Shown one piece after another: positions 1 to 64,000 of a stretch of 64,000 nucleotides of DNA. Within the stretch, counting starts at the first letter, position 1; the number at the start of each line of letters is the position of its first letter. Below the pieces are notes generated by a model. It searched no databases, had not been told where the DNA came from, and saw only the letters and a list, made by a program, of their open reading frames with translations. The DNA comes from Hyphomonadaceae bacterium (GTDB taxonomy: Bacteria; Pseudomonadota; Alphaproteobacteria; Caulobacterales; Hyphomonadaceae): positions 248,001-312,000 of the forward strand of contig JALHLU010000001.1 of assembly GCA_022844345.1 (NCBI GenBank). The letters are read 5' to 3'. The position numbers were made by a program, and so were the translations under genes.

Positions 1-458
1 GTGCGGAACAGATCCGCATAACGCGGCCAGACCTCTGCGGCGTGCTGCTCGTTCAATGAGCGCATGTCGCCGAAGATCATGACCTCTGGACTGGCGCCCG
101 TGCGGATGCTGCGGCGCATGTCGAAGTATTCGCGCACCAGGCAGCGCACGCGCTCTTCGCGGTTGTCGCCTTCGCGAGCGCGCTCGAAGCGTACGGCGTG
201 CGCGGCGATGGACTGCTGGAATGCGGCGGCGACAAGGTCTTCCTTGCGGCGGAAGTAATGGCGGATGCTGGTGAGGTTCATGCCCGCGTCGCGGCCGATA
301 TCCTCAAGCGTGGCGCCGCGCACGCCGAGCGTGTTGAACTGGCGCGCCGCCGTCTGGATGATCTGCTCGCGTTTCTGCGCGTAGCGGGCCGTCTGAGGAC
401 GATCCACTTCCATCGCGTGTTCGGAGAGTTCAGCCCTGCTCACGCGTGCACCTGTCAC
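1..458 (-). CDS. TetR-family transcriptional regulator, C-terminus cut by window edge
   Basis: Only about the first 152 residues lie in the window. They form a TetR-type DNA-binding domain with a helix-turn-helix near residues 49-69 (ATLEDIGRDAGMNLTSIRHY) followed by FRRKEDL, the usual start of helix 4. The ligand-binding domain is mostly outside. I chose the GTG at 458 because GGAGGG sits six bases upstream; an in-frame ATG at 413 would leave a shorter N-terminus. The perfect palindrome about 57 bp upstream suggests autorepression (inference). The ligand and targets cannot be read from what is visible. Confidence 0.88.
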   Translation of the reverse strand, partial: MTGARVSRAELSEHAMEVDRPQTARYAQKREQIIQTAARQFNTLGVRGATLEDIGRDAGMNLTSIRHYFRRKEDLVAAAFQQSIAAHAVRFERAREGDNREERVRCLVREYFDMRRSIRTGASPEVMIFGDMRSLNEQHAAEVWPRYADLFR

Positions 459-514
459 CAGCCACCCTCCGGACGTGAAATGCGGCCGCGAGAGCAAAAC
501 GTCGCCCGGGGCCT

Positions 515-538
515 TTTGAAGTCTAGATAGACTTCAAA
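515..538. promoter_or_regulatory. Perfect 24-bp palindrome, likely TetR operator
   Basis: Two 11-bp half-sites, TTTGAAGTCTA and its exact complement, flank a 2-bp spacer. The site lies between the TetR gene and the lipoprotein gene upstream of it. Length and symmetry suit a TetR dimer-pair operator. Its placement upstream of the TetR start suggests autoregulation (inference). Confidence 0.65.
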
Positions 539-616
539 CTACGGATGGTTCTAGCGCAAGGTTGACTCTTTCGGAATTCCGCGATGCAGGCCCGGCGATG
601 GAGGCTGACGCTGACG

Positions 617-1846
617 TCAGCGGATACGGGCGTCCGGCGCCCTCAGGAACTCGTCGGACTGGGCCAACAGGTAGAGCTGGTTCAACAGCGAGAGAACATT
701 GCCCGTGACGTCTTTCGGACCGCTCTCCTCATCTCCCATTTGCGGCGCGATGAAATAGACGCGGCCGGCATGCTCCACACGCACGGCGAAGGCGCGCTCG
801 GCGCGTTCGGCATAGGTCTGGAACAGGATCACATTGCCGGCGACCGTCGGCGTTTCTTCGGTACCGTTGCGTAGCGTTTCGCCGAGGAAATAGATCATGT
901 CGTCGAAAGAGCGCGTGCGGATCGTCGCAAGCGGAGCGCCGGAGCGCACGTCCACGAAGCCCCAGGCGGGGATCACAGGATCGCAAAGCAGCAGGCGGCG
1001 GTTGAACCTGTCCGGCGCAATCACGGCTTCGCCCGGCCGCGCGGCGCGGTCGTCATCCGCGAGCACGAGTTGACGGCCGGTGAGGGTTTCGACAGTGCGG
1101 ATCGTGTCGCCCATGCTGCCGCCGCGTCCGCCATCGACGGCCGAGGCGCCGCCAAGCGTCTCGCGCAGATAGACCGGGTCATACGGCGTGCAGCTGCGAT
1201 CATCGAGCGACGGCGCAGGCATCGGCCCGAACACAACGTCGCCGCGCTTGGCGGCGTCGATGATGGCGACATAGCGCTTGAGGTTGGCGGCGTCCGACGC
1301 CGACGGTGCGGTGGAAAACTCGTCGCCATCGATATACCAGGGCTGGGCGTCGCCAGCGAACGTGACTGCGTCGACAAAGAGCCACATCAGCGTCTCGCGT
1401 GGCCAGCCCGCCAGCCAGTAGCTCTGCAGCATGTCAGGCTGGATCGGCTTCAGCAGGCCTTGCGTGCTTTCATTGTTCGAGAACGGGTTGACCGAGTACT
1501 CCGCATTGGCGGACTCGTTGCGCGATATGCTGGCGGACGAGTTCGCAAACGGCAGCGGCGCGTTGCCCAGACCAAGCGGCCCGAGCGAGGCCGATCCGTT
1601 GAGCGACAGGGTCGGGTTCGATTTGATGCCCGACAGGGTGGTGTAGTTGGTCGGCCAGCGATCGCGCGCGCGCAACACGTTTACGGCGATGATGGCCGTC
1701 ATGGCGCGCGTATGCGCCTCGTTCAGCGTGGCGGCGTTGTCCTCGATGTTCTCGGCAAGGCCGGTGGCTCCAAGGTCGCTCACGATAGCGCAGCCCTGCA
1801 TGCACAGCGCGCCCAGCGCCAGACCCGCAACCTTCAGGATATCCAT
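617..1846 (-). CDS. Predicted lipoprotein of unknown function
   Basis: 409 residues. The N-terminus (MDILKVAGLALGALCMQGC) looks like a lipoprotein signal, with the cysteine at residue 19, although the lipobox is atypical (MQGC). I preferred the ATG at 1846 over a start 14 codons upstream because it begins directly with the signal peptide and has GGAAG just before it. The first 130 residues after the signal are rich in Ser, Asn and Gly. The rest is mixed alpha/beta sequence I do not recognise as a named family. It is the last gene before the TetR operator and is separated by 141 bp from the next gene. Confidence 0.7.
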   Translation of the reverse strand: MDILKVAGLALGALCMQGCAIVSDLGATGLAENIEDNAATLNEAHTRAMTAIIAVNVLRARDRWPTNYTTLSGIKSNPTLSLNGSASLGPLGLGNAPLPFANSSASISRNESANAEYSVNPFSNNESTQGLLKPIQPDMLQSYWLAGWPRETLMWLFVDAVTFAGDAQPWYIDGDEFSTAPSASDAANLKRYVAIIDAAKRGDVVFGPMPAPSLDDRSCTPYDPVYLRETLGGASAVDGGRGGSMGDTIRTVETLTGRQLVLADDDRAARPGEAVIAPDRFNRRLLLCDPVIPAWGFVDVRSGAPLATIRTRSFDDMIYFLGETLRNGTEETPTVAGNVILFQTYAERAERAFAVRVEHAGRVYFIAPQMGDEESGPKDVTGNVLSLLNQLYLLAQSDEFLRAPDARIR

Positions 1847-1987
1847 CACTTCCGACCCCTCGCGCAACCTGAATACCGCCCTGCACACAAGAAGCGCCCC
1901 TCATCGCCGGTCAAGCGAATGCAGGCATCAGGCGACCCTCTGACTTGGTAAGCGCGAACAGGCGGGAAAACGGGTCAGCGACCCCGG

Positions 1988-2518
1988 TCAGGGTTTGGGG
2001 GCCTCCAGCTCATAGAACCCGGCGAGTTCGAGGCGGACGGTGACGTCGTTCGCCGATAGGTTGTTGAGCCACCAGCCGTGGATGCCGTCCCAGGGGGCGG
2101 TGAAGACGCCGCTTTCGGGCGATCCGCCGGTCTTGGAGTAGAACATCAGGTCGCCGACGCCATCGACCTTTTCGGTGTGGCCGTGAAATTCGACCTCCAT
2201 CAGGCCCGGGTGTTCGAGGGTCCCGTAGCTGACGTTGTAGACGACGCCCTGCCCCTTTTTCATCGTGAGCTTGTATTCGAGGCCCTTGCCCGCCGGGACG
2301 GGAATGTCGATCACGTCTGTGCGCCACCTGGCTGGCTGGATGGAGACCACGCCATCGCGAAGCGGATACTCGCGCCAGCCCTTTACGGCTTCGGGAACAG
2401 GTGGCGTCGCAGCGGCGGGCTCGACGGCGGGCGCCGGCCTTGCGGTTTCGGCAGACGGACCGCCACACGCGGACAGCAGCAGGCAGGCTGCGGAAATAGC
2501 GGCGGCGATCGGCTTCAT
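1988..2518 (-). CDS. Small lipoprotein, 'transmembrane anchor protein'-like
   Basis: 176 residues with a clear lipoprotein signal peptide ending LLLSAC|GG, which fixes the start at 2518 rather than at an upstream in-frame start. After a Pro/Ala-rich linker comes a compact beta-rich domain (GLEYKLTMKKGQGVVYNVSYG, then HGHTEK, then WDGIHGWWLNNLS). That pattern matches my memory of small proteins annotated 'transmembrane anchor protein'; I could not check it by search. It starts 11 bp after the dienelactone-hydrolase-like gene stops, so the two are probably cotranscribed. Function unknown. Confidence 0.65.
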   Translation of the reverse strand: MKPIAAAISAACLLLSACGGPSAETARPAPAVEPAAATPPVPEAVKGWREYPLRDGVVSIQPARWRTDVIDIPVPAGKGLEYKLTMKKGQGVVYNVSYGTLEHPGLMEVEFHGHTEKVDGVGDLMFYSKTGGSPESGVFTAPWDGIHGWWLNNLSANDVTVRLELAGFYELEAPKP

Positions 2519-2529
2519 GTGGGCGTCCT

Positions 2530-3444
2530 TCAGGCGAGGTGCTTGCGGAAGAAGTCGAGCGTGCGGTTCCAGGCAATGCGGGCGTTCTCTGAATCGAAGC
2601 GTGGCGTCGTATCGTTGTGGAAACCGTGCTGGCAACCTTCATAAGTGTGGATGGTGTAGGTCTTGCCGGCAGCTTTCAGGGCCTCTTCGTAAGGCGGATA
2701 GGTGGCGTTCACGCGGTCGTCGATGCCGGCGAGCGTGATCAGCAGCGGCGCATTGATCCTAGCTGCATCCTCCGGCTTTGCGGCTGATCCATAATAGGGC
2801 GCAGATGCAGCGAGCGTTGGCACGCGGACGGCGACGCTGTTGCAGATCCCGCCGCCAAAGCAGAAGCCCACAATGCCGACCTTGCCCGTGCAGTCTGGAT
2901 GCGCCTGCATCAGCTTCACGGCTTCGATAAAGTCTTCCAGCATCTCGGCGCCATTGCGCGTGGCCTGCATTGTGCGGCCCTGATCGTCCGTGCCGGGATA
3001 GCCGCCGAGCGGATAGAGCGCGTCGGGCGCGAAGGTAAGGAAGCCCGCCGCAGCAGTGCGCCGGGACACATCGGCGATGTACGGATTGAGCCCGCGGTTT
3101 TCGTGAACCACGACAACGGCCGGCAGTTTCGCCGACTTCGGCTTTGCCGGGCGCACGAGATAGCCGCCCATCTGCTTGCCCTGCTTTCCAGCGCCATTGA
3201 CCGAATCATAGGTGATGCGCGTGCCGATGATGCGGTCGTCGTCCTCCGCGATCTGGAGCGCAGAGGCGTAGCGGGGCAGCAGCGTCTCCGCCAACATCGC
3301 GACAGTCACACCCCCAACAGCGAACTTGCCCAGCCGGTCCATGAAAGTGCGGCGGTCGATGTCGTTGTGACAGTACTGGTCGTAGAGATCGAACATCTCC
3401 TGCGTCGGCTGGATGCCTGCCAACGTTGTGGTGCTGTCTGCCAT
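2530..3444 (-). CDS. Dienelactone hydrolase family protein with N-terminal export-like segment
   Basis: 304 residues, an alpha/beta hydrolase of the DLH family. The nucleophile motif is GFCFGG (Cys), the catalytic His lies in QHGFHND near the C-terminus, and VVVVHEN marks the first core strand. The first 60 residues carry RRTFMDRLGKFAVGGVTVAM, which resembles a twin-arginine signal but sits about 30 residues in, as in YghX-like DLH proteins. Substrate unknown; the family hydrolyses cyclic esters and related compounds. It heads a two-gene unit with the lipoprotein gene downstream. Confidence 0.85.
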   Translation of the reverse strand: MADSTTTLAGIQPTQEMFDLYDQYCHNDIDRRTFMDRLGKFAVGGVTVAMLAETLLPRYASALQIAEDDDRIIGTRITYDSVNGAGKQGKQMGGYLVRPAKPKSAKLPAVVVVHENRGLNPYIADVSRRTAAAGFLTFAPDALYPLGGYPGTDDQGRTMQATRNGAEMLEDFIEAVKLMQAHPDCTGKVGIVGFCFGGGICNSVAVRVPTLAASAPYYGSAAKPEDAARINAPLLITLAGIDDRVNATYPPYEEALKAAGKTYTIHTYEGCQHGFHNDTTPRFDSENARIAWNRTLDFFRKHLA

Positions 3445-3606
3445 CGTCCCTCTCCCTGTCTGGCCCTTTTCCGTCCGGTGCGCGCGCTCAGGTTGCCCCT
3501 GCGGCGCGCCCTTGAGGGCCAGCTGGCGACCACGCCAGATAAATGGGTCAGTGGCACTTAACGAAGGTGTTAGCGGACGCAGGGGCTAACTTACGCTACG
3601 GACAAC

Positions 3607-3635
3607 TTGACGGCGTCTACCTGACACTGTCTAGT
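3607..3635 (+). promoter_or_regulatory. Candidate housekeeping promoter for the small exported protein
   Basis: TTGACG (3607-3612) and TCTAGT (3630-3635) are separated by 17 bp. They lie 45 bp upstream of the ATG at 3680. A short GGCCGC/GCGGCC hairpin follows in the leader. Read by eye only. Confidence 0.4.
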
Positions 3636-3679
3636 GCTTGAAGGCCGCCTCCCATAAGCGGCCACAACGGAGATCAAAC

Positions 3680-3970
3680 ATGACCCGCCTTTCCTCCCTG
3701 ATTATCCTTTCTGCCGCCGCAATCGCCCTCGCCTCACCGGCCCTCGCCAAGATTTCGGTCCAGGGCGCTGAAAAGCTCTGCAAGAACGAAATCACCAAGC
3801 AGCAGCCGCAAGCTGTGTCGGTGAAGGTCGACAAGGAATCGACCCGCGCCAACAATGCGAGCTTCACCTACCTGTTCAAGGTGAAGACGTCCGACGACAC
3901 AACGTCGAAGGTCTACTGCACGGTCGACCGCAACACGGACACCGTGACGGCGATCACGCCTGCCGCCTAA
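3680..3970 (+). CDS. Small secreted protein, unknown function
   Basis: 96 residues. A typical Sec signal peptide (MTRLSSLIILSAAAIALASP, cleavage after ALA at residue 23) precedes a mature protein of about 73 residues with two cysteines (KLCKNE and VYCTVD) that could form a disulfide. The start is set by GGAG seven bases upstream; the longer frame beginning at 3638 adds a basic stretch inconsistent with export. It stands alone between a candidate promoter and a GC-rich hairpin. No family recognised. Confidence 0.75.
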   Translation: MTRLSSLIILSAAAIALASPALAKISVQGAEKLCKNEITKQQPQAVSVKVDKESTRANNASFTYLFKVKTSDDTTSKVYCTVDRNTDTVTAITPAA

Positions 3971-3986
3971 TCGACAATGGTCAAGG

Positions 3987-4008
3987 CCGGGCGGTCCGCA
4001 CCGCCCGG
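3987..4008 (+). terminator. GC-rich hairpin after the small secreted protein
   Basis: A perfect 9-bp stem (CCGGGCGGT and its complement) with a 4-base loop lies 17 bp after the stop codon. There is no T-run on either side, so it may be a weak terminator or a transcript-stabilising hairpin. Confidence 0.45.
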
Positions 4009-4118
4009 TCACACCATTCCTGTGACAACCTTCCCGGACTGCGCGTTGCTCGCCGCGCGGTGAGCTTGGCCCCTTGCGGGCTTTCGAATGGCGTGGGGCG
4101 CAACTGCAAGGCCACCGC

Positions 4119-5324
4119 TCAGCGGGGCGCGCGCGTCTCATAGACCATCAAGAGCGTGCGCTGCTTGGCAGAGAAGTTGTCGTCCGAGATGACGTAGAGC
4201 CTCACGCGGCCATCCGGCAACTGCCGCGCCGCGATCCCCTCGAAATTGTCGATCGTCACGAAGACATTCATTTCTGCGAGCACGCGCGATGACGTGGCGC
4301 GATAGCGGGCGTGACTGCGTTCTTCGATCTCGTTGACAAATCGGGCCGGGAGACCGGCCTGATCGAGCATTGCCTCCAGCCGCGTCTCGACAAAGGCGAT
4401 GGCATTCGACGCCAGCGCATTCGACGACCGGTGAAGGCTGAACAGGCGGAGGCTCCCATCGCTTTCCGGCGGCAGCACGTCGAGGCCGACGAGTTCCGGG
4501 GCGCCTTCGCCAATGGCGAGATCGAAGTCAGGCGCGGCCTCGAGCGCACGGGCCGAGACGGGGGCGGATCCGCCCGCCTGCGTTTCAAGGCCGGTCAGCA
4601 GCATCCAGTCGCCGGTGATCGCAAGGCCTTCCGGACCCTGGTTCTCGCTGACCTTGAGGCCGTTGCGGTCGAACGTCTTGTCCAGTGAACCGGAGAAGCC
4701 GCCGAAGGCGATCGGCGCACCCCGCGCGGCGGCGCCGCATTCACCCAGGTCATAGGCCAGAACCCTGTGATCGCGCTCGAAGGAGACCAGCGCGACATCC
4801 CCATTGATTGCGAGGCCCTCGGCATCCCGGCCCGCCTTGCCCTTCAGCGCCTTGCCTTCAGCGTCGAGCAGGCCCGCGACGAGCGCGCGCTTCGGCGTCA
4901 CCCCGTCCGCCGAAAGGTCGATCCAGACAAAGTTTCCATCGTCGCTGACCGCCAGCAAGCCGCCATCGGAACGCAGGTCGAGGCCAGAGAGGCCGCCGAA
5001 CCGCTTGTCGTTGCTCGTGAGATGGAAGCCGGCGACAAAGGTCAGCTCGCCAATGTCCCGCCGGAAGGGATTGACGCCCTGAAGGGGAACTGGTGTCGCG
5101 GCGAGGTCGATCAGCGCGGGTTCCTTGCGCTCCACGCCGCGAGGACACGAGGTGCGCAGCAGGGGATCGAGATAGTCGCGGCGCAGGCTGGAATCGCTTC
5201 GGGCGATCAGGTCTGCAATCGGATCAGCGGAGGGCGGTTGTCCAAGCGCTGAGGCGGCCAGCAACACAGCGGCAACGGCGCCTGCAGTTACGAGCCCACC
5301 TGTCCATCCAAGGCCGCGCCCCAT
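4119..5324 (-). CDS. Esterase-like phytase domain protein, exported
   Basis: 401 residues. After a hydrophobic N-terminal export segment (residues about 8-25) the protein has beta-propeller-like sequence characteristic of the phytase-like 'esterase-like activity' family: GLSGLDLRSDGGLLAVSDDG, GRDAEGLAI, ENQGPEGLAI, then DNFEGIA near the end. The recurring EGL and GLSGL turns are blade motifs. I place the start at the ATG 5324, preceded by AAGGG, instead of a TTG at 5384 that would add an unlikely Gly/Pro-rich leader. Related genes often sit beside cobT and rpmB in alphaproteobacteria (established neighbourhood, from memory). Substrate unknown. Confidence 0.8.
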   Translation of the reverse strand: MGRGLGWTGGLVTAGAVAAVLLAASALGQPPSADPIADLIARSDSSLRRDYLDPLLRTSCPRGVERKEPALIDLAATPVPLQGVNPFRRDIGELTFVAGFHLTSNDKRFGGLSGLDLRSDGGLLAVSDDGNFVWIDLSADGVTPKRALVAGLLDAEGKALKGKAGRDAEGLAINGDVALVSFERDHRVLAYDLGECGAAARGAPIAFGGFSGSLDKTFDRNGLKVSENQGPEGLAITGDWMLLTGLETQAGGSAPVSARALEAAPDFDLAIGEGAPELVGLDVLPPESDGSLRLFSLHRSSNALASNAIAFVETRLEAMLDQAGLPARFVNEIEERSHARYRATSSRVLAEMNVFVTIDNFEGIAARQLPDGRVRLYVISDDNFSAKQRTLLMVYETRAPR

Positions 5325-5443
5325 GCCCTTGTCCCGATCCTGTCCTGGCAGATGGGTGATGCCCCCACCGTGTGGCGGGCTCAAGGCGATTTCACAGCAG
5401 ACGAGGTGGCCGACGTCCGGACATGCAACACTCCGCTGGCCGT

Positions 5444-6721
5444 CTATTTCAGGTCGGCCGGCAGGGTCGGCGTTGAGAGGATATGCTCATACGCCGCCCA
5501 ACGGGCCGCCGGGTCATTCCCCGCCCTGTCGACATAGTCTCGGACCAGGACCTCGCCGGAAGAATAGTTGATCACGTAGGACCGGTAGTCCGTCTCGAAA
5601 TCCAGCGACTGTTCGGCGGCTTCGCGGCCAACAAGGCGATAGCGCTCGGCCAGTGCGATAGCGCGCTCGCGCGTGATCGCGCCGTCGAGATGTAGCTGCG
5701 AGATGGTGAGCAGGGCGCCATCCAGCTCGGCAGTGGCGCGCCGCAGGGCGTCGAAGGCCGGCGCGGTTGCGGGGTCGAGACCAGCGAGCGGGTAGAGTAC
5801 GCTCATTTCGAATGCCAGCCGTTCCTCGCCGGGGAAAGCCAGATCCACGCCAAAGTCCGCCCCGCCCTCATTCAGCGGCGCAGCAGGCGCATAGAGCGGA
5901 GCAACCGAAAATTCGGGCCAGCCTTTCGTGCGATATGCGCGCTCGTTGTAGATGCCCTGCAGGTGGTGGCCGGGATAACCTTCATGGCAACCGAGAATGA
6001 GCACGTTGCCGATCGACACCGGCAGGTCTGTATTGATCTGGATGAGCGAGCGATTGCCGCCAAGATAGTAGTTGTACGCGCCCCAGCTCTTGTCCTTCAC
6101 CAGCTCCATCGTGAAGGTCTCGCCCTCGGGCAGCGGGATGTGCGCGGCGGTGCGGCGGCGGCATTCGTCGATAGACGCGTGCATGACTGCATCGAGCCGC
6201 TCGGCCGGAACTGCATAGCGCGCGCGGAAGACCTGCACGCGCAGAGAGAGTGGGCCATCGCCCGGCACGATCTCGTCGATACGTGCGAGAGCGCCATCGT
6301 AATGCGAGAGCGGCTTGAGATCAGGGACAAGCGCGAACAGGCGTTCCGCCTCCTCCACGAAGGGCGCGCGCAGGCCATCGATCATGTCCAGGCGAAACCG
6401 CGCCGAGGAGATGTTGGCCGCCAGCACCCTGGCGCGCTGGGCTGACACCGGATCTGCGGACGCGAAGCCGGCGAGCACGCCCACGAGGCGATCGGCCTCC
6501 GCCTTCAGCGCCTCGTGCGAACGGGGATTGGCCTTTGCCGCCTCGCGCCATTCGGCAGGCCCGAAATAGGCGTCGACATAGCCGGGCTCGTAGGTGTCGA
6601 TCTCCAGCGTCAGACGGACATAGTCTTCGGCGATGGCATTGATGTCGCGGGTCACGCCGCCCTCCATGCTGGCGCAAGCGGCAAGCAGAAGCGCCAAGGC
6701 CGACGCGACAAGTCCCTTCAT
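5444..6721 (-). CDS. DUF885 family lipoprotein, putative metallopeptidase
   Basis: 425 residues. The N-terminus is a lipoprotein signal (LLLAAC|AS). The central motif HEGYPGHH (residues about 244-251) is the zinc-binding HExxH-like signature of DUF885 proteins, with a downstream NEGGADF that could supply the third ligand. By family this is probably a periplasmic gluzincin-like hydrolase (inference). The ATG overlaps the cobT stop codon as ATGA, so translation is probably coupled to cobT although no functional link is evident. Confidence 0.85.
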
Positions 6722-8691
6722 CGGCCGGCGCCCCGGCCCTTTGCGACTTCACCGAATGTGGTGCGCTTGACGGCGCTCGCGGCCATGGCTGCGGCGCCGC
6801 GGCCAGATGAGCGCGCATCCCGCGGCGCGGGTTCCTTGGCAGCCGCCTTGGCGATTGCAGCCTCCTTCTCGCCGAAGAGTTCGGCCAGCTTGTCCGTCAT
6901 CGCCCCGCCAAGCTGTTCGGCGTCGACGATGGTGACGGCGCGGCGATACCAGCGCGTGACGTCGTGGCCGATACCGATGGCGATCAGTTCGACTGGCGAG
7001 ACCCCTTCGATATGAGCGATGACTTCGCGCAGGTGCGCTTCAAGCGGATTGCCGGGGTTGATCGACTGGGTTGAGTCATCCACCGGCGCGCCGTCGGAGA
7101 TGACCATCAGGATCTTGCGCTGTTCGGCGCGGCCCATCAGACGGTCGTGCGCCCAGAGCAGCGCCTCGCCGTCGATATTCTCCTTGAGCAGGCCCTCGCG
7201 CATCATCAGGCCGAGATTGCGCCGCACGCGGCGCCACGGCGCATCAGCCGACTTGTAGATGATGTGGCGCAAGTCGTTGAGGCGGCCCGGCGCAGGCGGT
7301 TTGCCGGCCTTGATCCAGTCCTCGCGGCTGAGGCCGCCCTTCCAGGCCTGCGTCGTGAAGCCGAGAATTTCGACCTTGACGCCGCAGCGCTCGAGCGTAC
7401 GCGCCAGGATGTCCGCGCAGAGAGCCGCCACCATGATCGGCCGGCCGCGCATCGAGCCCGAATTATCGAGCAGCAGCGTCACCACCGTGTCGCGGAATTT
7501 GCTCTCGTCCTCCATCTTGAACGAGAGCGGCGCGGTCGGGTCGACGATAACGCGCGTTAGGCGCGCGGTGTCGAGCACGCCCTCTTCGAGATCGAACATC
7601 CATGAGCGGTTCTGCTGCGCCATCAAGCGGCGTTGCAGCCGGTTGGCGAGACGGGAGACAGCGCCCTGCAGGCCCTGCAGCTGCGCATCAAGATAGGCGC
7701 GCAGGCGCGTGAGCTCTTCAGGATCGCACAACTCGTCGGCGTTCTTCACCTCGTCATGGACCGTGGTGTAGGCGTGGTAGGCTGACTTGAAGGCGTCGCT
7801 GTCGCGCCAGTTGGGGCGGATCGGCGTTGCGGGTTCATCCTCGTCGGATTCCGTCGCTTCCATCTCGGCGTCGGCATCGTCGGAGGCGGTGGCTTCGATC
7901 TGGTCGCCGGGCTCGCCCTCGCCAGCTTCGCTGGAGTCCTGCTCCTCGCCTTCACCCTCGCCTTCGCCATCCCCCTCGGATTCGTCCGGCGCCTTGGACT
8001 TGGCCTCGCCTTCCTCCTCGTCCTCGCCGGTCTCGTCCTCGCTCTCCTTGGCGGTCGATCCTTCATCGCCCATGCCGAGGTCGCGCAGGAGGTCGCGCAT
8101 CAGGTCCGCGAAGGCGGCCTGGTCGTCCATCGCGCCGCGCGCACGGGCCAGCGGACCTGCGGCTTTCTCGGCAAGCTCCGCGCGCCAGAGCGTCGCGACA
8201 GATTCTGCCGCCGCCGGAAGCGTGCGGCCGGTCATCGCCTCGCGCAGCACGAACTCAAGCGCATCGTCCATCGGTGCGCGGCTGCGGTCCGTGACTCGGG
8301 AATAGCCGGCGCGCTCGCAGCGCTGTTGCAGGACAGCGTCAAGATTTTCGGCCACGCCATCCATCGCCACAGCGCCGATCGACTCGATCCGCGCGCGTTC
8401 GGCCGCCTCGAACAGGCGGCGGGCATCCTCGCGTTGAGGCATGGCCCGGGCGTGCTTGCGCGCGTCATGGTGGGCGACTTTCAGGGCCAGCGCATCGGCC
8501 TGGCCGCGGGCGCGCGCGGCGGTGACGGGCGTGAGGTCCTTAGGCGGAGTGGTCAGGGTGATCTGGCCGTCCTGCATCCGGCCGCCATCGACCGAGAAAT
8601 CCACGGCAAGCTCGTCCTGCCCCGCCAGCGCGCGGGTCGCGGCGCTGAGGGCGGACTTGAAAATATCCGAACGGTCTGTCGGCCTGGTCAT
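6718..8691 (-). CDS. cobT: Cobaltochelatase subunit CobT-like protein
   Basis: 657 residues. The three-part CobT layout is plain: a helical N-terminal region, a long acidic Glu/Asp-rich linker (about residues 207-295), and a C-terminal von Willebrand A domain with the MIDAS motif DNSGSMRG near residue 408. CobT is the adaptor of the AAA+ CobS ring in aerobic cobaltochelatase. The partner cobS lies at 12603-13586 on the same strand. The large subunit CobN is not in the window, and CobS/CobT pairs are found in alphaproteobacteria lacking cobN, so cobalt insertion cannot be assumed. Confidence 0.93.
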
Positions 8692-8733
8692 GGTGATCCG
8701 TTTAGAACGGGCCTGACGCAGTGGGAAGGGTAT

Positions 8734-9942
8734 CTAGCCATCCCGGGTCGCCTCTATGGCCGAGAGGGGCGATCCGATGCTTCCGGCCACAAGGGCGGCA
8801 AGGATTTTCGGCATTGGCCACACGCGTGAAAGCGGGGCCATCAGCCAGTCGCGGACAAACGCAATGGCCCGGCTGTCCGACTGGTAAGCCGGCGTGAACA
8901 TCCAGGAGGCGAGCTGGTAGAGCCGGATGTGGCCTCGGCGAGACCGGCAGTATGCGTCGAGTGCGAGCGATATGTCGCGGTTCGCCTCCAGCGCGCAGGC
9001 GAGGCCGAGCGCGTCGAGCAGGGCCATGTTGGCGCCCTGCCCGAGCTGCGGACTGGCCGAGTGCCAGCTGTCGCCCACATGCGCCATGCCGGGGCTGGCT
9101 GGCGAGGCGCGGGTTCCGTGGCAGTAGGCGGCGAAGATCAACTGGTCGCGGTTGGTGACCTGGCTGATGAAGGGCGCCGCCTGCGGCCACAGCTGCAGCG
9201 CTTGCTGCCGCCACGCGTCAAGGGGGGCTGCGCGCCAGGCGGCGAGGTCGGCATGGCGCAGGCTCCAGAAGAAAGCGGCCTGTCGCTGTTCGCCAGCCCG
9301 CAGGCTGCCGATGGGCAGGACGCCAACCATCTTGCGGGCGGCTTCGTAGCGCTGCTCGAGCGCGTTGGGATCGAACGGCGCAGCGACGGGCCCATCCGGC
9401 CAATCGACATTGCACCAGAGCGCTCCGAAGGGCAGCGGCGGCAGGGGCGTGTGCCGGGCCAGCGGCGACTTCACGCCGAGCGCATCGACGACAAGATCGA
9501 AACGCGGGCTGACGGCTCCCCCGGCGAAGGTGAGGCGGCCGTCACGGGCGCCGGTCACCTCGCGGCCGCCCTCCATTTCTGCACCGGCCTCGCGCGCGGC
9601 GTCGAACAAAGCCTCGAACAGAGCGCCGCGGTGGACAGCCAGCCCCTCACCCGCCCCGCCGCCGAGCGCGCGATACCGGACATCGAGCACGACGCGGTTC
9701 GAGGGCATGGCGCGGCCGAAGAGGCGGCGGATGGGCGCACCCAGCGACCTCATGCGCGCGGCCAGGCCGATCTCATCAAGTACTGCGAGGCCAACGGGCT
9801 GGAGGATCAGGCCGGAGCCAATGGCCGAGGGCGCCGCCATGCGGTCGAACACCACCACACGCTCGCCCCGGCGCGCCAGCAAGGCCGCGCAGGCAAGGCC
9901 GGCAATTCCGCCGCCCGCGATGGCTATCGATCGCTGCGCCAT
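8734..9942 (-). CDS. FAD-dependent monooxygenase (UbiH/PHBH-like fold)
   Basis: 402 residues. An N-terminal dinucleotide-binding motif AGGGIAGL and the second FAD motif GDSWHSASPQLGQGAN place it among aromatic-ring or related flavoprotein hydroxylases. In the second motif the usual GDAAH is GDSWH. Start 9942 is supported by AGGGGG five bases upstream; an in-frame start at 10020 would overlap the kinase gene. It follows the kinase gene with a 7-bp gap and so belongs to the same unit. Substrate unknown. Confidence 0.85.
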   Translation of the reverse strand: MAQRSIAIAGGGIAGLACAALLARRGERVVVFDRMAAPSAIGSGLILQPVGLAVLDEIGLAARMRSLGAPIRRLFGRAMPSNRVVLDVRYRALGGGAGEGLAVHRGALFEALFDAAREAGAEMEGGREVTGARDGRLTFAGGAVSPRFDLVVDALGVKSPLARHTPLPPLPFGALWCNVDWPDGPVAAPFDPNALEQRYEAARKMVGVLPIGSLRAGEQRQAAFFWSLRHADLAAWRAAPLDAWRQQALQLWPQAAPFISQVTNRDQLIFAAYCHGTRASPASPGMAHVGDSWHSASPQLGQGANMALLDALGLACALEANRDISLALDAYCRSRRGHIRLYQLASWMFTPAYQSDSRAIAFVRDWLMAPLSRVWPMPKILAALVAGSIGSPLSAIEATRDG

Positions 9943-9949
9943 ACGCCCC

Positions 9950-10498
9950 CTAGTTTGCTGGCGATGCAGCCGCGAGGCCGAACGCGGACGCGATCCGGCG
10001 CGCTGCCGTTTCCGGATCATCGGCTTCGCTGTCGACCACGAGATCGGCGGCGGGCATCGCTGCTTCTGCTTCCAGGAAGGACGCGCGCAAATCGCGCAGC
10101 AGGTCGAGCGAGACGAGCTTGCGGAATTCCATGCGGCTGTCGTTCGCGATGCGGCGTTCCTGCTCTTCGGGGGAGATGACCAGGCGGGCGAATTTCACCT
10201 CTCCGCCAAGGGCTCGCACAAGTGCGGCCACGCGCTCGGGAAAGCCTTCAGGCACAGTCTCTTCCGGCGCGAAAGTGAAGATCAACGACTGGCTGGATGA
10301 GGCCGCCGTCTCGAAGCCCGCCATCCACATCGCCTCGCGCAGGCGGATGAATTCCGGATCGCCGAACGGAAGCCGCTCCAGCAGCGCATCGACGACGAGA
10401 TGATTGTGAAACAGCGGCAGGCCGGTGAGCCGCGCCAGTTCGCGGGCGACAGTCAGCTTACCCGACGCCGCCCCGCCCCAGATGAAGATCAGCTTCAT
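9950..10498 (-). CDS. P-loop kinase/ATPase of uncharacterised family
   Basis: 182 residues. The N-terminus has a P-loop, GGAASGKLT, in which the residue after Lys is Leu before Thr. This SGKLT variant recurs in a family of small predicted kinases, so it is not evidence of inactivation. LFHNH and later basic residues resemble the lid and substrate regions of nucleotide or shikimate kinase-like folds. The ATG overlaps the stop of the upstream DLH gene by four bases, which indicates translational coupling. Substrate unknown. Confidence 0.75.
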   Translation of the reverse strand: MKLIFIWGGAASGKLTVARELARLTGLPLFHNHLVVDALLERLPFGDPEFIRLREAMWMAGFETAASSSQSLIFTFAPEETVPEGFPERVAALVRALGGEVKFARLVISPEEQERRIANDSRMEFRKLVSLDLLRDLRASFLEAEAAMPAADLVVDSEADDPETAARRIASAFGLAAASPAN

Positions 10499-11172
10499 GC
10501 GCGGTCGAACAGCGCCAGCGTCCGTTCGAACGCCATCGCGTCGGCGGCGGCGTCGTAGTCAGCCGAGTTCCTGCGTGAGAAGCCGTGGCCGGCGTCGTAG
10601 ATGTAGACCGGGATATCCGGGTGCGCGGCCTCGATCTTGTCGACCGCGCCGACGAGCGGGATGTGCGCGTCCTTCGCGCCGAAGTGGCAGATGGTGGGGC
10701 ATTTTGGCTTCATGCCGATCATCTGCGGAATGTTGCCGCCGTAATAGCAGGAAGCGGCGGCAAGCCCGTCGATACGCGCGGCGGCCAGCCAACTCATCGA
10801 GCCGCCATAGCAATAGCCGGTGACATAAACCCTTCCTGAAGGCGCGAGCACATCGAAGGCGCCACCGACATCGTTCATGGCGTTATCGGGGCCGTTGCCA
10901 ATTGCGAGATCGCGACCACGCGCCATACCGGCCGCAACATCCTGCGCCTGCACGATGAAGCCGGGGGCCGCGCGATCATACATCGAAGGCGCAATGGCTT
11001 CGTAGCCCGCTGCGCCGAAGCGCTCCGCCATTTCCTTGACGTGATCCGAAAGCCCGAAGATTTCCTGGATCACGATGACCCCGCCCTTGCGTGGGCCCTG
11101 CGCGGGCACACGATACGCATCGAGCTCAAAACCGTCGCGGCTTACGAGGCGGATCGTGGCGCCGGTGGTCAT
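10495..11172 (-). CDS. Dienelactone hydrolase family protein (cytoplasmic)
   Basis: 225 residues, close to the normal DLH length of about 230-240. The nucleophile motif is GYCYGG (Cys near residue 119), IQEIFGLSDH is the conserved oxyanion region, and DAGHGF carries the catalytic His. No signal peptide. It is the second DLH protein in the window but lacks the N-terminal extension of the first. It overlaps the kinase gene by four bases and follows a small membrane-protein gene by 18 bp. Substrate unknown. Confidence 0.88.
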   Translation of the reverse strand: MTTGATIRLVSRDGFELDAYRVPAQGPRKGGVIVIQEIFGLSDHVKEMAERFGAAGYEAIAPSMYDRAAPGFIVQAQDVAAGMARGRDLAIGNGPDNAMNDVGGAFDVLAPSGRVYVTGYCYGGSMSWLAAARIDGLAAASCYYGGNIPQMIGMKPKCPTICHFGAKDAHIPLVGAVDKIEAAHPDIPVYIYDAGHGFSRRNSADYDAAADAMAFERTLALFDRA

Positions 11173-11190
11173 GGTGAATCACCCCAGGGT

Positions 11191-11376
11191 TCAGCCAGTC
11201 TTGAAAAGAAAACCGATCACGGCGGCAGCAAGGCCCGTGAGCAACATCAGCAGCGCGAACGCCATCAGGCATCCGGGACCCATGTCCGTGCTGAATTTGG
11301 ACTTCCGGAGCCGCCAGGCAAGGAACCCGCCCGCGATGAGCATGGCGAGCCCGATCAGGATCATCTTCCAGTCCAC
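11191..11376 (-). CDS. Small two-helix membrane protein
   Basis: 61 residues with two hydrophobic segments (residues about 5-21 and 37-58) joined by a short basic linker (RLRKSK). The GTG start is supported by GGGAGG five bases upstream. It lies 56 bp after the GNAT gene and 18 bp before the DLH gene on the same strand, so it is probably in that operon. No family recognised. Confidence 0.65.
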   Translation of the reverse strand: MDWKMILIGLAMLIAGGFLAWRLRKSKFSTDMGPGCLMAFALLMLLTGLAAAVIGFLFKTG

Positions 11377-11432
11377 AGCGTCCTCCCCTGAACGAGTCCA
11401 ACCGCAGTCCTATACCGGCTGACGCCGGAACG

Positions 11433-11963
11433 CTAACCCAGCTCCTTGACCATCACGCGCATGGCGCGGCTGCGGCCCGGGCGCAGCCCCCCGGCGAAGG
11501 TCTTGGCGCCGATGTCGGCAAAACCCCAGCGCTCGTAAGCGGCGCGTGCCCATTCAGCGTGTTCCATCACATCCAGCCAGATATAGACGCGGCCCTCTGA
11601 CTTCGCCTGGGCTTCCGCTGCCTCAAGCAGCTTCTTGCCCATGCCGCCGCGGCGCGCGCCGGGCAACAGGTAGATACGGGGGATTTCCGCCCCGCCTTCC
11701 CTCTGGTTGATCGGCTCAAGCGAACCAACGAACATGGTCAGGAAGCCGACGCTGGCCCCATCCTGACGGGCGAGCCACACGCGCGCGTCTGGCCGCGCCA
11801 GGGTGGCGAGCATGGCGTCTTCGCCGAACGATTTCAGCTGGTGGAAGAAGCCGACCGCGTCGTCCCAGTCGTCATGATAGGCGGCAGCGTAGGCAGCCGG
11901 GCCAATAACGCCCAGGTCAGCGGCGTCGGCCTCAGTGGCGCGGGTGATTGCGATATCGGTCAG
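11433..11963 (-). CDS. GNAT-family N-acetyltransferase, apparent CTG start
   Basis: 176 residues if translation begins at CTG 11963. The N-terminal half then reads as a normal GNAT start (TDIAITRATEADAADLGV), and the acetyl-CoA loop is seen in LLPGARRGGMGKKLLE, followed by YERWGF. Upstream of the CTG the frame has 13 codons and then the Uma2 stop, with no ATG, GTG or TTG. The first ATG (11813) would delete 50 conserved-looking residues. AGGAG lies seven bases upstream of the CTG. Many relatives acetylate small amines or protein N-termini; the substrate here is unknown. Confidence 0.75.
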   Translation of the reverse strand: MTDIAITRATEADAADLGVIGPAAYAAAYHDDWDDAVGFFHQLKSFGEDAMLATLARPDARVWLARQDGASVGFLTMFVGSLEPINQREGGAEIPRIYLLPGARRGGMGKKLLEAAEAQAKSEGRVYIWLDVMEHAEWARAAYERWGFADIGAKTFAGGLRPGRSRAMRVMVKELG

Positions 11964-11970
11964 AAGCCTG

Positions 11971-11975
11971 CTCCT
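11971..11975 (-). promoter_or_regulatory. Shine-Dalgarno site that supports a CTG start
   Basis: AGGAG on the minus strand, seven bases before CTG 11963. It is the only good ribosome-binding site in the frame between the Uma2 stop and the first in-frame ATG. Confidence 0.6.
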
Positions 11976-12002
11976 CGAACTTGTTGGGGCGCCGGAGGCC
12001 TG

Positions 12003-12575
12003 TCAGCCTGCATCTGCAATACGCACCGGGACATCGGGCGTTGCAACCGGCGAAATCTGTTCTTCGAAAGCGACGCGGAGGATTTCGCTCCACGCGCCGC
12101 CCAAGGGGCCGCGATGGGGGCCGCGATGCACATGGGTTGTGCGGGCGTTCGCATCGACCACCCAAAGCTCCTGCACGCCCATGCGGGAATAGAGTTCGGC
12201 CTTCTTGCCGAGATCGTAGCGCCGGCTGGAGACCGCGATCTCGATCACGAGCGTGACCTTTTCGCCGGACAGGTCCTCAGTCTTAACGTCCAACGGGTAG
12301 ATGCAGATGTCCGGATCGAGCGCGGTATCTTCCGGAAGGATCAGCGTCGAGCCGGGTGCCACCCAGAAGCGGTCACCCAGGCGGCGTTCCAGATTCTTGG
12401 ACAGCCAGCGTTGGATTTCCTGGTGCAGCGGCCCCTGCGGCGACATTGGAACGATCTCCCCCTCGACCAGTTCGAACTTGGCCTCAGGGTCGATCACGCC
12501 CTGCTCCATCATGTGGAACAGGTCCGCCACCGAAATTTTCGGCTTCGCGTCCTTGATGATCGTCGGCGCGTCCAT
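12003..12575 (-). CDS. Uma2 family protein (PD-(D/E)XK-like nuclease fold)
   Basis: 190 residues. The sequence carries the Uma2/DUF820 pattern: FELVEGEIVPMSPQG near the N-terminus, then LDPDICIYP, then VTLVIEIAVSSRRYDLGKKAELY, then ELWVVDA. The Asp and the Glu-x-Ala-x-Ser-Ser-x-x-Asp-x-x-x-Lys series correspond to the restriction-nuclease-like core. Biological role of the family is poorly known. It starts 27 bp after cobS and its stop lies 39 bp before the CTG of the GNAT gene. Confidence 0.88.
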   Translation of the reverse strand: MDAPTIIKDAKPKISVADLFHMMEQGVIDPEAKFELVEGEIVPMSPQGPLHQEIQRWLSKNLERRLGDRFWVAPGSTLILPEDTALDPDICIYPLDVKTEDLSGEKVTLVIEIAVSSRRYDLGKKAELYSRMGVQELWVVDANARTTHVHRGPHRGPLGGAWSEILRVAFEEQISPVATPDVPVRIADAG

Positions 12576-12602
12576 GGCGATAACCTACGCCAGAATACCC
12601 AC

Positions 12603-13586
12603 CTACGCCACCTTCACCATCGCTGCGCTCTCGGGCAGCTCCTGCGCGAAGGCGCGCTGGTAGAACTCGGCGATGGCGGGGCGTTCGAGCTCGTCGCACT
12701 TGTTCACGAACGTCATGCGGAAGGCGAGACCGATGTCGCCGAAGATCAGCGTGTTCTCGCCCCATGTAATGACGGTACGCGGGCTCATCACCGTCGAGAT
12801 ATCGCCGGCGATGAAGGCGTTGCGCGTCATGTCGGCGACGCGGACCATTTTCGAGACAGTGGCCTTGTCGATATCGGGAACCTTGGCGGAGACGATTTCC
12901 ACCTCGGCGTCGTGCGTAAGGTAGTTCAGCGTCGTGACGATCGACCAGCGGTCGAGCTGGCCCTGGTTGAGCTGTTGCGTGCCGTGATAGAGGCCGGTGG
13001 TGTCGCCGAGGCCCACGGTGTTGGTGGTGGCGAAGAGCCGGAAGTATGGGTGGGGCTTCATCACGCGGTTCTGGTCGAGCAGCGTGAGCTGGCCGGAGGA
13101 TTCGAGAATGCGCTGGATGACGAACATCACGTCCGGCCGGCCGGCGTCGTATTCGTCGAACACGAGCGCGATGGGCCGTTGCAGCGCCCAGGGAAGAATG
13201 CCTTCACGGAATTCGGTGATCTGCTTGCCGTCCTTCAGCACGATCGCATCCTTGCCGACGAGGTCGATGCGCGAGACGTGGCTGTCGAGGTTGATGCGGA
13301 TCAGCGGCCAGTTGAGGCGGGCGGCGACCTGTTCGATGTGGGTCGACTTGCCGGTGCCGTGATAGCCCTGGATCATCACGCGGCGGTTGTGCTTGAAGCC
13401 GGCCAGGATCGCGCGGGTGGTTTGTGGGTCGAACCGGTAGGCCGGGTCGAAGTCAGGCACGTAGGGCGACTTCTCCGCAAAGGCGGGAATCTTCCAGTCG
13501 AGTTCAATGCCAAAGGTTTTCTTCGCGTCGAGCTCTTTCGTCGGCGCGAGCGAGATCAGGGCGTCGGAAGCGTCAGTCACGGCCAT
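12603..13586 (-). CDS. cobS: Cobaltochelatase subunit CobS (AAA+ ATPase)
   Basis: 327 residues. An N-terminal segment is followed by the AAA+ module with Walker [10 protein letters not shown] (residues 74-82), Walker [11 protein letters not shown], and a sensor region [10 protein letters not shown]. Length and motifs match CobS, which forms the ATPase ring that works with CobT and CobN in cobalt insertion into hydrogenobyrinate diamide. It is separated from cobT by about 4 kb of other minus-strand genes. The J-domain and bolA genes nearby are the usual alphaproteobacterial neighbours of cobS. Confidence 0.95.
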
Positions 13587-13797
13587 GGGAGGAAAATCTC
13601 TCGTATCCAGTCAGCCGATATAGGCGCGAGGGCGGACACATTGCAACGCAGCACATCGGCTCATTCTGGGGCCAATCCCGGCAGCGATATCGCGGAAAAT
13701 GCCGTGCGATTCCTCAGAATCACCCCGTCGAGTGGTTGCGCCTGACGGCTGCCGCTGTTTTGCTGGGCGGCGGATCAGTTGTCGGGAGGGGATGGAT

Positions 13798-14181
13798 ATG
13801 GCGAAGGTTCTGGGAATTGGCGGCGTATTCTTCAAGGCGAAGGACCCGGCTGCCCTGGTCAACTGGTACCGGGATGTTGTTGGCCTGCATGTCCACGATT
13901 GGGGTGGTGTTTTCATGACCCCTGAGGCGATGGCGGCTCATCCCGGGGCGGGCACGGTGTTCAGCCCCTTCAAGCAAGACACCACCTATTTCGAGCCCTC
14001 GACCAAGGAGTTCATGATCAACTTGGCGGTGGACGATCTCGACGGCGTCCTGGCCAGGTGCGCCACGCACGGCGTCATCCCGGTGAAAACCTTCCCCGAG
14101 GAGGCGAACGGCAAGTTCGCCCACATCATGGACCCCGAAGGCAACAAGATCGAACTGTGGGAACCGAAGCCGATGGGCTAG
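13798..14181 (+). CDS. VOC (glyoxalase/bleomycin-resistance fold) family protein
   Basis: 127 residues, one glyoxalase-fold unit made of two beta-alpha-beta3 modules. The opening LGIGGVFFKAKDPAALVNWY and closing DPEGNKIELWEP are the classic VOC signatures, with Glu of the last motif a likely metal ligand. I use the ATG at 13798, six bases after GGGAGGGG, over the ATG at 13792, which abuts that site. The gene converges on the J-domain gene with three bases between stop codons. Function unknown. Confidence 0.88.
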   Translation: MAKVLGIGGVFFKAKDPAALVNWYRDVVGLHVHDWGGVFMTPEAMAAHPGAGTVFSPFKQDTTYFEPSTKEFMINLAVDDLDGVLARCATHGVIPVKTFPEEANGKFAHIMDPEGNKIELWEPKPMG

Positions 14182-14184
14182 GCG

Positions 14185-14850
14185 CTATGCCAGCCCGCTG
14201 GCCTTCAGCGCCTTGAAGGCGCGGATCACGACTGTGAGGCGGTGTTCCATCGAGCGGTCGCCGCCGTTGGAGTCGGGGTGATACTGCTTCACGAGGACAC
14301 CATAGCGCTCGCGGATTTGCGGAGCGTCGGCGTGGTGCGGCAGACCCATCTCGTCGAGCGCGCGGGTCTGCAGGCGGGTGCGGCCGCGTTCGGGCTGGGC
14401 CGCATCTCCCTTGCCGACATGGCCGTTGTAGAGCCAGTCCTTGGCGCCGCGCCAGGCGCGCGGGTTGTTCATGCGGGCAGCCCGGCCAGCGGCGCCCACG
14501 GGGCCGCCGCCGAACTTCCAGGTCGGCTTGTGGCCAAAGCCGGCTGAGGCCTGGAACGCGGAGATCTCGTCCTCGGTCATGCCGGAGAAGAAGTCGTAGG
14601 TTTCGTTGTATTCGGCTGCGTGGCGCTGGCAGAACCAGTGGTGATCCTGCTCGGCGACCGCCTGGCCAGGAACCTGGATCACGCGCGCCGAGTAGGGCTT
14701 TGGCGCCTTGCAGAGGCCCAGCTCGTCGCAGCCCCTGTGCTCGCACCGTTGAACATACGCGCTCGCCTTCCGCCGCCCACCCGGAGGGTTGACGCGGACA
14801 TCGATGAACTTGACGCGGTAGCTCCGCATGTAGTCTTCGGCTGCCGTCAT
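14185..14850 (-). CDS. J-domain protein of the cobS neighbourhood
   Basis: 221 residues. The C-terminal 60 residues are a J domain with the essential HPD in QYHPDSNGG. The J domain is at the C-terminus, unlike classical DnaJ. The N-terminal part contains four cysteines (RCEHRGCDELGLCK and HWFCQRH) that may bind zinc. J domains stimulate DnaK. The start may instead be the ATG at 14829 (MRSYRVKF). It is divergent from bolA with under 30 bp between the two starts. Confidence 0.85.
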   Translation of the reverse strand: MTAAEDYMRSYRVKFIDVRVNPPGGRRKASAYVQRCEHRGCDELGLCKAPKPYSARVIQVPGQAVAEQDHHWFCQRHAAEYNETYDFFSGMTEDEISAFQASAGFGHKPTWKFGGGPVGAAGRAARMNNPRAWRGAKDWLYNGHVGKGDAAQPERGRTRLQTRALDEMGLPHHADAPQIRERYGVLVKQYHPDSNGGDRSMEHRLTVVIRAFKALKASGLA

Positions 14851-14877
14851 GAATTCGATCTTGGGATGCGTTCGTTA

Positions 14878-15147
14878 ATGCCGCAAGAATTGACAACTCG
14901 CACGGAGCGCATACGGGCCGCCCTTGCTGCAGTTTTTTCTCCGGATGAGCTGGATATAGTGGATGAATCCCACCTGCACCATGGCCATGCCGGTGCGGCT
15001 CCTGGCGGGGAGACGCACTATGCGGTGCGAATCCGGTCAGCGCAGCTTGCCAGTCTTTCGCGGCTGGCGCGGCACCGGGCGGTCAACGACGCCCTGAAGG
15101 GTGAGTTCGCGACCGGGCTTCACGCGCTGCATATCGACGCGGGCTGA
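14878..15147 (+). CDS. bolA: BolA family protein
   Basis: 89 residues. The BolA core is clear: a helical N-terminus (RTERIRAAL), FSPDELDIVDESHLHHGH, ETHYAVRI, SRLARHRAVNDAL and GLHALHI. Conserved histidines could bind Fe-S clusters together with a monothiol glutaredoxin; BolA proteins act in iron regulation and cell morphology. The start is not firm, because no good ribosome-binding site precedes 14878, and an ATG at 14866 is in frame. BolA next to a J-domain gene and cobS is a recurrent alphaproteobacterial order. Confidence 0.88.
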   Translation: MPQELTTRTERIRAALAAVFSPDELDIVDESHLHHGHAGAAPGGETHYAVRIRSAQLASLSRLARHRAVNDALKGEFATGLHALHIDAG

Positions 15148-15226
15148 GCACATTGGCGGCCCTGCGGCTGCTGGAACTGGGGCGCGTTCCGCTGAGTTTG
15201 GACGGATCAGCCTTGGGGCTGCGCCC

Positions 15227-15263
15227 AAAAAAGAACGGCTCCACCCTGCGGCGGAGCCGTTCT
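15227..15263 (-). terminator. Rho-independent terminator (minus strand)
   Basis: An 11-bp perfect stem (AGAACGGCTCC with its complement) and a 10-base loop, followed on the minus strand by six T residues (AAAAAA at 15227-15232 on plus). It ends transcripts coming from the LuxR-type gene and the RNA candidate behind it. Confidence 0.85.
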
Positions 15264-15385
15264 CCAACCCAGGGCCTGGAGGTCTGTAGCCCGTCCCACG
15301 GACGTCACTCTGCTGGCGCCGCACGGTTCTGCAAATCGGGGTTGGCCCCTAGAACCTCCTGGTACCGTCCGGCGCCACCCTGTTT
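15233..15385 (-). ncRNA. Candidate structured RNA between LuxR-type gene and terminator
   Basis: About 150 bases without an ORF, ending in a strong terminator, hold several paired elements on the minus strand. CCTGT/ACAGG closes a GAAA loop beginning at the stop codon. TGGCGCC pairs with GGCGCCA. Within that, GGTTCT pairs with AGAACC and encloses GGGG/CCCC. CGTCC pairs with GGACG. CCAACCC also matches GGGTTGG just before the terminator. It could be a 3'-UTR-derived or independent small RNA. I cannot assign it to 6S, SRP or another known family by eye. Confidence 0.45.
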
Positions 15386-16129
15386 TCACAGGATCAACTT
15401 CAAGCGGGTCGCGATCCGGATGGCGTCGATCATGTTTCGCGCCTCCAGCCGGCGCAGGATTTCGGTGACGTGGCATTCCACTGTCTTTTCATGGCGGCCA
15501 AGCGTCTGGGCGACCTGCTTGTTGGACATGCCTTCGGACCGCATCAGGAGGACTTTGAGCTGGGTCTTTGACAGGTCCTGCGAGGGCTCGCCTTCCCCGT
15601 TCTCGGACTTGCCGCCGGGGCCCACCTTCAGCATGCGGGCGCCTTCATTGGCGAAGACGTCGAAGGCCATGCGCAAGGCCGCCCGGGTCTGGCGGTCCTT
15701 TTCGAGGTCCATCCCGGCAATCATCATCACAGCGATACCGCCGGAATCCAGCGTTACGCGCTTGGTGAAGCCCTGGCGCATCTTGTGTTCACTGGCGGCG
15801 CCCATGACTTCGCGCATCTGACGATTGAGAACCATGCCCCGCGTCAGCTCGTCCCAGTAGCCGTACGTGCCGCCGCGCATGACGCCCTGAAACACGGGAT
15901 CGGACGCGTCATAGCCACGCTCAAGATAGAGTTCCAGCCACTGGCGGGAGACGTTCGACAGCGAACGGTCGATGACGACTGCGCCTCGTTCACGGCGGAG
16001 ATACAGGCACGCGAAGGTGGAAGCCCCCAGCGGCTCGACGAGCGACATAAGGCTGGAGCCGAGCGACTTGCGGGTCTGCACCTCGGCCGCCTGCTCGGCA
16101 AACGCGAGAGTGCGATCAGCCAGCGTCAT
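15386..16129 (-). CDS. LuxR-type transcriptional regulator with autoinducer-binding-like domain
   Basis: 247 residues, standard LuxR length. The N-terminal 170 residues resemble the autoinducer-binding domain (YDASDPVF, YGYWDEL). The C-terminal 65 residues are a LuxR/GerE helix-turn-helix (LSKTQLKVLLMRSEGMSNKQ, then GRHEKTVECHVTEILRRLEA). No luxI-type synthase is nearby, so it would be a LuxR solo or an unrelated sensor. A Lys- and Glu-rich linker of about 20 residues joins the domains. A structured RNA candidate and terminator follow. Confidence 0.85.
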   Translation of the reverse strand: MTLADRTLAFAEQAAEVQTRKSLGSSLMSLVEPLGASTFACLYLRRERGAVVIDRSLSNVSRQWLELYLERGYDASDPVFQGVMRGGTYGYWDELTRGMVLNRQMREVMGAASEHKMRQGFTKRVTLDSGGIAVMMIAGMDLEKDRQTRAALRMAFDVFANEGARMLKVGPGGKSENGEGEPSQDLSKTQLKVLLMRSEGMSNKQVAQTLGRHEKTVECHVTEILRRLEARNMIDAIRIATRLKLIL

Positions 16130-16190
16130 GTCAGAGATCTTTAGCCCTTCAATTTCCCCACCAACCCTAAGCTAATGTCGGTTTCGGGAT

Positions 16191-17321
16191 TCAGGAAGCG
16201 GCCGTGGTCTCGATTTCGAGAAATTCCCTGAGCGTATCGAGCGTTACGCTTCGCTCGATATAGGCTTTGCCGATCCCATGCGAGAGAATGAGGGTCAGCT
16301 GGCCGTTGCGGGCCTTCTTGTCGTGCGCCATGTGCGCAAGCAGTTCATCGCCGCGATAGGGGCCCCCGCCGAGGTCCGCCACGCGCGTGGCGAGACCCAG
16401 TGCTTTGAGCAAGCGTTCGGCCCTGACAGCGTCCTGGCCCGGGCAGAGGCCCAGCTTCACCGAATAGCGCATCGCCATCGCCATGCCTGCGGCGACGCCC
16501 TCGCCGTGCAGCAGGCTGGGCTGGAAGCCGTTGGCGCGCTCAAGGGCGTGTCCGAACGTATGCCCCAGGTTGAGGAGAGCGCGCTCGGCCTGTTCGGTCT
16601 CGTCGATCGCGACGATGCGAGCCTTCGAGGAACACGAGACGCGGATCGCCTCAGCCAGCGCCGGCTTGTGGCCTTCGGACAGGGCGGCGGCGTTCGCCTC
16701 AAGGAAATCGAAGAAGGCAGGGTCGTCGATCAGCGCGTATTTGGCGACTTCAGCCAGGCCAGCATAACGTTCGCGCACCGGCAGCGTGTCGAGCACGTCG
16801 AGATCGGCCAGCACGAGGACGGGCTGATGGAACAGGCCGATCATGTTCTTGCCGGCCGAGCTGTTGATCGCAGTCTTGCCGCCGACGGAGCTATCGACCT
16901 GGGCCAGCAAGGTGGTCGGGATCTGGACGAAGCGTGCGCCGCGTTTGAGCAGGCCGGCGGCGAGACCCGTGAGGTCGCCGACCACGCCGCCGCCGAAAGC
17001 GAGGACTAGATCGTCGCGCTCGGCGCCGGCTGCGATGAGTTCGCCCAGCACGATGTCGAGATAGGCGAAGGACTTCGATTCCTCGCCCGGCGGCACGGTG
17101 ACCATCTGGCCCCTGATGCCGGCCGCGACGAGACCATCGACCAGACGCTGTCCATGCAGGCGGGCGACATTGTCGTCGGCGACGACGAAGACCCGGTCGC
17201 GGCCCGGCTTGAGATGCGGGCGAACGAGTTCGCCGGCGCGGGCGATCAGCCCCTCGCCGATGAGGATGTCATAGCCCCGCTGGCCCAACTCGACCCGGAC
17301 AGTTGCGCGTACTTCACTCAT
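16191..17321 (-). CDS. aroB: 3-dehydroquinate synthase
   Basis: 376 residues. NAD-dependent cyclisation of DAHP to 3-dehydroquinate, the second step of the shikimate pathway. The signature GGGVVGDLTG lies near residue 109, followed by IPTTLLAQVDSSVGGKTAIN, and the metal-binding His residues lie in NLGHTFGHALE and HGEGVAAGM. Full length. The ATG overlaps the aroK stop by four bases, the usual aroKB arrangement. Confidence 0.97.
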   Translation of the reverse strand: MSEVRATVRVELGQRGYDILIGEGLIARAGELVRPHLKPGRDRVFVVADDNVARLHGQRLVDGLVAAGIRGQMVTVPPGEESKSFAYLDIVLGELIAAGAERDDLVLAFGGGVVGDLTGLAAGLLKRGARFVQIPTTLLAQVDSSVGGKTAINSSAGKNMIGLFHQPVLVLADLDVLDTLPVRERYAGLAEVAKYALIDDPAFFDFLEANAAALSEGHKPALAEAIRVSCSSKARIVAIDETEQAERALLNLGHTFGHALERANGFQPSLLHGEGVAAGMAMAMRYSVKLGLCPGQDAVRAERLLKALGLATRVADLGGGPYRGDELLAHMAHDKKARNGQLTLILSHGIGKAYIERSVTLDTLREFLEIETTAAS

Positions 17322-17905
17322 GTCAGCCCCAGCTTTTCGCGGATCGTCTTCGCGGCTTCTGCAGCGGGGGCGTCGCCCGAGTCCACCACAATGTCCGCCT
17401 CGGCATAGATCGGCGAGCGGACCGCGTTGAGGTCAGCCAGCACCTGACGCGGATTGTCGCGCTTGAGCAGGGGCCGGGTGTCGCGGCGGTTGACGCGTTT
17501 CCAGATAAGGTCGAGTTCGGCGCGGAGCCAGACCGTGGTGGCCTTTTCCTTCATCAGGGAGCGTGTGTCCGGGTCGATATAGGCCCCTCCTCCGGTTGCC
17601 AGCACGATAGGCGGGCCGTTGAGCAGGCGCTCGATCACGCGGCGTTCTCCGCGCCGGAACTCTGGCTCGCCATGGCGTTCGAAGATTTCCTGCACGCTGA
17701 GGCCGGCGGCCTTCTCGATCTCCTCGTCGCTGTCGACGAAGGGGGCGCCGAGGCTTTCGGCCAGTTTCCGGCCGACTGTGGATTTGCCGACACCCATGAG
17801 GCCAACCAGCGCAATGGTGCGCTGCAGGCGGCCATTGGCTGGGCTGGCGGCCGGGCCGCCCCCCCCGCCAACGCCGTCTTCTGGCGCTTCCGATTGAGCA
17901 GTCAT
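17318..17905 (-). CDS. aroK: Shikimate kinase
   Basis: 195 residues. Walker A is GLMGVGKST, the shikimate-binding part is SDEEIE (Asp for the DT/SD motif), and GGGA with later RPLL form the substrate and lid regions. An N-terminal extension of about 28 residues is Gly/Ala-rich and lies before the kinase core. The start is the ATG at 17905, behind AGGG; the frame remains open much further upstream, but that extension looks non-coding. It phosphorylates shikimate for chorismate synthesis and is coupled to aroB. Confidence 0.95.
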   Translation of the reverse strand: MTAQSEAPEDGVGGGGGPAASPANGRLQRTIALVGLMGVGKSTVGRKLAESLGAPFVDSDEEIEKAAGLSVQEIFERHGEPEFRRGERRVIERLLNGPPIVLATGGGAYIDPDTRSLMKEKATTVWLRAELDLIWKRVNRRDTRPLLKRDNPRQVLADLNAVRSPIYAEADIVVDSGDAPAAEAAKTIREKLGLT

Positions 17906-18076
17906 GGCTTGCCCTGTATCCCGAACCGCACGCTTATACAGGCGGCGACCTGCGGGGCAATGATCAGGCCGGACCATGGACAGCACGCATGACATGCGCG
18001 GCTGGACCGTGGCGGCCGCGTCTGGTTCATTCCCCCGGCGGTTCGCGTTCGTGGCGTTGAGGCTTGGAGGTTGATG

Positions 18077-18298
18077 ATGGCGCGTGGAGGCTTTGCACGG
18101 CGGCGCAGGCCGATGTCGCTCAAGCTGATTGCGATCATCGCGGGCATTGGGCTGGTGGTTCTGGCAGGGGTCATGTTCTGGGCCGCTGGCCAGGCGGATT
18201 CGCGCCGGCCCGAACAGCAGGAGATAACGGTCCCGGCGACCAATATCGGGCCAAACGCCCAGCCCCCGGGAGGCGGCGGCAATGCGCCAACGCCGTAG
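18077..18298 (+). CDS. Small single-pass membrane protein
   Basis: 73 residues: a basic N-terminus (RRRRP), one transmembrane segment (about residues 17-36, ending in FWAAGQ), and a Pro/Gly-rich tail. GGAGG lies six bases before the ATG at 18077. The end overlaps the start of the following exported-protein gene by 17 bp, so the two are cotranscribed. Function unknown. Confidence 0.7.
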   Translation: MARGGFARRRRPMSLKLIAIIAGIGLVVLAGVMFWAAGQADSRRPEQQEITVPATNIGPNAQPPGGGGNAPTP

Positions 18299-19940
18299 GT
18301 TCCCGGGCAACAGGCTTCTGTCCGCAGCGGTTCTTGCGATCGCGATGGGCGCATCTGCTTCCGCGCAGGTGACGAGCAGCTCCCTGCCCGCAACCGACCC
18401 GTGGGGCGTCGGCTGGCTTGGGGCGAATGACGGGCCGCTGCCCACCACCTTCTGGAACAACACCAGCGAGACGACGCTGGCGCCACTGTTCAGCGCGCTG
18501 AAGCCGCGCGAGCTGGCGCCATCGGCGCGGCAGGCGTTGCGGCGGGTTCTGATGTCCAAGGCGAAGAGCCCGGGCGGCGTCACCCTGATCCCCGAGCGGC
18601 TGCGGCTGCTGGAGGAACTGGGCGAGACGGAAAGCGCGATCGACCTGCGCCGCCGGTACAAGGACACCGACTGGGGCAAGCAGGCTGATCTGGCGTCGGC
18701 CGAGTTCGACCTTGCCCGCGGCGAGAAGGATGCGGCGTGTGCGCTGGCCGGCAAGCAGGCTGCCGGCGGCAAGGCGTGGCTGCCGGTGCGGGCCTTGTGC
18801 GCGGCGCTGGCTGGCGATGTTGGCGCCGCCAATGTGCTGGTCGAGCAGATCGTGGCGAGCGATGAGGCGGTTGGCCTGTGGTTGCTCGGCGCGCTGGCGG
18901 CGATCAATGCGCCGGAGCTGAAGAAGGCGGAAGGCCGGTATGGCGCGCCGCTCGAGGCGGCGGTGTCGGTGGCCGCGAAGCTGCCGGTTCCGGCCAACGC
19001 GCTCAATGGCATGCGCGCGGACATTGCGGCGGCGATTGCAAAGAATACCAGCGCCACGCAGGCGCAACGGCGTGGGGCTTTGCGCGCAGCCGTTGAAGGC
19101 GGGAAGCTGAAGGCTGCAGACATTGCCGCTGTGCTGGCGCTTGCGCCCGATGTGGCGCCGGCGCGCGGGGCCAAGCCTGACCTTGTGGCGCAGGCCATTG
19201 CGACGGCGGCCAACAAGGAAGCGGCGCCCGCCGCCAAGGCTGCGGCCTATGCGGCGGCGCTGAAGGGCGCCGAGACGCTGACGGATGCGCGCATTGCGGC
19301 GCTGGGGCTGCTGGCGCCGATCAAGGCGCTGCCGCGCAACGATGCGACGCTGGCCTATGCCGACCAGTTTGCGCGCGCGAGCCTTCTGGCCGGGGACGTT
19401 GGCCTTGCCGGCGAATGGCGCAAGCAACTGGGCGCGATGGCGGCGGACAAGCAGGATCCTTGGGCCCTTGCCCGGCTGGACCTGATGCTGTCGCTGGCCG
19501 GGGCGAAGACCGACAAGCCCGTCGTTCTGCTCGACCGGATGATCGCGGCGACGCAGCCCAAGCCCGACGCCAAGCCGGGCGCGGCGGCCTCCTCGGGCGA
19601 ACAGCAGCTGGCGATACGGCGGATCGAAAATACGCGGATGCTGTTCCTTCATGTCGGGCTGGGCCGGGAGCTGAGCGGGGAGCAGCGCACGCTGCTCTCG
19701 ACCTTGCGCACGGCGGGACGCGGCGTGCCGGACGCGGCGATTGCGCGGATCACGGCGGCGGCGCGGCAGGATGCGGATGGCGAGGCGATGCTGGCGGCGA
19801 TTGGCCAGCTGGGGAATGATATTTCGGCGCTGTCGTTCGCTGGACTCTCGGACTTGCTCGTGCAGTTGAGCGCGGTAGGCATGGGCGAGGATGCCGAAGC
19901 CATTGCGCTGGAAGCGATGCAGGTGTGGAAGGCGTTCTGA
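18282..19940 (+). CDS. Exported alpha-helical repeat-like protein, unknown function
   Basis: 552 residues. A signal peptide (RLLSAAVLAIAMGASASA, cleavage near residue 28) leads into a long Ala/Leu-rich helical protein with many AxxAL and LAxLxL stretches typical of superhelical repeats, though no repeat unit is sharp enough for me to name. Proteins of this look sit between aroK and xerD in other alphaproteobacteria (from memory). Overlaps the preceding small membrane-protein gene. Confidence 0.8.
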   Translation: MRQRRRFPGNRLLSAAVLAIAMGASASAQVTSSSLPATDPWGVGWLGANDGPLPTTFWNNTSETTLAPLFSALKPRELAPSARQALRRVLMSKAKSPGGVTLIPERLRLLEELGETESAIDLRRRYKDTDWGKQADLASAEFDLARGEKDAACALAGKQAAGGKAWLPVRALCAALAGDVGAANVLVEQIVASDEAVGLWLLGALAAINAPELKKAEGRYGAPLEAAVSVAAKLPVPANALNGMRADIAAAIAKNTSATQAQRRGALRAAVEGGKLKAADIAAVLALAPDVAPARGAKPDLVAQAIATAANKEAAPAAKAAAYAAALKGAETLTDARIAALGLLAPIKALPRNDATLAYADQFARASLLAGDVGLAGEWRKQLGAMAADKQDPWALARLDLMLSLAGAKTDKPVVLLDRMIAATQPKPDAKPGAAASSGEQQLAIRRIENTRMLFLHVGLGRELSGEQRTLLSTLRTAGRGVPDAAIARITAAARQDADGEAMLAAIGQLGNDISALSFAGLSDLLVQLSAVGMGEDAEAIALEAMQVWKAF

Positions 19941-20023
19941 TCGGGCGCCGGTTCCGCATGCCCTCCGCATGCCCTGATCCATCGGCTAACTTCCCATAAA
20001 CCCGGAGCGCGCAATGTCTCGCG

Positions 20024-20941
20024 ATGCTCGACACGCGCCGGATTGAAGCTTTTCTTGACACGCTGCGGGCGGAGCGCGGGGCGGCGGACAATACGATTGA
20101 GGCGTATCGGCGGGATCTTGAGGATGCGTCCTCCTTCCTGCGGGCCAATCGGTCTTCGCTGATTGATGCGGGCGAGCGGGACCTTTCGGCCTTTGTGCGC
20201 GACCTGCATGAGCGGGGCATGTCGGCGGCGACGGTGTCGCGGCGGCTTTCGGCGTTGCGGCGGTTCTTTCGTTTCCAGCTGGGCGAAAATGAGCGGCAGG
20301 ACAATCCGACCTCGCGGCTGGATGGGCCGGCCACGCGGCGCGATCCGCCTGACGTGCTGTCGCGCGAGGAGGTCTCGCGGCTGATTGCGGCGGCGCAGGG
20401 AACGGAGGCTTCCGACCTGCGGACCATCTGCCTGATCGAGCTGTTGTATGGGGCGGGGTTGCGGGCGTCGGAATGTTGCGACCTGCCCTTGTCGGCGCTG
20501 CCGGCGCCGGGGGCGACGGTGTTGATCGTGCGCGGCAAGGGCGACAAGGAGCGGATCACGCCGCTGGGCAAGCCGGCGCTGATGGCGCTTAAGAATTACA
20601 TGGCCGTGCGCGAGCAGTTCCTGCCGAAGTCGGCGGTGCGGACGGCGGCGATGCGGTATGTTTTTCCATCGCGCGGGGCTGGCGGGCGGCTGACGCGGCG
20701 CAGGCTGGGGCAGATACTGGAAGACCTGGCGATGAAGGCGAATATCTCGCTTGAGCGGGTGACGCCGCACGCCCTGCGCCACGCTTTCGCGACGCATCTT
20801 TTGTCTGGCGGGGCCGACCTGCGGGCGGTTCAGCTTCTGCTGGGCCACGCGGATATCTCGACCACGCAGATCTATACGCATGTGGTGACAGACGAGCTGC
20901 GCGACCTGCTGGAAGCGGCGCATCCGATGGCGCGTGCTTGA
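20024..20941 (+). CDS. xerD: Tyrosine recombinase XerD
   Basis: 305 residues. It resolves chromosome dimers at dif with XerC and FtsK. All catalytic residues are visible: Arg in GAGLRASE, Lys in GKGDKERITP, His-x-x-Arg in HALRHAFATH, His in LLGHADISTT and the nucleophile Tyr in TQIYTHV. The N-terminal SAM-like core-binding domain fills the first 100 residues. It is followed by a 139-bp palindromic element. Confidence 0.95.
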   Translation: MLDTRRIEAFLDTLRAERGAADNTIEAYRRDLEDASSFLRANRSSLIDAGERDLSAFVRDLHERGMSAATVSRRLSALRRFFRFQLGENERQDNPTSRLDGPATRRDPPDVLSREEVSRLIAAAQGTEASDLRTICLIELLYGAGLRASECCDLPLSALPAPGATVLIVRGKGDKERITPLGKPALMALKNYMAVREQFLPKSAVRTAAMRYVFPSRGAGGRLTRRRLGQILEDLAMKANISLERVTPHALRHAFATHLLSGGADLRAVQLLLGHADISTTQIYTHVVTDELRDLLEAAHPMARA

Positions 20942-20978
20942 GGCGCCTGGCGTTCAGACATCGCGACGCCGGAAAGCC

Positions 20979-21117
20979 TTGAGACAGACCCCCACCTGTC
21001 CGCCCCCTAAGAACGGGGCGGGACCCTGTTGGGCGAGCTTAACCAATTTTGAAGGACGGTAGTCCAAGCAGGTTCCGCCCCGTTCTTAGGGGGCGGACAG
21101 GTGGGGGTCTGCTTCGG
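20979..21117. repeat. 139-bp palindromic element, family A copy 1
   Basis: Two 36-bp inverted arms (20986-21021 and 21075-21110) match exactly and enclose a 53-bp core. Each arm begins AGACCCCCACCTGT and then forms its own hairpin, CCGCCCC-loop-GGGGCGG. The outer flanks are TTGAGAC on the left and GCTTCGG on the right. It lies between the convergent ends of xerD and the amidohydrolase gene. Related to copies at 34787 and 38955. The core here runs in the opposite sense to those two. Confidence 0.92.
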
Positions 21118-21150
21118 CGGGCCGCGCCTTTTCGAGTCGATGTCCCTTTC

Positions 21151-22842
21151 TCACTCACCATCTTCGCGGCTGTAGACGACCTTTCCGCTGACCACGGTGA
21201 TCGCGGGGTCGGCCGTGAGGATGCCGGCTTCGGGGATGGTCATGATGTCGGCGGTGAAGCCAGTGAAGTCGGCGAGCTTGCCGGGTTCGATCGTGCCGAG
21301 GTCGTTCTCCTGGAAGGCGGCGATGGCCGGCCAGAGGGTGAACATCTTCAGCGCCTCTTCGCGCGTGACGGCCTGTTCGGGATGCCAGCCTTCGCCGGAA
21401 TTGCCCTTGAGGTCCTTGCGCGCCACTGCGGCGTAGAACTCGATGCGCGGATCGCCCTGCTCCACTGGAGCGTCAGAGCCGCCCGCGATGATGGAGCCGG
21501 CGTCGATCAGCGCGCGCCAGGCATAGGCGCCGGCGAGACGATCGGGCCCGAGGCGCGCCGGGGCGAAATAGAGATCCCCGATGGCGTGGCTGGGCTGCAT
21601 CGACGGGATGACGCCCAGAGCCTTGAAGCGGGGAATGTCCTCGACGTGCAAGATTTGCGAATGCTCGATGCGCCAGCGCTTGTCGGGGCCCGCGACACCG
21701 GCGTCGGCGAAGGTCTTTTCCATCCAGTTGAGGAGGAGACGGTTGCCCTCATCGCCGATGGCGTGGAAGGCGACCTGGATGTTGGCGCCGGAGGCTTTGC
21801 GCAGGATCGCCAGCGTTTCGGCTTCCTGGGCGATCTGGAGGCCGCTAATATCCGGGCGGTCTGAATAGGGCTCGGTGAGCAGCGCGCCGCGCGAGCCGAG
21901 GGCGCCGTCCATGTAGAGCTTGATTGCTTTCGTGGTGACGAGGCCGTCTTCGCTAGCGCCCCAGAGGCCGCCCTCGGTCATCATGTCGAAGGCGGCGCCA
22001 TCGACGGCGTTGTAGATGCGCATCGGGACTTCACCGGCAGCCGACATGGAGTTGAGTGTCGCCATATGCGGGCCGATGGCCGACATGTTGTGGAGACCCG
22101 TCCAGCCGAGGCCGACTTCGCGGGCCATGGCCTTGGCGTAGGTGGCGCGGACCTGCGCATCGGTGGGGGCGGTCATCAGGGCGGCCATCGGAGCCATGGC
22201 GTTGTCGATCAGCATGCCGGTGGGCAGGCCCTGGGCATCGACCTCGATGCGGCCGCCTGCGGGTTGGGATGTGGGCTTGCCGTCGAGCGCGACGGCTTTC
22301 AGAGCAGCTGTGTTGGCGACCATGGCGTGGCCGTCTGCGCGTTCGAGCACGACGGGGCGTTCGCCCGTGACGGCGTCGAGATCGTGGCGGGTTGGGAAGC
22401 GGCCTTCGGGCCAGTGGGTTTCGATCCAGCCGCGGCCGATGAGCGGCTGGCCGGGCGGGAGTTCGTCCGAGGCCTCCATCACGGTGAGAACGAGATCGGC
22501 GATCGAGTCGACATCGTCGAGGTTCAGCGTCTGCTCGCGCTCGCCAATCCCGTAGAGATGGGCGTGGGCGTCGGTGAAGCCGGGATAGAGAAAGGCGCCG
22601 GCGAGATCGATTTTCCGGGTCGCCTCGCCTGCGGATTTCAGCAGCTCCTCGGCGGCGCCGACTTCGACGATGCGGCCATCCTTCACTGATACCGCGGTTG
22701 CAGGCAGCTGGCCATCGACGCCGGTGTAGATGGTGGCGTTGTGGAATATCGCGTCTGGCGGATTTGCGGGCGCGTTTTCGCAGGCGCTCAAGCCCATGAT
22801 GGCAAGTGCGAGAGCTGAGATTTCAGCTAGCCTAAGTCGCAT
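21151..22842 (-). CDS. YtcJ-like amidohydrolase, lipoprotein
   Basis: 563 residues, amidohydrolase family 3. After a lipoprotein signal (GLSAC|EN) come the first metal-binding motif PGFTDAHAH, HAIGDEGN, EHSQILH and the closing GGSDAPVEQGDP. This set identifies a metal-dependent periplasmic hydrolase of the YtcJ type; the substrate is unknown. GGAGGGG precedes the ATG at 22842. The frame is open 44 codons further upstream, but those codons precede the signal peptide. Confidence 0.88.
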   Translation of the reverse strand: MRLRLAEISALALAIMGLSACENAPANPPDAIFHNATIYTGVDGQLPATAVSVKDGRIVEVGAAEELLKSAGEATRKIDLAGAFLYPGFTDAHAHLYGIGEREQTLNLDDVDSIADLVLTVMEASDELPPGQPLIGRGWIETHWPEGRFPTRHDLDAVTGERPVVLERADGHAMVANTAALKAVALDGKPTSQPAGGRIEVDAQGLPTGMLIDNAMAPMAALMTAPTDAQVRATYAKAMAREVGLGWTGLHNMSAIGPHMATLNSMSAAGEVPMRIYNAVDGAAFDMMTEGGLWGASEDGLVTTKAIKLYMDGALGSRGALLTEPYSDRPDISGLQIAQEAETLAILRKASGANIQVAFHAIGDEGNRLLLNWMEKTFADAGVAGPDKRWRIEHSQILHVEDIPRFKALGVIPSMQPSHAIGDLYFAPARLGPDRLAGAYAWRALIDAGSIIAGGSDAPVEQGDPRIEFYAAVARKDLKGNSGEGWHPEQAVTREEALKMFTLWPAIAAFQENDLGTIEPGKLADFTGFTADIMTIPEAGILTADPAITVVSGKVVYSREDGE

Positions 22843-22954
22843 GAAGGCCCCTCCGGAATTAGGTGGCACGTTAGCGATGGCTGGGGTGGGCGCAAGCGGC
22901 TCGGGCGTTCGAGGCACGGGTTCGCGGTCTCGCAGGTGAAGCCTGCGAGTTGCG

Positions 22955-23578
22955 TTACGGGGTGGCTCCTTCAATCGAGTGTGGGGTTGCTCGCACGAGG
23001 GTTGCGGCGAGAGCTGTGAGCGCGGCCTCGTGGTTCGACGGACGCAACGCCATGCGATGCATGGCCTTGCTGCTCACCATGAGGCCTGACTGAAAGCTCG
23101 ACACACCCACAGCCTCATGGTGAGCAGCATGGCGGAGCCATGCGTCCGTCGAACCATGGGCTCCGAGGGGATCGGCGTTGCGGAGCTGCTTCAGCCTGGC
23201 GGCGTGGGCTTGCGCGCGTGCTTCCATTTCGGTGCAGGCGATGACGAGGGCGGCGATGCGAGCGATGAGTTCGGGCAGGCTCTTGGCGTGGGTGAGGTGT
23301 GGCGTGCAGCGCTTGTGCGGCAGGCCGGGGCGGATGCGGGCGATCTGGCAGCCGCGCATGGCGATCCAGAGACGGAGGGAGTCTTCGGCGTCGAGGATCA
23401 GCAGTTCGAGCTGGAGGCGAAGCGCAGGGTTGATCAGGAGTTCGCTGAACGTTGCTTCGTCCTTCGCGGCGTGGACGAGTTGCAGCGCGCGATGACGTAG
23501 ACCTTCGGCGACCTGGCGGATGGGGTCCGCCGGGAAGAGCGCGCGCAGGATGATCCAGAGCCAGGACATGGGGAGCAT
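22955..23578 (-). CDS. Hypothetical protein with repeat-derived C-terminus
   Basis: 207 residues, no family recognised. Residues 1-140 are Leu-, Ala- and Arg-rich and probably helical. Residues about 141-183 are encoded entirely by a 126-bp palindromic repeat (23031-23156), so the C-terminus probably arose by insertion of the repeat and read-through to a later stop. Whether the gene is functional is uncertain. The sequence upstream of the ATG (23578) has GGGG near it but no strong ribosome-binding site. Confidence 0.5.
   Translation of the reverse strand: MLPMSWLWIILRALFPADPIRQVAEGLRHRALQLVHAAKDEATFSELLINPALRLQLELLILDAEDSLRLWIAMRGCQIARIRPGLPHKRCTPHLTHAKSLPELIARIAALVIACTEMEARAQAHAARLKQLRNADPLGAHGSTDAWLRHAAHHEAVGVSSFQSGLMVSSKAMHRMALRPSNHEAALTALAATLVRATPHSIEGATP
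23031..23156. repeat. 126-bp palindromic repeat (family C) inside a reading frame
   Basis: Inverted arms share TGGTTCGACGGACGCA at the outer ends and GCTGCTCACCATGAGGC at the inner ends. Between these, the left arm has the hairpin CCATGC/GCATGG and the right arm ATGGC/GCCAT, so each arm folds on its own. One copy in the window. It overlaps the C-terminal third of the hypothetical gene at 22955-23578. Confidence 0.8.
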
Positions 23579-23732
23579 TGTGCGCTCATTCCGGGCCCGG
23601 CTGGTTCTGCGCGGCTACGTCCTACGAGTTGTGATCGCAGGGTGTTGGAATTGCGGGGGAAGTTTTTTCTGTCTCCGGCAGTTTCGGACAGGCTGTTTCA
23701 CACAAACCGGGCTTTGCGAGAGACCCCCTCCG

Positions 23733-23800
23733 TCATCCGCGCTTCGCGCGGCTGCCACCTCCCCCGATCGTGTGGCGATCGAGGGAGGCAAGAGGCCGGG
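23733..23800. repeat. GC-rich hairpin element in non-coding stretch
   Basis: Within the 305-bp gap 23579-23883. CCGCGC/GCGCGG forms one hairpin and CTCCC-CGATCG pairs with CGATCG-GGGAG in a second. The motif (GACGGAGGGGG next to a hairpin) resembles dispersed elements common in alphaproteobacteria, but only one copy is here. I see no gene in the gap. Confidence 0.45.
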
Positions 23801-23825
23801 TGGGGTTCAGCGGTCCATAGAAACG

Positions 23826-23855
23826 AAAAACCCCTCGCCTTGTCAGCGAGGGGTT
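23826..23855 (-). terminator. Rho-independent terminator of rpmB
   Basis: A 10-bp stem (AACCCCTCGC and its complement) with a 7-base loop, then five T residues on the minus strand. It lies about 30 bp after the rpmB stop. Confidence 0.88.
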
Positions 23856-23883
23856 CTGGAATTCTTCGGATCAGAAACCTGCC

Positions 23884-24186
23884 TCAGGCAGCGGCTTCGG
23901 CAGCCTCGGCGGCTTTCTTGGCGATGTTTTTCTTGATCTTGAGCATCTTGGGCGAGAGCTCCTCGTCCTTCGCCTTGGCGAGGAAGCTGTCGAGGCCGCC
24001 GCGCTTGTCGATGGTGCGGAGGGCCGCAGCCGAGACGCGGGCCGAGTAGGACTGGCCGAGTGCGTCCGAGTGAACGGTTACGTTCACCAGGTTCGGCAGA
24101 TAGCGCCGCTTGGTCTTGATGTTGGAGTGGCTGACAGTGTTGCCGACCATCGGCTTCTTGCCAGTGAGTTCACAAACGCGGGACAT
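23884..24186 (-). CDS. rpmB: 50S ribosomal protein L28
   Basis: 100 residues. The opening [16 protein letters not shown], then [15 protein letters not shown], are diagnostic for L28. The C-terminal tail is Lys/Ala-rich. Full length for alphaproteobacterial L28. Divergent from the DUF3108 gene, an arrangement common in this class, and followed by a strong terminator. Confidence 0.97.
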
Positions 24187-24417
24187 GGCCCACCCTTCCT
24201 GAAACGTCTGCGCGGTTCAAAAACCCCAGAAAACGGGGATTTCGGGCCCGGCGCTGAAAGCGAAGCGGGGTGATTAGTCAGGTGGACGGGGACTGTCAAG
24301 TTCGGGCTTGCGGCCGGGCGCCCCCGAGAGGGTTACCGCGCCGGTCGAGAAATCGCCAGATTCTGCAGCTCTAGGGAGAGGGAGCGGCCGGCAGGATGCG
24401 GGCTGCGGAGCGAATTA

Positions 24418-25260
24418 ATGGCCGTTTTCACCGCCCTTCTCTCAGCCGGGGGACTGCTTTTCCTTCCCCTGCTGGGACAGAACGGCCTGTCGCAGATCGC
24501 GGCCGGCGGCGCGAACATGCGGCTGGAGGCGGAATACGAGGCGATCACACCGGTGCCGTGGGTAGGGCGGCACAAGACGGCGTCGGCCTCCCTGGTGGTC
24601 GACCTTTCGCCCAACAGCTATCGCGTGACGATGAGCAGCCGGGCGGAGGGCTTCATCGACTGGTTCGTCGACGCCTCCACCACCATGACGTCGAACGGCG
24701 CCCTTACCGCGTTCGGGCTGTTCCCTGCCCACTTCGACAGCACGGTGAGGGACGGATCGAAGCAGCGGCGCGTGATCGTGGATTATACCGGGCGCGAGGT
24801 GCTGGTCTCGGTGAGCCCGAAATTCGGCAATTGGGGATATCCGGCGACGTCCAACGCGCAGAAGCTGGAGGCGGTCGATCCGTTGACCGCGATCCTGGGC
24901 ATGACGATGCGGATCAGGGCGACGCCCGCCAACCCGTGTGGCGGGCCGTTGCGCATGTTCGATGGCAAGCAGCGCTATGACATCCGCCTGCGCTATGTCG
25001 CGCGGCTGACGTGGGACTCGGATGTCTACAAGGGGCCGGCGCTGAAGTGCGAAGCGGAGTATATCGAGATCGCGGGGTTCGATGCGAAGTCGGCGCAGCA
25101 GAAAGAAGACGATCGCAACGATATCGCGTGGGCAAACTTCATCCTGGCGGAACTGGACGGCGGCGCCCTGACGCCGCCGCTGAAGGCCGAGCTGCGAAGC
25201 AAGCGGAGCGGGAAGTACACGATCCAGGCGACGAAGCTGAGATATGGGCGGGCGGGTTAG
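24418..25260 (+). CDS. DUF3108 domain-containing exported protein
   Basis: 280 residues. A hydrophobic N-terminus (about residues 3-28) acts as a signal or anchor. The rest has the DUF3108 pattern: EYEAI, ASASLVVDLSPNSYRVTMSS, FDSTVRDGSKQRRVIVDY, then VDPLTAILGM and CGGPLRMFDGKQRYDI. Function unknown; it is believed to act in the periplasm. GGAG lies upstream of the ATG. It is divergent from rpmB. Confidence 0.88.
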   Translation: MAVFTALLSAGGLLFLPLLGQNGLSQIAAGGANMRLEAEYEAITPVPWVGRHKTASASLVVDLSPNSYRVTMSSRAEGFIDWFVDASTTMTSNGALTAFGLFPAHFDSTVRDGSKQRRVIVDYTGREVLVSVSPKFGNWGYPATSNAQKLEAVDPLTAILGMTMRIRATPANPCGGPLRMFDGKQRYDIRLRYVARLTWDSDVYKGPALKCEAEYIEIAGFDAKSAQQKEDDRNDIAWANFILAELDGGALTPPLKAELRSKRSGKYTIQATKLRYGRAG

Positions 25261-25305
25261 TCATCCCGGTCTTGCCTTTTTGCGTGGATGGGTCAGGTTT
25301 GAAGC

Positions 25306-25527
25306 ATGATCGACTGGTCGCAATGCACGGCGGTTGAACGCATCGAAGGCAAGGTGAGCGGCGCCTGGCTTTTCAAGGACTCGCGTGTGCCAGTTAAAGC
25401 GCTGTTCGAGAATCTCGAGGCTGGCGCGACAGTCGACGAATTCCTTGAGTGGTTCGAGGGCGTGTCACGGGCGCAGGTTGAAGCTGTTCTACGCTTGTCA
25501 ATGCAGGATTTGACCTCCCCCCCTTAG
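25306..25527 (+). CDS. DUF433-like antitoxin candidate
   Basis: 73 residues. The layout fits DUF433: a short N-terminal strand (CTAVERIEGKVSGAW), then FKDSRVPVKALFENLEAGAT, then a helical FLEWFEGVSRAQVEAVLRL. DUF433 proteins often pair with PIN-like nucleases as putative antitoxins. Its stop lies 40 bp before the start I propose for the PIN-like gene. The usual DUF433 partner is DUF5615; here it is a different PIN-like protein. Confidence 0.7.
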   Translation: MIDWSQCTAVERIEGKVSGAWLFKDSRVPVKALFENLEAGATVDEFLEWFEGVSRAQVEAVLRLSMQDLTSPP

Positions 25528-25567
25528 GTTGCATTCGACAACGTCCGTTGGCGAAAGCGAGCTGCTT

Positions 25568-26122
25568 GTGAAGACTTTCACACTCGATACCAACTGCTTC
25601 GTCGACGTTGCGCGAGCACGACCGGACATGCGTCACGTTTTGGCGTTACGCGACGCTCATCGTGCGGGCAAAGCTAACGTCGCCATTGTTGGAATTTCAG
25701 CGTCAGAGAAACAAACCTCGGGCGGTTATCTCGCAACATTCTCGGCATTCCAGACTGAACTCGAAATGTTGGGGCTCGGCTGTCTCGAAATACTAAAACC
25801 CATTGGCTACTGGGACATCACATACTGGGACTGGTGTGTTGGGTCCGATGCAAATCTCCTTGCTCTTGAGCAAGCGATCCATTCGGCCATGTTTCCTAAG
25901 TCGCAGTTTGACCTAACTGATCACATCGCGAAAAGCGGCAAGACACCAAGCAACGCAGAGGTCGAATGGCGAAATCAAAAATGCGATACACTGGCCTTGG
26001 CGAGTCACGTGATGAACCGCAGGGAGGTCTTCGTAACGCGCGATCTCGACTTTGATGGCGCACGATCGTTGGCCAGCGTCGGCCAAATCGTCGTACCGAG
26101 TATCGCGGCAACCATGATTTAG
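25568..26122 (+). CDS. PIN-like nuclease, putative toxin
   Basis: 184 residues from the GTG at 25568, which begins VKTFTLDTNCFVDVA, a PIN-type first strand with the DTN acid motif. The second acid is likely Glu in ISASEKQT, the third Asp in KCDTLALASHVMNR, and the fourth the Asp pair of FVTRDLDF. This order is that of PIN-domain RNases such as VapC, although the protein is longer than VapC. An earlier TTG (25529) is in frame but would add a non-conserved leader. The gene is visibly poorer in GC than its neighbours. Toxicity is inferred from context only. Confidence 0.6.
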   Translation: MKTFTLDTNCFVDVARARPDMRHVLALRDAHRAGKANVAIVGISASEKQTSGGYLATFSAFQTELEMLGLGCLEILKPIGYWDITYWDWCVGSDANLLALEQAIHSAMFPKSQFDLTDHIAKSGKTPSNAEVEWRNQKCDTLALASHVMNRREVFVTRDLDFDGARSLASVGQIVVPSIAATMI

Positions 26123-26318
26123 ATTGCCGCTATCCACAGCCTCGCCTGTTGACCCCGAGCGTCTCGCACCCCAACCTTGTGGCTGGACCGATCCCGAGTC
26201 CGCACAGGCCTTGAGCCTACAGGGAAGACGGATATGCGCTGGCGCCCGATCACTCCCCTCGCCCTTCACGTGCAGGCGCAGCTGCGCCTTAGCCTGATCG
26301 CCTGATCCGCAATACATC

Positions 26319-26325
26319 GGGAGGG
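26319..26325 (+). promoter_or_regulatory. Shine-Dalgarno site that supports a CTG start
   Basis: GGGAGGG, six bases before CTG 26332. No ATG, GTG or TTG is in frame between the TAG at 26290-26292 and the GTG at 26404. Confidence 0.65.
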
Positions 26326-26331
26326 CAGCCA

Positions 26332-29085
26332 CTGGCCGCCGGCGACAACACCCGTATCCGGGCCATTCTTGGTCCGACGAACACCGGCAAGACGCACCTT
26401 GCGGTGGAGCGCATGCTGGCGCACGGCACAGGCATGATCGGCCTGCCGCTGCGCCTGCTGGCGCGCGAGATCTATGACCGGATGGTGAAGGTGAAGGGCG
26501 CGAAGGCGTGCGCGCTGGTCACCGGGGAAGAGCGCATCTGGCCGGAGGGGGCGCGGTATCTGGCGTGCACCGTCGAAGCGATGCCGGTTGGCGAGGGCGC
26601 GGACTTTGTCGCCATCGACGAGATCCAGCTGGCGCAGGACCCGGACCGGGGACACGTGTTCACCGATCGCATCCTGCGGGCGCGCGGGCGGCATGAGACG
26701 ATGCTGCTGGGGGCCGACACGATGCGGCCGGCGCTGGAGCGGCTCGACCTGCATATCGATTCAGAGCGGCGCGAGCGGTTCTCGCAGCTCTCCTATGCGG
26801 GGCCGATCAAGATCACAAAATTGCCCAAGCGCTCGGCCGTCGTCGCGTTCTCGGCGGAGGAGGTTTATGCGATCGCCGAGCTGCTGAAGCGGCAGCGCGG
26901 GGGATGCGCGGTGATCATGGGGGCGCTGTCTCCCCGCACGCGCAATGCGCAGGTGGAGCTCTATCAGTCGGGCGAGGTGGACTACATCGTTGCGACAGAT
27001 GCGATCGGGATGGGGCTGAACCTTGATGTCGGGCACATCGCGTTTGCCTCGCGCCGCAAGTTCGACGGGCGGCAGCGGCGCTTCCTGCGGGCGGACGAGC
27101 TGGCGCAGATTGCAGGGCGCGCGGGGCGGTTTCGGGATGACGGGACTTTTGGTGAAACTGCGGATTGCGCGCCGTTCGAGGAAGAGACGGTGGAGCGCAT
27201 CGTCAATCATCACTTCGAGCCCGTCGAGTATCTGAACTGGCGCAATTCGGATCTCGACCATCGCAGCATCGATGGGCTGCTGGCGTCGCTGCGGCGGCCA
27301 TCACCGGATGTGATCCTGCGGCGAGCGCCGGAAGCGCTGGACGAGATGACGCTGGCGTCGGTGGTGCAGGACAGCGATGTGCGCAATGCGGCGCGGAGCC
27401 CGGCGCATGTGCGGCGGCTGTGGGATCTCTGCACCCTGCCCGACTTCCGCAAGCATGGGCCGGATGCCCACCTGAAGCTGGTGCAGACGTTCGTCGAGAA
27501 GCTGATCGAGCCGGGCGCGCGCATCAAGGACGAGTGGCTCTATGCGCAGGTTGAGCCGCTGGACCGCGCCGAGGGCGATGTCGACATGCTGCAGCAAAGG
27601 CTGTCGGCGATCCGGACATGGACCTATGCGGCCAACCGCGCGGACTGGCTGGAGAATGCCGCGACCTGGCAGGGTCGCACGCGGGAGATCGAGGACAGGC
27701 TCTCGGATTCGTTGCACCAGGCGCTGATGAACCGGTTTGTCGACCGGCGGACATCGGCGCTGCTGAAGTCGCTGAACTCCGAGGAAGATGCCCCAGCTGA
27801 CATTGGTCCGATGGGCGAGGTGTCGATCGGCGGGCATGTGGTGGGGCGGCTGGACGGGCTGGTGTTCCATGCCGAGGCGGCAGGCGAGAGCCTGGCCGGG
27901 CGGGCGCTGCGCGGAGCGGCGCTGAAGGCGTTGCGGCCGGTCATCGAACGGCGGCTGGCGGCGATTGCGGGGGCGAGCGACGAGGAGCTGAGCTTCGATG
28001 CGGCGGCGGGGACCATCGTGCATTCGTGTGGTGCGGTGGCGAAGCTGGCGGCGGGAGCGGAGTGGCACGGCCCGCGCGTGGAACTGCTGGGCGCGCGCGA
28101 TGCCACGACGGCGGACCGTGATGCGGCGCTGGAGCGGCTGGCGCGCTGGTTTGCGGATCATGTGAAGGGGCAGCTACCGGCTCTGCACAATCTGCGCGAG
28201 GTGCTGGATGGGAAGGACCTGCGCGGGGCGGCGCGTGGGGCGGCTTACCAGTTGCTGGAGACAGGCGCGTCGTTCGACCGGCGGAATCAGGGGCCAGCGT
28301 TTCAGCTGGGACCCGAGGAGCGCGCGTTGCTTGCCGCGGCTGGCGTGAAGGCGGGGCGGGTGGCGGCGTGGATGCCGGGGCTGATGAAGCCGACGGCGGC
28401 GCGGCTGATGCTGGCCATGCGGGCGGTGCATTCAGGACAGGCGGCGCCGGATGCGCCGTCGCAGTCGTCGTTCCCGCTGAAGGATGGGGCGTGGACGGAC
28501 GCGATGCTGCACACGGCGGGGTATCTGCGGCTGGGGTCGCGGGCGGTGCGGGCGGACCTGGCCGAGCGGCTGGCGGGGGCGCTTTCTCAGGCGCGGCGCG
28601 GATCGGAGACGTCGGCGTTTGTTGCGCCGCCGGAGCTGGCCGCGCAGGTGGGATGCCCGTTGGCGGAATTTCCGGCGATGCTGCGGGCGCTTGGGCTGAA
28701 GCCTGCGGAGAAGGACAAGGAGACCGGCGCGGTGAAGCTATGGCGCTTCCCCTCGCAGCGGAGGCATGAGCCGCGCAGGGTTGAGCCGGTGGCTGGTGGT
28801 GCTGGCGCTGAGGCGACGGCTGGTGCGGAGGAAGCTGGCAAGCGGGAGGGTGCACGGCCGGAGCGGACGAGGCGTCGCGGCCAGCCGCAGGGCGCGCCGC
28901 GCGGCCAACCACAACCGCCTGCCCGGCCGCAGCCGCCGCCGAGCGGACCATTCGCGGTGCTGGCTGATCTGATCATCATGCAGCCGCAACTGCGTACGTC
29001 ACCGCCTCAACAAAGGCGGCGGAGGAGACGGGGCAAGCGGCCGGTCGATGCGAGCGGAGTATCCGCGCCGAAGGCGGCGTCGTGA
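26332..29085 (+). CDS. SUV3/MgpS-like ATP-dependent RNA helicase, apparent CTG start
   Basis: 917 residues from CTG 26332. Walker A (GPTNTGKT, residues 14-21) is complete only with this start; the first ATG/GTG/TTG in frame, GTG 26404, lies after it. Further motifs are DEIQLA (Walker B region), ATDAIGMGLNLD and QIAGRAGR of the second RecA-like domain, typical of SUV3-like helicases found in alphaproteobacteria. The C-terminus is an extended basic, Pro/Arg/Gln-rich tail (about residues 840-917), likely RNA-binding. GGGAGGG lies six bases upstream of the CTG. A stop in frame at 26290 excludes earlier starts. Confidence 0.85.
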   Translation: MAAGDNTRIRAILGPTNTGKTHLAVERMLAHGTGMIGLPLRLLAREIYDRMVKVKGAKACALVTGEERIWPEGARYLACTVEAMPVGEGADFVAIDEIQLAQDPDRGHVFTDRILRARGRHETMLLGADTMRPALERLDLHIDSERRERFSQLSYAGPIKITKLPKRSAVVAFSAEEVYAIAELLKRQRGGCAVIMGALSPRTRNAQVELYQSGEVDYIVATDAIGMGLNLDVGHIAFASRRKFDGRQRRFLRADELAQIAGRAGRFRDDGTFGETADCAPFEEETVERIVNHHFEPVEYLNWRNSDLDHRSIDGLLASLRRPSPDVILRRAPEALDEMTLASVVQDSDVRNAARSPAHVRRLWDLCTLPDFRKHGPDAHLKLVQTFVEKLIEPGARIKDEWLYAQVEPLDRAEGDVDMLQQRLSAIRTWTYAANRADWLENAATWQGRTREIEDRLSDSLHQALMNRFVDRRTSALLKSLNSEEDAPADIGPMGEVSIGGHVVGRLDGLVFHAEAAGESLAGRALRGAALKALRPVIERRLAAIAGASDEELSFDAAAGTIVHSCGAVAKLAAGAEWHGPRVELLGARDATTADRDAALERLARWFADHVKGQLPALHNLREVLDGKDLRGAARGAAYQLLETGASFDRRNQGPAFQLGPEERALLAAAGVKAGRVAAWMPGLMKPTAARLMLAMRAVHSGQAAPDAPSQSSFPLKDGAWTDAMLHTAGYLRLGSRAVRADLAERLAGALSQARRGSETSAFVAPPELAAQVGCPLAEFPAMLRALGLKPAEKDKETGAVKLWRFPSQRRHEPRRVEPVAGGAGAEATAGAEEAGKREGARPERTRRRGQPQGAPRGQPQPPARPQPPPSGPFAVLADLIIMQPQLRTSPPQQRRRRRRGKRPVDASGVSAPKAAS

Positions 29086-29120
29086 GTGGATTGGTGTCCC
29101 TGCTTTGCGAGCGGTTGCTC

Positions 29121-29254
29121 CGCTCATTCCGACGAAAGTCGGAATCCAGGGCGGGTCTGGAGGCTTGTTCCGACGTTGGGCTTCGCTTGCTGCCCAAATC
29201 CCGCGGTACCGGGCAGACCGTTCCTGGGTCCCGACTTTCGTCGGGACGAGCGCG
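29121..29254. repeat. Palindromic doublet, family B copy 1
   Basis: Two inverted arms, each a hairpin with a 4-base loop. The left arm has ATTCCGAC/GTCGGAAT around GAAA, and the right arm GTCCCGAC/GTCGGGAC around TTTC (GAAA on the other strand). Both carry CGCTC-type outer ends and CCAGG/CCTGG inner ends. About 134 bp, in the gap between the helicase and S4 genes. The second copy is at 40819. Confidence 0.8.
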
Positions 29255-29290
29255 GATGGGGCAGTGCTTCAAGATGTGTGGCGTTGCCCG

Positions 29291-29572
29291 ATGACCGACG
29301 AGCGCATGCGCATCGACGTTTTCCTGTGGCGGGCGCGGTTCTTCAAGGCGCGGACGGGGGCGACCGAGGCCATTGAGGGCAAAGGGGCGCGGATTGAGCG
29401 GAACGGACAGGTGCGGCGGATCGACAAGCCGGCGACGCCGGTGGAGCCAGGGGACATATTGTCCTTCGTGGCGCCATCGGGGGTGATGCTGGTGAAGATC
29501 GTGGCGCTGCCCGAGCGCAGGGGGCCGCCGGCAGAGGCGGCGGCGTGTTACCAGTCGTTGACGCCCAGCTGA
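29291..29572 (+). CDS. S4-domain RNA-binding protein (HslR-like)
   Basis: 93 residues. The opening MRIDVFLWRARFFKARTGAT and the following segment with GKGARIERNGQVRRIDKPAT show an S4 fold. Related proteins (HslR/Hsp15) bind ribosomal RNA of stalled large subunits. It follows the helicase gene after a repeat doublet; in other alphaproteobacteria the two also adjoin (from memory). The ATG at 29291 begins the conserved part. Confidence 0.85.
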   Translation: MTDERMRIDVFLWRARFFKARTGATEAIEGKGARIERNGQVRRIDKPATPVEPGDILSFVAPSGVMLVKIVALPERRGPPAEAAACYQSLTPS

Positions 29573-29674
29573 TAGGCGAATGGCGGATAGTTGAGCGGGG
29601 CTCAACAGGTCAGCGAATTGACAAGATGGCCTGCTGGCTCCATCTCGCGGCCCGTAAAACGAGTTGTCCTGCCC

Positions 29675-30016
29675 ATGACCTACATCGTCACCGACGCCTG
29701 CATCCGATGCAAATACATGGATTGCATAGAAGTCTGTCCGGTGGACTGCTTCTACGAGGGCGAGAACTTCCTGGTGATCCACCCGGAGGAATGCATCGAC
29801 TGTGGCGTCTGCCAGCCGGAATGCCCCGTGGAGGCCATCGTGCCGGATACGGAAGACGATGCGGACGGCAAATGGCTGAAGCTGAACACCGAATACGCGA
29901 AAGTCTGGCCGAACATTACCCTAAAGGGGACGCCTCCGGCGGATGCTGACGATTACGCTAAGGTAAAGAACAAGCTGGAATCGCTTTTCTCGGCCAAGCC
30001 AGGCCAAGGCAACTGA
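29675..30016 (+). CDS. fdxA: Seven-iron ferredoxin FdxA
   Basis: 113 residues, the usual FdxA length. Cysteines at residues 9, 12, 17, 21 and 25 and the later [12 protein letters not shown] hold one [3Fe-4S] and one [4Fe-4S] cluster in this family. The acidic C-terminal extension after the clusters is also typical. A longer frame begins at 29591 but its first 28 residues are not part of the family. It is followed by carD and rpoH, the common alphaproteobacterial order. Confidence 0.95.
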
Positions 30017-30101
30017 TTCGTTAACGCCCATATTTGGGGCGAAATGCCGCTAGCCCTAATGAAATCAGGGCTCTGTGCCCGGCTGAGCCTGCAGCAACAG
30101 C

Positions 30102-30129
30102 TTGAAAATCCTTACAATTGTGCTATGTA
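30102..30129 (+). promoter_or_regulatory. Candidate promoter for carD
   Basis: TTGAAA (30102-30107) and TATGTA (30124-30129), 16 bp apart, in a locally AT-rich stretch about 120 bp before carD. Confidence 0.45.
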
Positions 30130-30247
30130 GATGACACGCCGACGGGCGCTAGCACAACGCATCAGGTCAAAACTCTTCAGCCGCGCATCTTCAGGTGAGC
30201 GGGATGGGGCTGTGACACTTGCTGCGAGTAATTGAGGTGATCAGAGC

Positions 30248-30775
30248 ATGACGACGAAGAAGCAGCCGGCCAAACTTGTCGAGGGTCTCTTCAATGTTGG
30301 ACAGCATGTCGTCTACCCCGCGCACGGTGTCGGCCGTGTGACAGGCGTCGAGACACAGCAAGTCGCCGGCATGAAGCTGGAAGTGTTTGTGGTCGCCTTC
30401 GAGCAGGACAAGCTGATCCTTCGCGTCCCGGTCGCCAAGGCGGCGTCCTCGGGCATGCGCGCCCTCGCCTCCACGCGTATCGTTGGCGATGCGCTGAAGA
30501 CGCTGGGCGGCCGCGCGCGCATCAAGCGCACGATGTGGTCGCGCCGCGCCCAGGAATACGAAGCGAAAATCAATTCCGGCAACCTGATCCAGATCGCGGA
30601 AGTCGTGCGCGACCTGCACCGCGCCGGCGACCAGCCCGACCAGTCCTATTCCGAGCGTCAGCTCTATGAGTCGGCGCTGGACCGGATGGCGCGCGAGCTG
30701 GCGGCTGTCGAGAACATCAAGCACGCCGATGCGGTCGAGAAGCTTTCGAAGTCGCTGGCCAAGCGGGCTGCCTGA
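30248..30775 (+). CDS. carD: CarD family transcriptional regulator
   Basis: 175 residues. The N-terminal Tudor-like RNA-polymerase-interaction domain begins with FNVGQHVVYPAHGVGRVTGV, a diagnostic CarD/CdnL opening. The C-terminal helical domain contains KRTMWSRRAQEYEAKINSG, whose Trp is the residue that wedges into promoter DNA in characterised CarD proteins. CarD stabilises open complexes at many promoters. It lies between fdxA and rpoH and ends in a strong terminator. Confidence 0.95.
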   Translation: MTTKKQPAKLVEGLFNVGQHVVYPAHGVGRVTGVETQQVAGMKLEVFVVAFEQDKLILRVPVAKAASSGMRALASTRIVGDALKTLGGRARIKRTMWSRRAQEYEAKINSGNLIQIAEVVRDLHRAGDQPDQSYSERQLYESALDRMARELAAVENIKHADAVEKLSKSLAKRAA

Positions 30776-30816
30776 AAGCAGGCCGGCCTGGCTGACGAAA
30801 CGGTAGATTGAACAGG

Positions 30817-30852
30817 CGGGGCGCCCCCAACGGGAGCGCCCCGTTTGCTTTT
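30817..30852 (+). terminator. Rho-independent terminator of carD
   Basis: An 8-bp stem (CGGGGCGC and its complement) with a partly paired loop, followed by TTTGCTTTT, 40 bp after the carD stop. Confidence 0.85.
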
Positions 30853-31008
30853 GGGAACCGCCCTTTCCCGGGCGGCGTTCCGCGCTACTTCCCGCCATAT
30901 CGCTTTTTTCCGGTCCCTGACGGGGAACCGCTCCCGGCCTGCCGGGTTTGATTGTCTGAGCGCTGGCCCCGGCTGGCGCCCATCGGACAAACTCACCCGG
31001 AGTCCGTC

Positions 31009-31896
31009 ATGGCATCCACTGAAAACCAGGCGTCAGGCGCAGACCGCCGCTTCGTGAAGCTGGCGATGGCGGCGCCCATGCTCGAGCGCGAACACGAGCT
31101 GAACCTCGCCCGGCGCTGGCGCGAGGAGCAGGACCAGGACGCGCTGCACGAACTCTGCACCGCCTACATGCGGCTTGTTGTGGCGGTGGCGTCTCGCTTC
31201 CGGCATTACGGCCTGCCGATGTCTGACCTGGTTCAGGAGGGCAATGTCGGGCTGATGATGGCGGCGGCGCGCTTCGAGCCGGAGCGGGAGCTGCGCTTTT
31301 CCACATACGCAACGTGGTGGATCCGCTCGTGCGTGCAGGATTTCATCCTGCGCAACTGGTCGATCGTTCGCACGGGGACGACGACGGCGCAGAAGTCGCT
31401 GTTCTTCAACCTGAGGCGGCTGCGCGTTCTGTTGCGCGATCCGAGCGAGGGTGGCTTGTCGCCGGAGAGCCGGACCTATGTGGCGACGCAACTGCGCGTG
31501 GACGAGAAGGAAGTTGACCGCATGGCCTCGCGGCTTTCGGCGTCTGACCGGTCGCTGAATGCGCCGATCGGCGAGGATGGCGAAGCGGAATGGCAGGACC
31601 TGCTGGCGGACGAGACCGCCCTGCCCGAGGACGAGACGATGATCGCGCGCGACCGCGCCACGCGCAGCGCCTGGTTGGCCAAGGCGCTGGGCGAGCTTTC
31701 AGAGCGCGAGATGATGATCATCCGCGAGCGGCGTCTGGTTGAAGACGGCGTGACGCTGGAGTCGCTGGGCCAGAAACTTGGCGTCTCGAAAGAGCGCGTG
31801 CGGCAGATCGAACATCAGGCGCTGAACAAGCTGAAGTCGGCGCTGACAAGGATCGTGGGCGATCCGGAAGAGGCGGGGCTTATTCCGGCGGGGTGA
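31009..31896 (+). CDS. rpoH: RNA polymerase sigma-32 factor RpoH
   Basis: 295 residues, the usual RpoH length. Region 2 contains YMRLVVAVASRFRHYGLPMS, DLVQEGNVGLM and FSTYATWWIRS. The RpoH box is QKSLFFNLRRL. Region 4 ends with LGVSKERVRQIEHQALNKLK. It directs heat-shock transcription; alphaproteobacteria often carry more than one copy. The start is the ATG at 31009, seven bases after GGAG, which omits a 19-codon upstream extension. It sits downstream of the carD terminator and so has its own promoter. Confidence 0.95.
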   Translation: MASTENQASGADRRFVKLAMAAPMLEREHELNLARRWREEQDQDALHELCTAYMRLVVAVASRFRHYGLPMSDLVQEGNVGLMMAAARFEPERELRFSTYATWWIRSCVQDFILRNWSIVRTGTTTAQKSLFFNLRRLRVLLRDPSEGGLSPESRTYVATQLRVDEKEVDRMASRLSASDRSLNAPIGEDGEAEWQDLLADETALPEDETMIARDRATRSAWLAKALGELSEREMMIIRERRLVEDGVTLESLGQKLGVSKERVRQIEHQALNKLKSALTRIVGDPEEAGLIPAG

Positions 31897-31903
31897 GGGT
31901 GGG

Positions 31904-32149
31904 TTATTCTGCGGCGACGGGGCGGACGTGCAGGCGATCAGTATCTGTGGAGGGCCTCACGGCGTCGGCCGGGACGGAGACGGTGTCGATGGTGCGGCCG
32001 TCGACCGTGAATAACTCCAGCATGTAGCCGGCCACCGCCGCATCGCCCGGGCGTGTGTGGATGTGCACGACGACACCTACATCGCCCGCGACGAGGCCAG
32101 CTTCGGGAATATCCCGGATCAGGACGGCGTATGCGTGCTCGGCAATCAT
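31904..32149 (-). CDS. DUF4926-like small protein
   Basis: 81 residues. The sequence YAVLIRDIPEAGLVAGDVGVVVHIH and the later beta-rich YMLELFTVDGRTIDTVSVP fit DUF4926, a small SH3-like barrel. Related genes tend to lie next to DUF6883-type genes, as here, where the two overlap by four bases. The pair may be a toxin-antitoxin-like module, but neither role is shown. Function unknown. Confidence 0.65.
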   Translation of the reverse strand: MIAEHAYAVLIRDIPEAGLVAGDVGVVVHIHTRPGDAAVAGYMLELFTVDGRTIDTVSVPADAVRPSTDTDRLHVRPVAAE

Positions 32150-32490
32150 GTGCGCCTCGGCAATGGGACCATGGTGACGAAACGCGGGGCGGTTTGTCCA
32201 GTGTCGATCTGCCAGACAGTTCTGACCCAGACGATAGCGTCAGGGGCCCTCAAGGGACCGTCAATACGATACTTCACACCAAACGTGGTCGATTCCTCCT
32301 CGGTTACATCGTTCGAGCGGATGTGATCCAGCAAGGCGTTGCGGACAGCCGAAAGGTCCGTCGCCGCGAAGCCGTGCGCGATCAGGAACTGGCCCTTGGG
32401 CCAGCCATCCTTGTGCGCCGGGTTCATTACGTATCCCGTGAGCTTGGCATCCTCCACGATGGCGAGAGCTGCGTTGGGCGCGATAGCCAT
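32146..32490 (-). CDS. DUF6883-like small protein
   Basis: 114 residues. The pattern KLTGYVMNPAHKDGWPKGQF, then LIAHGF, and a C-terminal segment VWVRTVWQID matches small DUF6883-type proteins (from memory, not searched). GGAGG lies seven bases before the ATG at 32490, which overlaps the stop of the upstream nuclease gene (TGATG). It overlaps the DUF4926-like gene by four bases, so all three genes are probably translated from one message. Confidence 0.6.
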   Translation of the reverse strand: MAIAPNAALAIVEDAKLTGYVMNPAHKDGWPKGQFLIAHGFAATDLSAVRNALLDHIRSNDVTEEESTTFGVKYRIDGPLRAPDAIVWVRTVWQIDTGQTAPRFVTMVPLPRRT

Positions 32491-33287
32491 CACACCACCT
32501 CCACCTGCGGCCAGTGGGTGATGCGGATGAGTGGGACGCCGCCTTTCGCGACTGGGCGGGTGTCGATGCGGCCTCGGATGCGGAGGCGGGCGCTTTTTGC
32601 GAGCTGAACGTCGGGCACGCCGAGGCGTTCGCCTATGTCGAGGCGGATGCCTTGCGGGGTGAGGTGGGCTTCGGTGTCGCCGGGGATGTCGCCTAGCGAT
32701 GTGACCTCGCCTTCGACGATTGCGAAGTTGGGGGCGGCTTCGAGGTCGTCGAGCGTGCGGATGCGCCAGTGGGGTTCGGACCAGAGGCCGCGTTTGGCCG
32801 AGCGCGCTTCGGATTCCATGGCGAGCAGCTTGCGGGCGCGGGTGGAGTTGTCGGGATAGGAGCGCACACGGCCGAGGCCCTGGCGGGCGACGAAGCCGTT
32901 GAGCCAGAGATCGCCGCCGACTTCGTCGCGGGCGATGACGTGGGCGATGGCGCGCTCGTAGCCGTCGCGGCTGAGACCGCCATACCAGAGGCGGGCTTCG
33001 CGCCCGAGGGCGGCGCGTTCGAGCGCGTCGCGGGCTTCGATGGCGAAGGGTTCATCAGCGCGGCCGCTATAGCCTGGGGCGGGCGCCTCGACCTCGGCGA
33101 GGCGGACGCGCAAGCCCGTGTCGAGCGCGAGGGCGTCGCCATCCATGACGCGGGCGATTCGGCCGCTTTCGCCTTCGGACAGGTCCGCCTCGCCGGCGCA
33201 ACCGCCAAGGGGGCAGCCGCTGGCGATCGCGGCCAGTGCAGCCAGCGTTCTTCGCCGCGTAAATTGAAAGTCCCCGGCCCGCCCCAT
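32490..33287 (-). CDS. Staphylococcal-nuclease-like (thermonuclease) protein, exported
   Basis: 265 residues. A twin-arginine-like signal (RRRTLAALAAIASGCPLGGC) can also be read as a lipoprotein lipobox. The SNase core shows RVMDGDALAL with the Asp pair for calcium, RLAEVEAP, then DGYERAIAHV and GLGRVRSYP with the Arg residues of the active site. An additional C-terminal OB-like region (VEGEVTSLGDI onward) follows. The final codons lie over the ribosome-binding site of the DUF6883-like gene. Confidence 0.82.
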   Translation of the reverse strand: MGRAGDFQFTRRRTLAALAAIASGCPLGGCAGEADLSEGESGRIARVMDGDALALDTGLRVRLAEVEAPAPGYSGRADEPFAIEARDALERAALGREARLWYGGLSRDGYERAIAHVIARDEVGGDLWLNGFVARQGLGRVRSYPDNSTRARKLLAMESEARSAKRGLWSEPHWRIRTLDDLEAAPNFAIVEGEVTSLGDIPGDTEAHLTPQGIRLDIGERLGVPDVQLAKSARLRIRGRIDTRPVAKGGVPLIRITHWPQVEVV

Positions 33288-33375
33288 GGCCGGACTTTAG
33301 GCCGGGGGAACCGAATCGCAATCGCATGGACCGGGCTGGCGGGTGGAGGCGCAAGCAGGCATAAGGCCGTCCGAC

Positions 33376-33452
33376 GACCCCGTAGCTCAGCAGGATAGAG
33401 CATCGGTTTCCTAAACCGGAGGTCGCAGGTTCAAATCCTGCCGGGGTCGCCA
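33376..33452 (+). tRNA. tRNA-Arg (anticodon CCT)
   Basis: A 77-base cloverleaf with the acceptor stem GACCCCG/CGGGGTC, the D-loop AGCTCAGCAGGATAGAGC, the anticodon loop TTCCTAA (anticodon CCT, reads AGG) and the T-arm GGTTCAAATCC. The 3' CCA is encoded. It lies between the nuclease gene and an integral-membrane-like protein gene. Confidence 0.97.
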
Positions 33453-33653
33453 TCCGGCGTGGCGGTTTAGATATCTGGCCGTTTTCTGCCGGATTTCACG
33501 GCGAATGGCGGCTAGTGTGCCTGCGCGGCACATGACCTTACCGTCACAATGTCCCTGGACTGGGGCTGGGGCGCCGTCGCCCGTTGCGCGGAATTTGCAG
33601 CCCCCTTAGAACGCTCATTCAGGGCCGCGATACAGTTGCGGCGGGACCGGTTG

Positions 33654-34712
33654 ATGGAATTCCTTTCGGGCACCTTCAAAACGCTGGCGGACGCCTGGGC
33701 GTCGCTGGAAGCGGCGCTGGCCGGCTCCCCCTCCCTGGCGGGCATCGGGCTGTTGCTGGCTGTAGGCGCGGGCGTCGCCGTCGCGGTGCTGGCGCTGGCC
33801 GGAGTGGTGCGGCTTGGCTTCGCCATGCGCCGGGCCGCCATCGCGAAGGGCATCAAGCGCCAGAACGAGATCGGGGCCCGCATCGTGGTCGTACGCGGCG
33901 GCGGCGGCCGCCGGAGCGGTATCGCAGGCTTCCTCCACAAGGCGGTCGATACGCACCTGAAGGACTACATGTTCGGCGGACCGTTCTCGGTGATGTCCTA
34001 TCCCGGCAGCCTGGATGGCGATGCCCGCGCGCAGCAGCTGCTGCAGCGGACCGAAGCAGACGTGATCATCTGGGCCGAAGCGCCGCGCGGAACCAAGGGT
34101 TCGGCGCGCATTCTTGCCAGGCCGACCAACACATTCGAGGCGGCGCGCCAGCCGGTGACGTTCGCGATGCCGAAGGAAAAGTCTGCGTGGAACGATCCGC
34201 TGGCCCGCGCGATGGCCTATGCCGCCGCCAAGCAATTCCGACCCGCGCTGGGCCGGCCGCAGGATTTCCGCGCAGAGCGGCTGCAGCCCGTGGTCGAAAC
34301 CGTTCTGTCGATCCTGGCGCAGAAGCCGAAGGCGGACCCCGCCCTTCTGGCCGAGATGGTGGACGACAGCTCAGCTGGCGCTCTGCAGCTGGCCTTCGCA
34401 GGTGATGATGCGTGGATCGACAAGTCGGTCGAGATTGCACGTTCGACGCTGGGCGAGATCAACCGCTCGGCGGCGCCGGATCGCTGGATCGCGGCAAATA
34501 TCACGCTGGGGCGTGCGCTGCGCCTGAAGGCCGAGAAACGGTTTGATCCTGTGATGCTGCGCGAGGGCATTGCCTACCTGACCGAGGCGCTGGAGGCATT
34601 GCGCTCGGAGCCGCGACTGAAGCTGGCGGAATCGGCGGCGCAGGCCATCGGCGAGGCGCAGAAGCTTCTAGGCACGCGCCGAAAATTCTCGATCTCGGGC
34701 GGCGGGATTTAG
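33654..34712 (+). CDS. Membrane-anchored protein with helical C-terminus, unknown function
   Basis: 352 residues. One strong transmembrane segment is at about residues 27-55 (LLLAVGAGVAVAVLALAGVV). The cytoplasmic or periplasmic remainder begins with a Gly/Arg-rich strand (IVVVRGGGGRRSG) and contains FGGPFSVMSYPGS and a later helical, TPR-like part (residues about 210-340). I do not recognise a family. The ATG at 33654 follows GGGA at some distance; an earlier frame start (33549) lacks support. Followed by a family A palindrome. Confidence 0.7.
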   Translation: MEFLSGTFKTLADAWASLEAALAGSPSLAGIGLLLAVGAGVAVAVLALAGVVRLGFAMRRAAIAKGIKRQNEIGARIVVVRGGGGRRSGIAGFLHKAVDTHLKDYMFGGPFSVMSYPGSLDGDARAQQLLQRTEADVIIWAEAPRGTKGSARILARPTNTFEAARQPVTFAMPKEKSAWNDPLARAMAYAAAKQFRPALGRPQDFRAERLQPVVETVLSILAQKPKADPALLAEMVDDSSAGALQLAFAGDDAWIDKSVEIARSTLGEINRSAAPDRWIAANITLGRALRLKAEKRFDPVMLREGIAYLTEALEALRSEPRLKLAESAAQAIGEAQKLLGTRRKFSISGGGI

Positions 34713-34786
34713 CCGCCCGGATTTCGGCGACAATAGCCGCAATTCCTGCTGCTCAGGTCCTAGATGTGCAGCAACCCCGATCATCC

Positions 34787-34925
34787 TTGAGACGGACCCC
34801 CACCTGTCCGCCCCCTAAGAACGGGGCGGAACCTGCTCGCACTACCGTCCTTCAAAATCGGGCAAGCTCGCCCAACAGGGTCCCGCCCCGTTCTTAGGGG
34901 GCGGACAGGTGGGGGTCTGGGTCGG
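34787..34925. repeat. 139-bp palindromic element, family A copy 2
   Basis: 35-bp inverted arms (34795-34829 and 34883-34917) around a 53-bp core. Flanks are TTGAGAC on the left and GGGTCGG on the right. The reverse complement of the core matches copy 1 closely, with about six differences in 53 positions. It lies between the convergent ends of the membrane-anchored protein gene and the SET-domain gene. Confidence 0.92.
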
Positions 34926-34958
34926 CACTCGCGGCTGGAGCGACAGTCCGCGTTATCG

Positions 34959-35387
34959 CTAAGCGGCCTTGCTCTTCTGCGCCTTGGGCGCGCAGGCGGC
35001 GCACAGGCACTTGCCGGCGAGGTAGGCGCTCACATATTCCTCGCCGTATTCGTAGCCGAGCTCTTCGCCCGGCTTGATGTTGCGAAGCGCGAAGATCCAG
35101 ACGCGGTTCTTGTAGATCTCGATCTCGCAATTTGGCTTGCAGGAATGGTTGATGTAGCGCGCCGTGTTCGAGCGGGGGCTGCCGTCGATGGTGAGCCGGG
35201 TGTTGATCTCAAACAGATAGCGGGAGTTGCTGGCTTCACGCTCGGCATTAGTCATGGGCGTGCCGGTGTATTCGATCACGCAGGCACCCTTGGGGATGGC
35301 CGACACCGCGAACAGGCCGAGGCCGGCGCTGGAGCGTTTCACCGCGAACTCGAAATCGCCGGGCTTGTAGCGTCTGCGGGTCGTCAT
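34959..35387 (-). CDS. SET-domain protein-lysine methyltransferase-like protein
   Basis: 142 residues, a stand-alone SET domain. It has GLGLFAVSAIPKGACVIEY (SAM-binding turn), the catalytic NHSCKPNCE motif, and GEELGYEYGEEY, the pseudoknot region. A short post-SET part has CLCAAC, three cysteines that could bind zinc with Cys of NHSC. Bacterial SET proteins methylate lysines in various targets; the target here is unknown. It is isolated, next to a family A element, and ends convergently with the gene before it. Confidence 0.88.
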   Translation of the reverse strand: MTTRRRYKPGDFEFAVKRSSAGLGLFAVSAIPKGACVIEYTGTPMTNAEREASNSRYLFEINTRLTIDGSPRSNTARYINHSCKPNCEIEIYKNRVWIFALRNIKPGEELGYEYGEEYVSAYLAGKCLCAACAPKAQKSKAA

Positions 35388-35576
35388 GCGTTTCGATCAA
35401 TCTGTCTGGCAATGTGAAGCGCCCTTCATGCTGAAGCCAGCGCGGCGCGCAAGTGGAAATGGCCCGCGGCCACACGAAGAAGACGAAGATCACGCGCGCC
35501 GCCGCGCATTGGGGCGCCTCTGGTCAACGCCCTCCGCCGCGCTGCAACAAATCTGCATCTGCCACAATTCCCGCCA

Positions 35577-35604
35577 TTGACTTGCCAGATTACAGGCGTA
35601 GTTT
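35577..35604 (+). promoter_or_regulatory. Candidate promoter of the BlaI-M56 unit
   Basis: TTGACT (35577-35582) and TAGTTT (35599-35604), 16 bp apart. A BlaI-type operator (35591-35600) lies between them. Confidence 0.45.
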
Positions 35605-35624
35605 TTGATGAGATTACAGGTGTA
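35591..35624. promoter_or_regulatory. Two BlaI-type operator half-palindromes in direct repeat
   Basis: TACAGGCGTA (35591-35600) and TACAGGTGTA (35615-35624), preceded by AGATTACAGG in both, start 24 bp apart. The second is a perfect TACA-TGTA dyad and the first differs by one base. TACA/TGTA dyads are the core of BlaI/MecI operators. The second copy abuts the ATG at 35627, so repressor would block both initiation and elongation. Confidence 0.6.
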
Positions 35625-35626
35625 CG

Positions 35627-36001
35627 ATGCAATCGATCTCGGAAGCCGAAAGCCGCATCATGGAGGCCCTGTGGCGCAAGACGCCGCTGACGGCCGAACA
35701 GATCATCTCCACGGTGGGGCCCGAGAATGGCTGGGCGCCGGCCACGGTGAAGACCCTTGTAACGCGCCTGCTGAAGAAGAACGCCATTGCCGGAGCCAAG
35801 GAGGATGGCGGCTATTTCTATCGTCCGCTGATCAGCCGCGCCGACTGGGTGCAGAGCGAAAGCCAGGGCCTGCTTGACCGGCTGTTCAAGGGCGAGGTGG
35901 CGCCGCTTGTCGCGCATTTTGCCGAGCACAGGCAGCTGTCGTCCAAGGATCTGCGGCAGCTGAAGGCGCTGATCTCGAAGATCGAGGAGGATGGCAAATG
36001 A
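35627..36001 (+). CDS. BlaI/MecI/CopY-family repressor
   Basis: 124 residues. The winged-helix N-terminus is typical of BlaI (AESRIMEALWRKTPLTAEQI, then GWAPATVKTLVTRLLKKN, then YFYRPLI). The C-terminal helix dimerises and contains the site cut by a BlaR-type protease in characterised systems. The ATG of the downstream M56 gene overlaps its stop by four bases. The operators upstream suggest autoregulation (inference). Confidence 0.9.
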   Translation: MQSISEAESRIMEALWRKTPLTAEQIISTVGPENGWAPATVKTLVTRLLKKNAIAGAKEDGGYFYRPLISRADWVQSESQGLLDRLFKGEVAPLVAHFAEHRQLSSKDLRQLKALISKIEEDGK

Positions 36002-37218
36002 GCTGGCTGCTGCCCGGCCTTGTCGAGATCAATCTCGCTGCTGGCGGCGCCATCCTGTTTGTTCTTCTTGTCCGACGCGGCATGGCGCGGCATTTCGGGC
36101 CGCATGCGGCCTATGCGCTATGGACCATCGTTCCGGTGGCCATGGCGGCGACGCTGTTGCCGGAGCGGACGTTGTTTGCGCTGGAGACGGATTTCCTTTT
36201 TGCCGGACTGCCGGCGGCGATGGCCGCGCCGGAAGCTGGCGCAGGCGCCGCTTGGCTTCCCGCGGCGCTGGGCGTGCTTTGGCTGGCCGGGGCTGGCGCA
36301 CTCGCCGCGCTGTTCGTGCGCAGGCAGCGGGCCTTCATGCGCGATGCCGAGATCGGCCTTGCAGGGCCCGCTATTGTGGGCTTCCGCCATCCGCGCATCG
36401 TGACGCCAGATGATTTTTCGCATCGCTTCAGCCATGACGAGCGCAAGCTGATCATCACGCATGAGCAGGTTCACCTGGAGCGGAGCGATGCGCGGATCAA
36501 TGCGGTCGTCGCCGCGATGCGCTGCCTGTTCTGGTTCAACCCGCTGGTTCATGCCGGCGCGCGGGCCTTGCGCATCGACCAGGAACTGTCGTGCGACGCC
36601 GAAGTGGTGGAGCGCCGCCCGCGTGTGCGCCGCGCCTATGCCGAGACGCTGCTGAAGACGCACCTGTCGGCGCAGGCCTTGCCGGTGGGCTGCCATTGGC
36701 CTGCCGAAGCGCCACATCCGCTGGCCGAGCGGATCGACCTTCTGGCGCGGCGGCCTGTATCCGTGCGGCGGCGAGCAGCGGCGGCCGTGCTGGTCGTGTC
36801 GCTGGCGGGCGGAGCGGGATTTGCGGCGTGGGCGGCGCAGCCGGAGCGCACCGTCATCCGTCCAGGCGTCGATGTGCTGGTGCCATTCCGTCCGATTCCG
36901 GGCAACGGGCAGGATGGCGCGATGACGCGCGCAACGCTTGTCGCGTCCTCGTTCGAAGCGCCAGCCGTGCCGCATCACTGGCGCGGCGAGTCTGAAGTCG
37001 TCGCCGAACTCTGCCTGTCGGCGGCGGGGGCGGTGGAAAGCGTTGCGCTGGTGAACGGCTCCGGCGACAAGCGCATTGATGCGGCGTCACTGGCCGCGCT
37101 GGGCAAGGCGCGGTTCGAGCCGGCCATGCGCGATGGCGTGGCCGTCGCCGCCTGCAATCAACGCATCACTCTGGAATTCACGACAGCGGAAATCAGGCCG
37201 GGCGGTGCGCCGCCATGA
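35998..37218 (+). CDS. M56 (BlaR1-like) peptidase with C-terminal TonB-like domain
   Basis: 406 residues. The N-terminal half is an M56 peptidase: transmembrane segments at about 4-24, 38-54 and 93-108, then the zinc motif HEQVH (residue about 158) and ELSCDAEVV. After one more transmembrane segment (about 260-280) comes a C-terminal domain ending in the TonB-like AELCLSAAGAVESVALVNGS and KARFEPAM. There is no penicillin-binding sensor, so the input is unknown. With BlaI upstream and TonB downstream, it is a BlaIR-like signalling unit. Confidence 0.85.
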   Translation: MSWLLPGLVEINLAAGGAILFVLLVRRGMARHFGPHAAYALWTIVPVAMAATLLPERTLFALETDFLFAGLPAAMAAPEAGAGAAWLPAALGVLWLAGAGALAALFVRRQRAFMRDAEIGLAGPAIVGFRHPRIVTPDDFSHRFSHDERKLIITHEQVHLERSDARINAVVAAMRCLFWFNPLVHAGARALRIDQELSCDAEVVERRPRVRRAYAETLLKTHLSAQALPVGCHWPAEAPHPLAERIDLLARRPVSVRRRAAAAVLVVSLAGGAGFAAWAAQPERTVIRPGVDVLVPFRPIPGNGQDGAMTRATLVASSFEAPAVPHHWRGESEVVAELCLSAAGAVESVALVNGSGDKRIDAASLAALGKARFEPAMRDGVAVAACNQRITLEFTTAEIRPGGAPP

Positions 37219-37289
37219 GCTAGCGCCCGCCCGTCCAACCTATCGCCAGTCTCGTCAACGCCACGCCAATCAAGGTCAGGGAGGTCTCC

Positions 37290-37946
37290 ATGTATGGAGC
37301 CATGAGAGAACGCGCGCTTGCTTCAACCCGCCTCGCCGGCGGCGCGACGGCGCTGACCGTGACCGCCGGGCTTGCTGTTGTGCTCGTGTTGGGGATGGGC
37401 GGCCATATCGTGACGGTGAAGGAAGACAAGCTGATGCTGTCTGTCATGCCGGAGCGGACGGAGAGCCCGCCGGAGGAACGCAAGGTGTTCGACGACATGA
37501 GCGATGTGTCGCTGGATGTGGTGCGGCCGGATGTGGTGGTGGAAGATTTTGTCTACGACGAAACGCCGATCCAGGTGGACGCTGGTCCTCCGCTTCGCGG
37601 CGAAGCAGGGCCGGACATTCGCGAGATATCCGCGCGTCCTGGACCGCCAACAGCGCCTACCGTGGTGCGGACGGCGGCGAAACTGATCCCTGGCCCTCCG
37701 CCGCCCTATCCAGCGTCGCCGGTCAGGTTGGGCATCGAAGGTGTCACAGGGGTTGAAGTCTGCCTTGATGTGCGCGGAAGTGTGACGTCCGCCGCGCTGG
37801 CCGAAAGCAGCGGCAACAAAGCGCTGGACGATGCCGCGCTGAAATGGGTGCGCAATGCCAAGTTCACGCCCGCGAAACTGGATGGCGCGCCGCAGGCGGT
37901 GTGCGGACATTCCGTCAGCTACGAGTGGAAACTCGACCGGCGCTAG
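37290..37946 (+). CDS. TonB-family energy transducer-like protein
   Basis: 218 residues. One transmembrane helix (about residues 23-40), a Pro/Glu-rich periplasmic linker and a C-terminal TonB domain (GVEVCLDVRGSVTSAALAES, then LKWVRNAKFTPAKLDG). Length is typical for small TonB proteins. GGGAGG lies five bases before the ATG. The C-terminal domain resembles that of the preceding M56 protein, so this pair may have shared origin. No ExbB/ExbD in the window. Confidence 0.85.
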   Translation: MYGAMRERALASTRLAGGATALTVTAGLAVVLVLGMGGHIVTVKEDKLMLSVMPERTESPPEERKVFDDMSDVSLDVVRPDVVVEDFVYDETPIQVDAGPPLRGEAGPDIREISARPGPPTAPTVVRTAAKLIPGPPPPYPASPVRLGIEGVTGVEVCLDVRGSVTSAALAESSGNKALDDAALKWVRNAKFTPAKLDGAPQAVCGHSVSYEWKLDRR

Positions 37947-38028
37947 CCGTCGACAGGTTTAAGCCTCGCCCCAGTAAGGCGAGGTGGCCGGCACGCCAGG
38001 ACGCCCCACGTTCCGGCCGGCCATTCTG

Positions 38029-38065
38029 GCGCCCCTTCCCGCTATCCGGGGAAGGGGCGCATTTT
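38029..38065 (+). terminator. Rho-independent terminator after TonB-like gene
   Basis: A 12-bp perfect stem (GCGCCCCTTCCC and its complement) with an 8-base loop, followed by ATTTT. It lies 82 bp after the TonB stop and six bases before the SDR stop on the other strand, so it may serve both. Confidence 0.88.
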
Positions 38066-38070
38066 CTTGT

Positions 38071-38865
38071 TCAGCGCGCGCCCTTTGCGCCGTCGATGAC
38101 GCCGCGGCGGAGGCGGACCATGCCGCGGATCCAGCGGTCGTAGTCGCCGGTCTTGCGCTGCATGTAGGTGGTGACCTGTTCGTGCGGCAGGATGAGGAAG
38201 CTTTCGGTGGCGAGGCCTTTCACGACGGCTTCGGCGACATCTGAAGGCGCGAGTACGCCGTCGACATTCTGCGAGCCGGCGGCGCCGCCGAGCATGGGCG
38301 TGTCGACAGCCTGTGGGCAGAGAAGCGAAACGCCGATGCCGTTTTCCTTCGCGGCGATGGCGAGGTGTTCGCCGAAGCCGATGGCGGCGTGCTTGGTGGT
38401 GGAATAGACCGCCGAGCCGATCTGGCTGAGCAGGCCAGCGGCCGAGACCGTGTTGAGGAACCAGCCGGATTTGCGCGCGATCATGCCGGGCATGGCGTGG
38501 CGGGCGGCGTAGACATGCGCCATCACATTGACGCCCCAGGCGAGTTCCCAGTGCTCGTTCGGCGGCGAGCCGGGATTGTCGATGTCGGGGTCGTGGCGCG
38601 AGATTCCGGCGTTGGAGCAGAACAGGTCGATGCGGCCGAACCTCTCCTCAGCGGTGCGCACGATGTATTGGACATCACCCTCGCGTGTGACGTCGGTGTG
38701 GAGGCCGATGCCGCCGACGGACTTCGCGACGGCTTCCGCGCCGGCGCCGTTCATGTCGGCCACGATCAGGCCGGCTGCGCCTTCCTTGTGAAACCGCTCG
38801 ACCAACGCCTTGCCGATGCCGCTGGCGCCGCCAGTGACGACGACGATCTTGCCCTGTACGTCCAT
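38071..38865 (-). CDS. Short-chain dehydrogenase/reductase
   Basis: 264 residues. The NAD(P)-binding motif is TGGASGIG, then CSNAGIS, and the catalytic residues are Ser in VSAAGLL, Tyr in YSTTKHA and Lys of the same motif (YxxxK). The first strand and an Asp in VADMNG indicate NAD preference. Substrate unknown. It is isolated between the TonB terminator and a family A element. Confidence 0.9.
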   Translation of the reverse strand: MDVQGKIVVVTGGASGIGKALVERFHKEGAAGLIVADMNGAGAEAVAKSVGGIGLHTDVTREGDVQYIVRTAEERFGRIDLFCSNAGISRHDPDIDNPGSPPNEHWELAWGVNVMAHVYAARHAMPGMIARKSGWFLNTVSAAGLLSQIGSAVYSTTKHAAIGFGEHLAIAAKENGIGVSLLCPQAVDTPMLGGAAGSQNVDGVLAPSDVAEAVVKGLATESFLILPHEQVTTYMQRKTGDYDRWIRGMVRLRRGVIDGAKGAR

Positions 38866-38954
38866 GTTCTCTGCCCTGCTCTCAAACCGGGCCGGAACAT
38901 GCCAGAGCGTGCAGGATGCGCCAGTGCTTTGCTATCCAGCGATTGCGGTGAGCG

Positions 38955-39093
38955 TTGACACAGACCCCCACCTGTCCGCCCCCTAAGAACGGGGCGGAAC
39001 CAGGTTGAGAGAACTTACCTCACTTCGAAGGGCGATGATGCAACAGGGTCCCGCCCCGTTCTTAGGGGGCGGACAGGTGGGGGTCTGGCTCGG
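38955..39093. repeat. 139-bp palindromic element, family A copy 3
   Basis: 36-bp inverted arms (38962-38997 and 39051-39086) around a 53-bp core. Flanks are TTGACAC on the left and GGCTCGG on the right. The core ends resemble copy 2 in orientation, but its middle has diverged. It lies between the start of the SDR gene and the end of the lipoprotein gene. Confidence 0.92.
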
Positions 39094-39108
39094 TTTGCGC
39101 CGGTGACC

Positions 39109-39474
39109 CTAGTTCCCCTCGGACAGCGCCAGATTCACGATCGCTGCCGCCAGTCTCTCGCGTAGGGCTTCGGCGTCTTTCGGTGGGACGCCGGGGGCGA
39201 TGGTGAGGTTCACGACGGCGGGGGCGTTGGCGCAGGCGGAGTTCTTGCGCGCGGCGGCGGCCATCAGGCCATCCATGTTGCTGGCGGCGCCGTTGACCGT
39301 GATGGCGGCGCCGGGGCCGTAGGAAATCGAGAGGCCGACGGCGTTGCAGGCGGCGGCGGTTTCGGGGCGGTAGTCCGGCAGGTCGCGCTCGGCCACGACG
39401 GGCGCGGCTGGCGCGGGCGCGGTTTCACACGCGGACGCCAGAAGGCCGCCAACCAGCAGCAGGCATGCGCGCAT
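39109..39474 (-). CDS. Small lipoprotein, unknown function
   Basis: 121 residues. A lipoprotein signal (LLASAC|ET) leads into a Pro/Ala-rich linker and a domain with two cysteines (AACNAV and SACANA). No family recognised. It is bounded by a family A element and a 308-bp non-coding gap. Confidence 0.65.
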   Translation of the reverse strand: MRACLLLVGGLLASACETAPAPAAPVVAERDLPDYRPETAAACNAVGLSISYGPGAAITVNGAASNMDGLMAAAARKNSACANAPAVVNLTIAPGVPPKDAEALRERLAAAIVNLALSEGN

Positions 39475-39782
39475 TGAACTCTCCCATTCACACCGGACGA
39501 TTGACCATAACGCACGCGGCGAGGCTGTCGACCTTACTCGTTAACGCGTGCGAATTGGCGCGCGGGCGGAATATCTGCAGCGTGCAACGATTGAGGACCG
39601 GGCCACAAATTTCTGCGCGTGGACGCCGCACCGGCAGGAAGTGCCGGTCGGCAATCCGTGCACCTGTCGGCGATCACGTTGATATTGAGGGCGTGGCGCA
39701 CGGAGAACGCCGCGAACCGGGATTCATTTGCCGATAATGCGTGTTCATGAGTCGTGAACACAGCGCAGGCATTTTCACGGAC
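39475..39782. other. 308-bp non-coding gap with two dyads
   Basis: No ORF with family signal. A 7-bp hairpin (ACCGGCA/TGCCGGT) lies at about 39632-39650. A 19-bp dyad, TGTTCA and TGAACA around seven bases, lies at 39742-39760 just before the membrane-HTH gene and could be an operator. A direct-repeat LexA site is not present. Confidence 0.35.
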
Positions 39783-40796
39783 ATGATACAGCGTGAGTAC
39801 ACCTGGTCTTCGATCTTTGCCTGGGGGCTGACCCTCTCCGGCGCCGTGCTGGCGACAGGCGGCGCGATTGGCATGTTCTGGCCGCATCTCGACATCAGCT
39901 GGATGTGCGTGGTCGCATTCGCCGGCATGATGGCCTTCGGCATCGGGCTGGTGAACTGCTCGGCGGCGGGTGCGCTGCAGGCGATCAAGCATCGCAAGCC
40001 CGACGGACGGCAGGTGGAATGGGCCGTGCTGTTGCCGGCGCTGGCCTGCACGATCGGCTTCGTGTTCGCCACCAATGTGGGCGTTCACATGGGATGGGAG
40101 ATCGTGATCGCCAATGCGCCGGAGGGCGCGAAACTGCCGCCCGCCGTGATCATCGACGCGGTGTTCTACATCTTCGCCTTCGCCAAGCCGGCCATGGCCT
40201 GGATTGTCGAGGGCCGGAAGGCGATGGACGCCGAGGCCTATGCCGCGCACCGCGCCATGCGCCGCCAGGAAGCCGAGGACATGGCCGAGTCCGAAATGAT
40301 CCGCGCCGAATTCGCGCGGGCCGGCGCCGCGGCGCCGCAGTTCGAACAGGCGGCCGAAGCGGCCACACAGCAGGCCAGCGCTGAAGGCGCCGGGCCAGCC
40401 CCCGCCGCCGAGGCCCCGCCGCAGCCGCGGGAGACCGCCCAATACGCGACGCCCGACCCGGCCGAGGACGCGCCGAAGTCACGCGCCACCAAGAGCCGGC
40501 GCAAGCCCCGCACCGTTGAAGAACAGCGCGCCGCCGCCATGAAGGCCGCCGAGCGCCGCTTTGCCTCTTTCCGTGACCAGCACATGGGCCGTGTCACCGA
40601 CATCGAGCAGGCGCGCATCGAACAGTCGGTGACGCCGCTTCAGATCGCGCGGGCGTGCGACACGCTGATTGCACGCGGCGAGAAGCCGACCCTGCGCCGC
40701 GTGGCGGAGATCATGGGCGTCTCGCAACTGCGCATCGAAAAGAGCTGGCCGGCAGGCGTGCCGCTGGATGGGACCGGGGAGTTCCGGGCGGCTTAA
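39783..40796 (+). CDS. Membrane protein with C-terminal DNA-binding-like region
   Basis: 337 residues. Four transmembrane segments lie in the first 150 residues. Then comes an acidic/Ala-rich linker (about 150-235), a basic part with RATKSRRKPRTVEEQRAAAM, and a C-terminal ACDTLIARGEKPTLRRVAEI followed by MGVSQLRIEK, which reads as a helix-turn-helix. Membrane-anchored HTH proteins often transduce signals, but no family is recognised here. The start is uncertain: an ATG at 39747 lies inside the dyad, and neither has a strong ribosome-binding site. Confidence 0.6.
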   Translation: MIQREYTWSSIFAWGLTLSGAVLATGGAIGMFWPHLDISWMCVVAFAGMMAFGIGLVNCSAAGALQAIKHRKPDGRQVEWAVLLPALACTIGFVFATNVGVHMGWEIVIANAPEGAKLPPAVIIDAVFYIFAFAKPAMAWIVEGRKAMDAEAYAAHRAMRRQEAEDMAESEMIRAEFARAGAAAPQFEQAAEAATQQASAEGAGPAPAAEAPPQPRETAQYATPDPAEDAPKSRATKSRRKPRTVEEQRAAAMKAAERRFASFRDQHMGRVTDIEQARIEQSVTPLQIARACDTLIARGEKPTLRRVAEIMGVSQLRIEKSWPAGVPLDGTGEFRAA

Positions 40797-40818
40797 CGAA
40801 TACGCCCTACCAACACGA

Positions 40819-40942
40819 CCCGCTCGTCCTGACGAAAGTCAGGACCCAGGAACAATGGCGCGACGCGCACTGACTTGAAGCCACAAGCCTGAACAAGCCG
40901 CACCACCCGCCCTGGGTCCTGACTTTCGTCAGGACGAGCGGG
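40819..40942. repeat. Palindromic doublet, family B copy 2
   Basis: Both arms contain the hairpin GTCCTGAC/GTCAGGAC with a GAAA loop (TTTC on the other side), outer CCCGCTC/GAGCGGG ends and inner CCCAGG/CCCTGGG ends. The two arms differ from the family B copy at 29121 at paired positions that keep the stem. It lies between convergent genes. Confidence 0.85.
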
Positions 40943-40969
40943 ACAAGGTGAAAGGTCTCGGACCTAAAC

Positions 40970-42634
40970 CTACCGCGCGAACTTCTTGAACGTCGGACGC
41001 TTCGGCTCGACCGCTTCGGCGCCCAGCCTGCGCTTCTTGTCTTCGAGGTAGGACGAGAAGTCGCCTTCGAACCATTCGACGTGGCTGTTGCCTTCGAAGG
41101 CGAGGATGTGGGTGGCGACGCGGTCGAGGAACCAGCGGTCGTGGCTGATGATGACGGCGCAGCCGGGGAAGTCTTCGAGGGCGGCTTCGAGGGCCTGGAG
41201 GGTTTCGACGTCGAGGTCGTTGGTCGGTTCGTCGAGCAGGAGGAGGTTCGAGCCTTCCTTCAGCATCTTGGCGAGGTGGACGCGGTTGCGTTCACCCCCG
41301 GAGAGCTGGCCGACTTTCTTCTGCTGGTCGCCGCCCTTGAAGTTGAAGGCGCCGACATAGGCGCGGCTGGGCTGTTCGATGCCGCCGATTTCCATGATGT
41401 CGAGACCGCCTGAGATTTCCTGCCAGACGGTGTTCTTGTCGTTGAGGCTGTCGCGCGACTGGTCGATGTAGCCGAGCTTCACCGTCTCGCCGACCTTGAA
41501 CGTGCCGGCGTCGGGCTCCTCGCGGCCGGTGATCATCTTGAACAGCGTGGTCTTGCCCGCGCCGTTGGGTCCGATGACGCCGACAATGCCGCCCGGGGGC
41601 AGCTTGAAGGACAGGTCTTCCATCAAGAGCTTGTCGCCGAAGGCCTTGTTGAGGTGTTCGGCCTCGATGACGATGGAGCCGAGGCGCGGGCCGGGCGGGA
41701 TGCGGATCTGGGCGGTCGTGATTTTCTCGCGCTCGGCCGCTGCGGCTTTTTCCTCGTAGGCGTTCATACGAGCCTTGGACTTGGCCTGGCGGGCCTTGGC
41801 GGATGAGCGGACCCATTCGAGTTCGCGGGCCATGGATTTCTGACGGCCGGCTTCCTCGCGCGATTCCTGCGCGATGCGCTTGGCCTTCTTCTCGAGCCAG
41901 ACCGAGTAGTTGCCCTCGTAGGGGATGCCCTGCCCGCGATCGAGTTCGAGGATCCAGGTGGTGATCTGGTCGAGGAAGTAGCGGTCGTGGGTGACGAGGA
42001 TCACGCAGCCCGGGAATTTGGAGAGGTAGTTCTGCAGCCACGCCACCGATTCAGCGTCGAGGTGGTTGGTCGGTTCGTCCATCAGGATCATGTCGGGCTT
42101 GGACAGGAGCAGCGCGCAGATGGCGGCGCGGCGGATTTCGCCGCCCGAGAGCTTGGTGACGTCTGCGTCGCCCGGCGGGCAGCGCAGGGCTTCCATCGCC
42201 ATCTCGATCTTGCTGTCGATGTCCCACGCGTCGGCCGCGTCGATCTGTTCCTGAAGCTTGGTCATCTGCTCCATGAGTTCGTCGGTGTATTCCTCGCCGA
42301 GCCTGGCGGAGATGGCGTTGAACTCATCGACCATCTGCTTCTCGGGGCATTTGGCGGCGATGTTGTGGAAGACGTCCATCGAGGGATCGAGCTTCGGCTC
42401 CTGCGGCAGGTAACCGATCTTGATGCCGTCAGCGGCCTTGGCCTCGCCGATGATCTCGTGATCCTCGCCCGCCATGATGCGCAGCAGGGTCGACTTGCCC
42501 GAGCCGTTGACGCCGACGATGCCGATCTTGGCGTCCGGCAGGAAGTGCAGCCGGATGTTCTCGAACACCTTCTTGCCGCCCGGGTAGATCTTGGTCAGGC
42601 CGTCAAGGTGGTAGACGTATTGATAGGCGGGCAT
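40970..42634 (-). CDS. ettA: ABC-F protein EttA (energy-dependent translational throttle)
   Basis: 554 residues. Two ABC domains with Walker A GVNGSGKST and GPNGAGKTT, signature LSGGE in both, and Walker B LMDEPTNHLD and LLDEPTNDLD. The arm linker between domains is present and there are no transmembrane segments, as in ABC-F. EttA binds the ribosomal E-site and gates elongation according to the ATP/ADP ratio. The start is the ATG at 42634, behind AAGGA, giving MPAYQYVYHLDGLTKIYP; the open frame before it is not coding. Confidence 0.95.
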   Translation of the reverse strand: MPAYQYVYHLDGLTKIYPGGKKVFENIRLHFLPDAKIGIVGVNGSGKSTLLRIMAGEDHEIIGEAKAADGIKIGYLPQEPKLDPSMDVFHNIAAKCPEKQMVDEFNAISARLGEEYTDELMEQMTKLQEQIDAADAWDIDSKIEMAMEALRCPPGDADVTKLSGGEIRRAAICALLLSKPDMILMDEPTNHLDAESVAWLQNYLSKFPGCVILVTHDRYFLDQITTWILELDRGQGIPYEGNYSVWLEKKAKRIAQESREEAGRQKSMARELEWVRSSAKARQAKSKARMNAYEEKAAAAEREKITTAQIRIPPGPRLGSIVIEAEHLNKAFGDKLLMEDLSFKLPPGGIVGVIGPNGAGKTTLFKMITGREEPDAGTFKVGETVKLGYIDQSRDSLNDKNTVWQEISGGLDIMEIGGIEQPSRAYVGAFNFKGGDQQKKVGQLSGGERNRVHLAKMLKEGSNLLLLDEPTNDLDVETLQALEAALEDFPGCAVIISHDRWFLDRVATHILAFEGNSHVEWFEGDFSSYLEDKKRRLGAEAVEPKRPTFKKFAR

Positions 42635-42842
42635 CGGTATGTCCTTTGGGGGAAGCGCGGCAGGTAGATGGCAGCCTAGGGCCCGGGGATCAAGCGAAGG
42701 TGGAATCTGGCGATGACAGGTATGTTCCGCCCGCCGCGGGAATGGGCGGAAGCCGCCATAATGCAGCCCGCAGTGATGCCTGAAGCTTGAGTTCGGCTCG
42801 GCTTTCGGGATAGCTGGCGGCGTCAACAGGGGACAGCTTCAA

Positions 42843-43340
42843 ATGATCAGGCTTTTCAACGCCGTTGGCGCTTTCGTTGCGCTTGGCGCCGCTATCGTGC
42901 TTGCCGCCGCGCCGGCCAGCGCCCAGGTTGTCGATGCGTCTTCGCCAGAGGACGTAGCCGCCGTGATGGAAGCCAACGGCCTTGGAGCCGAGATCGAGTA
43001 CCTCGATGATGCGGAAGGGCCCGTCATCAGCTCGTCGACCGACAGCCTGCAGTTCCTCATTACCTTCGAGGCCTGCGACGAGGACGGCTACGAGTGCGAG
43101 CTGATCGTGTTCCGCTGCGGCTTCTCGATGGAGCCCGAGGACCAGCCTGATCTGGACATGATCAACGGCTGGAATGGCGAATTCTGGGGCAAGGCCAGCC
43201 TCGATGAAGAGGGCAACCCCTGGATCGCGCTGGAGATCAACGTCATCGGCGGCCTCACGGAAGGCAATCTGGTGGACACGCTGACCTGGTGGGATGGCAT
43301 GATGAATGAGTTCGCTTCCTACATCGGATATCAGCCGTAA
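42843..43340 (+). CDS. YbjN-domain exported protein
   Basis: 165 residues with a Sec signal peptide (about residues 1-27, ending PASAQ). The mature part has the YbjN fold pattern: a long amphipathic helix (DVAAVMEANGLGAEIEYLDD), then an antiparallel sheet with FEACDEDGYECELIVF and an acidic tail with TWWDGMMNEF. Function unknown. The two following genes on the same strand are also small exported proteins. Confidence 0.8.
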   Translation: MIRLFNAVGAFVALGAAIVLAAAPASAQVVDASSPEDVAAVMEANGLGAEIEYLDDAEGPVISSSTDSLQFLITFEACDEDGYECELIVFRCGFSMEPEDQPDLDMINGWNGEFWGKASLDEEGNPWIALEINVIGGLTEGNLVDTLTWWDGMMNEFASYIGYQP

Positions 43341-43342
43341 GC

Positions 43343-44107
43343 ATGCCGGGATCGCGCAAAATCGCCCTGGGTCTGGCTTGTGTGCTGCTGGCGGCCGCCT
43401 GCAGCCCAGAGCCAGCGGCGTCGCCTGAGGTCGAGGCGGGACCGTCTGCGTCGACGACAGAGATCAGCGCGACCTGCCGCAACGGGGCGCCGCTGCCGAT
43501 CACCGGGCTCTGCAATACGGCGGACCCTTCCCTCTTCCTCGCGATCGACGACACGATCGAGACGTTTGCGACACGGTGCCTGTGGCGCACGGAGGAAGTG
43601 CAGTTTTCGGCGGACGATGTTCTCGTCTTCCGCGCGCAGGACTGTTCGCCGGAAGGTTGGGTGCGCAACATCTACAGCCACGTATCCGGCTATCTGAAGC
43701 ATCGCATGGATGGGACGCCAGAGGATCAGGCGGGCTTTGCCCTTCAGATCATTCCGCTGGCGGCGGGGGAGACGGCCGAGGAGGCCGCGATGAAAACGGT
43801 GGCCCTTGCGCCGGAGGAAGAGCGCGGGCGTTGCGTGACGAAGCCGAACACGATCACCCGCCTGGCGGGCCGTCCATTCGACCTGGCGCCTCAGCCGGAT
43901 TTCATGGCCGAGCTGGAAGCGGCTGCGGACGGGCTGTTCAGCGCGTGCGGTCCGAATGGCTTCACGAACGAGGCGGTGCAGGTCTGGGAGGGGCGCGCAA
44001 ACGTCGCGCTGTTCCACATGCTGGGTCAGGACACGCCCCCCTGGGACCCGGCGAGCTTTACCTTCTATCGCAAGGCCGCGGACGGAAGGTGGGCGAAAGC
44101 CTCCTGA
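43343..44107 (+). CDS. Lipoprotein of unknown function
   Basis: 254 residues. Lipoprotein signal ending LLAAAC|SP. The mature sequence contains several cysteines (SATCRNG, GLCNTA, RCLWR, QDCSPE, RCVTK, SACGP) that may form disulfides. No family recognised. It starts two bases after the YbjN-domain gene stops, so the two are probably cotranscribed. Confidence 0.7.
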   Translation: MPGSRKIALGLACVLLAAACSPEPAASPEVEAGPSASTTEISATCRNGAPLPITGLCNTADPSLFLAIDDTIETFATRCLWRTEEVQFSADDVLVFRAQDCSPEGWVRNIYSHVSGYLKHRMDGTPEDQAGFALQIIPLAAGETAEEAAMKTVALAPEEERGRCVTKPNTITRLAGRPFDLAPQPDFMAELEAAADGLFSACGPNGFTNEAVQVWEGRANVALFHMLGQDTPPWDPASFTFYRKAADGRWAKAS

Positions 44108-44188
44108 TCGCCATGCCTTGCCGCCATATCGCCGCATGGGGCGTGCATGGCGATGACACGACAACGATTTGATCAGATGGAGTTCGAC

Positions 44189-44551
44189 ATGCGGCATGCT
44201 GTTTTCATGGTTTCGCTGGCGGCGCTTGCTGGAGCCGCCGCGTGCACGACGCCTGAAGCCATGATCGAGCAGCCTGCAGCGCAGCCGCAGCCCATGATCA
44301 CAGGTGGCTACGGCCCCGCGAGCCTCGACAATGAGTGGGTCAAGGCCGCGCAGGCGGTGGCGGTCAACGAGATCTACAGGGTCGACAAGACCAGTGCGAC
44401 CGTCCAGACGGTTGAAGTGCAGCAGCAGGTGGTGGCGGGCATGAACTTCCGCTTCGACATCACGCTGTCGGACAATTCGCGGTTCGGCGTCACCGTCTAT
44501 CGCGACCTGCAGGGCGGCATGCAGGTGACAAAGTTCGAGAAGCTGGGCTGA
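44189..44551 (+). CDS. Cystatin-like lipoprotein
   Basis: 120 residues from the ATG at 44189, six bases after GGAG. The lipoprotein signal ends GAAAC|TT. The mature domain shows a cystatin-like order: GG near its start (ITGGYG), a helix (VKAAQAVAVNEI), and QQVVAGMNFRFDITL with the QVVAG loop of cystatins. It is about 85 residues after the linker, near cystatin length. Cystatins inhibit papain-like proteases; no target is evident here. The protein-inhibitor role is inference. It ends two bases before the convergent fRMsr gene. Confidence 0.68.
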   Translation: MRHAVFMVSLAALAGAAACTTPEAMIEQPAAQPQPMITGGYGPASLDNEWVKAAQAVAVNEIYRVDKTSATVQTVEVQQQVVAGMNFRFDITLSDNSRFGVTVYRDLQGGMQVTKFEKLG

Positions 44552-44553
44552 AA

Positions 44554-45045
44554 TCAGGCCATCATCGCGCGGCAGACGGCTTCGAGGCCGCGCGCATCCC
44601 GTTCGTCGAACGCGGCGAATTCCGTCGAGTCGACATCGAGCACGGCCACTAGCGCACCTGACGAATCGAACACGGGCACGACGATCTCGGAGTTCGAGCG
44701 GCTGTCGCAAGCGATGTGGCCCGGGAACGCGTGAACGTCGGGCACGATGATGGTCTCGCGCGAAAGCGCGGCTGCGCCGCAGACACCCTTGCCGAAAGGA
44801 ATTCGCAGGCAGCCGAGCGTGCCCTGATAGGGACCGACGACCAGTTCCTGCGGCTTGAGCGGATCGACTTCGTAGAAGCCGCACCAGAAGAAGCGGTCGC
44901 CGAACGCCGCCTTGAGAAGCGAGACGGTTGTTGCATAGCGCGCCGTGCGGGAAGTTTCCCCGGCAACGACCGCAGACACTTCAGCCAGCAGTTCTGAATA
45001 TGCCGTGGCCCTGTCGGGCGAATACGCCAGCTGCGCTTCCGCCAT
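44554..45045 (-). CDS. msrC: Free methionine-(R)-sulfoxide reductase (GAF fold)
   Basis: 163 residues, a single GAF domain. The cysteines of the fRMsr active site are in GTLGCLRIPFGKGVCGAAA and HIACDSRSNSEIVVPV. FFWCGFYEV opens the core. It reduces free methionine-R-sulfoxide using thioredoxin. Gene symbol by family with YebR/MsrC. Two-base separation from the convergent cystatin-like gene and three-base separation from the MarR gene upstream, so it is probably cotranscribed with that. Confidence 0.88.
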   Translation of the reverse strand: MAEAQLAYSPDRATAYSELLAEVSAVVAGETSRTARYATTVSLLKAAFGDRFFWCGFYEVDPLKPQELVVGPYQGTLGCLRIPFGKGVCGAAALSRETIIVPDVHAFPGHIACDSRSNSEIVVPVFDSSGALVAVLDVDSTEFAAFDERDARGLEAVCRAMMA

Positions 45046-45048
45046 GGC

Positions 45049-45459
45049 CTAGGGCGCCTTCGCAAGGCGGCCGTAGAGAACTTCCAACGTGCCCGCGAGT
45101 TCCTTCTGCTTTTCCGCGCTCAGGCCCTCGATCGCAGCCGTGAGGCGGTGGACAGGGTCATGCTCAAGCAGGGCGCGGCCAGAAGCGGTGAGATCGATGC
45201 GGCGGATGCGGCGATCTTCGGAATCGGCCCGAACGGTGACAAGGTCCTTGCGGGCAAGCGAAGACACTGCCCGCGACGCAGGCGCGTGCGTGACGCCGAG
45301 ATAGGTCGCCACGCCGCCAACCGTGCGCGACTGCCGGCTTGCCCTAGCGAGATAGCGGAGCACAGCCCACTGGCCGGCGTGAATGGCCCGGGGCCCGCGC
45401 GCATCGTAAACCGCACGGGCGGTCTGTTCGAGAAGTTGAGCGACACCGCTGGCGTCCAT
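45049..45459 (-). CDS. MarR-family transcriptional regulator
   Basis: 136 residues. The winged-helix core is clear: a helical opening, TYLGVTHAPASRAVSSLARK as the helix-turn-helix, and the wing DSEDRRIRRIDLTASG. The C-terminal helix joins the dimer interface. Just upstream of an oxidative-repair gene (fRMsr), which would fit a redox or antioxidant response (inference). No operator is obvious in the AT-rich upstream region. Confidence 0.88.
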   Translation of the reverse strand: MDASGVAQLLEQTARAVYDARGPRAIHAGQWAVLRYLARASRQSRTVGGVATYLGVTHAPASRAVSSLARKDLVTVRADSEDRRIRRIDLTASGRALLEHDPVHRLTAAIEGLSAEKQKELAGTLEVLYGRLAKAP

Positions 45460-45784
45460 GATGTTCGCAATCCCCTGTCGTCGAGGCAGCCAGTCAAAGA
45501 TACTTGGGCATCGTGGCCCGCGCTACCCGGCGTGTCGGGCTGGCCAGTAGCAACTTACGCTATTACGTCAACGTCAACTTGAAAAGACACAACAGTAAAT
45601 TTCTTGCCGCGCTCAATACAAAACCTGAATATCCATGCATTTCTGCAGAGAATCTCCAGTTCAGTTCGATTTTTTGGGGAGGGATGCGTTACGGATTTTC
45701 CCAGTCTCTTCCAACGCGCAGAAGTTATAAGTCTCGTATCTCGAAGTTTTCGCGACGCTTCCGTCTGTATACTTCATGAATACT
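45460..45784. other. AT-rich non-coding gap before tRNA-Gly
   Basis: About 325 bp, visibly richer in A and T than the surroundings (especially 45560-45780). It has short direct repeats (GTCAAC twice at about 45565-45580) but no gene with family support. One 91-codon frame on the plus strand (45504-45779) has no recognisable features and I did not call it. Confidence 0.4.
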
Positions 45785-45858
45785 TGGAGCGGGTGAAGGG
45801 AATCGAACCCTCGTCGTAAGCTTGGGAAGCTTCTGCTCTACCATTGAGCTACACCCGC
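45785..45858 (-). tRNA. tRNA-Gly (anticodon CCC)
   Basis: A 74-base cloverleaf on the minus strand with acceptor stem GCGGGTG/CACCCGC, D-loop TAGCTCAATGGTAGAGC, anticodon loop TTCCCAA (CCC, reads GGG) and T-arm GGTTCGATTCC. The 3' CCA is encoded (TGG at 45785-45787 on plus). Confidence 0.96.
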
Positions 45859-46060
45859 GCGCAGCGTTCTTTGCCTATACATGGCCCTGATCGCTATGGG
45901 GTTAGTCTACGCGACTGCATACTATACGCAAGATATTCCAGGACTTGGTTTGCCCTGAGCCCTTCGCCTGGCGCCCTGACAGTTACAAAGAGCGAATTGG
46001 GCGCCATAGGGTGCGGGTTTCCGCTTGACCGGGTGGCCGGCGCGGCCCTGAGGTAAGACA

Positions 46061-47512
46061 ATGGCGATGCCGGGGGCATTTGTAATATTTGGCGCGACGG
46101 GCGACCTGGCCCGGCGAATGCTGTTCCCGTCGCTGTATTTCCTGGATGCTGATGGCCTCCTGCCCGCAAAGCTGCGAATCATAGGCGCGGCGCGGTCGGC
46201 GCTGACTGATGCGGAATTCCGCAAGCAGGTGGAAGGCTGGGTCCGCGAGCGGGCGGGCGCGTTCTTCTCGCAACCGGCGTGGGAGAGCTTCGTTACCCGC
46301 CTCACCTACGCTGCTGGCGATTCAACCTCACCGGACGCATACAGGGTTCTTCAGGAAAAGCTCAGCGGCGCAGAGGGTGGCGCGCTGTTTTACCTGTCGA
46401 CGTCGCCCGCGCTCTACATCCCCATCGTGAAGGGTCTTGCGGCTGCGGGTCTCACCTCCCCGCCCAATGGCGTGATTGTGGAAAAGCCGATCGGCAACAG
46501 CGGGCGCACGTGCGACGAGATCAACAGCGCGATTGCAGAGCAATTCCCCGAGAGCCGGACCTTCCGGATCGACCACTATCTCGGCAAGGAAGCGGTGCAG
46601 AACCTGATTGCGCTGCGCTTTGCCAACGCGCTGTTCGAGCCGCTGTGGAACCGCCACGCGATCGACCATGTGCAGATCACAGTGGCCGAAACGCTCGGCG
46701 TCGAAGGCAGGTTTGGCTACTACGACGAGTACGGCGCGACGCGAGACATGGTGCAGAACCACCTGTTGCAGCTTCTCTGTCTCATCGCGATGGAGCCGCC
46801 ATCCGACATGCGGCCGGAAACCATGCATGGCGAGAAGGTGAAGGTGCTGCGCGCGCTGCGCCCCATCCGCGATTCAGAACTGATCGAGAAGACCTCGCGC
46901 GGCCAGTACACACGCGGCGTCGCTGACGGGAAAACAGTTCCCGGATACAGCGACGAGGAAGGCGGCAAGGCTTCGGACACCGAGACCTTCGTTGCGCTGT
47001 GCGCCCATGTCGACAACTGGCGCTGGGCCGGCGTGCCCTTCTACCTGCGCACCGGCAAACGACTGCCAATCCGCCATTCGCAGATCGTGGTCGAGTTCCG
47101 GGATGTGCCGCACTCGATCTTCAAGGGCGCCCCGCTGATGGCCAACCGGCTTGTCATCACGCTGCAGCCGGCCGAATCGATCTCGCTCACCATCATGAAC
47201 AAGACGCCGACGCTGACGCAGGGCGGATACGAACTTCAGCCGCTCTCACTCAACCTGTCCCTGATCGACGCGTTCAAAGGTGAGAATCGGGTTCGCATCG
47301 CCTATGAGCGCCTGCTGCTTGAAGCGATCTCCGGCAACACGACGATGTTCGTTCACAGGGACGAAGCGGACGCCGCCTGGCTTTGGATCGACCGCATCAT
47401 CGAAGGATGGGCGCGCACGGGCCTGAAACCCACCTCCTACCCTGCTGGCAGCTGGGGCCCGGCAGGCGCCTTCGCATTGACTGAACGAAACGGACACAGC
47501 TGGCACGAATGA
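46061..47512 (+). CDS. zwf: Glucose-6-phosphate 1-dehydrogenase
   Basis: 483 residues, normal length. The NADP-binding GATGDLARR lies at residues 11-19, and the substrate-site motif RIDHYLGKE with its catalytic His and Lys at about 168-176. It oxidises glucose 6-phosphate to 6-phosphogluconolactone, entry to the Entner-Doudoroff and pentose phosphate routes. GAGG lies upstream of the ATG. The stop overlaps the pgl ATG by four bases. Confidence 0.96.
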   Translation: MAMPGAFVIFGATGDLARRMLFPSLYFLDADGLLPAKLRIIGAARSALTDAEFRKQVEGWVRERAGAFFSQPAWESFVTRLTYAAGDSTSPDAYRVLQEKLSGAEGGALFYLSTSPALYIPIVKGLAAAGLTSPPNGVIVEKPIGNSGRTCDEINSAIAEQFPESRTFRIDHYLGKEAVQNLIALRFANALFEPLWNRHAIDHVQITVAETLGVEGRFGYYDEYGATRDMVQNHLLQLLCLIAMEPPSDMRPETMHGEKVKVLRALRPIRDSELIEKTSRGQYTRGVADGKTVPGYSDEEGGKASDTETFVALCAHVDNWRWAGVPFYLRTGKRLPIRHSQIVVEFRDVPHSIFKGAPLMANRLVITLQPAESISLTIMNKTPTLTQGGYELQPLSLNLSLIDAFKGENRVRIAYERLLLEAISGNTTMFVHRDEADAAWLWIDRIIEGWARTGLKPTSYPAGSWGPAGAFALTERNGHSWHE

Positions 47513-48216
47513 GCACTGTCAACGGCCACGAGGAATCCTTTTTCCAGGATCGCAAACGCCTGTTCGTCGGCCTGGCGCAGGACTTCCACGACAGGCTATC
47601 CGAAATCATCCGCAAGCGGCGCAAGGCCTCTCTTGCGCTGGCCGGCGGGACGACGCCCGGGCCGCTGTATGACGCGCTCTCCAATGCGCTGCTGCCGTGG
47701 GAAAAGGTGTCGATCACACTGACGGATGAGCGGTGGGTGAGCCCGGAAGATCCGGCGTCGAACGAATACCTCATCCGCGACCTGCTGATGAAGCGGCGCG
47801 CGGCGGGAGCGACGTTCGTGCCGCTCAAGACAAATCACGCCAAGGCGTCAGGCGGCGCGGGAATTGCGGAAAAACGCATCACGCCGATCATGCCGTTCGA
47901 CATCTGCCTGATCGGCATGGGGCCGGACGGGCACATCGCCTCGCTGATCCCCGGCGCCGAGGGCTATGCTGCGGCTTCCGACCCGAACACGCCAAAGAAG
48001 CTCGCCGGCATTCACGCGCCGGGCGCTGCCGGCGCGCCAGAGCGGATGACGCTGACCGTGCCCGGCCTCCTGTCGTCGCGCCGCATCGTCGTGCTGTTCA
48101 TGGGGCAGGACAAGCTGAACGTGTACAACGAGGCCAAGGCTGGTGAAGGATCCTCGCCGCTGCGGGAATTGCTGGCGCAGAAGAAAGTGCCGGTCCACGC
48201 CTTCTGGGCGCCGTAG
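47509..48216 (+). CDS. pgl: 6-phosphogluconolactonase (DevB type)
   Basis: 235 residues. SLALAGGTTPGPLYDAL, the conserved TLTDERWV and the late GMGPDGHIASLIPG form the DevB-type lactonase active site. It hydrolyses 6-phosphogluconolactone and directly follows zwf with an ATGA overlap. The next Entner-Doudoroff gene (edd) lies 4 kb downstream, after the curli and kynurenine genes. Confidence 0.93.
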   Translation: MSTVNGHEESFFQDRKRLFVGLAQDFHDRLSEIIRKRRKASLALAGGTTPGPLYDALSNALLPWEKVSITLTDERWVSPEDPASNEYLIRDLLMKRRAAGATFVPLKTNHAKASGGAGIAEKRITPIMPFDICLIGMGPDGHIASLIPGAEGYAAASDPNTPKKLAGIHAPGAAGAPERMTLTVPGLLSSRRIVVLFMGQDKLNVYNEAKAGEGSSPLRELLAQKKVPVHAFWAP

Positions 48217-48229
48217 CAACGAGACCCGG

Positions 48230-48796
48230 TCAGCGCATGACCAACGCTGCGCGACGGATGTTTTCGGGATCGCGGCCGTGGAGGCCACAGTAAGCGGCGG
48301 GGATCTCCCAGGTTCCGCGCGGCGACTGCACAACACCCACGCTCTGACCGCCGGTCTGCGTCACCGTCGCCGTGTTGTTGCGGCCCACCTGGAGAAGGCA
48401 CGCCACGTTGTTGGCGCCGGTCTGCGTGATCGTACCGGAATTGTTGCGGCCGATCTGGTAGACGCCGGCCGAGTTGTTGGCGCCGTCCTGGCTGATCTGG
48501 CCGGTGTTGCCGGCGCCGCGCTGTGTGATGGCGGCATTGTTGCGCGGGCCGTTCTGGCCAACGGCGGCGCCATTGCCTCGCCCTTCCTGCTGGATCACTA
48601 CGCGGCCAGGTGCGGCGCGGACTGGCTCGATGCGAACGGGCTCGACGTGAACGGGTTGGGCGCGAACAGGCTCGGTGCGGGCGGGCTTGTTTTGTTTGGC
48701 GAACAGCGAGGGATAGCTGTTTTGCGCGTGCGCGGCGGAGGCGCCCAGGGCGCTGATCAGCGCGACGGCGGCAAGCTTGAAACGCAGGCTGGACAT
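48230..48796 (-). CDS. Curlin-repeat protein, CsgB-like minor subunit candidate
   Basis: 188 residues. A signal peptide (ending AHAQ) precedes a basic/Pro-rich spacer with repeated PVR/EPV motifs (residues 40-65), then about six curlin repeats of the form QxGxxN (for example QNGPRNNAAI, QDGANNSAGVY, QIGRNNSGTI). The C-terminus (after about residue 155) leaves the repeat and contains a second Cys. It is the last gene of the curli operon. The start 48796 is placed at the ATG eight bases after GGAG. The CsgB-versus-CsgA assignment is inference. Confidence 0.78.
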   Translation of the reverse strand: MSSLRFKLAAVALISALGASAAHAQNSYPSLFAKQNKPARTEPVRAQPVHVEPVRIEPVRAAPGRVVIQQEGRGNGAAVGQNGPRNNAAITQRGAGNTGQISQDGANNSAGVYQIGRNNSGTITQTGANNVACLLQVGRNNTATVTQTGGQSVGVVQSPRGTWEIPAAYCGLHGRDPENIRRAALVMR

Positions 48797-48823
48797 GACA
48801 CTCACTCCGGAAGGAAACGCTGA

Positions 48824-49429
48824 CTAGGACCGCGTGTCGCGGCAGATCTCGCGGCCATCGGCGCGAACTTTCAGGACGGCGCGATATGTGTCGCCGCGTT
48901 CGAACGAGATCTCGGACGCGCCGAGCTTCACGCGCTCGCCGCGGGCGGCGCCGAACGGGCCGCCCTGGCTGATGTCGGACGAGCCGGCGTCGCCGGTCTT
49001 GGTGATGACCAGCGAGTATTCGCCATTGAGGGGGCGATCAGCGCGGACAACGGGCGTGATGCGGATGCCGCTGGGCGTGCGGACCACGTCGATATCGCAA
49101 GTGAAATGGGCGCGCACGACAGCAGGCGGCGCGACCGGATCGGGCGCGATGACACGCGGCGCGGGGGCCGGCGGGACGATGGGTGCAACCGCTTCAGGCG
49201 CCGGCATGCGCAGCGGAGGCGGGCCGCCATCAAGGACGGGCGGCGCGGGGGGAGCGGCGCCGAGCGAGGCGACCAGGCCGCCATCAGCCATTCCACCGTC
49301 AGACTGGGTGACGATCGCGGTGTTGGAGCCGCTGGTGGAAACAACCTCCTGCGAGACGGCGGACGAACAAGCCGCCAATACAAGCGAGGCAGTGGTCATC
49401 ATCAGGCGGAGAGAGATGTCTTTGGTCAT
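48824..49429 (-). CDS. csgH: CsgH-like curli assembly protein with curlin-like N-terminal motif
   Basis: 201 residues. The signal is lipoprotein-like (LVLAAC|SS). A short curlin-like motif (SGSNTAIVTQSDGG) follows, then a long Pro/Ala linker (about residues 60-105), and a C-terminal CsgH domain: HFTCDIDVVRTPSGIRIT, GEYSLVITKTGDAG, SDISQGGPFG, and DGREICRD. CsgH keeps curlins soluble in the periplasm in alphaproteobacteria. The N-terminal curlin-like segment is unusual. It is between the two curlin genes on the minus strand. Confidence 0.82.
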   Translation of the reverse strand: MTKDISLRLMMTTASLVLAACSSAVSQEVVSTSGSNTAIVTQSDGGMADGGLVASLGAAPPAPPVLDGGPPPLRMPAPEAVAPIVPPAPAPRVIAPDPVAPPAVVRAHFTCDIDVVRTPSGIRITPVVRADRPLNGEYSLVITKTGDAGSSDISQGGPFGAARGERVKLGASEISFERGDTYRAVLKVRADGREICRDTRS

Positions 49430-49478
49430 GGGAAGTGCTCCCGTTCGTTTGTGCCGCTGGAGGGTTCCGGCGGCGTGG

Positions 49479-49509
49479 GGCCCGGCGAGCGAACCTCGCC
49501 CGCCGGGCC
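49479..49509 (-). other. Intercistronic hairpin after the first curlin gene
   Basis: A 9-bp stem (GGCCCGGCG and its complement) with a partly paired loop, 10 bases after the stop of the csgA-like gene. No T-run on the minus strand. It could slow read-through or protect the csgA message and so raise CsgA over the downstream proteins. Confidence 0.5.
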
Positions 49510-49518
49510 GCCGATGCG

Positions 49519-50025
49519 TTAGTTGTAGCCGCTCTGCACGACCACCGAGATGTTGCCGGAGCCGGTCTGGCGAACCGTCACATCCTGGCCGTTGCCGGTC
49601 TGGATGATAGCCGAGGCGTTGTTGGAGCCGGCCTGATCCGTGATGGCGCGGTGGTTCGTACCCATCTGCGCCGTACCGGCGACGTTGTTGTAGCCGTACT
49701 GGTGCGTCTGGGCTTGCAGGCGCAGGCCGTCCTGAGCCGTGACGGCGAGGTTGGCTTCACCGCGTTGCTGCGTCGTCGACCTGTTGCGTGTGCCGTACTG
49801 GTCGACGCGCAGGAAGTTGTTGTAGCCCGACTGCACGCTCTGCGAGTAATGACCGCGGCCGCCCTGCACCGTGACCGAGCCGTTGCGATCACCGTTCTGG
49901 GCGACGGCGACGCCGTGGCCACGACCGGTCTGGTCGATCTGAACGCGGTTGCGGCCCTGGGCTTCGGCGACGCCTGCTCCAGCAAGGATGGCCATCGCGA
50001 GCGCTGCTGAAAGAATGCGTTTCAT
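49519..50025 (-). CDS. Curlin-repeat protein, CsgA-like major subunit candidate
   Basis: 168 residues. A signal peptide (about residues 1-23, ending AEAQ) precedes about 12 strands with curlin signature residues: QTGRGHGVAV, QNGDRNGSVT, QSGYNNFLRV, QYGYNNVAGT, QAGSNNASAI, QTGSGNISVV. The C-terminus ends on a repeat. It is the first gene of the minus-strand curli unit. Start by the ATG at 50025, eight bases after GGAG. No csgG, csgE or csgF is in the window. Confidence 0.82.
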   Translation of the reverse strand: MKRILSAALAMAILAGAGVAEAQGRNRVQIDQTGRGHGVAVAQNGDRNGSVTVQGGRGHYSQSVQSGYNNFLRVDQYGTRNRSTTQQRGEANLAVTAQDGLRLQAQTHQYGYNNVAGTAQMGTNHRAITDQAGSNNASAIIQTGNGQDVTVRQTGSGNISVVVQSGYN

Positions 50026-50171
50026 GAGTAGAACTCCGTTTGCTCTCGCGCACCTATCGAAGCGCGACACGAACAAGATGGGGCTCGGCGGATGAGCGGC
50101 GGCTGAACAGCGCGTTCGGTCTGCAGCGCCAACTGCATGACTTTTGGTGACAGAGTTCGGTGAACGCTTCT

Positions 50172-51317
50172 TCAGAGTCGCGTTGCAATCTCGCAGAAGC
50201 GGTCGATGTCATCTTCGTCGTGATAGAGGCCCAGACCGATGCGCAGCACGTCGCCGCGCAGGTCGGTGATCACCTCGGCAGACGCAAGCGCGGCCTGCCA
50301 TGCGGATGCGCGGGGGCTCTCAAGCGCCAAGAACCGCGCGCGTGGTTGCAGGATGCCTGCGTTGAGCAGGCGCGCAGAACCAAGGCCCGTTTCATCAAGC
50401 TCTGCAGCGAGTGAGTTGAGGAGCGGGTCGACGTGCGCGTTGACCTTTGACGTCGAGAGGCCTTCGCGCTTGAGCATCGCCTGCACGGCGTTGAAGCGGT
50501 AGAGGCCGGATGGATCGAACGTGGCGCCGGCATAGCGGCGCGCGTCTTTCGCATAGCCCACCTGCCCTGGTTTCAACGCGAGATCATCGAAGGCCGCGAA
50601 CCAGCCCGTGTTTTCGGGACGCTCGCCATAGCCGGGCGGCGCATGGAGGAAGCACACGCCCTCGCCCGCCATCGCATACTTGTAGCCGCCGGCGAGGTAG
50701 AAGATGTGGTTGGCGAGCTGCCCGAGATCGACGTCGATCGCCATGAAGGCGTGGTAGCCGTCGACCACCACCCAAGGTCCATCGGGATGCGCGAGGGCGG
50801 CGAGGTCTTCCAGCCGGCGGAAGATGCGGCCCGAGCCGAACATCACATGGCTGACGAAGATGAGATCGTGATCGCCGCTGCGGGCGCGCTCGATAAAGGC
50901 GTCGGCGAAGGCCGGGACATCGGTGGCGATGGTTTCGAGATCGATGGCGCCGGATTCGGTCCAGCGCGCGGACTGGCGACGGAAGGAGTGGAATTCGCCG
51001 TCGCTGGCCAGCACGCGCGCCTTTGGCTTGCCGATGGCGGACAGGATGCGCACGATCAGTTCGTGCGTGTTCGGCGCGAAGACGATGCTGTCGGGCGATG
51101 GGAGGTTGAGTTCGGCCGCTATGTGGCGCTGCGCTTCGGGCCAGACCTCGCCCATGATGCGATCCCATTTGTGGTCGGCGAGACGCGCAGCGTCGCTCCA
51201 TGCCTCCTGCTGTCCATCGAAGCTGGCGTCGGGCCAGAGGTGATGGCTGTGCGCGGCCATGTGGAGGCGATGGGGCGCGGCGGCGAGCGAGCGCGCGAAG
51301 AGGTGCTTGAAGCTCAC
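50172..51317 (-). CDS. PLP-dependent class V aminotransferase, kynureninase-like
   Basis: 381 residues. The PLP-binding lysine is in YLAGGYKYAMAGEG, and SHVMFGSGRI and VVVDGYHAF supply cofactor contacts of the class V fold. The sequence is shorter than classical kynureninase (about 410-420). The ATG overlaps the upstream tryptophan 2,3-dioxygenase stop by four bases, which supports a role in tryptophan breakdown by context. Kynureninase specificity itself is inferred. Confidence 0.8.
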   Translation of the reverse strand: MSFKHLFARSLAAAPHRLHMAAHSHHLWPDASFDGQQEAWSDAARLADHKWDRIMGEVWPEAQRHIAAELNLPSPDSIVFAPNTHELIVRILSAIGKPKARVLASDGEFHSFRRQSARWTESGAIDLETIATDVPAFADAFIERARSGDHDLIFVSHVMFGSGRIFRRLEDLAALAHPDGPWVVVDGYHAFMAIDVDLGQLANHIFYLAGGYKYAMAGEGVCFLHAPPGYGERPENTGWFAAFDDLALKPGQVGYAKDARRYAGATFDPSGLYRFNAVQAMLKREGLSTSKVNAHVDPLLNSLAAELDETGLGSARLLNAGILQPRARFLALESPRASAWQAALASAEVITDLRGDVLRIGLGLYHDEDDIDRFCEIATRL

Positions 51318-52105
51318 AGCCGGTTCCTGAGCGTCCAGAGTTCAGGGAAGCAGCGCTTGCCCAGCGTGCTCTCGAGATAGGAGACGCCGGCCGAGCCGCC
51401 CGTGCCGGGCTTGCCGCCGATGATGCGTGCGACCGTCACGGCGTGGCGATGGCGCCAGGTGGCAAAGGCGTCGTCCACATCGAGGAGCTTTTCGGCGAGC
51501 TGGTACAGGTCCCAGTGCCGGTGCGTGTCGCGATAGACCTCCGCCCATGCTTCCTCGATTGCGGAATTGGGGACGTAGGGCTGCGTCCAGTCGCGGCTGA
51601 GCGCGCTTTCGGGCAGCACGAAGCCGCGTGCGGCGAGCGCGGCGTTGGCGTCGTCCCACAGGCTGGGCGCTTCGAGCGCGGCGATGAGGGCGGCCTGCGC
51701 GGCGGGGCGATCCTTCTGGATGGCGATATGCTTGCTGTCCTTGAGGCCGAGCATGAACTCCACCGTGCGGAACTGATCCGACTGGAATCCGGAACTGGGG
51801 CCGAGCACGGCGCGGAAGCTGGTGTAGTCCGACGGCGTCATGGTCGCGAGCACGTCCCACGACAGCGTCATCACCGCCTGGATGCGCGAGACGCGTGCGA
51901 GCGATTTGTAGGCCTCGATCAGCGCGCCCTGGCGGACGAGGCCCTTGGCGAGGCTCACCTCGGCGATCACCTGCTTGAGCCACAATTCCTTTGTCTGGTG
52001 GACAATGATGAAGAGTGTCTCGTCATGCGTCTGGGACAGCGGGGTCTGGGCCGAGAGCACCTGATCCAGCTGCAGGTAACGCGCATAGGTCATGTCTGAG
52101 GACAT
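51314..52105 (-). CDS. kynA: Tryptophan 2,3-dioxygenase
   Basis: 263 residues, usual bacterial TDO length. Motifs are HDETLFIIVHQTKELWLKQV (heme-pocket His region), SSGFQSDQFR, and the C-terminal WRHRHAVTVARIIGGKPGTG and SAGVSYLE. It opens the tryptophan indole ring to N-formylkynurenine. A formamidase (kynB) is not in the window. The following gene, overlapping by four bases, is kynureninase-like. Confidence 0.93.
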   Translation of the reverse strand: MSSDMTYARYLQLDQVLSAQTPLSQTHDETLFIIVHQTKELWLKQVIAEVSLAKGLVRQGALIEAYKSLARVSRIQAVMTLSWDVLATMTPSDYTSFRAVLGPSSGFQSDQFRTVEFMLGLKDSKHIAIQKDRPAAQAALIAALEAPSLWDDANAALAARGFVLPESALSRDWTQPYVPNSAIEEAWAEVYRDTHRHWDLYQLAEKLLDVDDAFATWRHRHAVTVARIIGGKPGTGGSAGVSYLESTLGKRCFPELWTLRNRL

Positions 52106-52221
52106 TGTGGGTCTCCTGCCCGGCCGCGCGAGACTGCATCCAGCCCGAATGAGGAGGAAGCAGGCCTTTCCGCCGGATGCAACATTGGGCTATCGCTGGC
52201 GTTGGTAAAGCGGAGAGCGCC

Positions 52222-54048
52222 ATGACGGGACTGCATCCGAAAATCGCCGAGGTCACGGCCCGGATAGAGGAACGCAGCCGTGATTCGCGGGCCGACTATC
52301 TGGCGCGCATGCAGGCGGCGCGCGATGCGGGGCCGGGCCGGCAGCATCTTTCGTGCGGGAACCTGGCGCATGCTTTCGCGGCGGTTCCGCTGGGGGACAA
52401 GCTGACGATGCGCGGCCGGGCGCCGAATATCGGCATCGTGACCAGCTACAACGACATGCTGAGCGCGCACCAGCCGTTCAAGGACTATCCCGACATCATC
52501 AAGGATGCAGCGCGCAAGGCGGGCGCGACCGCGCAGGTGGCGGGCGGCACGCCGGCGATGTGCGATGGCGTGACACAAGGGCGGCCGGGGATGGAGCTGT
52601 CGCTGTTCTCGCGCGATGTGATCGCACTGAGCACGGCGGTGGCGCTGACGCATGATGCGTTCGATGCCGCCCTCATGCTGGGCACGTGCGACAAGATCGT
52701 ACCGGGGCTGGTGATTGGCGCGCTGGCGTTCGGGCATCTGCCGGTGATTTTCTCGCCGGCCGGGCCGATGCCCTCGGGCATCAGCAACAAGGAAAAGGCC
52801 AGCGTGCGCGAGAAGTTCGCGCTTGGTCAGGTTACGCGCGAGCAGCTGCTTGAGGCGGAGGCGGCGAGCTATCACACGGCTGGGACGTGCACCTTCTATG
52901 GCACGGCAAATTCCAACCAGATGATGATGGAGCTGATGGGGCTTCACCTGCCAGGCACGGCTTTCGTCAATCCGGGCACGCCGCTGCGCGATGCGCTGGT
53001 GCGCGCGGCGGCTGTGCGTTGCGTGGAGCTGGCGCATTCGGGCGAAGGCGCGATGGCGCATATCGTCGATGCGAAGTCGATCGTGAACGCCATTGTCGGC
53101 CTGATGGCGACGGGCGGGTCGACCAATCACGCACTGCACCTGCCTGCGATGGCGCTGGCGGCGGGCATTGTGGTGGACTGGAACGACTTCTCGGAAATTT
53201 CGTCTGTGACGCCGCTGCTTACGCGGGTCTATCCGAACGGCACGGCGGACGTGAACCAGTTCCATGCGGCGGGCGGCATGGCGTTCATCACACGCGAACT
53301 GCTGTCGGCCGGGCTGCTGCATGGCGACACCAACACGGTCGCGGGCAAGGGGCTGGCGGCCTACACGCAGGAGCCGTGGCTGGATGGCGACACGCTGCGC
53401 TGGCGCGATGGCGCAGCGGAGACGCTGGACGAGACGATCCTGCGGCCGGTGTCTTCACCGTTCGAGACCGAAGGCGGGATTCGCCTGCTGCAAGGAAACC
53501 TTGGGCGGGGGGTGATCAAGATCTCGTCCGTGCCGAAGGATCGGCGTGTGATCGATGCGCCGGCGGCCGTGTTCGAGACGCAGGCTGGTTTCACCGCCGC
53601 GTTCAAGGCCGGGAAGCTGGATCGCGATGTGGTCGCCATCATGCGTTTTCAGGGTCCGCGCGCCAATGGCATGCCAGAGCTGCACTCGCTGACGCCGGCG
53701 CTGACGGCGCTGCAGAACAAGGGGTTCAGGGTGGCGCTGGTGACGGACGGGCGCATGTCGGGCGCATCGGGCGCTGTACCGGCGGCGATCCACATGACGC
53801 CGGGGGCGGATCAGGATTCGTTGCTGGCGCGCATACAGGATGGCGACCGTGTGGTGCTGGACGCGGAACATGGCACGCTTGAACTGATGGTCGATCCCTC
53901 CGAGCTGGCGGCGCGGCCGCGTGCGCAGGCGCCGGCGGCGGGACATGGCTGGGGCCGCGAACTGTTCGCGCCGCTGCGGGCGCTGGCCGGCGATGCAGAA
54001 GCGGGCGGCGGGATATTTCATTTTGTTGGAGCTGGAGCACGTTCATGA
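52222..54048 (+). CDS. edd: Phosphogluconate dehydratase
   Basis: 608 residues. The dihydroxyacid dehydratase family fold carries [12 protein letters not shown] near the N-terminus, [23 protein letters not shown] and [12 protein letters not shown] (cluster-binding cysteines) and [19 protein letters not shown] near the end. It dehydrates 6-phosphogluconate to KDPG. The start is the ATG at 52222, behind GGAG; the frame is open 15 codons earlier. It overlaps eda by four bases. Confidence 0.95.
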
Positions 54049-54668
54049 ACGTTGATGAACTCATGGCGGTGCAGCCGGTGATACCCGTGATCACTGTCGA
54101 GCGTGCTGAGGATGCGATCCCGCTGGCGAGCGCGCTGGCGGGCAATGGATTGCGCGTACTGGAAGTGACGCTGCGCACGCCGGCCGCTCTCGCCTGCATC
54201 CGCGAGATGACGAAGGTGTCCGGCGCGATTGTCGGCGCGGGGACGGTGCTGTCGGCCAATGATGCGATGCTGGCGCGCGAGGCGGGGGCGACGTTCATCG
54301 TCACGCCGGGTCTGTCTGCGGCGACGGTTGCAGCGGCGCGCGAGTCGGACATCCCGATCCTGCCGGGAATCGCGACCGCGACGGAGTTGATGCAGGGGCT
54401 CGACCTCGGGCTGACGCGGTTCAAGTTCTTCCCGGCGGAACAGGCAGGCGGGCGCGCGATGCTGGATGCGTTCCGCGGGCCGTTTGGCGCGGTGAAGTTC
54501 TGCCCGACAGGCGGCATCTCGCTGGAGCTGGCGCGCGACTATCTCAAGCGGCCGAATGTCGGATGCGTTGGCGGCGGCTGGGTGTGTCCCACGAAGCTGA
54601 TCGACGCCAAAAAATGGGACGAGATCGGCGCGCTTGCGAAAGAGGCGGCGGCGTTGCCGCGCGGCTAA
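54045..54668 (+). CDS. eda: KDPG/KHG aldolase
   Basis: 207 residues, a class I aldolase TIM barrel. [28 protein letters not shown] (with the Glu of the active site), and [14 protein letters not shown] (with the Schiff-base Lys) mark the family. It cleaves KDPG to pyruvate and glyceraldehyde 3-phosphate, completing the Entner-Doudoroff route with zwf, pgl and edd in this window. The stop overlaps the convergent stop of the next gene. Confidence 0.96.
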
Positions 54669-55168
54669 CTCGCGCGCAGTTCATCGCGGCGGGGCGGGCC
54701 GGCCATTGCGAGCATGGCGATCTGGACGGCCAGCGCCAGCGTGAGGTATCCGGCCGCGCCCATGATCTGGGGCATGGGGCCATCGCCGAACAGCATGAGG
54801 CTGGTGTTCGTAGCAAGCAGGTGATCGCGCAGGACGCCGAGGCCAACAAAGCCGGCAAAGAAGGTGGCGACGCCGGACCATCCCATGGAACGCATCATGC
54901 GCCAGCTGATCAAGCCCGCCGCGCCGCCGAACACGAACGCCACGGAAAGCGCAAGGGCCAGCGTGGCGAGCACATCATCCGTGGAGGGATAGCTCCACCA
55001 GCCCTGCTGCGCCGCCAGCGTATCCCAGCCGATGTGGAAGACCGCCGCGACGACGCCGCCGGCAAGGGCGGCTGTGGCGCGCTTGCTGCCCGCACGCGTG
55101 AGCCAGACCACCGCCGCAAAAACGGCGGGAGACCCCAGGCAGACGGCAATGAGCACACCCGTCGACAC
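54665..55168 (-). CDS. Multi-pass membrane protein, unknown function
   Basis: 167 residues with about five hydrophobic segments, including LIAVCLGSPAVFAAVVWL at the N-terminus and YLTLALAVQIAMLAMAG at the C-terminus. The start may be a GTG at 55168 or a TTG at 55180; neither has a good ribosome-binding site. No family recognised. Convergent with eda. Confidence 0.6.
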   Translation of the reverse strand: MSTGVLIAVCLGSPAVFAAVVWLTRAGSKRATAALAGGVVAAVFHIGWDTLAAQQGWWSYPSTDDVLATLALALSVAFVFGGAAGLISWRMMRSMGWSGVATFFAGFVGLGVLRDHLLATNTSLMLFGDGPMPQIMGAAGYLTLALAVQIAMLAMAGPPRRDELRAS

Positions 55169-55227
55169 GCGTGACCCCAACGCTTGAAGACCCAGAGCCT
55201 ACGCTTGTAAGCAGCATGACGAAAGAG

Positions 55228-56271
55228 TCATCTGGGCAGTAACTTCAAAAATTCATCGTCGCGCCAGCGCGTCGCGCCCGGCGTCATGGCGCGCAGGATT
55301 TCGTTGGCCTGTCTTGCGACAACGAGGCGACGGTTGCGGAAGAGGTAGAGCCGTTGGTCGCCGGCGCCAGCAGCCATGACGATATCCTCGCCCTTGGCGG
55401 CATCGCCGATGGCGTCGCCATCGATGCCGGAGCGCGGGCTCGGCCCGATAAGGCCGGGACGCAGCAGCCACCATGACAAACCGTAGCCAGGGTTTGCCGA
55501 ACTTGCTTCGAAAAGCGCTGCGTGAATCCTGGGGTCCATGCCCTTGCCGCCATCAAGCACCCATTGGCCGAACTTCGCCCAATGCGGCGCCGTCAGGTGG
55601 GCGCCTTGCGGGAGGAAAGGATTGCCATCGGCGCCACGTTTCCAGTCGGTGGGTTTGACGCCGAGCTGGTCGAACAGGCGGGCCTGCAGCCAGACGGCCG
55701 GATCTTCCGGCTTGCCGGCGGCGCGCAGCTTTCGTTTCAGGATTTCACCGAAACACTGGAAGTCTGTCGGCCCGTAGGCGAACTTCGCGCCGGGATCGCG
55801 AACCGCCTTGGCCTTGATCGCGTCGAGATAGGCGGGAGGCCGGGCGATATCGCCCTCGCCCTGCAGGCCGGAGGTGAGCGACAGCAGGTGGCGGATCGCG
55901 ATCTTGCTGCGGCGATCTCCCTGCCATTCGGTGAGGGTATTCGCGGCTGGCTCGTCGATATCGAGAAGGCCGTCAGCTTGCGCGAGGCCGGCCATCACGC
56001 CGGTGAAGCTCTTGGTGCCGCTGGCCAGCTCCCATCCCTTCTCGGGTGCGCCGGGGTCCGGATAGGTCTCGAACAGGACCTGGCCATCCTGCATCACCAG
56101 AAGCGAGACGCCGCGCCGTTTGGCTGAATAGTCAGCTGCCGCCGCATAGGGGCCGGAAACCGGTGGGGCGTCATCGCTGCCGAGGCGGTTGCGAAGGCGC
56201 TGGGCGCAGGCTGTGCCTGAGAAAGCCGCCGCGCCAATGCCGAGCATGAGTGTCCGTCGTGTCGAAATCAT
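55228..56271 (-). CDS. Beta-lactamase-superfamily serine hydrolase, Tat-exported
   Basis: 347 residues. An N-terminal Tat-type signal (STRRTLMLGIGAAAF) precedes the hydrolase domain. The SxxK motif is SGTKSFTG, and YGPTDF is the expected Tyr-containing motif (Y-x-x in place of Y-x-N). The sequence GDGD-like and IVMAAGAGDQ near the end matches the KTG region weakly. Such proteins are esterases or DD-peptidase-like enzymes rather than confirmed beta-lactamases. A GATAC/GTATC dyad lies just upstream (56298-56313). Confidence 0.78.
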   Translation of the reverse strand: MISTRRTLMLGIGAAAFSGTACAQRLRNRLGSDDAPPVSGPYAAAADYSAKRRGVSLLVMQDGQVLFETYPDPGAPEKGWELASGTKSFTGVMAGLAQADGLLDIDEPAANTLTEWQGDRRSKIAIRHLLSLTSGLQGEGDIARPPAYLDAIKAKAVRDPGAKFAYGPTDFQCFGEILKRKLRAAGKPEDPAVWLQARLFDQLGVKPTDWKRGADGNPFLPQGAHLTAPHWAKFGQWVLDGGKGMDPRIHAALFEASSANPGYGLSWWLLRPGLIGPSPRSGIDGDAIGDAAKGEDIVMAAGAGDQRLYLFRNRRLVVARQANEILRAMTPGATRWRDDEFLKLLPR

Positions 56272-56297
56272 AGCCGCCTCCAGCTGTGTGTCATTTC

Positions 56298-56313
56298 GAT
56301 ACTCTACGGTATC
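56298..56313. promoter_or_regulatory. Dyad upstream of the serine hydrolase
   Basis: GATAC and GTATC separated by six bases, 27 bp upstream of the start. The ATAC/GTAT arrangement is common in TetR-type operators. No regulator is adjacent. Confidence 0.3.
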
Positions 56314-56361
56314 TTTTCTGAATGACGCTTGAATGCGGGGCTGAACCGAAAAATCTCCCGA

Positions 56362-57456
56362 TCAGTCCTCGGCCGCCTGGAAGTATTTCGACAGACGCAG
56401 GCCCTGCCCCGCATAGGTGGAGTACGAGCCGGCTGCGCCATAGGGCACGTCGGGTTCGGCGGTGAGTTTCTCGAAGACGAGGCGACCGACGGGTTGGCCG
56501 TCTTCCAGGATGAACGGCACTTCGCGCGAGCGGACTTCGAGCACGGCCTTGCCCTTCGAGTGCGTGACGCCGAAGCCAGGATCGAAGAAGCCGGCATAGT
56601 GGGCGCGGAATTCGCCAAGCTCGGGCGCGATGGGGGCCATCTCCGCGGCTTCGTCCAGCGGAATGACGATCTTTTCCTTCGAGGCGAGGATGTAGAACTC
56701 GCCCGGGTCGAGCACGATGCGGCCGCCGCGCGCGCGGACGGGTTCCCAGAAATCGTCGATCGCGTGGGCGCCGATGGCGGCGAGATCGATGACGCGCGAG
56801 TGACGCTTGGCGCGATAGCCGACAATGTCGGACTTGGTGGGGAACAGGTCGAGGCTGAACGTCATGTCGCGCACGGGCTTGGGCGGGCCGCGGCGGACGC
56901 GAAGTTGAAGCAGGCGATCACCCGTGCGGGCGAGGACGGAAAAGGTGCGCGGGGATATCTCGGCGTAGAGTTCGCCCGAATAGCCCGCCGGCACGCCATC
57001 GAAGGCGCGGGCGCGATCCGAGACGGCGCGGACGAAGACGTCGATCCGGCCCGTGGAACTCTTGGGATTGGCGGCGGCGGAGACATCCTTCGGCAGGCGC
57101 AGGCGTTCCTGGAGTGGGACGAGATAGACGCAGCCGGTTTCGAGCACGGCGCCACGCGTGAGATCGAGGGTGTGCATGACCAGGCTGTCGTCCAGCCGGT
57201 CGGCGACGATGGACTTGCCGGGCAGGAAGCTGGCGCGCAGGCGGTAGGCGACCTTGCCGAGGCGCAGGTCGAGGCTGGCGGGCTGGATCTGGTCAGGCTT
57301 GACCCCGCCCTCGGCCAGGATGGCGCCGGAAGCGATGATCGCCTTGAGTTCGCTGTCGGGCATGACGCCGGGCGTGGCCCCGCGCCTGGCGGGCGGCTTG
57401 GCGAGGGTTTTGGCTGGGGCCTTGGCGGGCGGCTTTGTCGGTGGCGTCTTCTTCAT
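56362..57456 (-). CDS. 2'-deoxycytidine 5'-triphosphate deaminase (PF06559 type)
   Basis: 364 residues. The N-terminal tail is Lys/Pro/Ala-rich and low-complexity. The remainder is two dUTPase-like lobes with IQPASLDLRLG, NPKSSTGRIDVFVRAVSD, YAEISPRTFSVL, and DPGFGVTHSKGKAVLEV near the end, as in the DCD family of longer dCTP deaminases. It makes dUTP from dCTP. Start 57456 is placed behind AAGGG; five codons earlier would be an alternative. It follows the GST gene by seven bases. Confidence 0.87.
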   Translation of the reverse strand: MKKTPPTKPPAKAPAKTLAKPPARRGATPGVMPDSELKAIIASGAILAEGGVKPDQIQPASLDLRLGKVAYRLRASFLPGKSIVADRLDDSLVMHTLDLTRGAVLETGCVYLVPLQERLRLPKDVSAAANPKSSTGRIDVFVRAVSDRARAFDGVPAGYSGELYAEISPRTFSVLARTGDRLLQLRVRRGPPKPVRDMTFSLDLFPTKSDIVGYRAKRHSRVIDLAAIGAHAIDDFWEPVRARGGRIVLDPGEFYILASKEKIVIPLDEAAEMAPIAPELGEFRAHYAGFFDPGFGVTHSKGKAVLEVRSREVPFILEDGQPVGRLVFEKLTAEPDVPYGAAGSYSTYAGQGLRLSKYFQAAED

Positions 57457-57463
57457 TGGCCCT

Positions 57464-58102
57464 TCATGCACCGGGCGGCGTCACCTTGAAAGCCTGCTGT
57501 ATTTCCTGGAAGGGCGGCAGTGATTCGCACCGCGCCGCGTGGGAGGCCAGCATCGGCCACCCTTCGGAGATATCGAACAGGCCGGGGTGCGCATCGCCGA
57601 GGAAGCGGACGGCGCAGGCCACCGTGACATCGGCGTGACCGATGGCGGGTCCGAACCACCAGGGGGTCGTTCTGGCGGTCCTGCTGTGTTCAAGCGCGCT
57701 GAGGCAGCCGGTGATCTGGCTGCGGCAACGATCCACCCAGGCCGGCGTTGCCCTCCCATGGACAGCGCTTTCGTAGACCAGCGAAACGGCCTTGTCTGCG
57801 AGTCCGGTGGCGAGCGCGCAGACATTCAATGCCTCGCGCCTTTCCGCTCCACCCGCCGGCATCATGACGAGACCGGGCGGCGCCATCTGGTCCAGCGCAT
57901 CGAGGATGGCAAAGCTCTCGATCAGCGCCTCGCCCGTGTTGAGGACCAGCGTCGGCACGCGCATCAGCGGATTGTACTGGGCGATCTTGTCGGCATCGCC
58001 GAACACGGACCAAGGCTTGTGCTCGAACGGCATGCCGTAGAGCCGCATCGCGATAGCGACCCGGCGCACGAACGGACTGTCATACTGGCCGATCAGAATC
58101 AT
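57464..58102 (-). CDS. Glutathione S-transferase family protein
   Basis: 212 residues. The N-terminal thioredoxin-like fold has YDSPFVRRVAIAMRLYGMPF with Ser or Tyr as the usual activating residue, followed by RVPTLVLNTGEALIESFAIL, where IESFAI contacts glutathione. The C-terminal all-helical domain follows. Specific substrate unknown. It heads the small unit with the dCTP deaminase gene. Confidence 0.9.
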   Translation of the reverse strand: MILIGQYDSPFVRRVAIAMRLYGMPFEHKPWSVFGDADKIAQYNPLMRVPTLVLNTGEALIESFAILDALDQMAPPGLVMMPAGGAERREALNVCALATGLADKAVSLVYESAVHGRATPAWVDRCRSQITGCLSALEHSRTARTTPWWFGPAIGHADVTVACAVRFLGDAHPGLFDISEGWPMLASHAARCESLPPFQEIQQAFKVTPPGA

Positions 58103-58316
58103 GAAGCTGTCCCCGCCCAGGATAATAGCAGGTTTCGTCGCGGCGCGAACGCCTGTCGTATTTCCACAGGCTCACGCGGGGCCAATCTGACGCACGGGTC
58201 AGGGCTTTATATTATCGATCACTTATATACATCAGAGCCATTGCAACGGCTTGCTATGGCTCTGCGATCGTTGCCTGATGCGGCATCGCCGAGGCTTTCA
58301 CCGGTTGAGGTCGGCC

Positions 58317-59714
58317 ATGGAATTTGACGCACTTCTGCTGTCGCGCCTGCAGTTCGCTTTCACAATCGGATTTCATATCATCTTCCCGGCCTTCACGATC
58401 GGGCTGGCTTCGTTCCTTGCCGTGCTGGAAGGGCTGTGGCTGGCGACGAAGAAGCCAGTCTATCGCAATCTCTACCTCTTCTGGGTCAAGATATTCGCGC
58501 TTTCCTTCGGGATGGGCGTCGTGTCGGGCGTGGTGATGAGCTACCAGTTCGGCACGAACTGGAGCGTGTTCTCCTCCCAGGTCGGCAGCGTGATCGGGCC
58601 ATTGCTGGCCTATGAGGTTCTGACCGCGTTCTTTCTCGAAGCGTCGTTCCTTGGTGTGATGCTGTTCGGCTGGAAGAAGGTTGGCCCCAAGCTGCACTTC
58701 TTCTCCACCATGATGGTGGCCATCGGGACGCTGATGAGCGCGTTCTGGATCCTGGCTGCGAACTCTTGGATGCAGACGCCGCAGGGCTTCGCCTTCGCCG
58801 AGGACGGCACGATGATCGCCACCGACTTCATGGAGGTGATCTTCAACCCGTCCACGCCCTCGCGGTTCATGCACATGGTGCTGGCCGCCTATCTCACCAC
58901 GGCGATGGTGGTTGCTGGCGCATCGGCATTCGCCCTGCTTGCGAAGAAGGCCGTCGCCGAAAGCCGCATCGCGCTGCGGATGGGCGTCCTGATGATGGCG
59001 ATCGTCGCCCCGCTGCAGGTCGTCGTGGGGCACGAAAGCGGCGTGGTTGCTCACGAATACCAGCCGGCAAAGGTCGCGGCGATGGAAGGCTGGTGGGAGA
59101 CGCAATCGCAGCAACCGACCCTCCTGTTCGGCTGGCCGGACGAGGAGAACGAGACAACGCACGGCGCCATCGGCATCCCGGGCATGGGATCGTGGTTCGT
59201 GGCGGGCGACGCCAACGCCGAACTCGAGGGCCTCAAGGCCTTCCCGAAGGAAGAGCGGCCGCCAGTGTGGATCACCTTCTGGGCGTTCCGCGTCATGGTG
59301 GGAATGGGCCTGATCATGGTTACGCTGGGCATCTGGGGCGCGGCGTTGTGGGCGCTGAAGCGCGTCGATGGCGCGAAGCTGTATCAGCGTGCGCTGGTGC
59401 TGGCGGCGCCTTCTGGTTTCGTCGCCGTGCTTGCCGGATGGATAGCGGCCGAGGTCGGACGGCAGCCTTACGTGGTCTATGGCGTACTGCGGACGGCGGA
59501 CGCAGTCTCGCCCGTGGCGGCGGGATCTGTCGCGCTGTCATTGCTGTTCTTCATGGTGGTCTATGCTGTCGTATTCACGGCCGGTGCGCTCTACATCCTG
59601 AGGCTCATGGCGAAGGGGCCTGACACCGAGGAAGAACCGCCGAAGGACACAAGCGAACCGCCCGGCACGCCGCTCGGGACGGGCGTCGCCAGCGCAGCAA
59701 GCGTGGAGGCATAG
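58317..59714 (+). CDS. cydA: Cytochrome bd (CIO-type) ubiquinol oxidase subunit I
   Basis: 465 residues. FAFTIGFHIIFPAFTIG carries His19, the heme b595 ligand. GTNWSVFS and the Q-loop region are present, and the Q-loop is short, as in the cyanide-insensitive (CIO) branch. About nine transmembrane segments. It is a high-affinity quinol oxidase. GAGG lies six bases before the ATG at 58317. The upstream region is AT-rich but I see no clear FNR box. Confidence 0.95.
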   Translation: MEFDALLLSRLQFAFTIGFHIIFPAFTIGLASFLAVLEGLWLATKKPVYRNLYLFWVKIFALSFGMGVVSGVVMSYQFGTNWSVFSSQVGSVIGPLLAYEVLTAFFLEASFLGVMLFGWKKVGPKLHFFSTMMVAIGTLMSAFWILAANSWMQTPQGFAFAEDGTMIATDFMEVIFNPSTPSRFMHMVLAAYLTTAMVVAGASAFALLAKKAVAESRIALRMGVLMMAIVAPLQVVVGHESGVVAHEYQPAKVAAMEGWWETQSQQPTLLFGWPDEENETTHGAIGIPGMGSWFVAGDANAELEGLKAFPKEERPPVWITFWAFRVMVGMGLIMVTLGIWGAALWALKRVDGAKLYQRALVLAAPSGFVAVLAGWIAAEVGRQPYVVYGVLRTADAVSPVAAGSVALSLLFFMVVYAVVFTAGALYILRLMAKGPDTEEEPPKDTSEPPGTPLGTGVASAASVEA

Positions 59715-59717
59715 ACC

Positions 59718-60746
59718 ATGTTCGGCATTGAACTCTCCATGATCTGGGCCGTGCTGATCGCGGTCGCCGTTTTCCTCTACGTCGCGCTTGATGGTTTCGA
59801 CCTTGGCGTCGGCATCCTCTTCCCATTTGCGAAGGATACGCGCGAGCGCGACCAGATGCAGGCGGCCATCGCGCCGGTGTGGGACGGCAACGAGACGTGG
59901 CTGGTGCTGGGCGGCGGCGGGCTGTTCGCCGCTTTCCCGAAGGCCTACGCGGCGCTGATGCCGGCGCTCTATCTGCCCATCATCCTGATGCTGCTGGCGC
60001 TGATCTTCCGGGGCGTGGCGTTCGAGTTCCGGCACCATGGCCGCAACACTGGCAGGAAGTGGTGGACGGTCGCGTTCTCGGCCGGCTCAATCGTGGCGGC
60101 GGCTTCGCAGGGGCTCATCCTCGGGGCCTTTGTGCAGGGCGTGAACGTCGTGGATGGCGTGTTCGTTGGCGGCGCGCTCGACTGGCTGACGCCCTTCTCC
60201 ATCCTCGTCGCGGCTTCGCTGGTTGCGGGCTATGCGCTGCTGGGGGCGGGATGGCTGGTCTACAAGACGCAGGGCGAACTGTTCGAACGCGCACGCGGCT
60301 GGGTGAAGCAACTGGCGCTGTTGACAGCGCTCGGCATGGGGGCTGTGAGCCTTGCCACGTTGGGCGTCGATCCGCGCGTCACCTATCGCTGGGGTCTCAC
60401 CATGACCTCGATCGACTGGGGTACGTTCATCGTGCTGGCGCCGTTGCCGATCGCGGCTGGCGTGCTGTGCTTCCTGCTCTGGCGCGGCGCGGACCAGCGC
60501 AGGCATGCGCAACCCTATCTCTACACGGTCGGCCTTTTCTTCGTGGGATATATCGGCCTGGCGATCAGCCTGTGGCCCTACATCATCCCGTTCGCGATGA
60601 CGCCTCAGGATGCGGCGGCCGCAGACAATGCGCTGGAGCTGATGCTGTGGGGGGCGCTGCCGATGCTGCCGATCATCCTGGGCTACACGGCGTATGTGTA
60701 CTGGCTTTTCCGCGCGAAGGTGTCCGATGAAGCCTCCTACCATTGA
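59718..60746 (+). CDS. cydB: Cytochrome bd (CIO-type) ubiquinol oxidase subunit II
   Basis: 342 residues, eight or so transmembrane helices. DGFDLGVGILFPF at the N-terminus and DGNETWLVLGGGGLFAAFP are diagnostic for CydB/CioB. It starts three bases after cydA stops. The gene ends inside the small DUF2474-like gene. Confidence 0.95.
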   Translation: MFGIELSMIWAVLIAVAVFLYVALDGFDLGVGILFPFAKDTRERDQMQAAIAPVWDGNETWLVLGGGGLFAAFPKAYAALMPALYLPIILMLLALIFRGVAFEFRHHGRNTGRKWWTVAFSAGSIVAAASQGLILGAFVQGVNVVDGVFVGGALDWLTPFSILVAASLVAGYALLGAGWLVYKTQGELFERARGWVKQLALLTALGMGAVSLATLGVDPRVTYRWGLTMTSIDWGTFIVLAPLPIAAGVLCFLLWRGADQRRHAQPYLYTVGLFFVGYIGLAISLWPYIIPFAMTPQDAAAADNALELMLWGALPMLPIILGYTAYVYWLFRAKVSDEASYH

Positions 60747-60876
60747 GGGGCCGCCCGAACCCGGCGATCCGAAGCCGCCGCTGGGCAAGAGCCTGATCTG
60801 GTTTGCGGCGTTGTGGGTGGGCGGGCTCGCAGCTGTAGCGGCGGCGGCCTATGCGCTGAGGGCGTTGATCCTCTGA
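60727..60876 (+). CDS. DUF2474-like small subunit of cytochrome bd
   Basis: 49 residues, one transmembrane helix (residues about 22-43, WFAALWVGGLAAVAAAAYAL) after a Pro-rich N-terminus. It overlaps cydB by 20 bp. DUF2474 and CydX/CydS-type peptides form a third small subunit that stabilises the heme groups in characterised bd oxidases, so this is the likely role. Confidence 0.8.
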   Translation: MKPPTIEGPPEPGDPKPPLGKSLIWFAALWVGGLAAVAAAAYALRALIL

Positions 60877-60880
60877 ACTC

Positions 60881-60901
60881 CCGGAGGCGCCTTGCCTCCG
60901 G
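60881..60901 (+). terminator. Hairpin after cytochrome bd operon
   Basis: An 8-bp perfect stem (CCGGAGGC and its complement) with a 5-base loop, five bases after the stop. No T-run, so termination strength is uncertain. Confidence 0.5.
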
Positions 60902-60927
60902 CAAGGCCACCGCTACGATGACATGTC

Positions 60928-61743
60928 ATGTGGGGAACTCTTCGATCACTCCTGGCCATCCTTTTTGCGGCGCCCTTGACGCAAAGTGCGTTCGCGACTC
61001 CTGAACAAGATCAGTATGCCAACTGGACCGACTGCCCAGGCGTCAGAAGTCTGGTTGGCGTAGAGGCGGGCCTCGCCGAGTGTGTGGCCAATTCTGGCGC
61101 GACGGCATCTGAAATAGTGACGGTCAGGCTGGGCGACTCCAAAGAAACGCTGAATGCCCAGTCATCCATGCCATTGGATTTTGATCCTTTCTTTTTCACA
61201 GACACCCCCGTCAATCTGATCTGGTTGCTGAATGATCGCGAGTTCCTGTTCGACAACGTTGGCGGAACGGGACAATCAGTTCTGACGCTCGATCTCGACT
61301 ACAATAACCACGACCTGAATCGCATCACCTTTGAATGGCAAAATCGGCCTTTGAACCTCACCGAAGCGATGGTGCGGGCAAAGAGGTTTGAAGCGTGGCT
61401 GGCGGAGGCTGGTTATGGTCCGCTAACTATCGACGGTGAAACGACGCGGCCATTCGCGATTGTCGAGCGAAACGTGTACCCGCCAAAAGAACACTCAGGC
61501 GACTGGGCTTCCGCCGAAGCAACGCTGTCCAGTGAGGATGATTTCGTCGAGCGGATGCTGCTTTATAGGCTCGCGCTCGCGGACTCTGAGGTGATGGTTG
61601 TTGTCGAGAACAGCCGACGCAGCACCTGGAATTTCGGCAGGGCACGATCCGACCCACCCGGCTTTCGTCGATCAATCTACGATGGGACAGGTGGGTATGA
61701 ATGGTCACTGGAAGTACAGATCTCTCGCCGTCCTGTTTTTTGA
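60928..61743 (+). CDS. Exported protein of unknown function
   Basis: 271 residues. A signal peptide (about residues 1-23, ending AFA) leads into a mature protein with two early cysteines (TDCPGV and AECVAN) and beta-rich sequence. No family recognised. The base composition is visibly lower in GC than the neighbouring genes, which suggests recent acquisition. A 12-bp palindrome (ATGACATGTCAT, 60918-60929) overlaps the start codon and could be an operator. Confidence 0.6.
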   Translation: MWGTLRSLLAILFAAPLTQSAFATPEQDQYANWTDCPGVRSLVGVEAGLAECVANSGATASEIVTVRLGDSKETLNAQSSMPLDFDPFFFTDTPVNLIWLLNDREFLFDNVGGTGQSVLTLDLDYNNHDLNRITFEWQNRPLNLTEAMVRAKRFEAWLAEAGYGPLTIDGETTRPFAIVERNVYPPKEHSGDWASAEATLSSEDDFVERMLLYRLALADSEVMVVVENSRRSTWNFGRARSDPPGFRRSIYDGTGGYEWSLEVQISRRPVF

Positions 61744-61795
61744 GATCGATCACCCAACTGGCCTGCCTCCGACCCAACGCCCCCCGGGCCTTTCA

Positions 61796-61843
61796 CCGTT
61801 TAGCCCCGCTCACTGGCGCGGCGGCGGTCTTTGTCCTAAACGG
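61796..61843 (+). promoter_or_regulatory. Structured leader upstream of metZ
   Basis: A hairpin with an 8-bp perfect stem (CCGTTTAG and CTAAACGG) encloses a GC-rich inner part, 30 bases before the metZ ATG. CCTCTT and AAAGG downstream could pair over the ribosome-binding site. It could be a riboswitch or attenuator-like leader. I could not match it to SAM-II or another methionine riboswitch. Confidence 0.4.
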
Positions 61844-61872
61844 CGGTCCTCTTCAACCGAAAGGCAGCCGCC

Positions 61873-63069
61873 ATGACCAAGGACACGAAAGACCGCAAGC
61901 CCGGCAATTGGCGCCCGCAGACCATGATGGTGCGTGGCGGGACGACCCGGTCCGAGCATGGCGAGACGTCCGAGGCGCTCTTCCTGAATTCGGGCTTTGT
62001 CTATGACAGCCCCGAGGAACAGTCGGCCCGCATGGCCGGCGAGAAAGCGGGCTACATCTATTCGCGCTACGCCAATCCCACCGTGCGCATGCTGGAGGAA
62101 CGGCTCTGCCTGCTGGAGGGCGCGGAGGATTGCCGCGCGACGGCGAGCGGCATGGCGGCGATCCACACGATGCTGGTGGCGCCGGTGAAGCCGGGCGATC
62201 GCATCGTGGCGCCGCGTGCGCTGTTCTCGTCCTGCATCTGGATCCTCAAGAACGTGATGCCGAAGATGGGCGTCGAGGTGACATGGGTGGATGGATCTGA
62301 CCCGAAGGAGTGGGAGCGCGCGCTGTCGAAGCCGTGCCGCTTCGTGCTGATCGAGACGCCGTCGAACCCGATGCTGGATGCGGTCGACATCCGTATGGTG
62401 GCCGATCTCACGCATGCCGCGGGCGGCGAGCTGATCGTCGACAACGTGTTCGCCTCACCGATTCTGCAGCGGCCGCTTGAGCTTGGCGCGGACTGGGTCG
62501 TCTATTCGACGACCAAGCACATGGACGGCCAGGGCCGCACGCTCGGCGGCGCCATTCTCGGCAAGGCGAAGGCGATCGAAGACAATATCCAGCAATATTA
62601 TCGCCATACCGGCCCTTCGATGTCGCCATTCAACGCGTGGATCGTGCTGAAGGGTCTCGAGACGATGGACCTGCGCGTGCGGGCGATGAGCGCTAATGCG
62701 CGCAAGATTGCCGATCGCCTCGCCGGCAATCCGAAAATCACGGCCGTGCGCTATCCCGGGCGCAGCGATCACCCCCACCACAACATCCACGCCGCGCAGA
62801 TGCCGGAAGCCGGCGGATCAATGGTGGCGTTCTCGCTGAAGGGCGGGCGGGAAGCCGCGTTCGGGATGCTGAACAAGCTGGGCCTCGTCGACATCTCCAA
62901 CAACCTTGGAGACGCCAAGTCGCTGATCACCCATCCGGCCACGACCACCCACCGGACGCTGACCGACGAGGAACGCGCGGCTATCGGGCTGGATGACACC
63001 TGGGTGCGGCTGTCGGTTGGTCTCGAGGATCCGGAAGACATCGTCGAGGACATCGAACGGGCGCTGTAG
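61873..63069 (+). CDS. metZ: O-succinylhomoserine sulfhydrylase
   Basis: 398 residues, Cys/Met-metabolism PLP-dependent family. IYSRYANPTVRMLEERLCLL, TASGMAAIHT, IVDNVFASPILQRPLELGAD and VYSTTKHMDGQGR (with the PLP-binding Lys) mark the family, and the sequence is closest to MetZ. It makes homocysteine from O-succinylhomoserine and sulfide. GAAAGG lies upstream of the ATG. A structured leader precedes the gene. Confidence 0.92.
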   Translation: MTKDTKDRKPGNWRPQTMMVRGGTTRSEHGETSEALFLNSGFVYDSPEEQSARMAGEKAGYIYSRYANPTVRMLEERLCLLEGAEDCRATASGMAAIHTMLVAPVKPGDRIVAPRALFSSCIWILKNVMPKMGVEVTWVDGSDPKEWERALSKPCRFVLIETPSNPMLDAVDIRMVADLTHAAGGELIVDNVFASPILQRPLELGADWVVYSTTKHMDGQGRTLGGAILGKAKAIEDNIQQYYRHTGPSMSPFNAWIVLKGLETMDLRVRAMSANARKIADRLAGNPKITAVRYPGRSDHPHHNIHAAQMPEAGGSMVAFSLKGGREAAFGMLNKLGLVDISNNLGDAKSLITHPATTTHRTLTDEERAAIGLDDTWVRLSVGLEDPEDIVEDIERAL

Positions 63070-63108
63070 CGCCCGCCTGCCCGACAGCCGGGCTGAACGA
63101 ACGGTTTA

Positions 63109-63143
63109 GTTGCGATTGCAAATGTTTTGTTTGCAATCGCAAC
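63109..63143. promoter_or_regulatory. Perfect inverted repeat upstream of YceI gene
   Basis: Two 14-bp perfect arms (GTTGCGATTGCAAA and its complement) with a 7-bp spacer, between metZ and the YceI gene. There is no T-run after it, so I favour an operator over a terminator. A MarR-like or similar dimeric regulator would fit, but none is adjacent. Confidence 0.55.
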
Positions 63144-63226
63144 AAACACGTCCATATCCCTCTCACAACACAAACACCGCGAAACTGCGGTGGGGGGCGT
63201 GGATGTCATTTGAGGGACTGTCTGCC

Positions 63227-63931
63227 ATGAAGAAGTTGTTCGCAGGCGCAAGCCTGTCCGTGATCCTGCTCGCCGCTTGCGCGCCCGCGCCGGCCACCGA
63301 AGCCGCGCCTGCCGCTGAAGCCGCTACAGCGACCGCGCCCGCCCCTGTCGCGATCACGGTTCCGGCGGGTGAGTATGCCTCCGATCCCAATCATTCGAGC
63401 GTTGGGTTCAAGCTCCAGCACCTCGGCCTGTCGCTCTATGCGCTGCAGTTCAAGACGTTCGATGCGACCGTGACGTTCGACCCGGCCAACATCGCGGCGT
63501 CGAAGGTCAGCGCCACCATCAAGGCCGCCGATATTCTGTCTGGATACCCGGGTGACTACGTCGCCAACCATGCCGGCACCAAGTTCAACAGCTGGGAGGA
63601 TGACCTCGCCAACTCGACCAACTTCCTCGACGCTGGCCAGTTTCCGACCATCACCTTCGTCTCGACGTCGGTCGAGCCCGCGGGCGAGCGCACAGCCAAG
63701 GTGACCGGCGACCTTACCCTGAAGGGCGTGACCAAGGCGGTGACGCTGGACGTGACCTTTGCCGGCGAGACCGCATCGCACCCGTTCTCGAAGGCGCCGG
63801 CCATCGGCTTCTCGGCCACCGGAACGTTCAAGCGTTCGGACTTCGGCCTCGACTACCTGCTGCCGTCCATCGTCGGCGATGAGGTGAAGGTCGATATCGA
63901 AGGCGACTTCATCCAGAAGACTGCCGGCTAA
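63227..63931 (+). CDS. YceI family lipoprotein
   Basis: 234 residues. Lipoprotein signal ending LLAAC|AP, then a Pro/Ala-rich linker and the YceI lipocalin-like barrel: YASDPNHSSVGFKLQHLGLS, then FDATVTFDPANIAASKV, then GDLTLKGVTKAVTLDVTF, and GFSATGTFKRSDFGLDYLLP. YceI proteins bind polyisoprenoids in the periplasm. I chose the ATG at 63227 because it starts the signal peptide directly; one at 63203 is in frame. Behind a strong palindrome and before a terminator. Confidence 0.9.
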   Translation: MKKLFAGASLSVILLAACAPAPATEAAPAAEAATATAPAPVAITVPAGEYASDPNHSSVGFKLQHLGLSLYALQFKTFDATVTFDPANIAASKVSATIKAADILSGYPGDYVANHAGTKFNSWEDDLANSTNFLDAGQFPTITFVSTSVEPAGERTAKVTGDLTLKGVTKAVTLDVTFAGETASHPFSKAPAIGFSATGTFKRSDFGLDYLLPSIVGDEVKVDIEGDFIQKTAG

Positions 63932-63955
63932 GCCCGCCAATCTGTTTCGTACACG

Positions 63956-63997
63956 CAAGGAGTGCGGGCGCTTGTCGTTCGCGCTCCTTGTCTTTAC
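63956..63997 (+). terminator. Candidate terminator after YceI gene
   Basis: A 7-bp stem (CAAGGAG and its complement) extends, with one wobble, to about 11 bp (GCG/CGC). TCTTT follows. 24 bp after the stop. Confidence 0.55.
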
Positions 63998-64000
63998 TCG

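Follow-up and report, generated by a model that had tools for sequence, protein, structure and literature searches.

A dispersed palindromic repeat of Hyphomonadaceae in which core orientation is independent of flank orientation

How can the core of a repeated palindrome come to lie in either orientation while the outer ends of the element keep their own? The question is raised by the 139 bp at positions 20979-21117 of the 64,000-nucleotide stretch of Hyphomonadaceae DNA analysed here (the window). They form an imperfect palindrome, copy 1 of a repeat that we call family A, made up of TTGAGA, a 37-bp arm, a 53-bp core, the inverted arm and CTTCGG. A tyrosine recombinase gene (20024-20941) has its stop codon 37 bp before copy 1, and a convergent amidohydrolase-like gene (21151-22974) ends 33 bp from it. 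The element is predicted to fold into a single long hairpin at -61.7 kcal/mol as DNA, compared with -24.2 for shuffled sequences. A search of copy 1 for promoter- or terminator-like sites gave none, and the only Rfam match at gathering score between positions 20000 and 40000 was a tRNA, with none to family A. Two further copies occupy 34787-34925 and 38955-39093, and a second palindrome family (CGCTCATCCCGACGAAAGTCGGGATCCAGG type) is found in the window at 29121-29252 and 40806-40955. The parts of the three family A copies are as follows.

20979-20984, + strand: copy 1 left outer end, A-type, TTGAGA, with TTGA at 20979-20982
20985-21021, + strand: copy 1 left arm, 37 bp, perfect inverted repeat, containing the hairpin CCGCCCCCTAAGAACGGGGCGG
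21022-21074, + strand: copy 1 core, 53 bp, orientation + (the ACTTACC...GAAGG direction)
21075-21111, - strand: copy 1 right arm, a perfect 37-bp match to the left arm, inverted
21112-21117, + strand: copy 1 right outer end, B-type; TCGG (21114-21117) reads CCGA inward
34787-34794, + strand: copy 2 left outer end, A-type, TTGAGACG
34795-34829, + strand: copy 2 left arm, 35 bp, perfect
34830-34882, - strand: copy 2 core, orientation -, the reverse complement of the copy 1 core
34883-34917, - strand: copy 2 right arm
34918-34925, + strand: copy 2 right outer end, B-type, TCGG
38955-38960, + strand: copy 3 left outer end, A-type, TTGACA
38961-38997, + strand: copy 3 left arm
38998-39050, + strand: copy 3 core, inner part as in copy 1, outermost bases as in copy 2
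39051-39087, - strand: copy 3 right arm
39088-39093, + strand: copy 3 right outer end, B-type, TCGG

A preliminary description of this DNA had reported TTGA in the left flank and TCGG in the right flank of all three copies, and the window sequence bears this out. It was also right that perfect arms enclose a 53-bp core in copy 1, except that the arms measure 37 rather than 36 bp, and that this core is the reverse complement of the one in copy 2, with which it agrees at 48 of 53 positions when inverted and at 30 of 53 when read directly (five mismatches, not about six). Copy 3, which had been assigned the orientation of copy 2, shares it only in the outermost core bases (GGAACC...GGGTCCC). Its inner core of about 30 bases is oriented as in copy 1, with a leave-one-out score against all copies of 22.7 compared with at most 8.1 for shuffled cores, and the core as a whole matches copies 1 and 2 equally well either way round (35/53 in each case). 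The scrambling of orientation in copy 3 thus involves more than a single nested level.

To place these copies in context, a BLAST-type search of their own genome (G000; 4.19 Mb in 18 contigs) recovered some 27 full copies along with several half copies and four core-less palindromes of 51 bp. A related species, G002, is syntenic with G000 at about 85% identity and contains about 25 full copies. It is the only other genome of the genus with many copies, G006 having two weak ones, and no match was found in the other 102 genomes of the family or in plasmid and phage collections. When the arm sequence was scanned against public genomes, almost all hits were in Hyphomonadaceae. A contig filed under an Acidobacteriota MAG (JAKQTR010000008.1) has a typical family A element and is likely to be misbinned Hyphomonadaceae DNA. 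Family A copies are short, multicopy and non-coding and have terminal inverted repeats, as do MITEs and other small palindromic mobile repeats, and we regard the family as a new addition to the short interspersed palindromes, one restricted to its lineage.

End and orientation statistics were computed over 51 copies, nearly all from the two genomes. Modeling the outer ends with two profiles assigns each element an A end, GCGT[GT]GAGA (GCGTKGAGA), and a B end, TGCCGA, with a log-likelihood of -1114; shuffling the ends 60 times gave -1151 ± 7, and -1130 at best, so the asymmetry exceeds chance. The TTGA and TCGG of the window copies are a local variant of this degenerate motif and not the form found in most copies. 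Measured against the ends so defined, core orientation is shown to be independent of flank orientation (18/11 against 15/7, Fisher p = 0.77), with 24 copies in one phase and 25 in the other (p = 1), and cores that are 91-98% identical occur in both phases. Flanks and cores that always switch together, the outcome named beforehand as refuting an inverted core, are thus absent. With the copies split about evenly between the phases, there is no ground for calling either one original, and the idea that copy 1 is the exceptional, inverted copy has no basis. A further asymmetry lies at the arm-core border GGRACC, which has A on one side (GGAACC) and G on the other (GGGACC) in 41 of the 51 copies, independently of the inner core (23 vs 18) and of the flanks (20 vs 19). 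Base-pairing of the outer ends, through the T-G wobbles in TTGA/TCGG, was considered as a cause of the asymmetry and rejected; flank and arm-border asymmetries have no common strand preference (20 vs 19).

Independence across copies leaves the question of whether cores turn at a fixed locus. Nine loci have a full element at the same place in G000 and G002, and for these the core orientation was called relative to neighbouring genes, with the counterparts of C16 loci corrected for their opposite strand.

C16:55.8k: core inverted, flanks retained; arm class and core changed together
C16:66.4k: core inverted, flanks retained; 17 bp of right flank identical between the species; arm class and core changed together
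C2:322.5k: core inverted, flanks retained
C6:159.6k: core inverted; the outer-end call changes too, flanks unclear
C6:164.4k: core unchanged
C6:231.3k: core unchanged; outer ends too weak to compare
C16:52.4k: core unchanged
C1:104.3k: core unchanged
C2:288.9k: core unchanged; the G002 counterpart has the same 2-bp deletion in both arms

The nine loci thus comprise three with an inverted core and retained flanks, one with an inverted core and unclear flanks, and five with no change, and the flipped pairs have orientation scores of 8.6-24 against a shuffled-core maximum of 8.1. The earlier suggestion of a core inverting between arms with the outer flanks left in place is to this extent supported at orthologous positions of two species. 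At two of the three clear flips, however, the arm class changed as well, a sign of substitution by another copy no less than of plain inversion. Between the species, orthologous cores share 59-81% identity, which is roughly what unrelated copies show (71 ± 6%); most are no closer to each other than to paralogs, and the cores of each genome cluster with their own paralogs. For the window copies themselves an in-place flip is not demonstrable, because G002 has a full counterpart of none of them: it has no element at the locus of copy 1, a family B palindrome at that of copy 2 and a short core-less palindrome at that of copy 3. At the copy 2 locus, the palindrome standing in place of family A in the G002 counterpart of 34712-34957 is of the CGCTCATCCCGACGAAAGTCGGGATCCAGG type.

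The arms show a related pattern. Within an element the two arms are 95.9% identical, compared with 84.2% when arms are paired at random (maximum of 88.5% in 5000 permutations), and arm class differs between orthologs, a TAAGAAC tip in G000 corresponding to a TAAAC or TCCT-type tip in G002. The arm class has also changed in a half element at C6:231.87k that is truncated in both species and therefore could not transpose as a unit. Variants common to both arms, the change of arm class and the clustering of cores by genome together amount to concerted evolution of family A.

We lean towards an explanation in which exchange mediated by the arms, through template switching, gene conversion or both, makes core and flanks independent. 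Since the two arms mirror each other, a strand in the course of replication or repair could exit and re-enter the element via either one. A template switch inside one element would render its two arms identical and invert the core, and pairing with another copy elsewhere would replace arms and core in either orientation. Either process would need the arms alone. The locus-specific outer ends would lie outside the exchanged stretch and keep their own orientation, so that core orientation relative to the flanks would become random over time. Conversion from another copy would be required at C16:55.8k and C16:66.4k, because arm class and core changed together there. Template switching between inverted-repeat arms is known to homogenise the arms and invert spacers, reversibly (PMC8604942), and Higgins 1988, cited in PMC3116915, put forward gene conversion for REP sequences. 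The independence of core and flanks, the orthologous flips, the matched arms and the change of arm class at shared loci all support such exchange. The core probably flips by ordinary exchange between mirror-image arms and not by means of a dedicated switch, and we infer both the molecular route (a template switch or RecA-type conversion) and the lack of regulated switching. Several observations count against this explanation. No orthologous pair is a clean inversion with the rest of the sequence unchanged, and since orthologous cores are at the identity of unrelated copies, their turnover could also reflect loss and re-insertion. Frequent arm homogenisation should in addition erase the A/G border mark, so that its retention is unexplained by homogenisation alone. 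Finally, the core is 53 bp long, whereas the template-switch inversions described in PMC8604942 involve spacers of a few bases, with shorter ones favoured.

The main rival, which we consider possible but rather unlikely, is that a MITE-like unit of arms and core inserts into a directional target with halves A and B, landing in either orientation because its ends are identical, and that the core never flips in place; loci common to the two species would then have been emptied and refilled, or hit twice. Consistent with insertion, a young, near-identical subfamily of G000 that includes copies 1 and 2 and is present on contigs C1, C3, C6 and C16 has unrelated flanks and both phases, and its members stop matching one another at the arm ends; A and B are therefore not part of the travelling unit. 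Uninterrupted joined A-B patterns also outnumber those of a reversed control in the two genomes (21 against 5 and 24 against 2); several of them recur as likely coding strings, GCGTTGATCGGCA for example, and we take this pattern as uninformative. Against insertion, many loci are occupied or have remnants at the same position in both species, and clean empty sites were not found in G002, where unoccupied orthologous loci contain deletion remnants or unrelated sequence instead of an intact A-B target. Apparent empty sites at two G000 loci (C6, L100 near 8.7k and 10.0k) and one G002 locus (the counterpart of C16:59.5k) proved to be such remnants, bounded by short direct repeats like CCCAC or AGGTG. 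No exact target site duplication is visible by eye at family A elements, and the Y1 transposase (PF01797), the one transposase family searched, had no match in G000 in a profile search whose controls behaved as expected. Insertion by itself, moreover, predicts no flips at loci filled once, and the truncated half element changed its arm class as well.

The position of copy 1 beside a tyrosine recombinase gene, together with the perfect inverted arms around the invertible segment, might suggest that a dedicated enzyme such as this XerD-like protein inverts the core as a regulatory switch, the site-specific inversion raised in the preliminary description. We find this very improbable: the gene has the look of a housekeeping XerC/XerD, no recombinase gene adjoins copy 2 or copy 3, copy 1 lacks a recognisable promoter or terminator, and the roughly 27 copies are dispersed, with cores that are mostly old and diverged. 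No dedicated invertase for family A was found. Equally hard to credit is the view that the flank similarity is chance and provides no common orientation for comparing cores. The motif is indeed degenerate, and TTGA and TCGG are missing from most copies, but one A and one B end per element occur far more often than shuffled ends allow, and the orthologous flips, for which neighbouring genes serve as the reference, do not depend on the motif; over the 51 copies the chance reading is already refuted. Somewhat less remote, but still doubtful, is a family whose core re-orients freely in place at every chromosomal site, its asymmetric ends and A/G arm mark being kept, and in which homing-like conversion associated with DUF559 nuclease genes may homogenise the copies.

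At two non-orthologous loci, DUF559 nuclease-like genes have a full family A element on one side and a half element on the other; the two genomes together contain about eight DUF559 genes. The regions concerned are:

G000:C6:231260-231934
G002:C23:488.3-489.0k
G002:C1:21.4-22.4k

Family A resembles several known classes of repeat without coinciding with any of them. Like ERIC/IRU, Correia (NEMIS) and other small palindromic intergenic repeats or MITEs, it is an imperfect palindrome of roughly 100-150 bp, intergenic, non-coding and present in tens of copies; unlike them it has a different sequence, no recognised TA duplication, asymmetric ends and a core that is random relative to those ends. 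Its two conserved inverted arms around a spacer and its extragenic location recall the REP, REPIN and BIME elements associated with RAYT (REPIN layout, PMC3116915), from which it differs by its 37-bp arms, its copy number of about 27 instead of hundreds, the missing Y1 transposase in G000, and ends of the types described above in place of a GTAG or CGTC tag. The CGTC-tagged palindromic repeats of alphaproteobacteria (PMC3733652) likewise have a distinct motif at one end, but the family A end reads CGT followed by G or T, and family A is three to four times longer. Similar in behaviour are template-switch spacer inversions (PMC8604942) and the small hairpin inversions of chloroplast genomes, in which arms are homogenised and the spacer flips in place, reversibly; family A is distinguished by its long spacer, by being a dispersed repeat family and by also needing replacement from other copies.

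The flip and flop forms of the AAV terminal repeat likewise involve a nested palindrome in which the inner part can face either way with respect to the outer one. Those are ends of a viral genome with hairpin replication, whereas family A is a repeat located within the chromosome. If our favoured explanation of arm-mediated exchange is correct, template-switch inversion would reach, in bacteria, loops much longer than the few-base spacers of PMC8604942, since here a 53-bp spacer would turn between arms of 37 bp. With tens of copies per genome in two syntenic species, family A offers a natural test bed for how often the interior of a palindrome is flipped or overwritten, and the orientation of such elements is an unstable phylogenetic or insertion marker.

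Some features of the distribution are worth recording separately. Elements are clustered in one syntenic region (G000:C6:159-232k and G002:C23:409-530k) and not evenly spread. The solid 51-bp core-less palindromes (L053 near 325-375, L054, L056 and L059) look as though deletion between direct repeats of the two arms produced them, and at C6:221.0k a short core-less form in G000 corresponds to a full element in G002. Finally, the copy at G000:C2:288919-289089 has an assembly gap of ten Ns within its core, which could reflect repeat collapse or mixed orientation in the reads.
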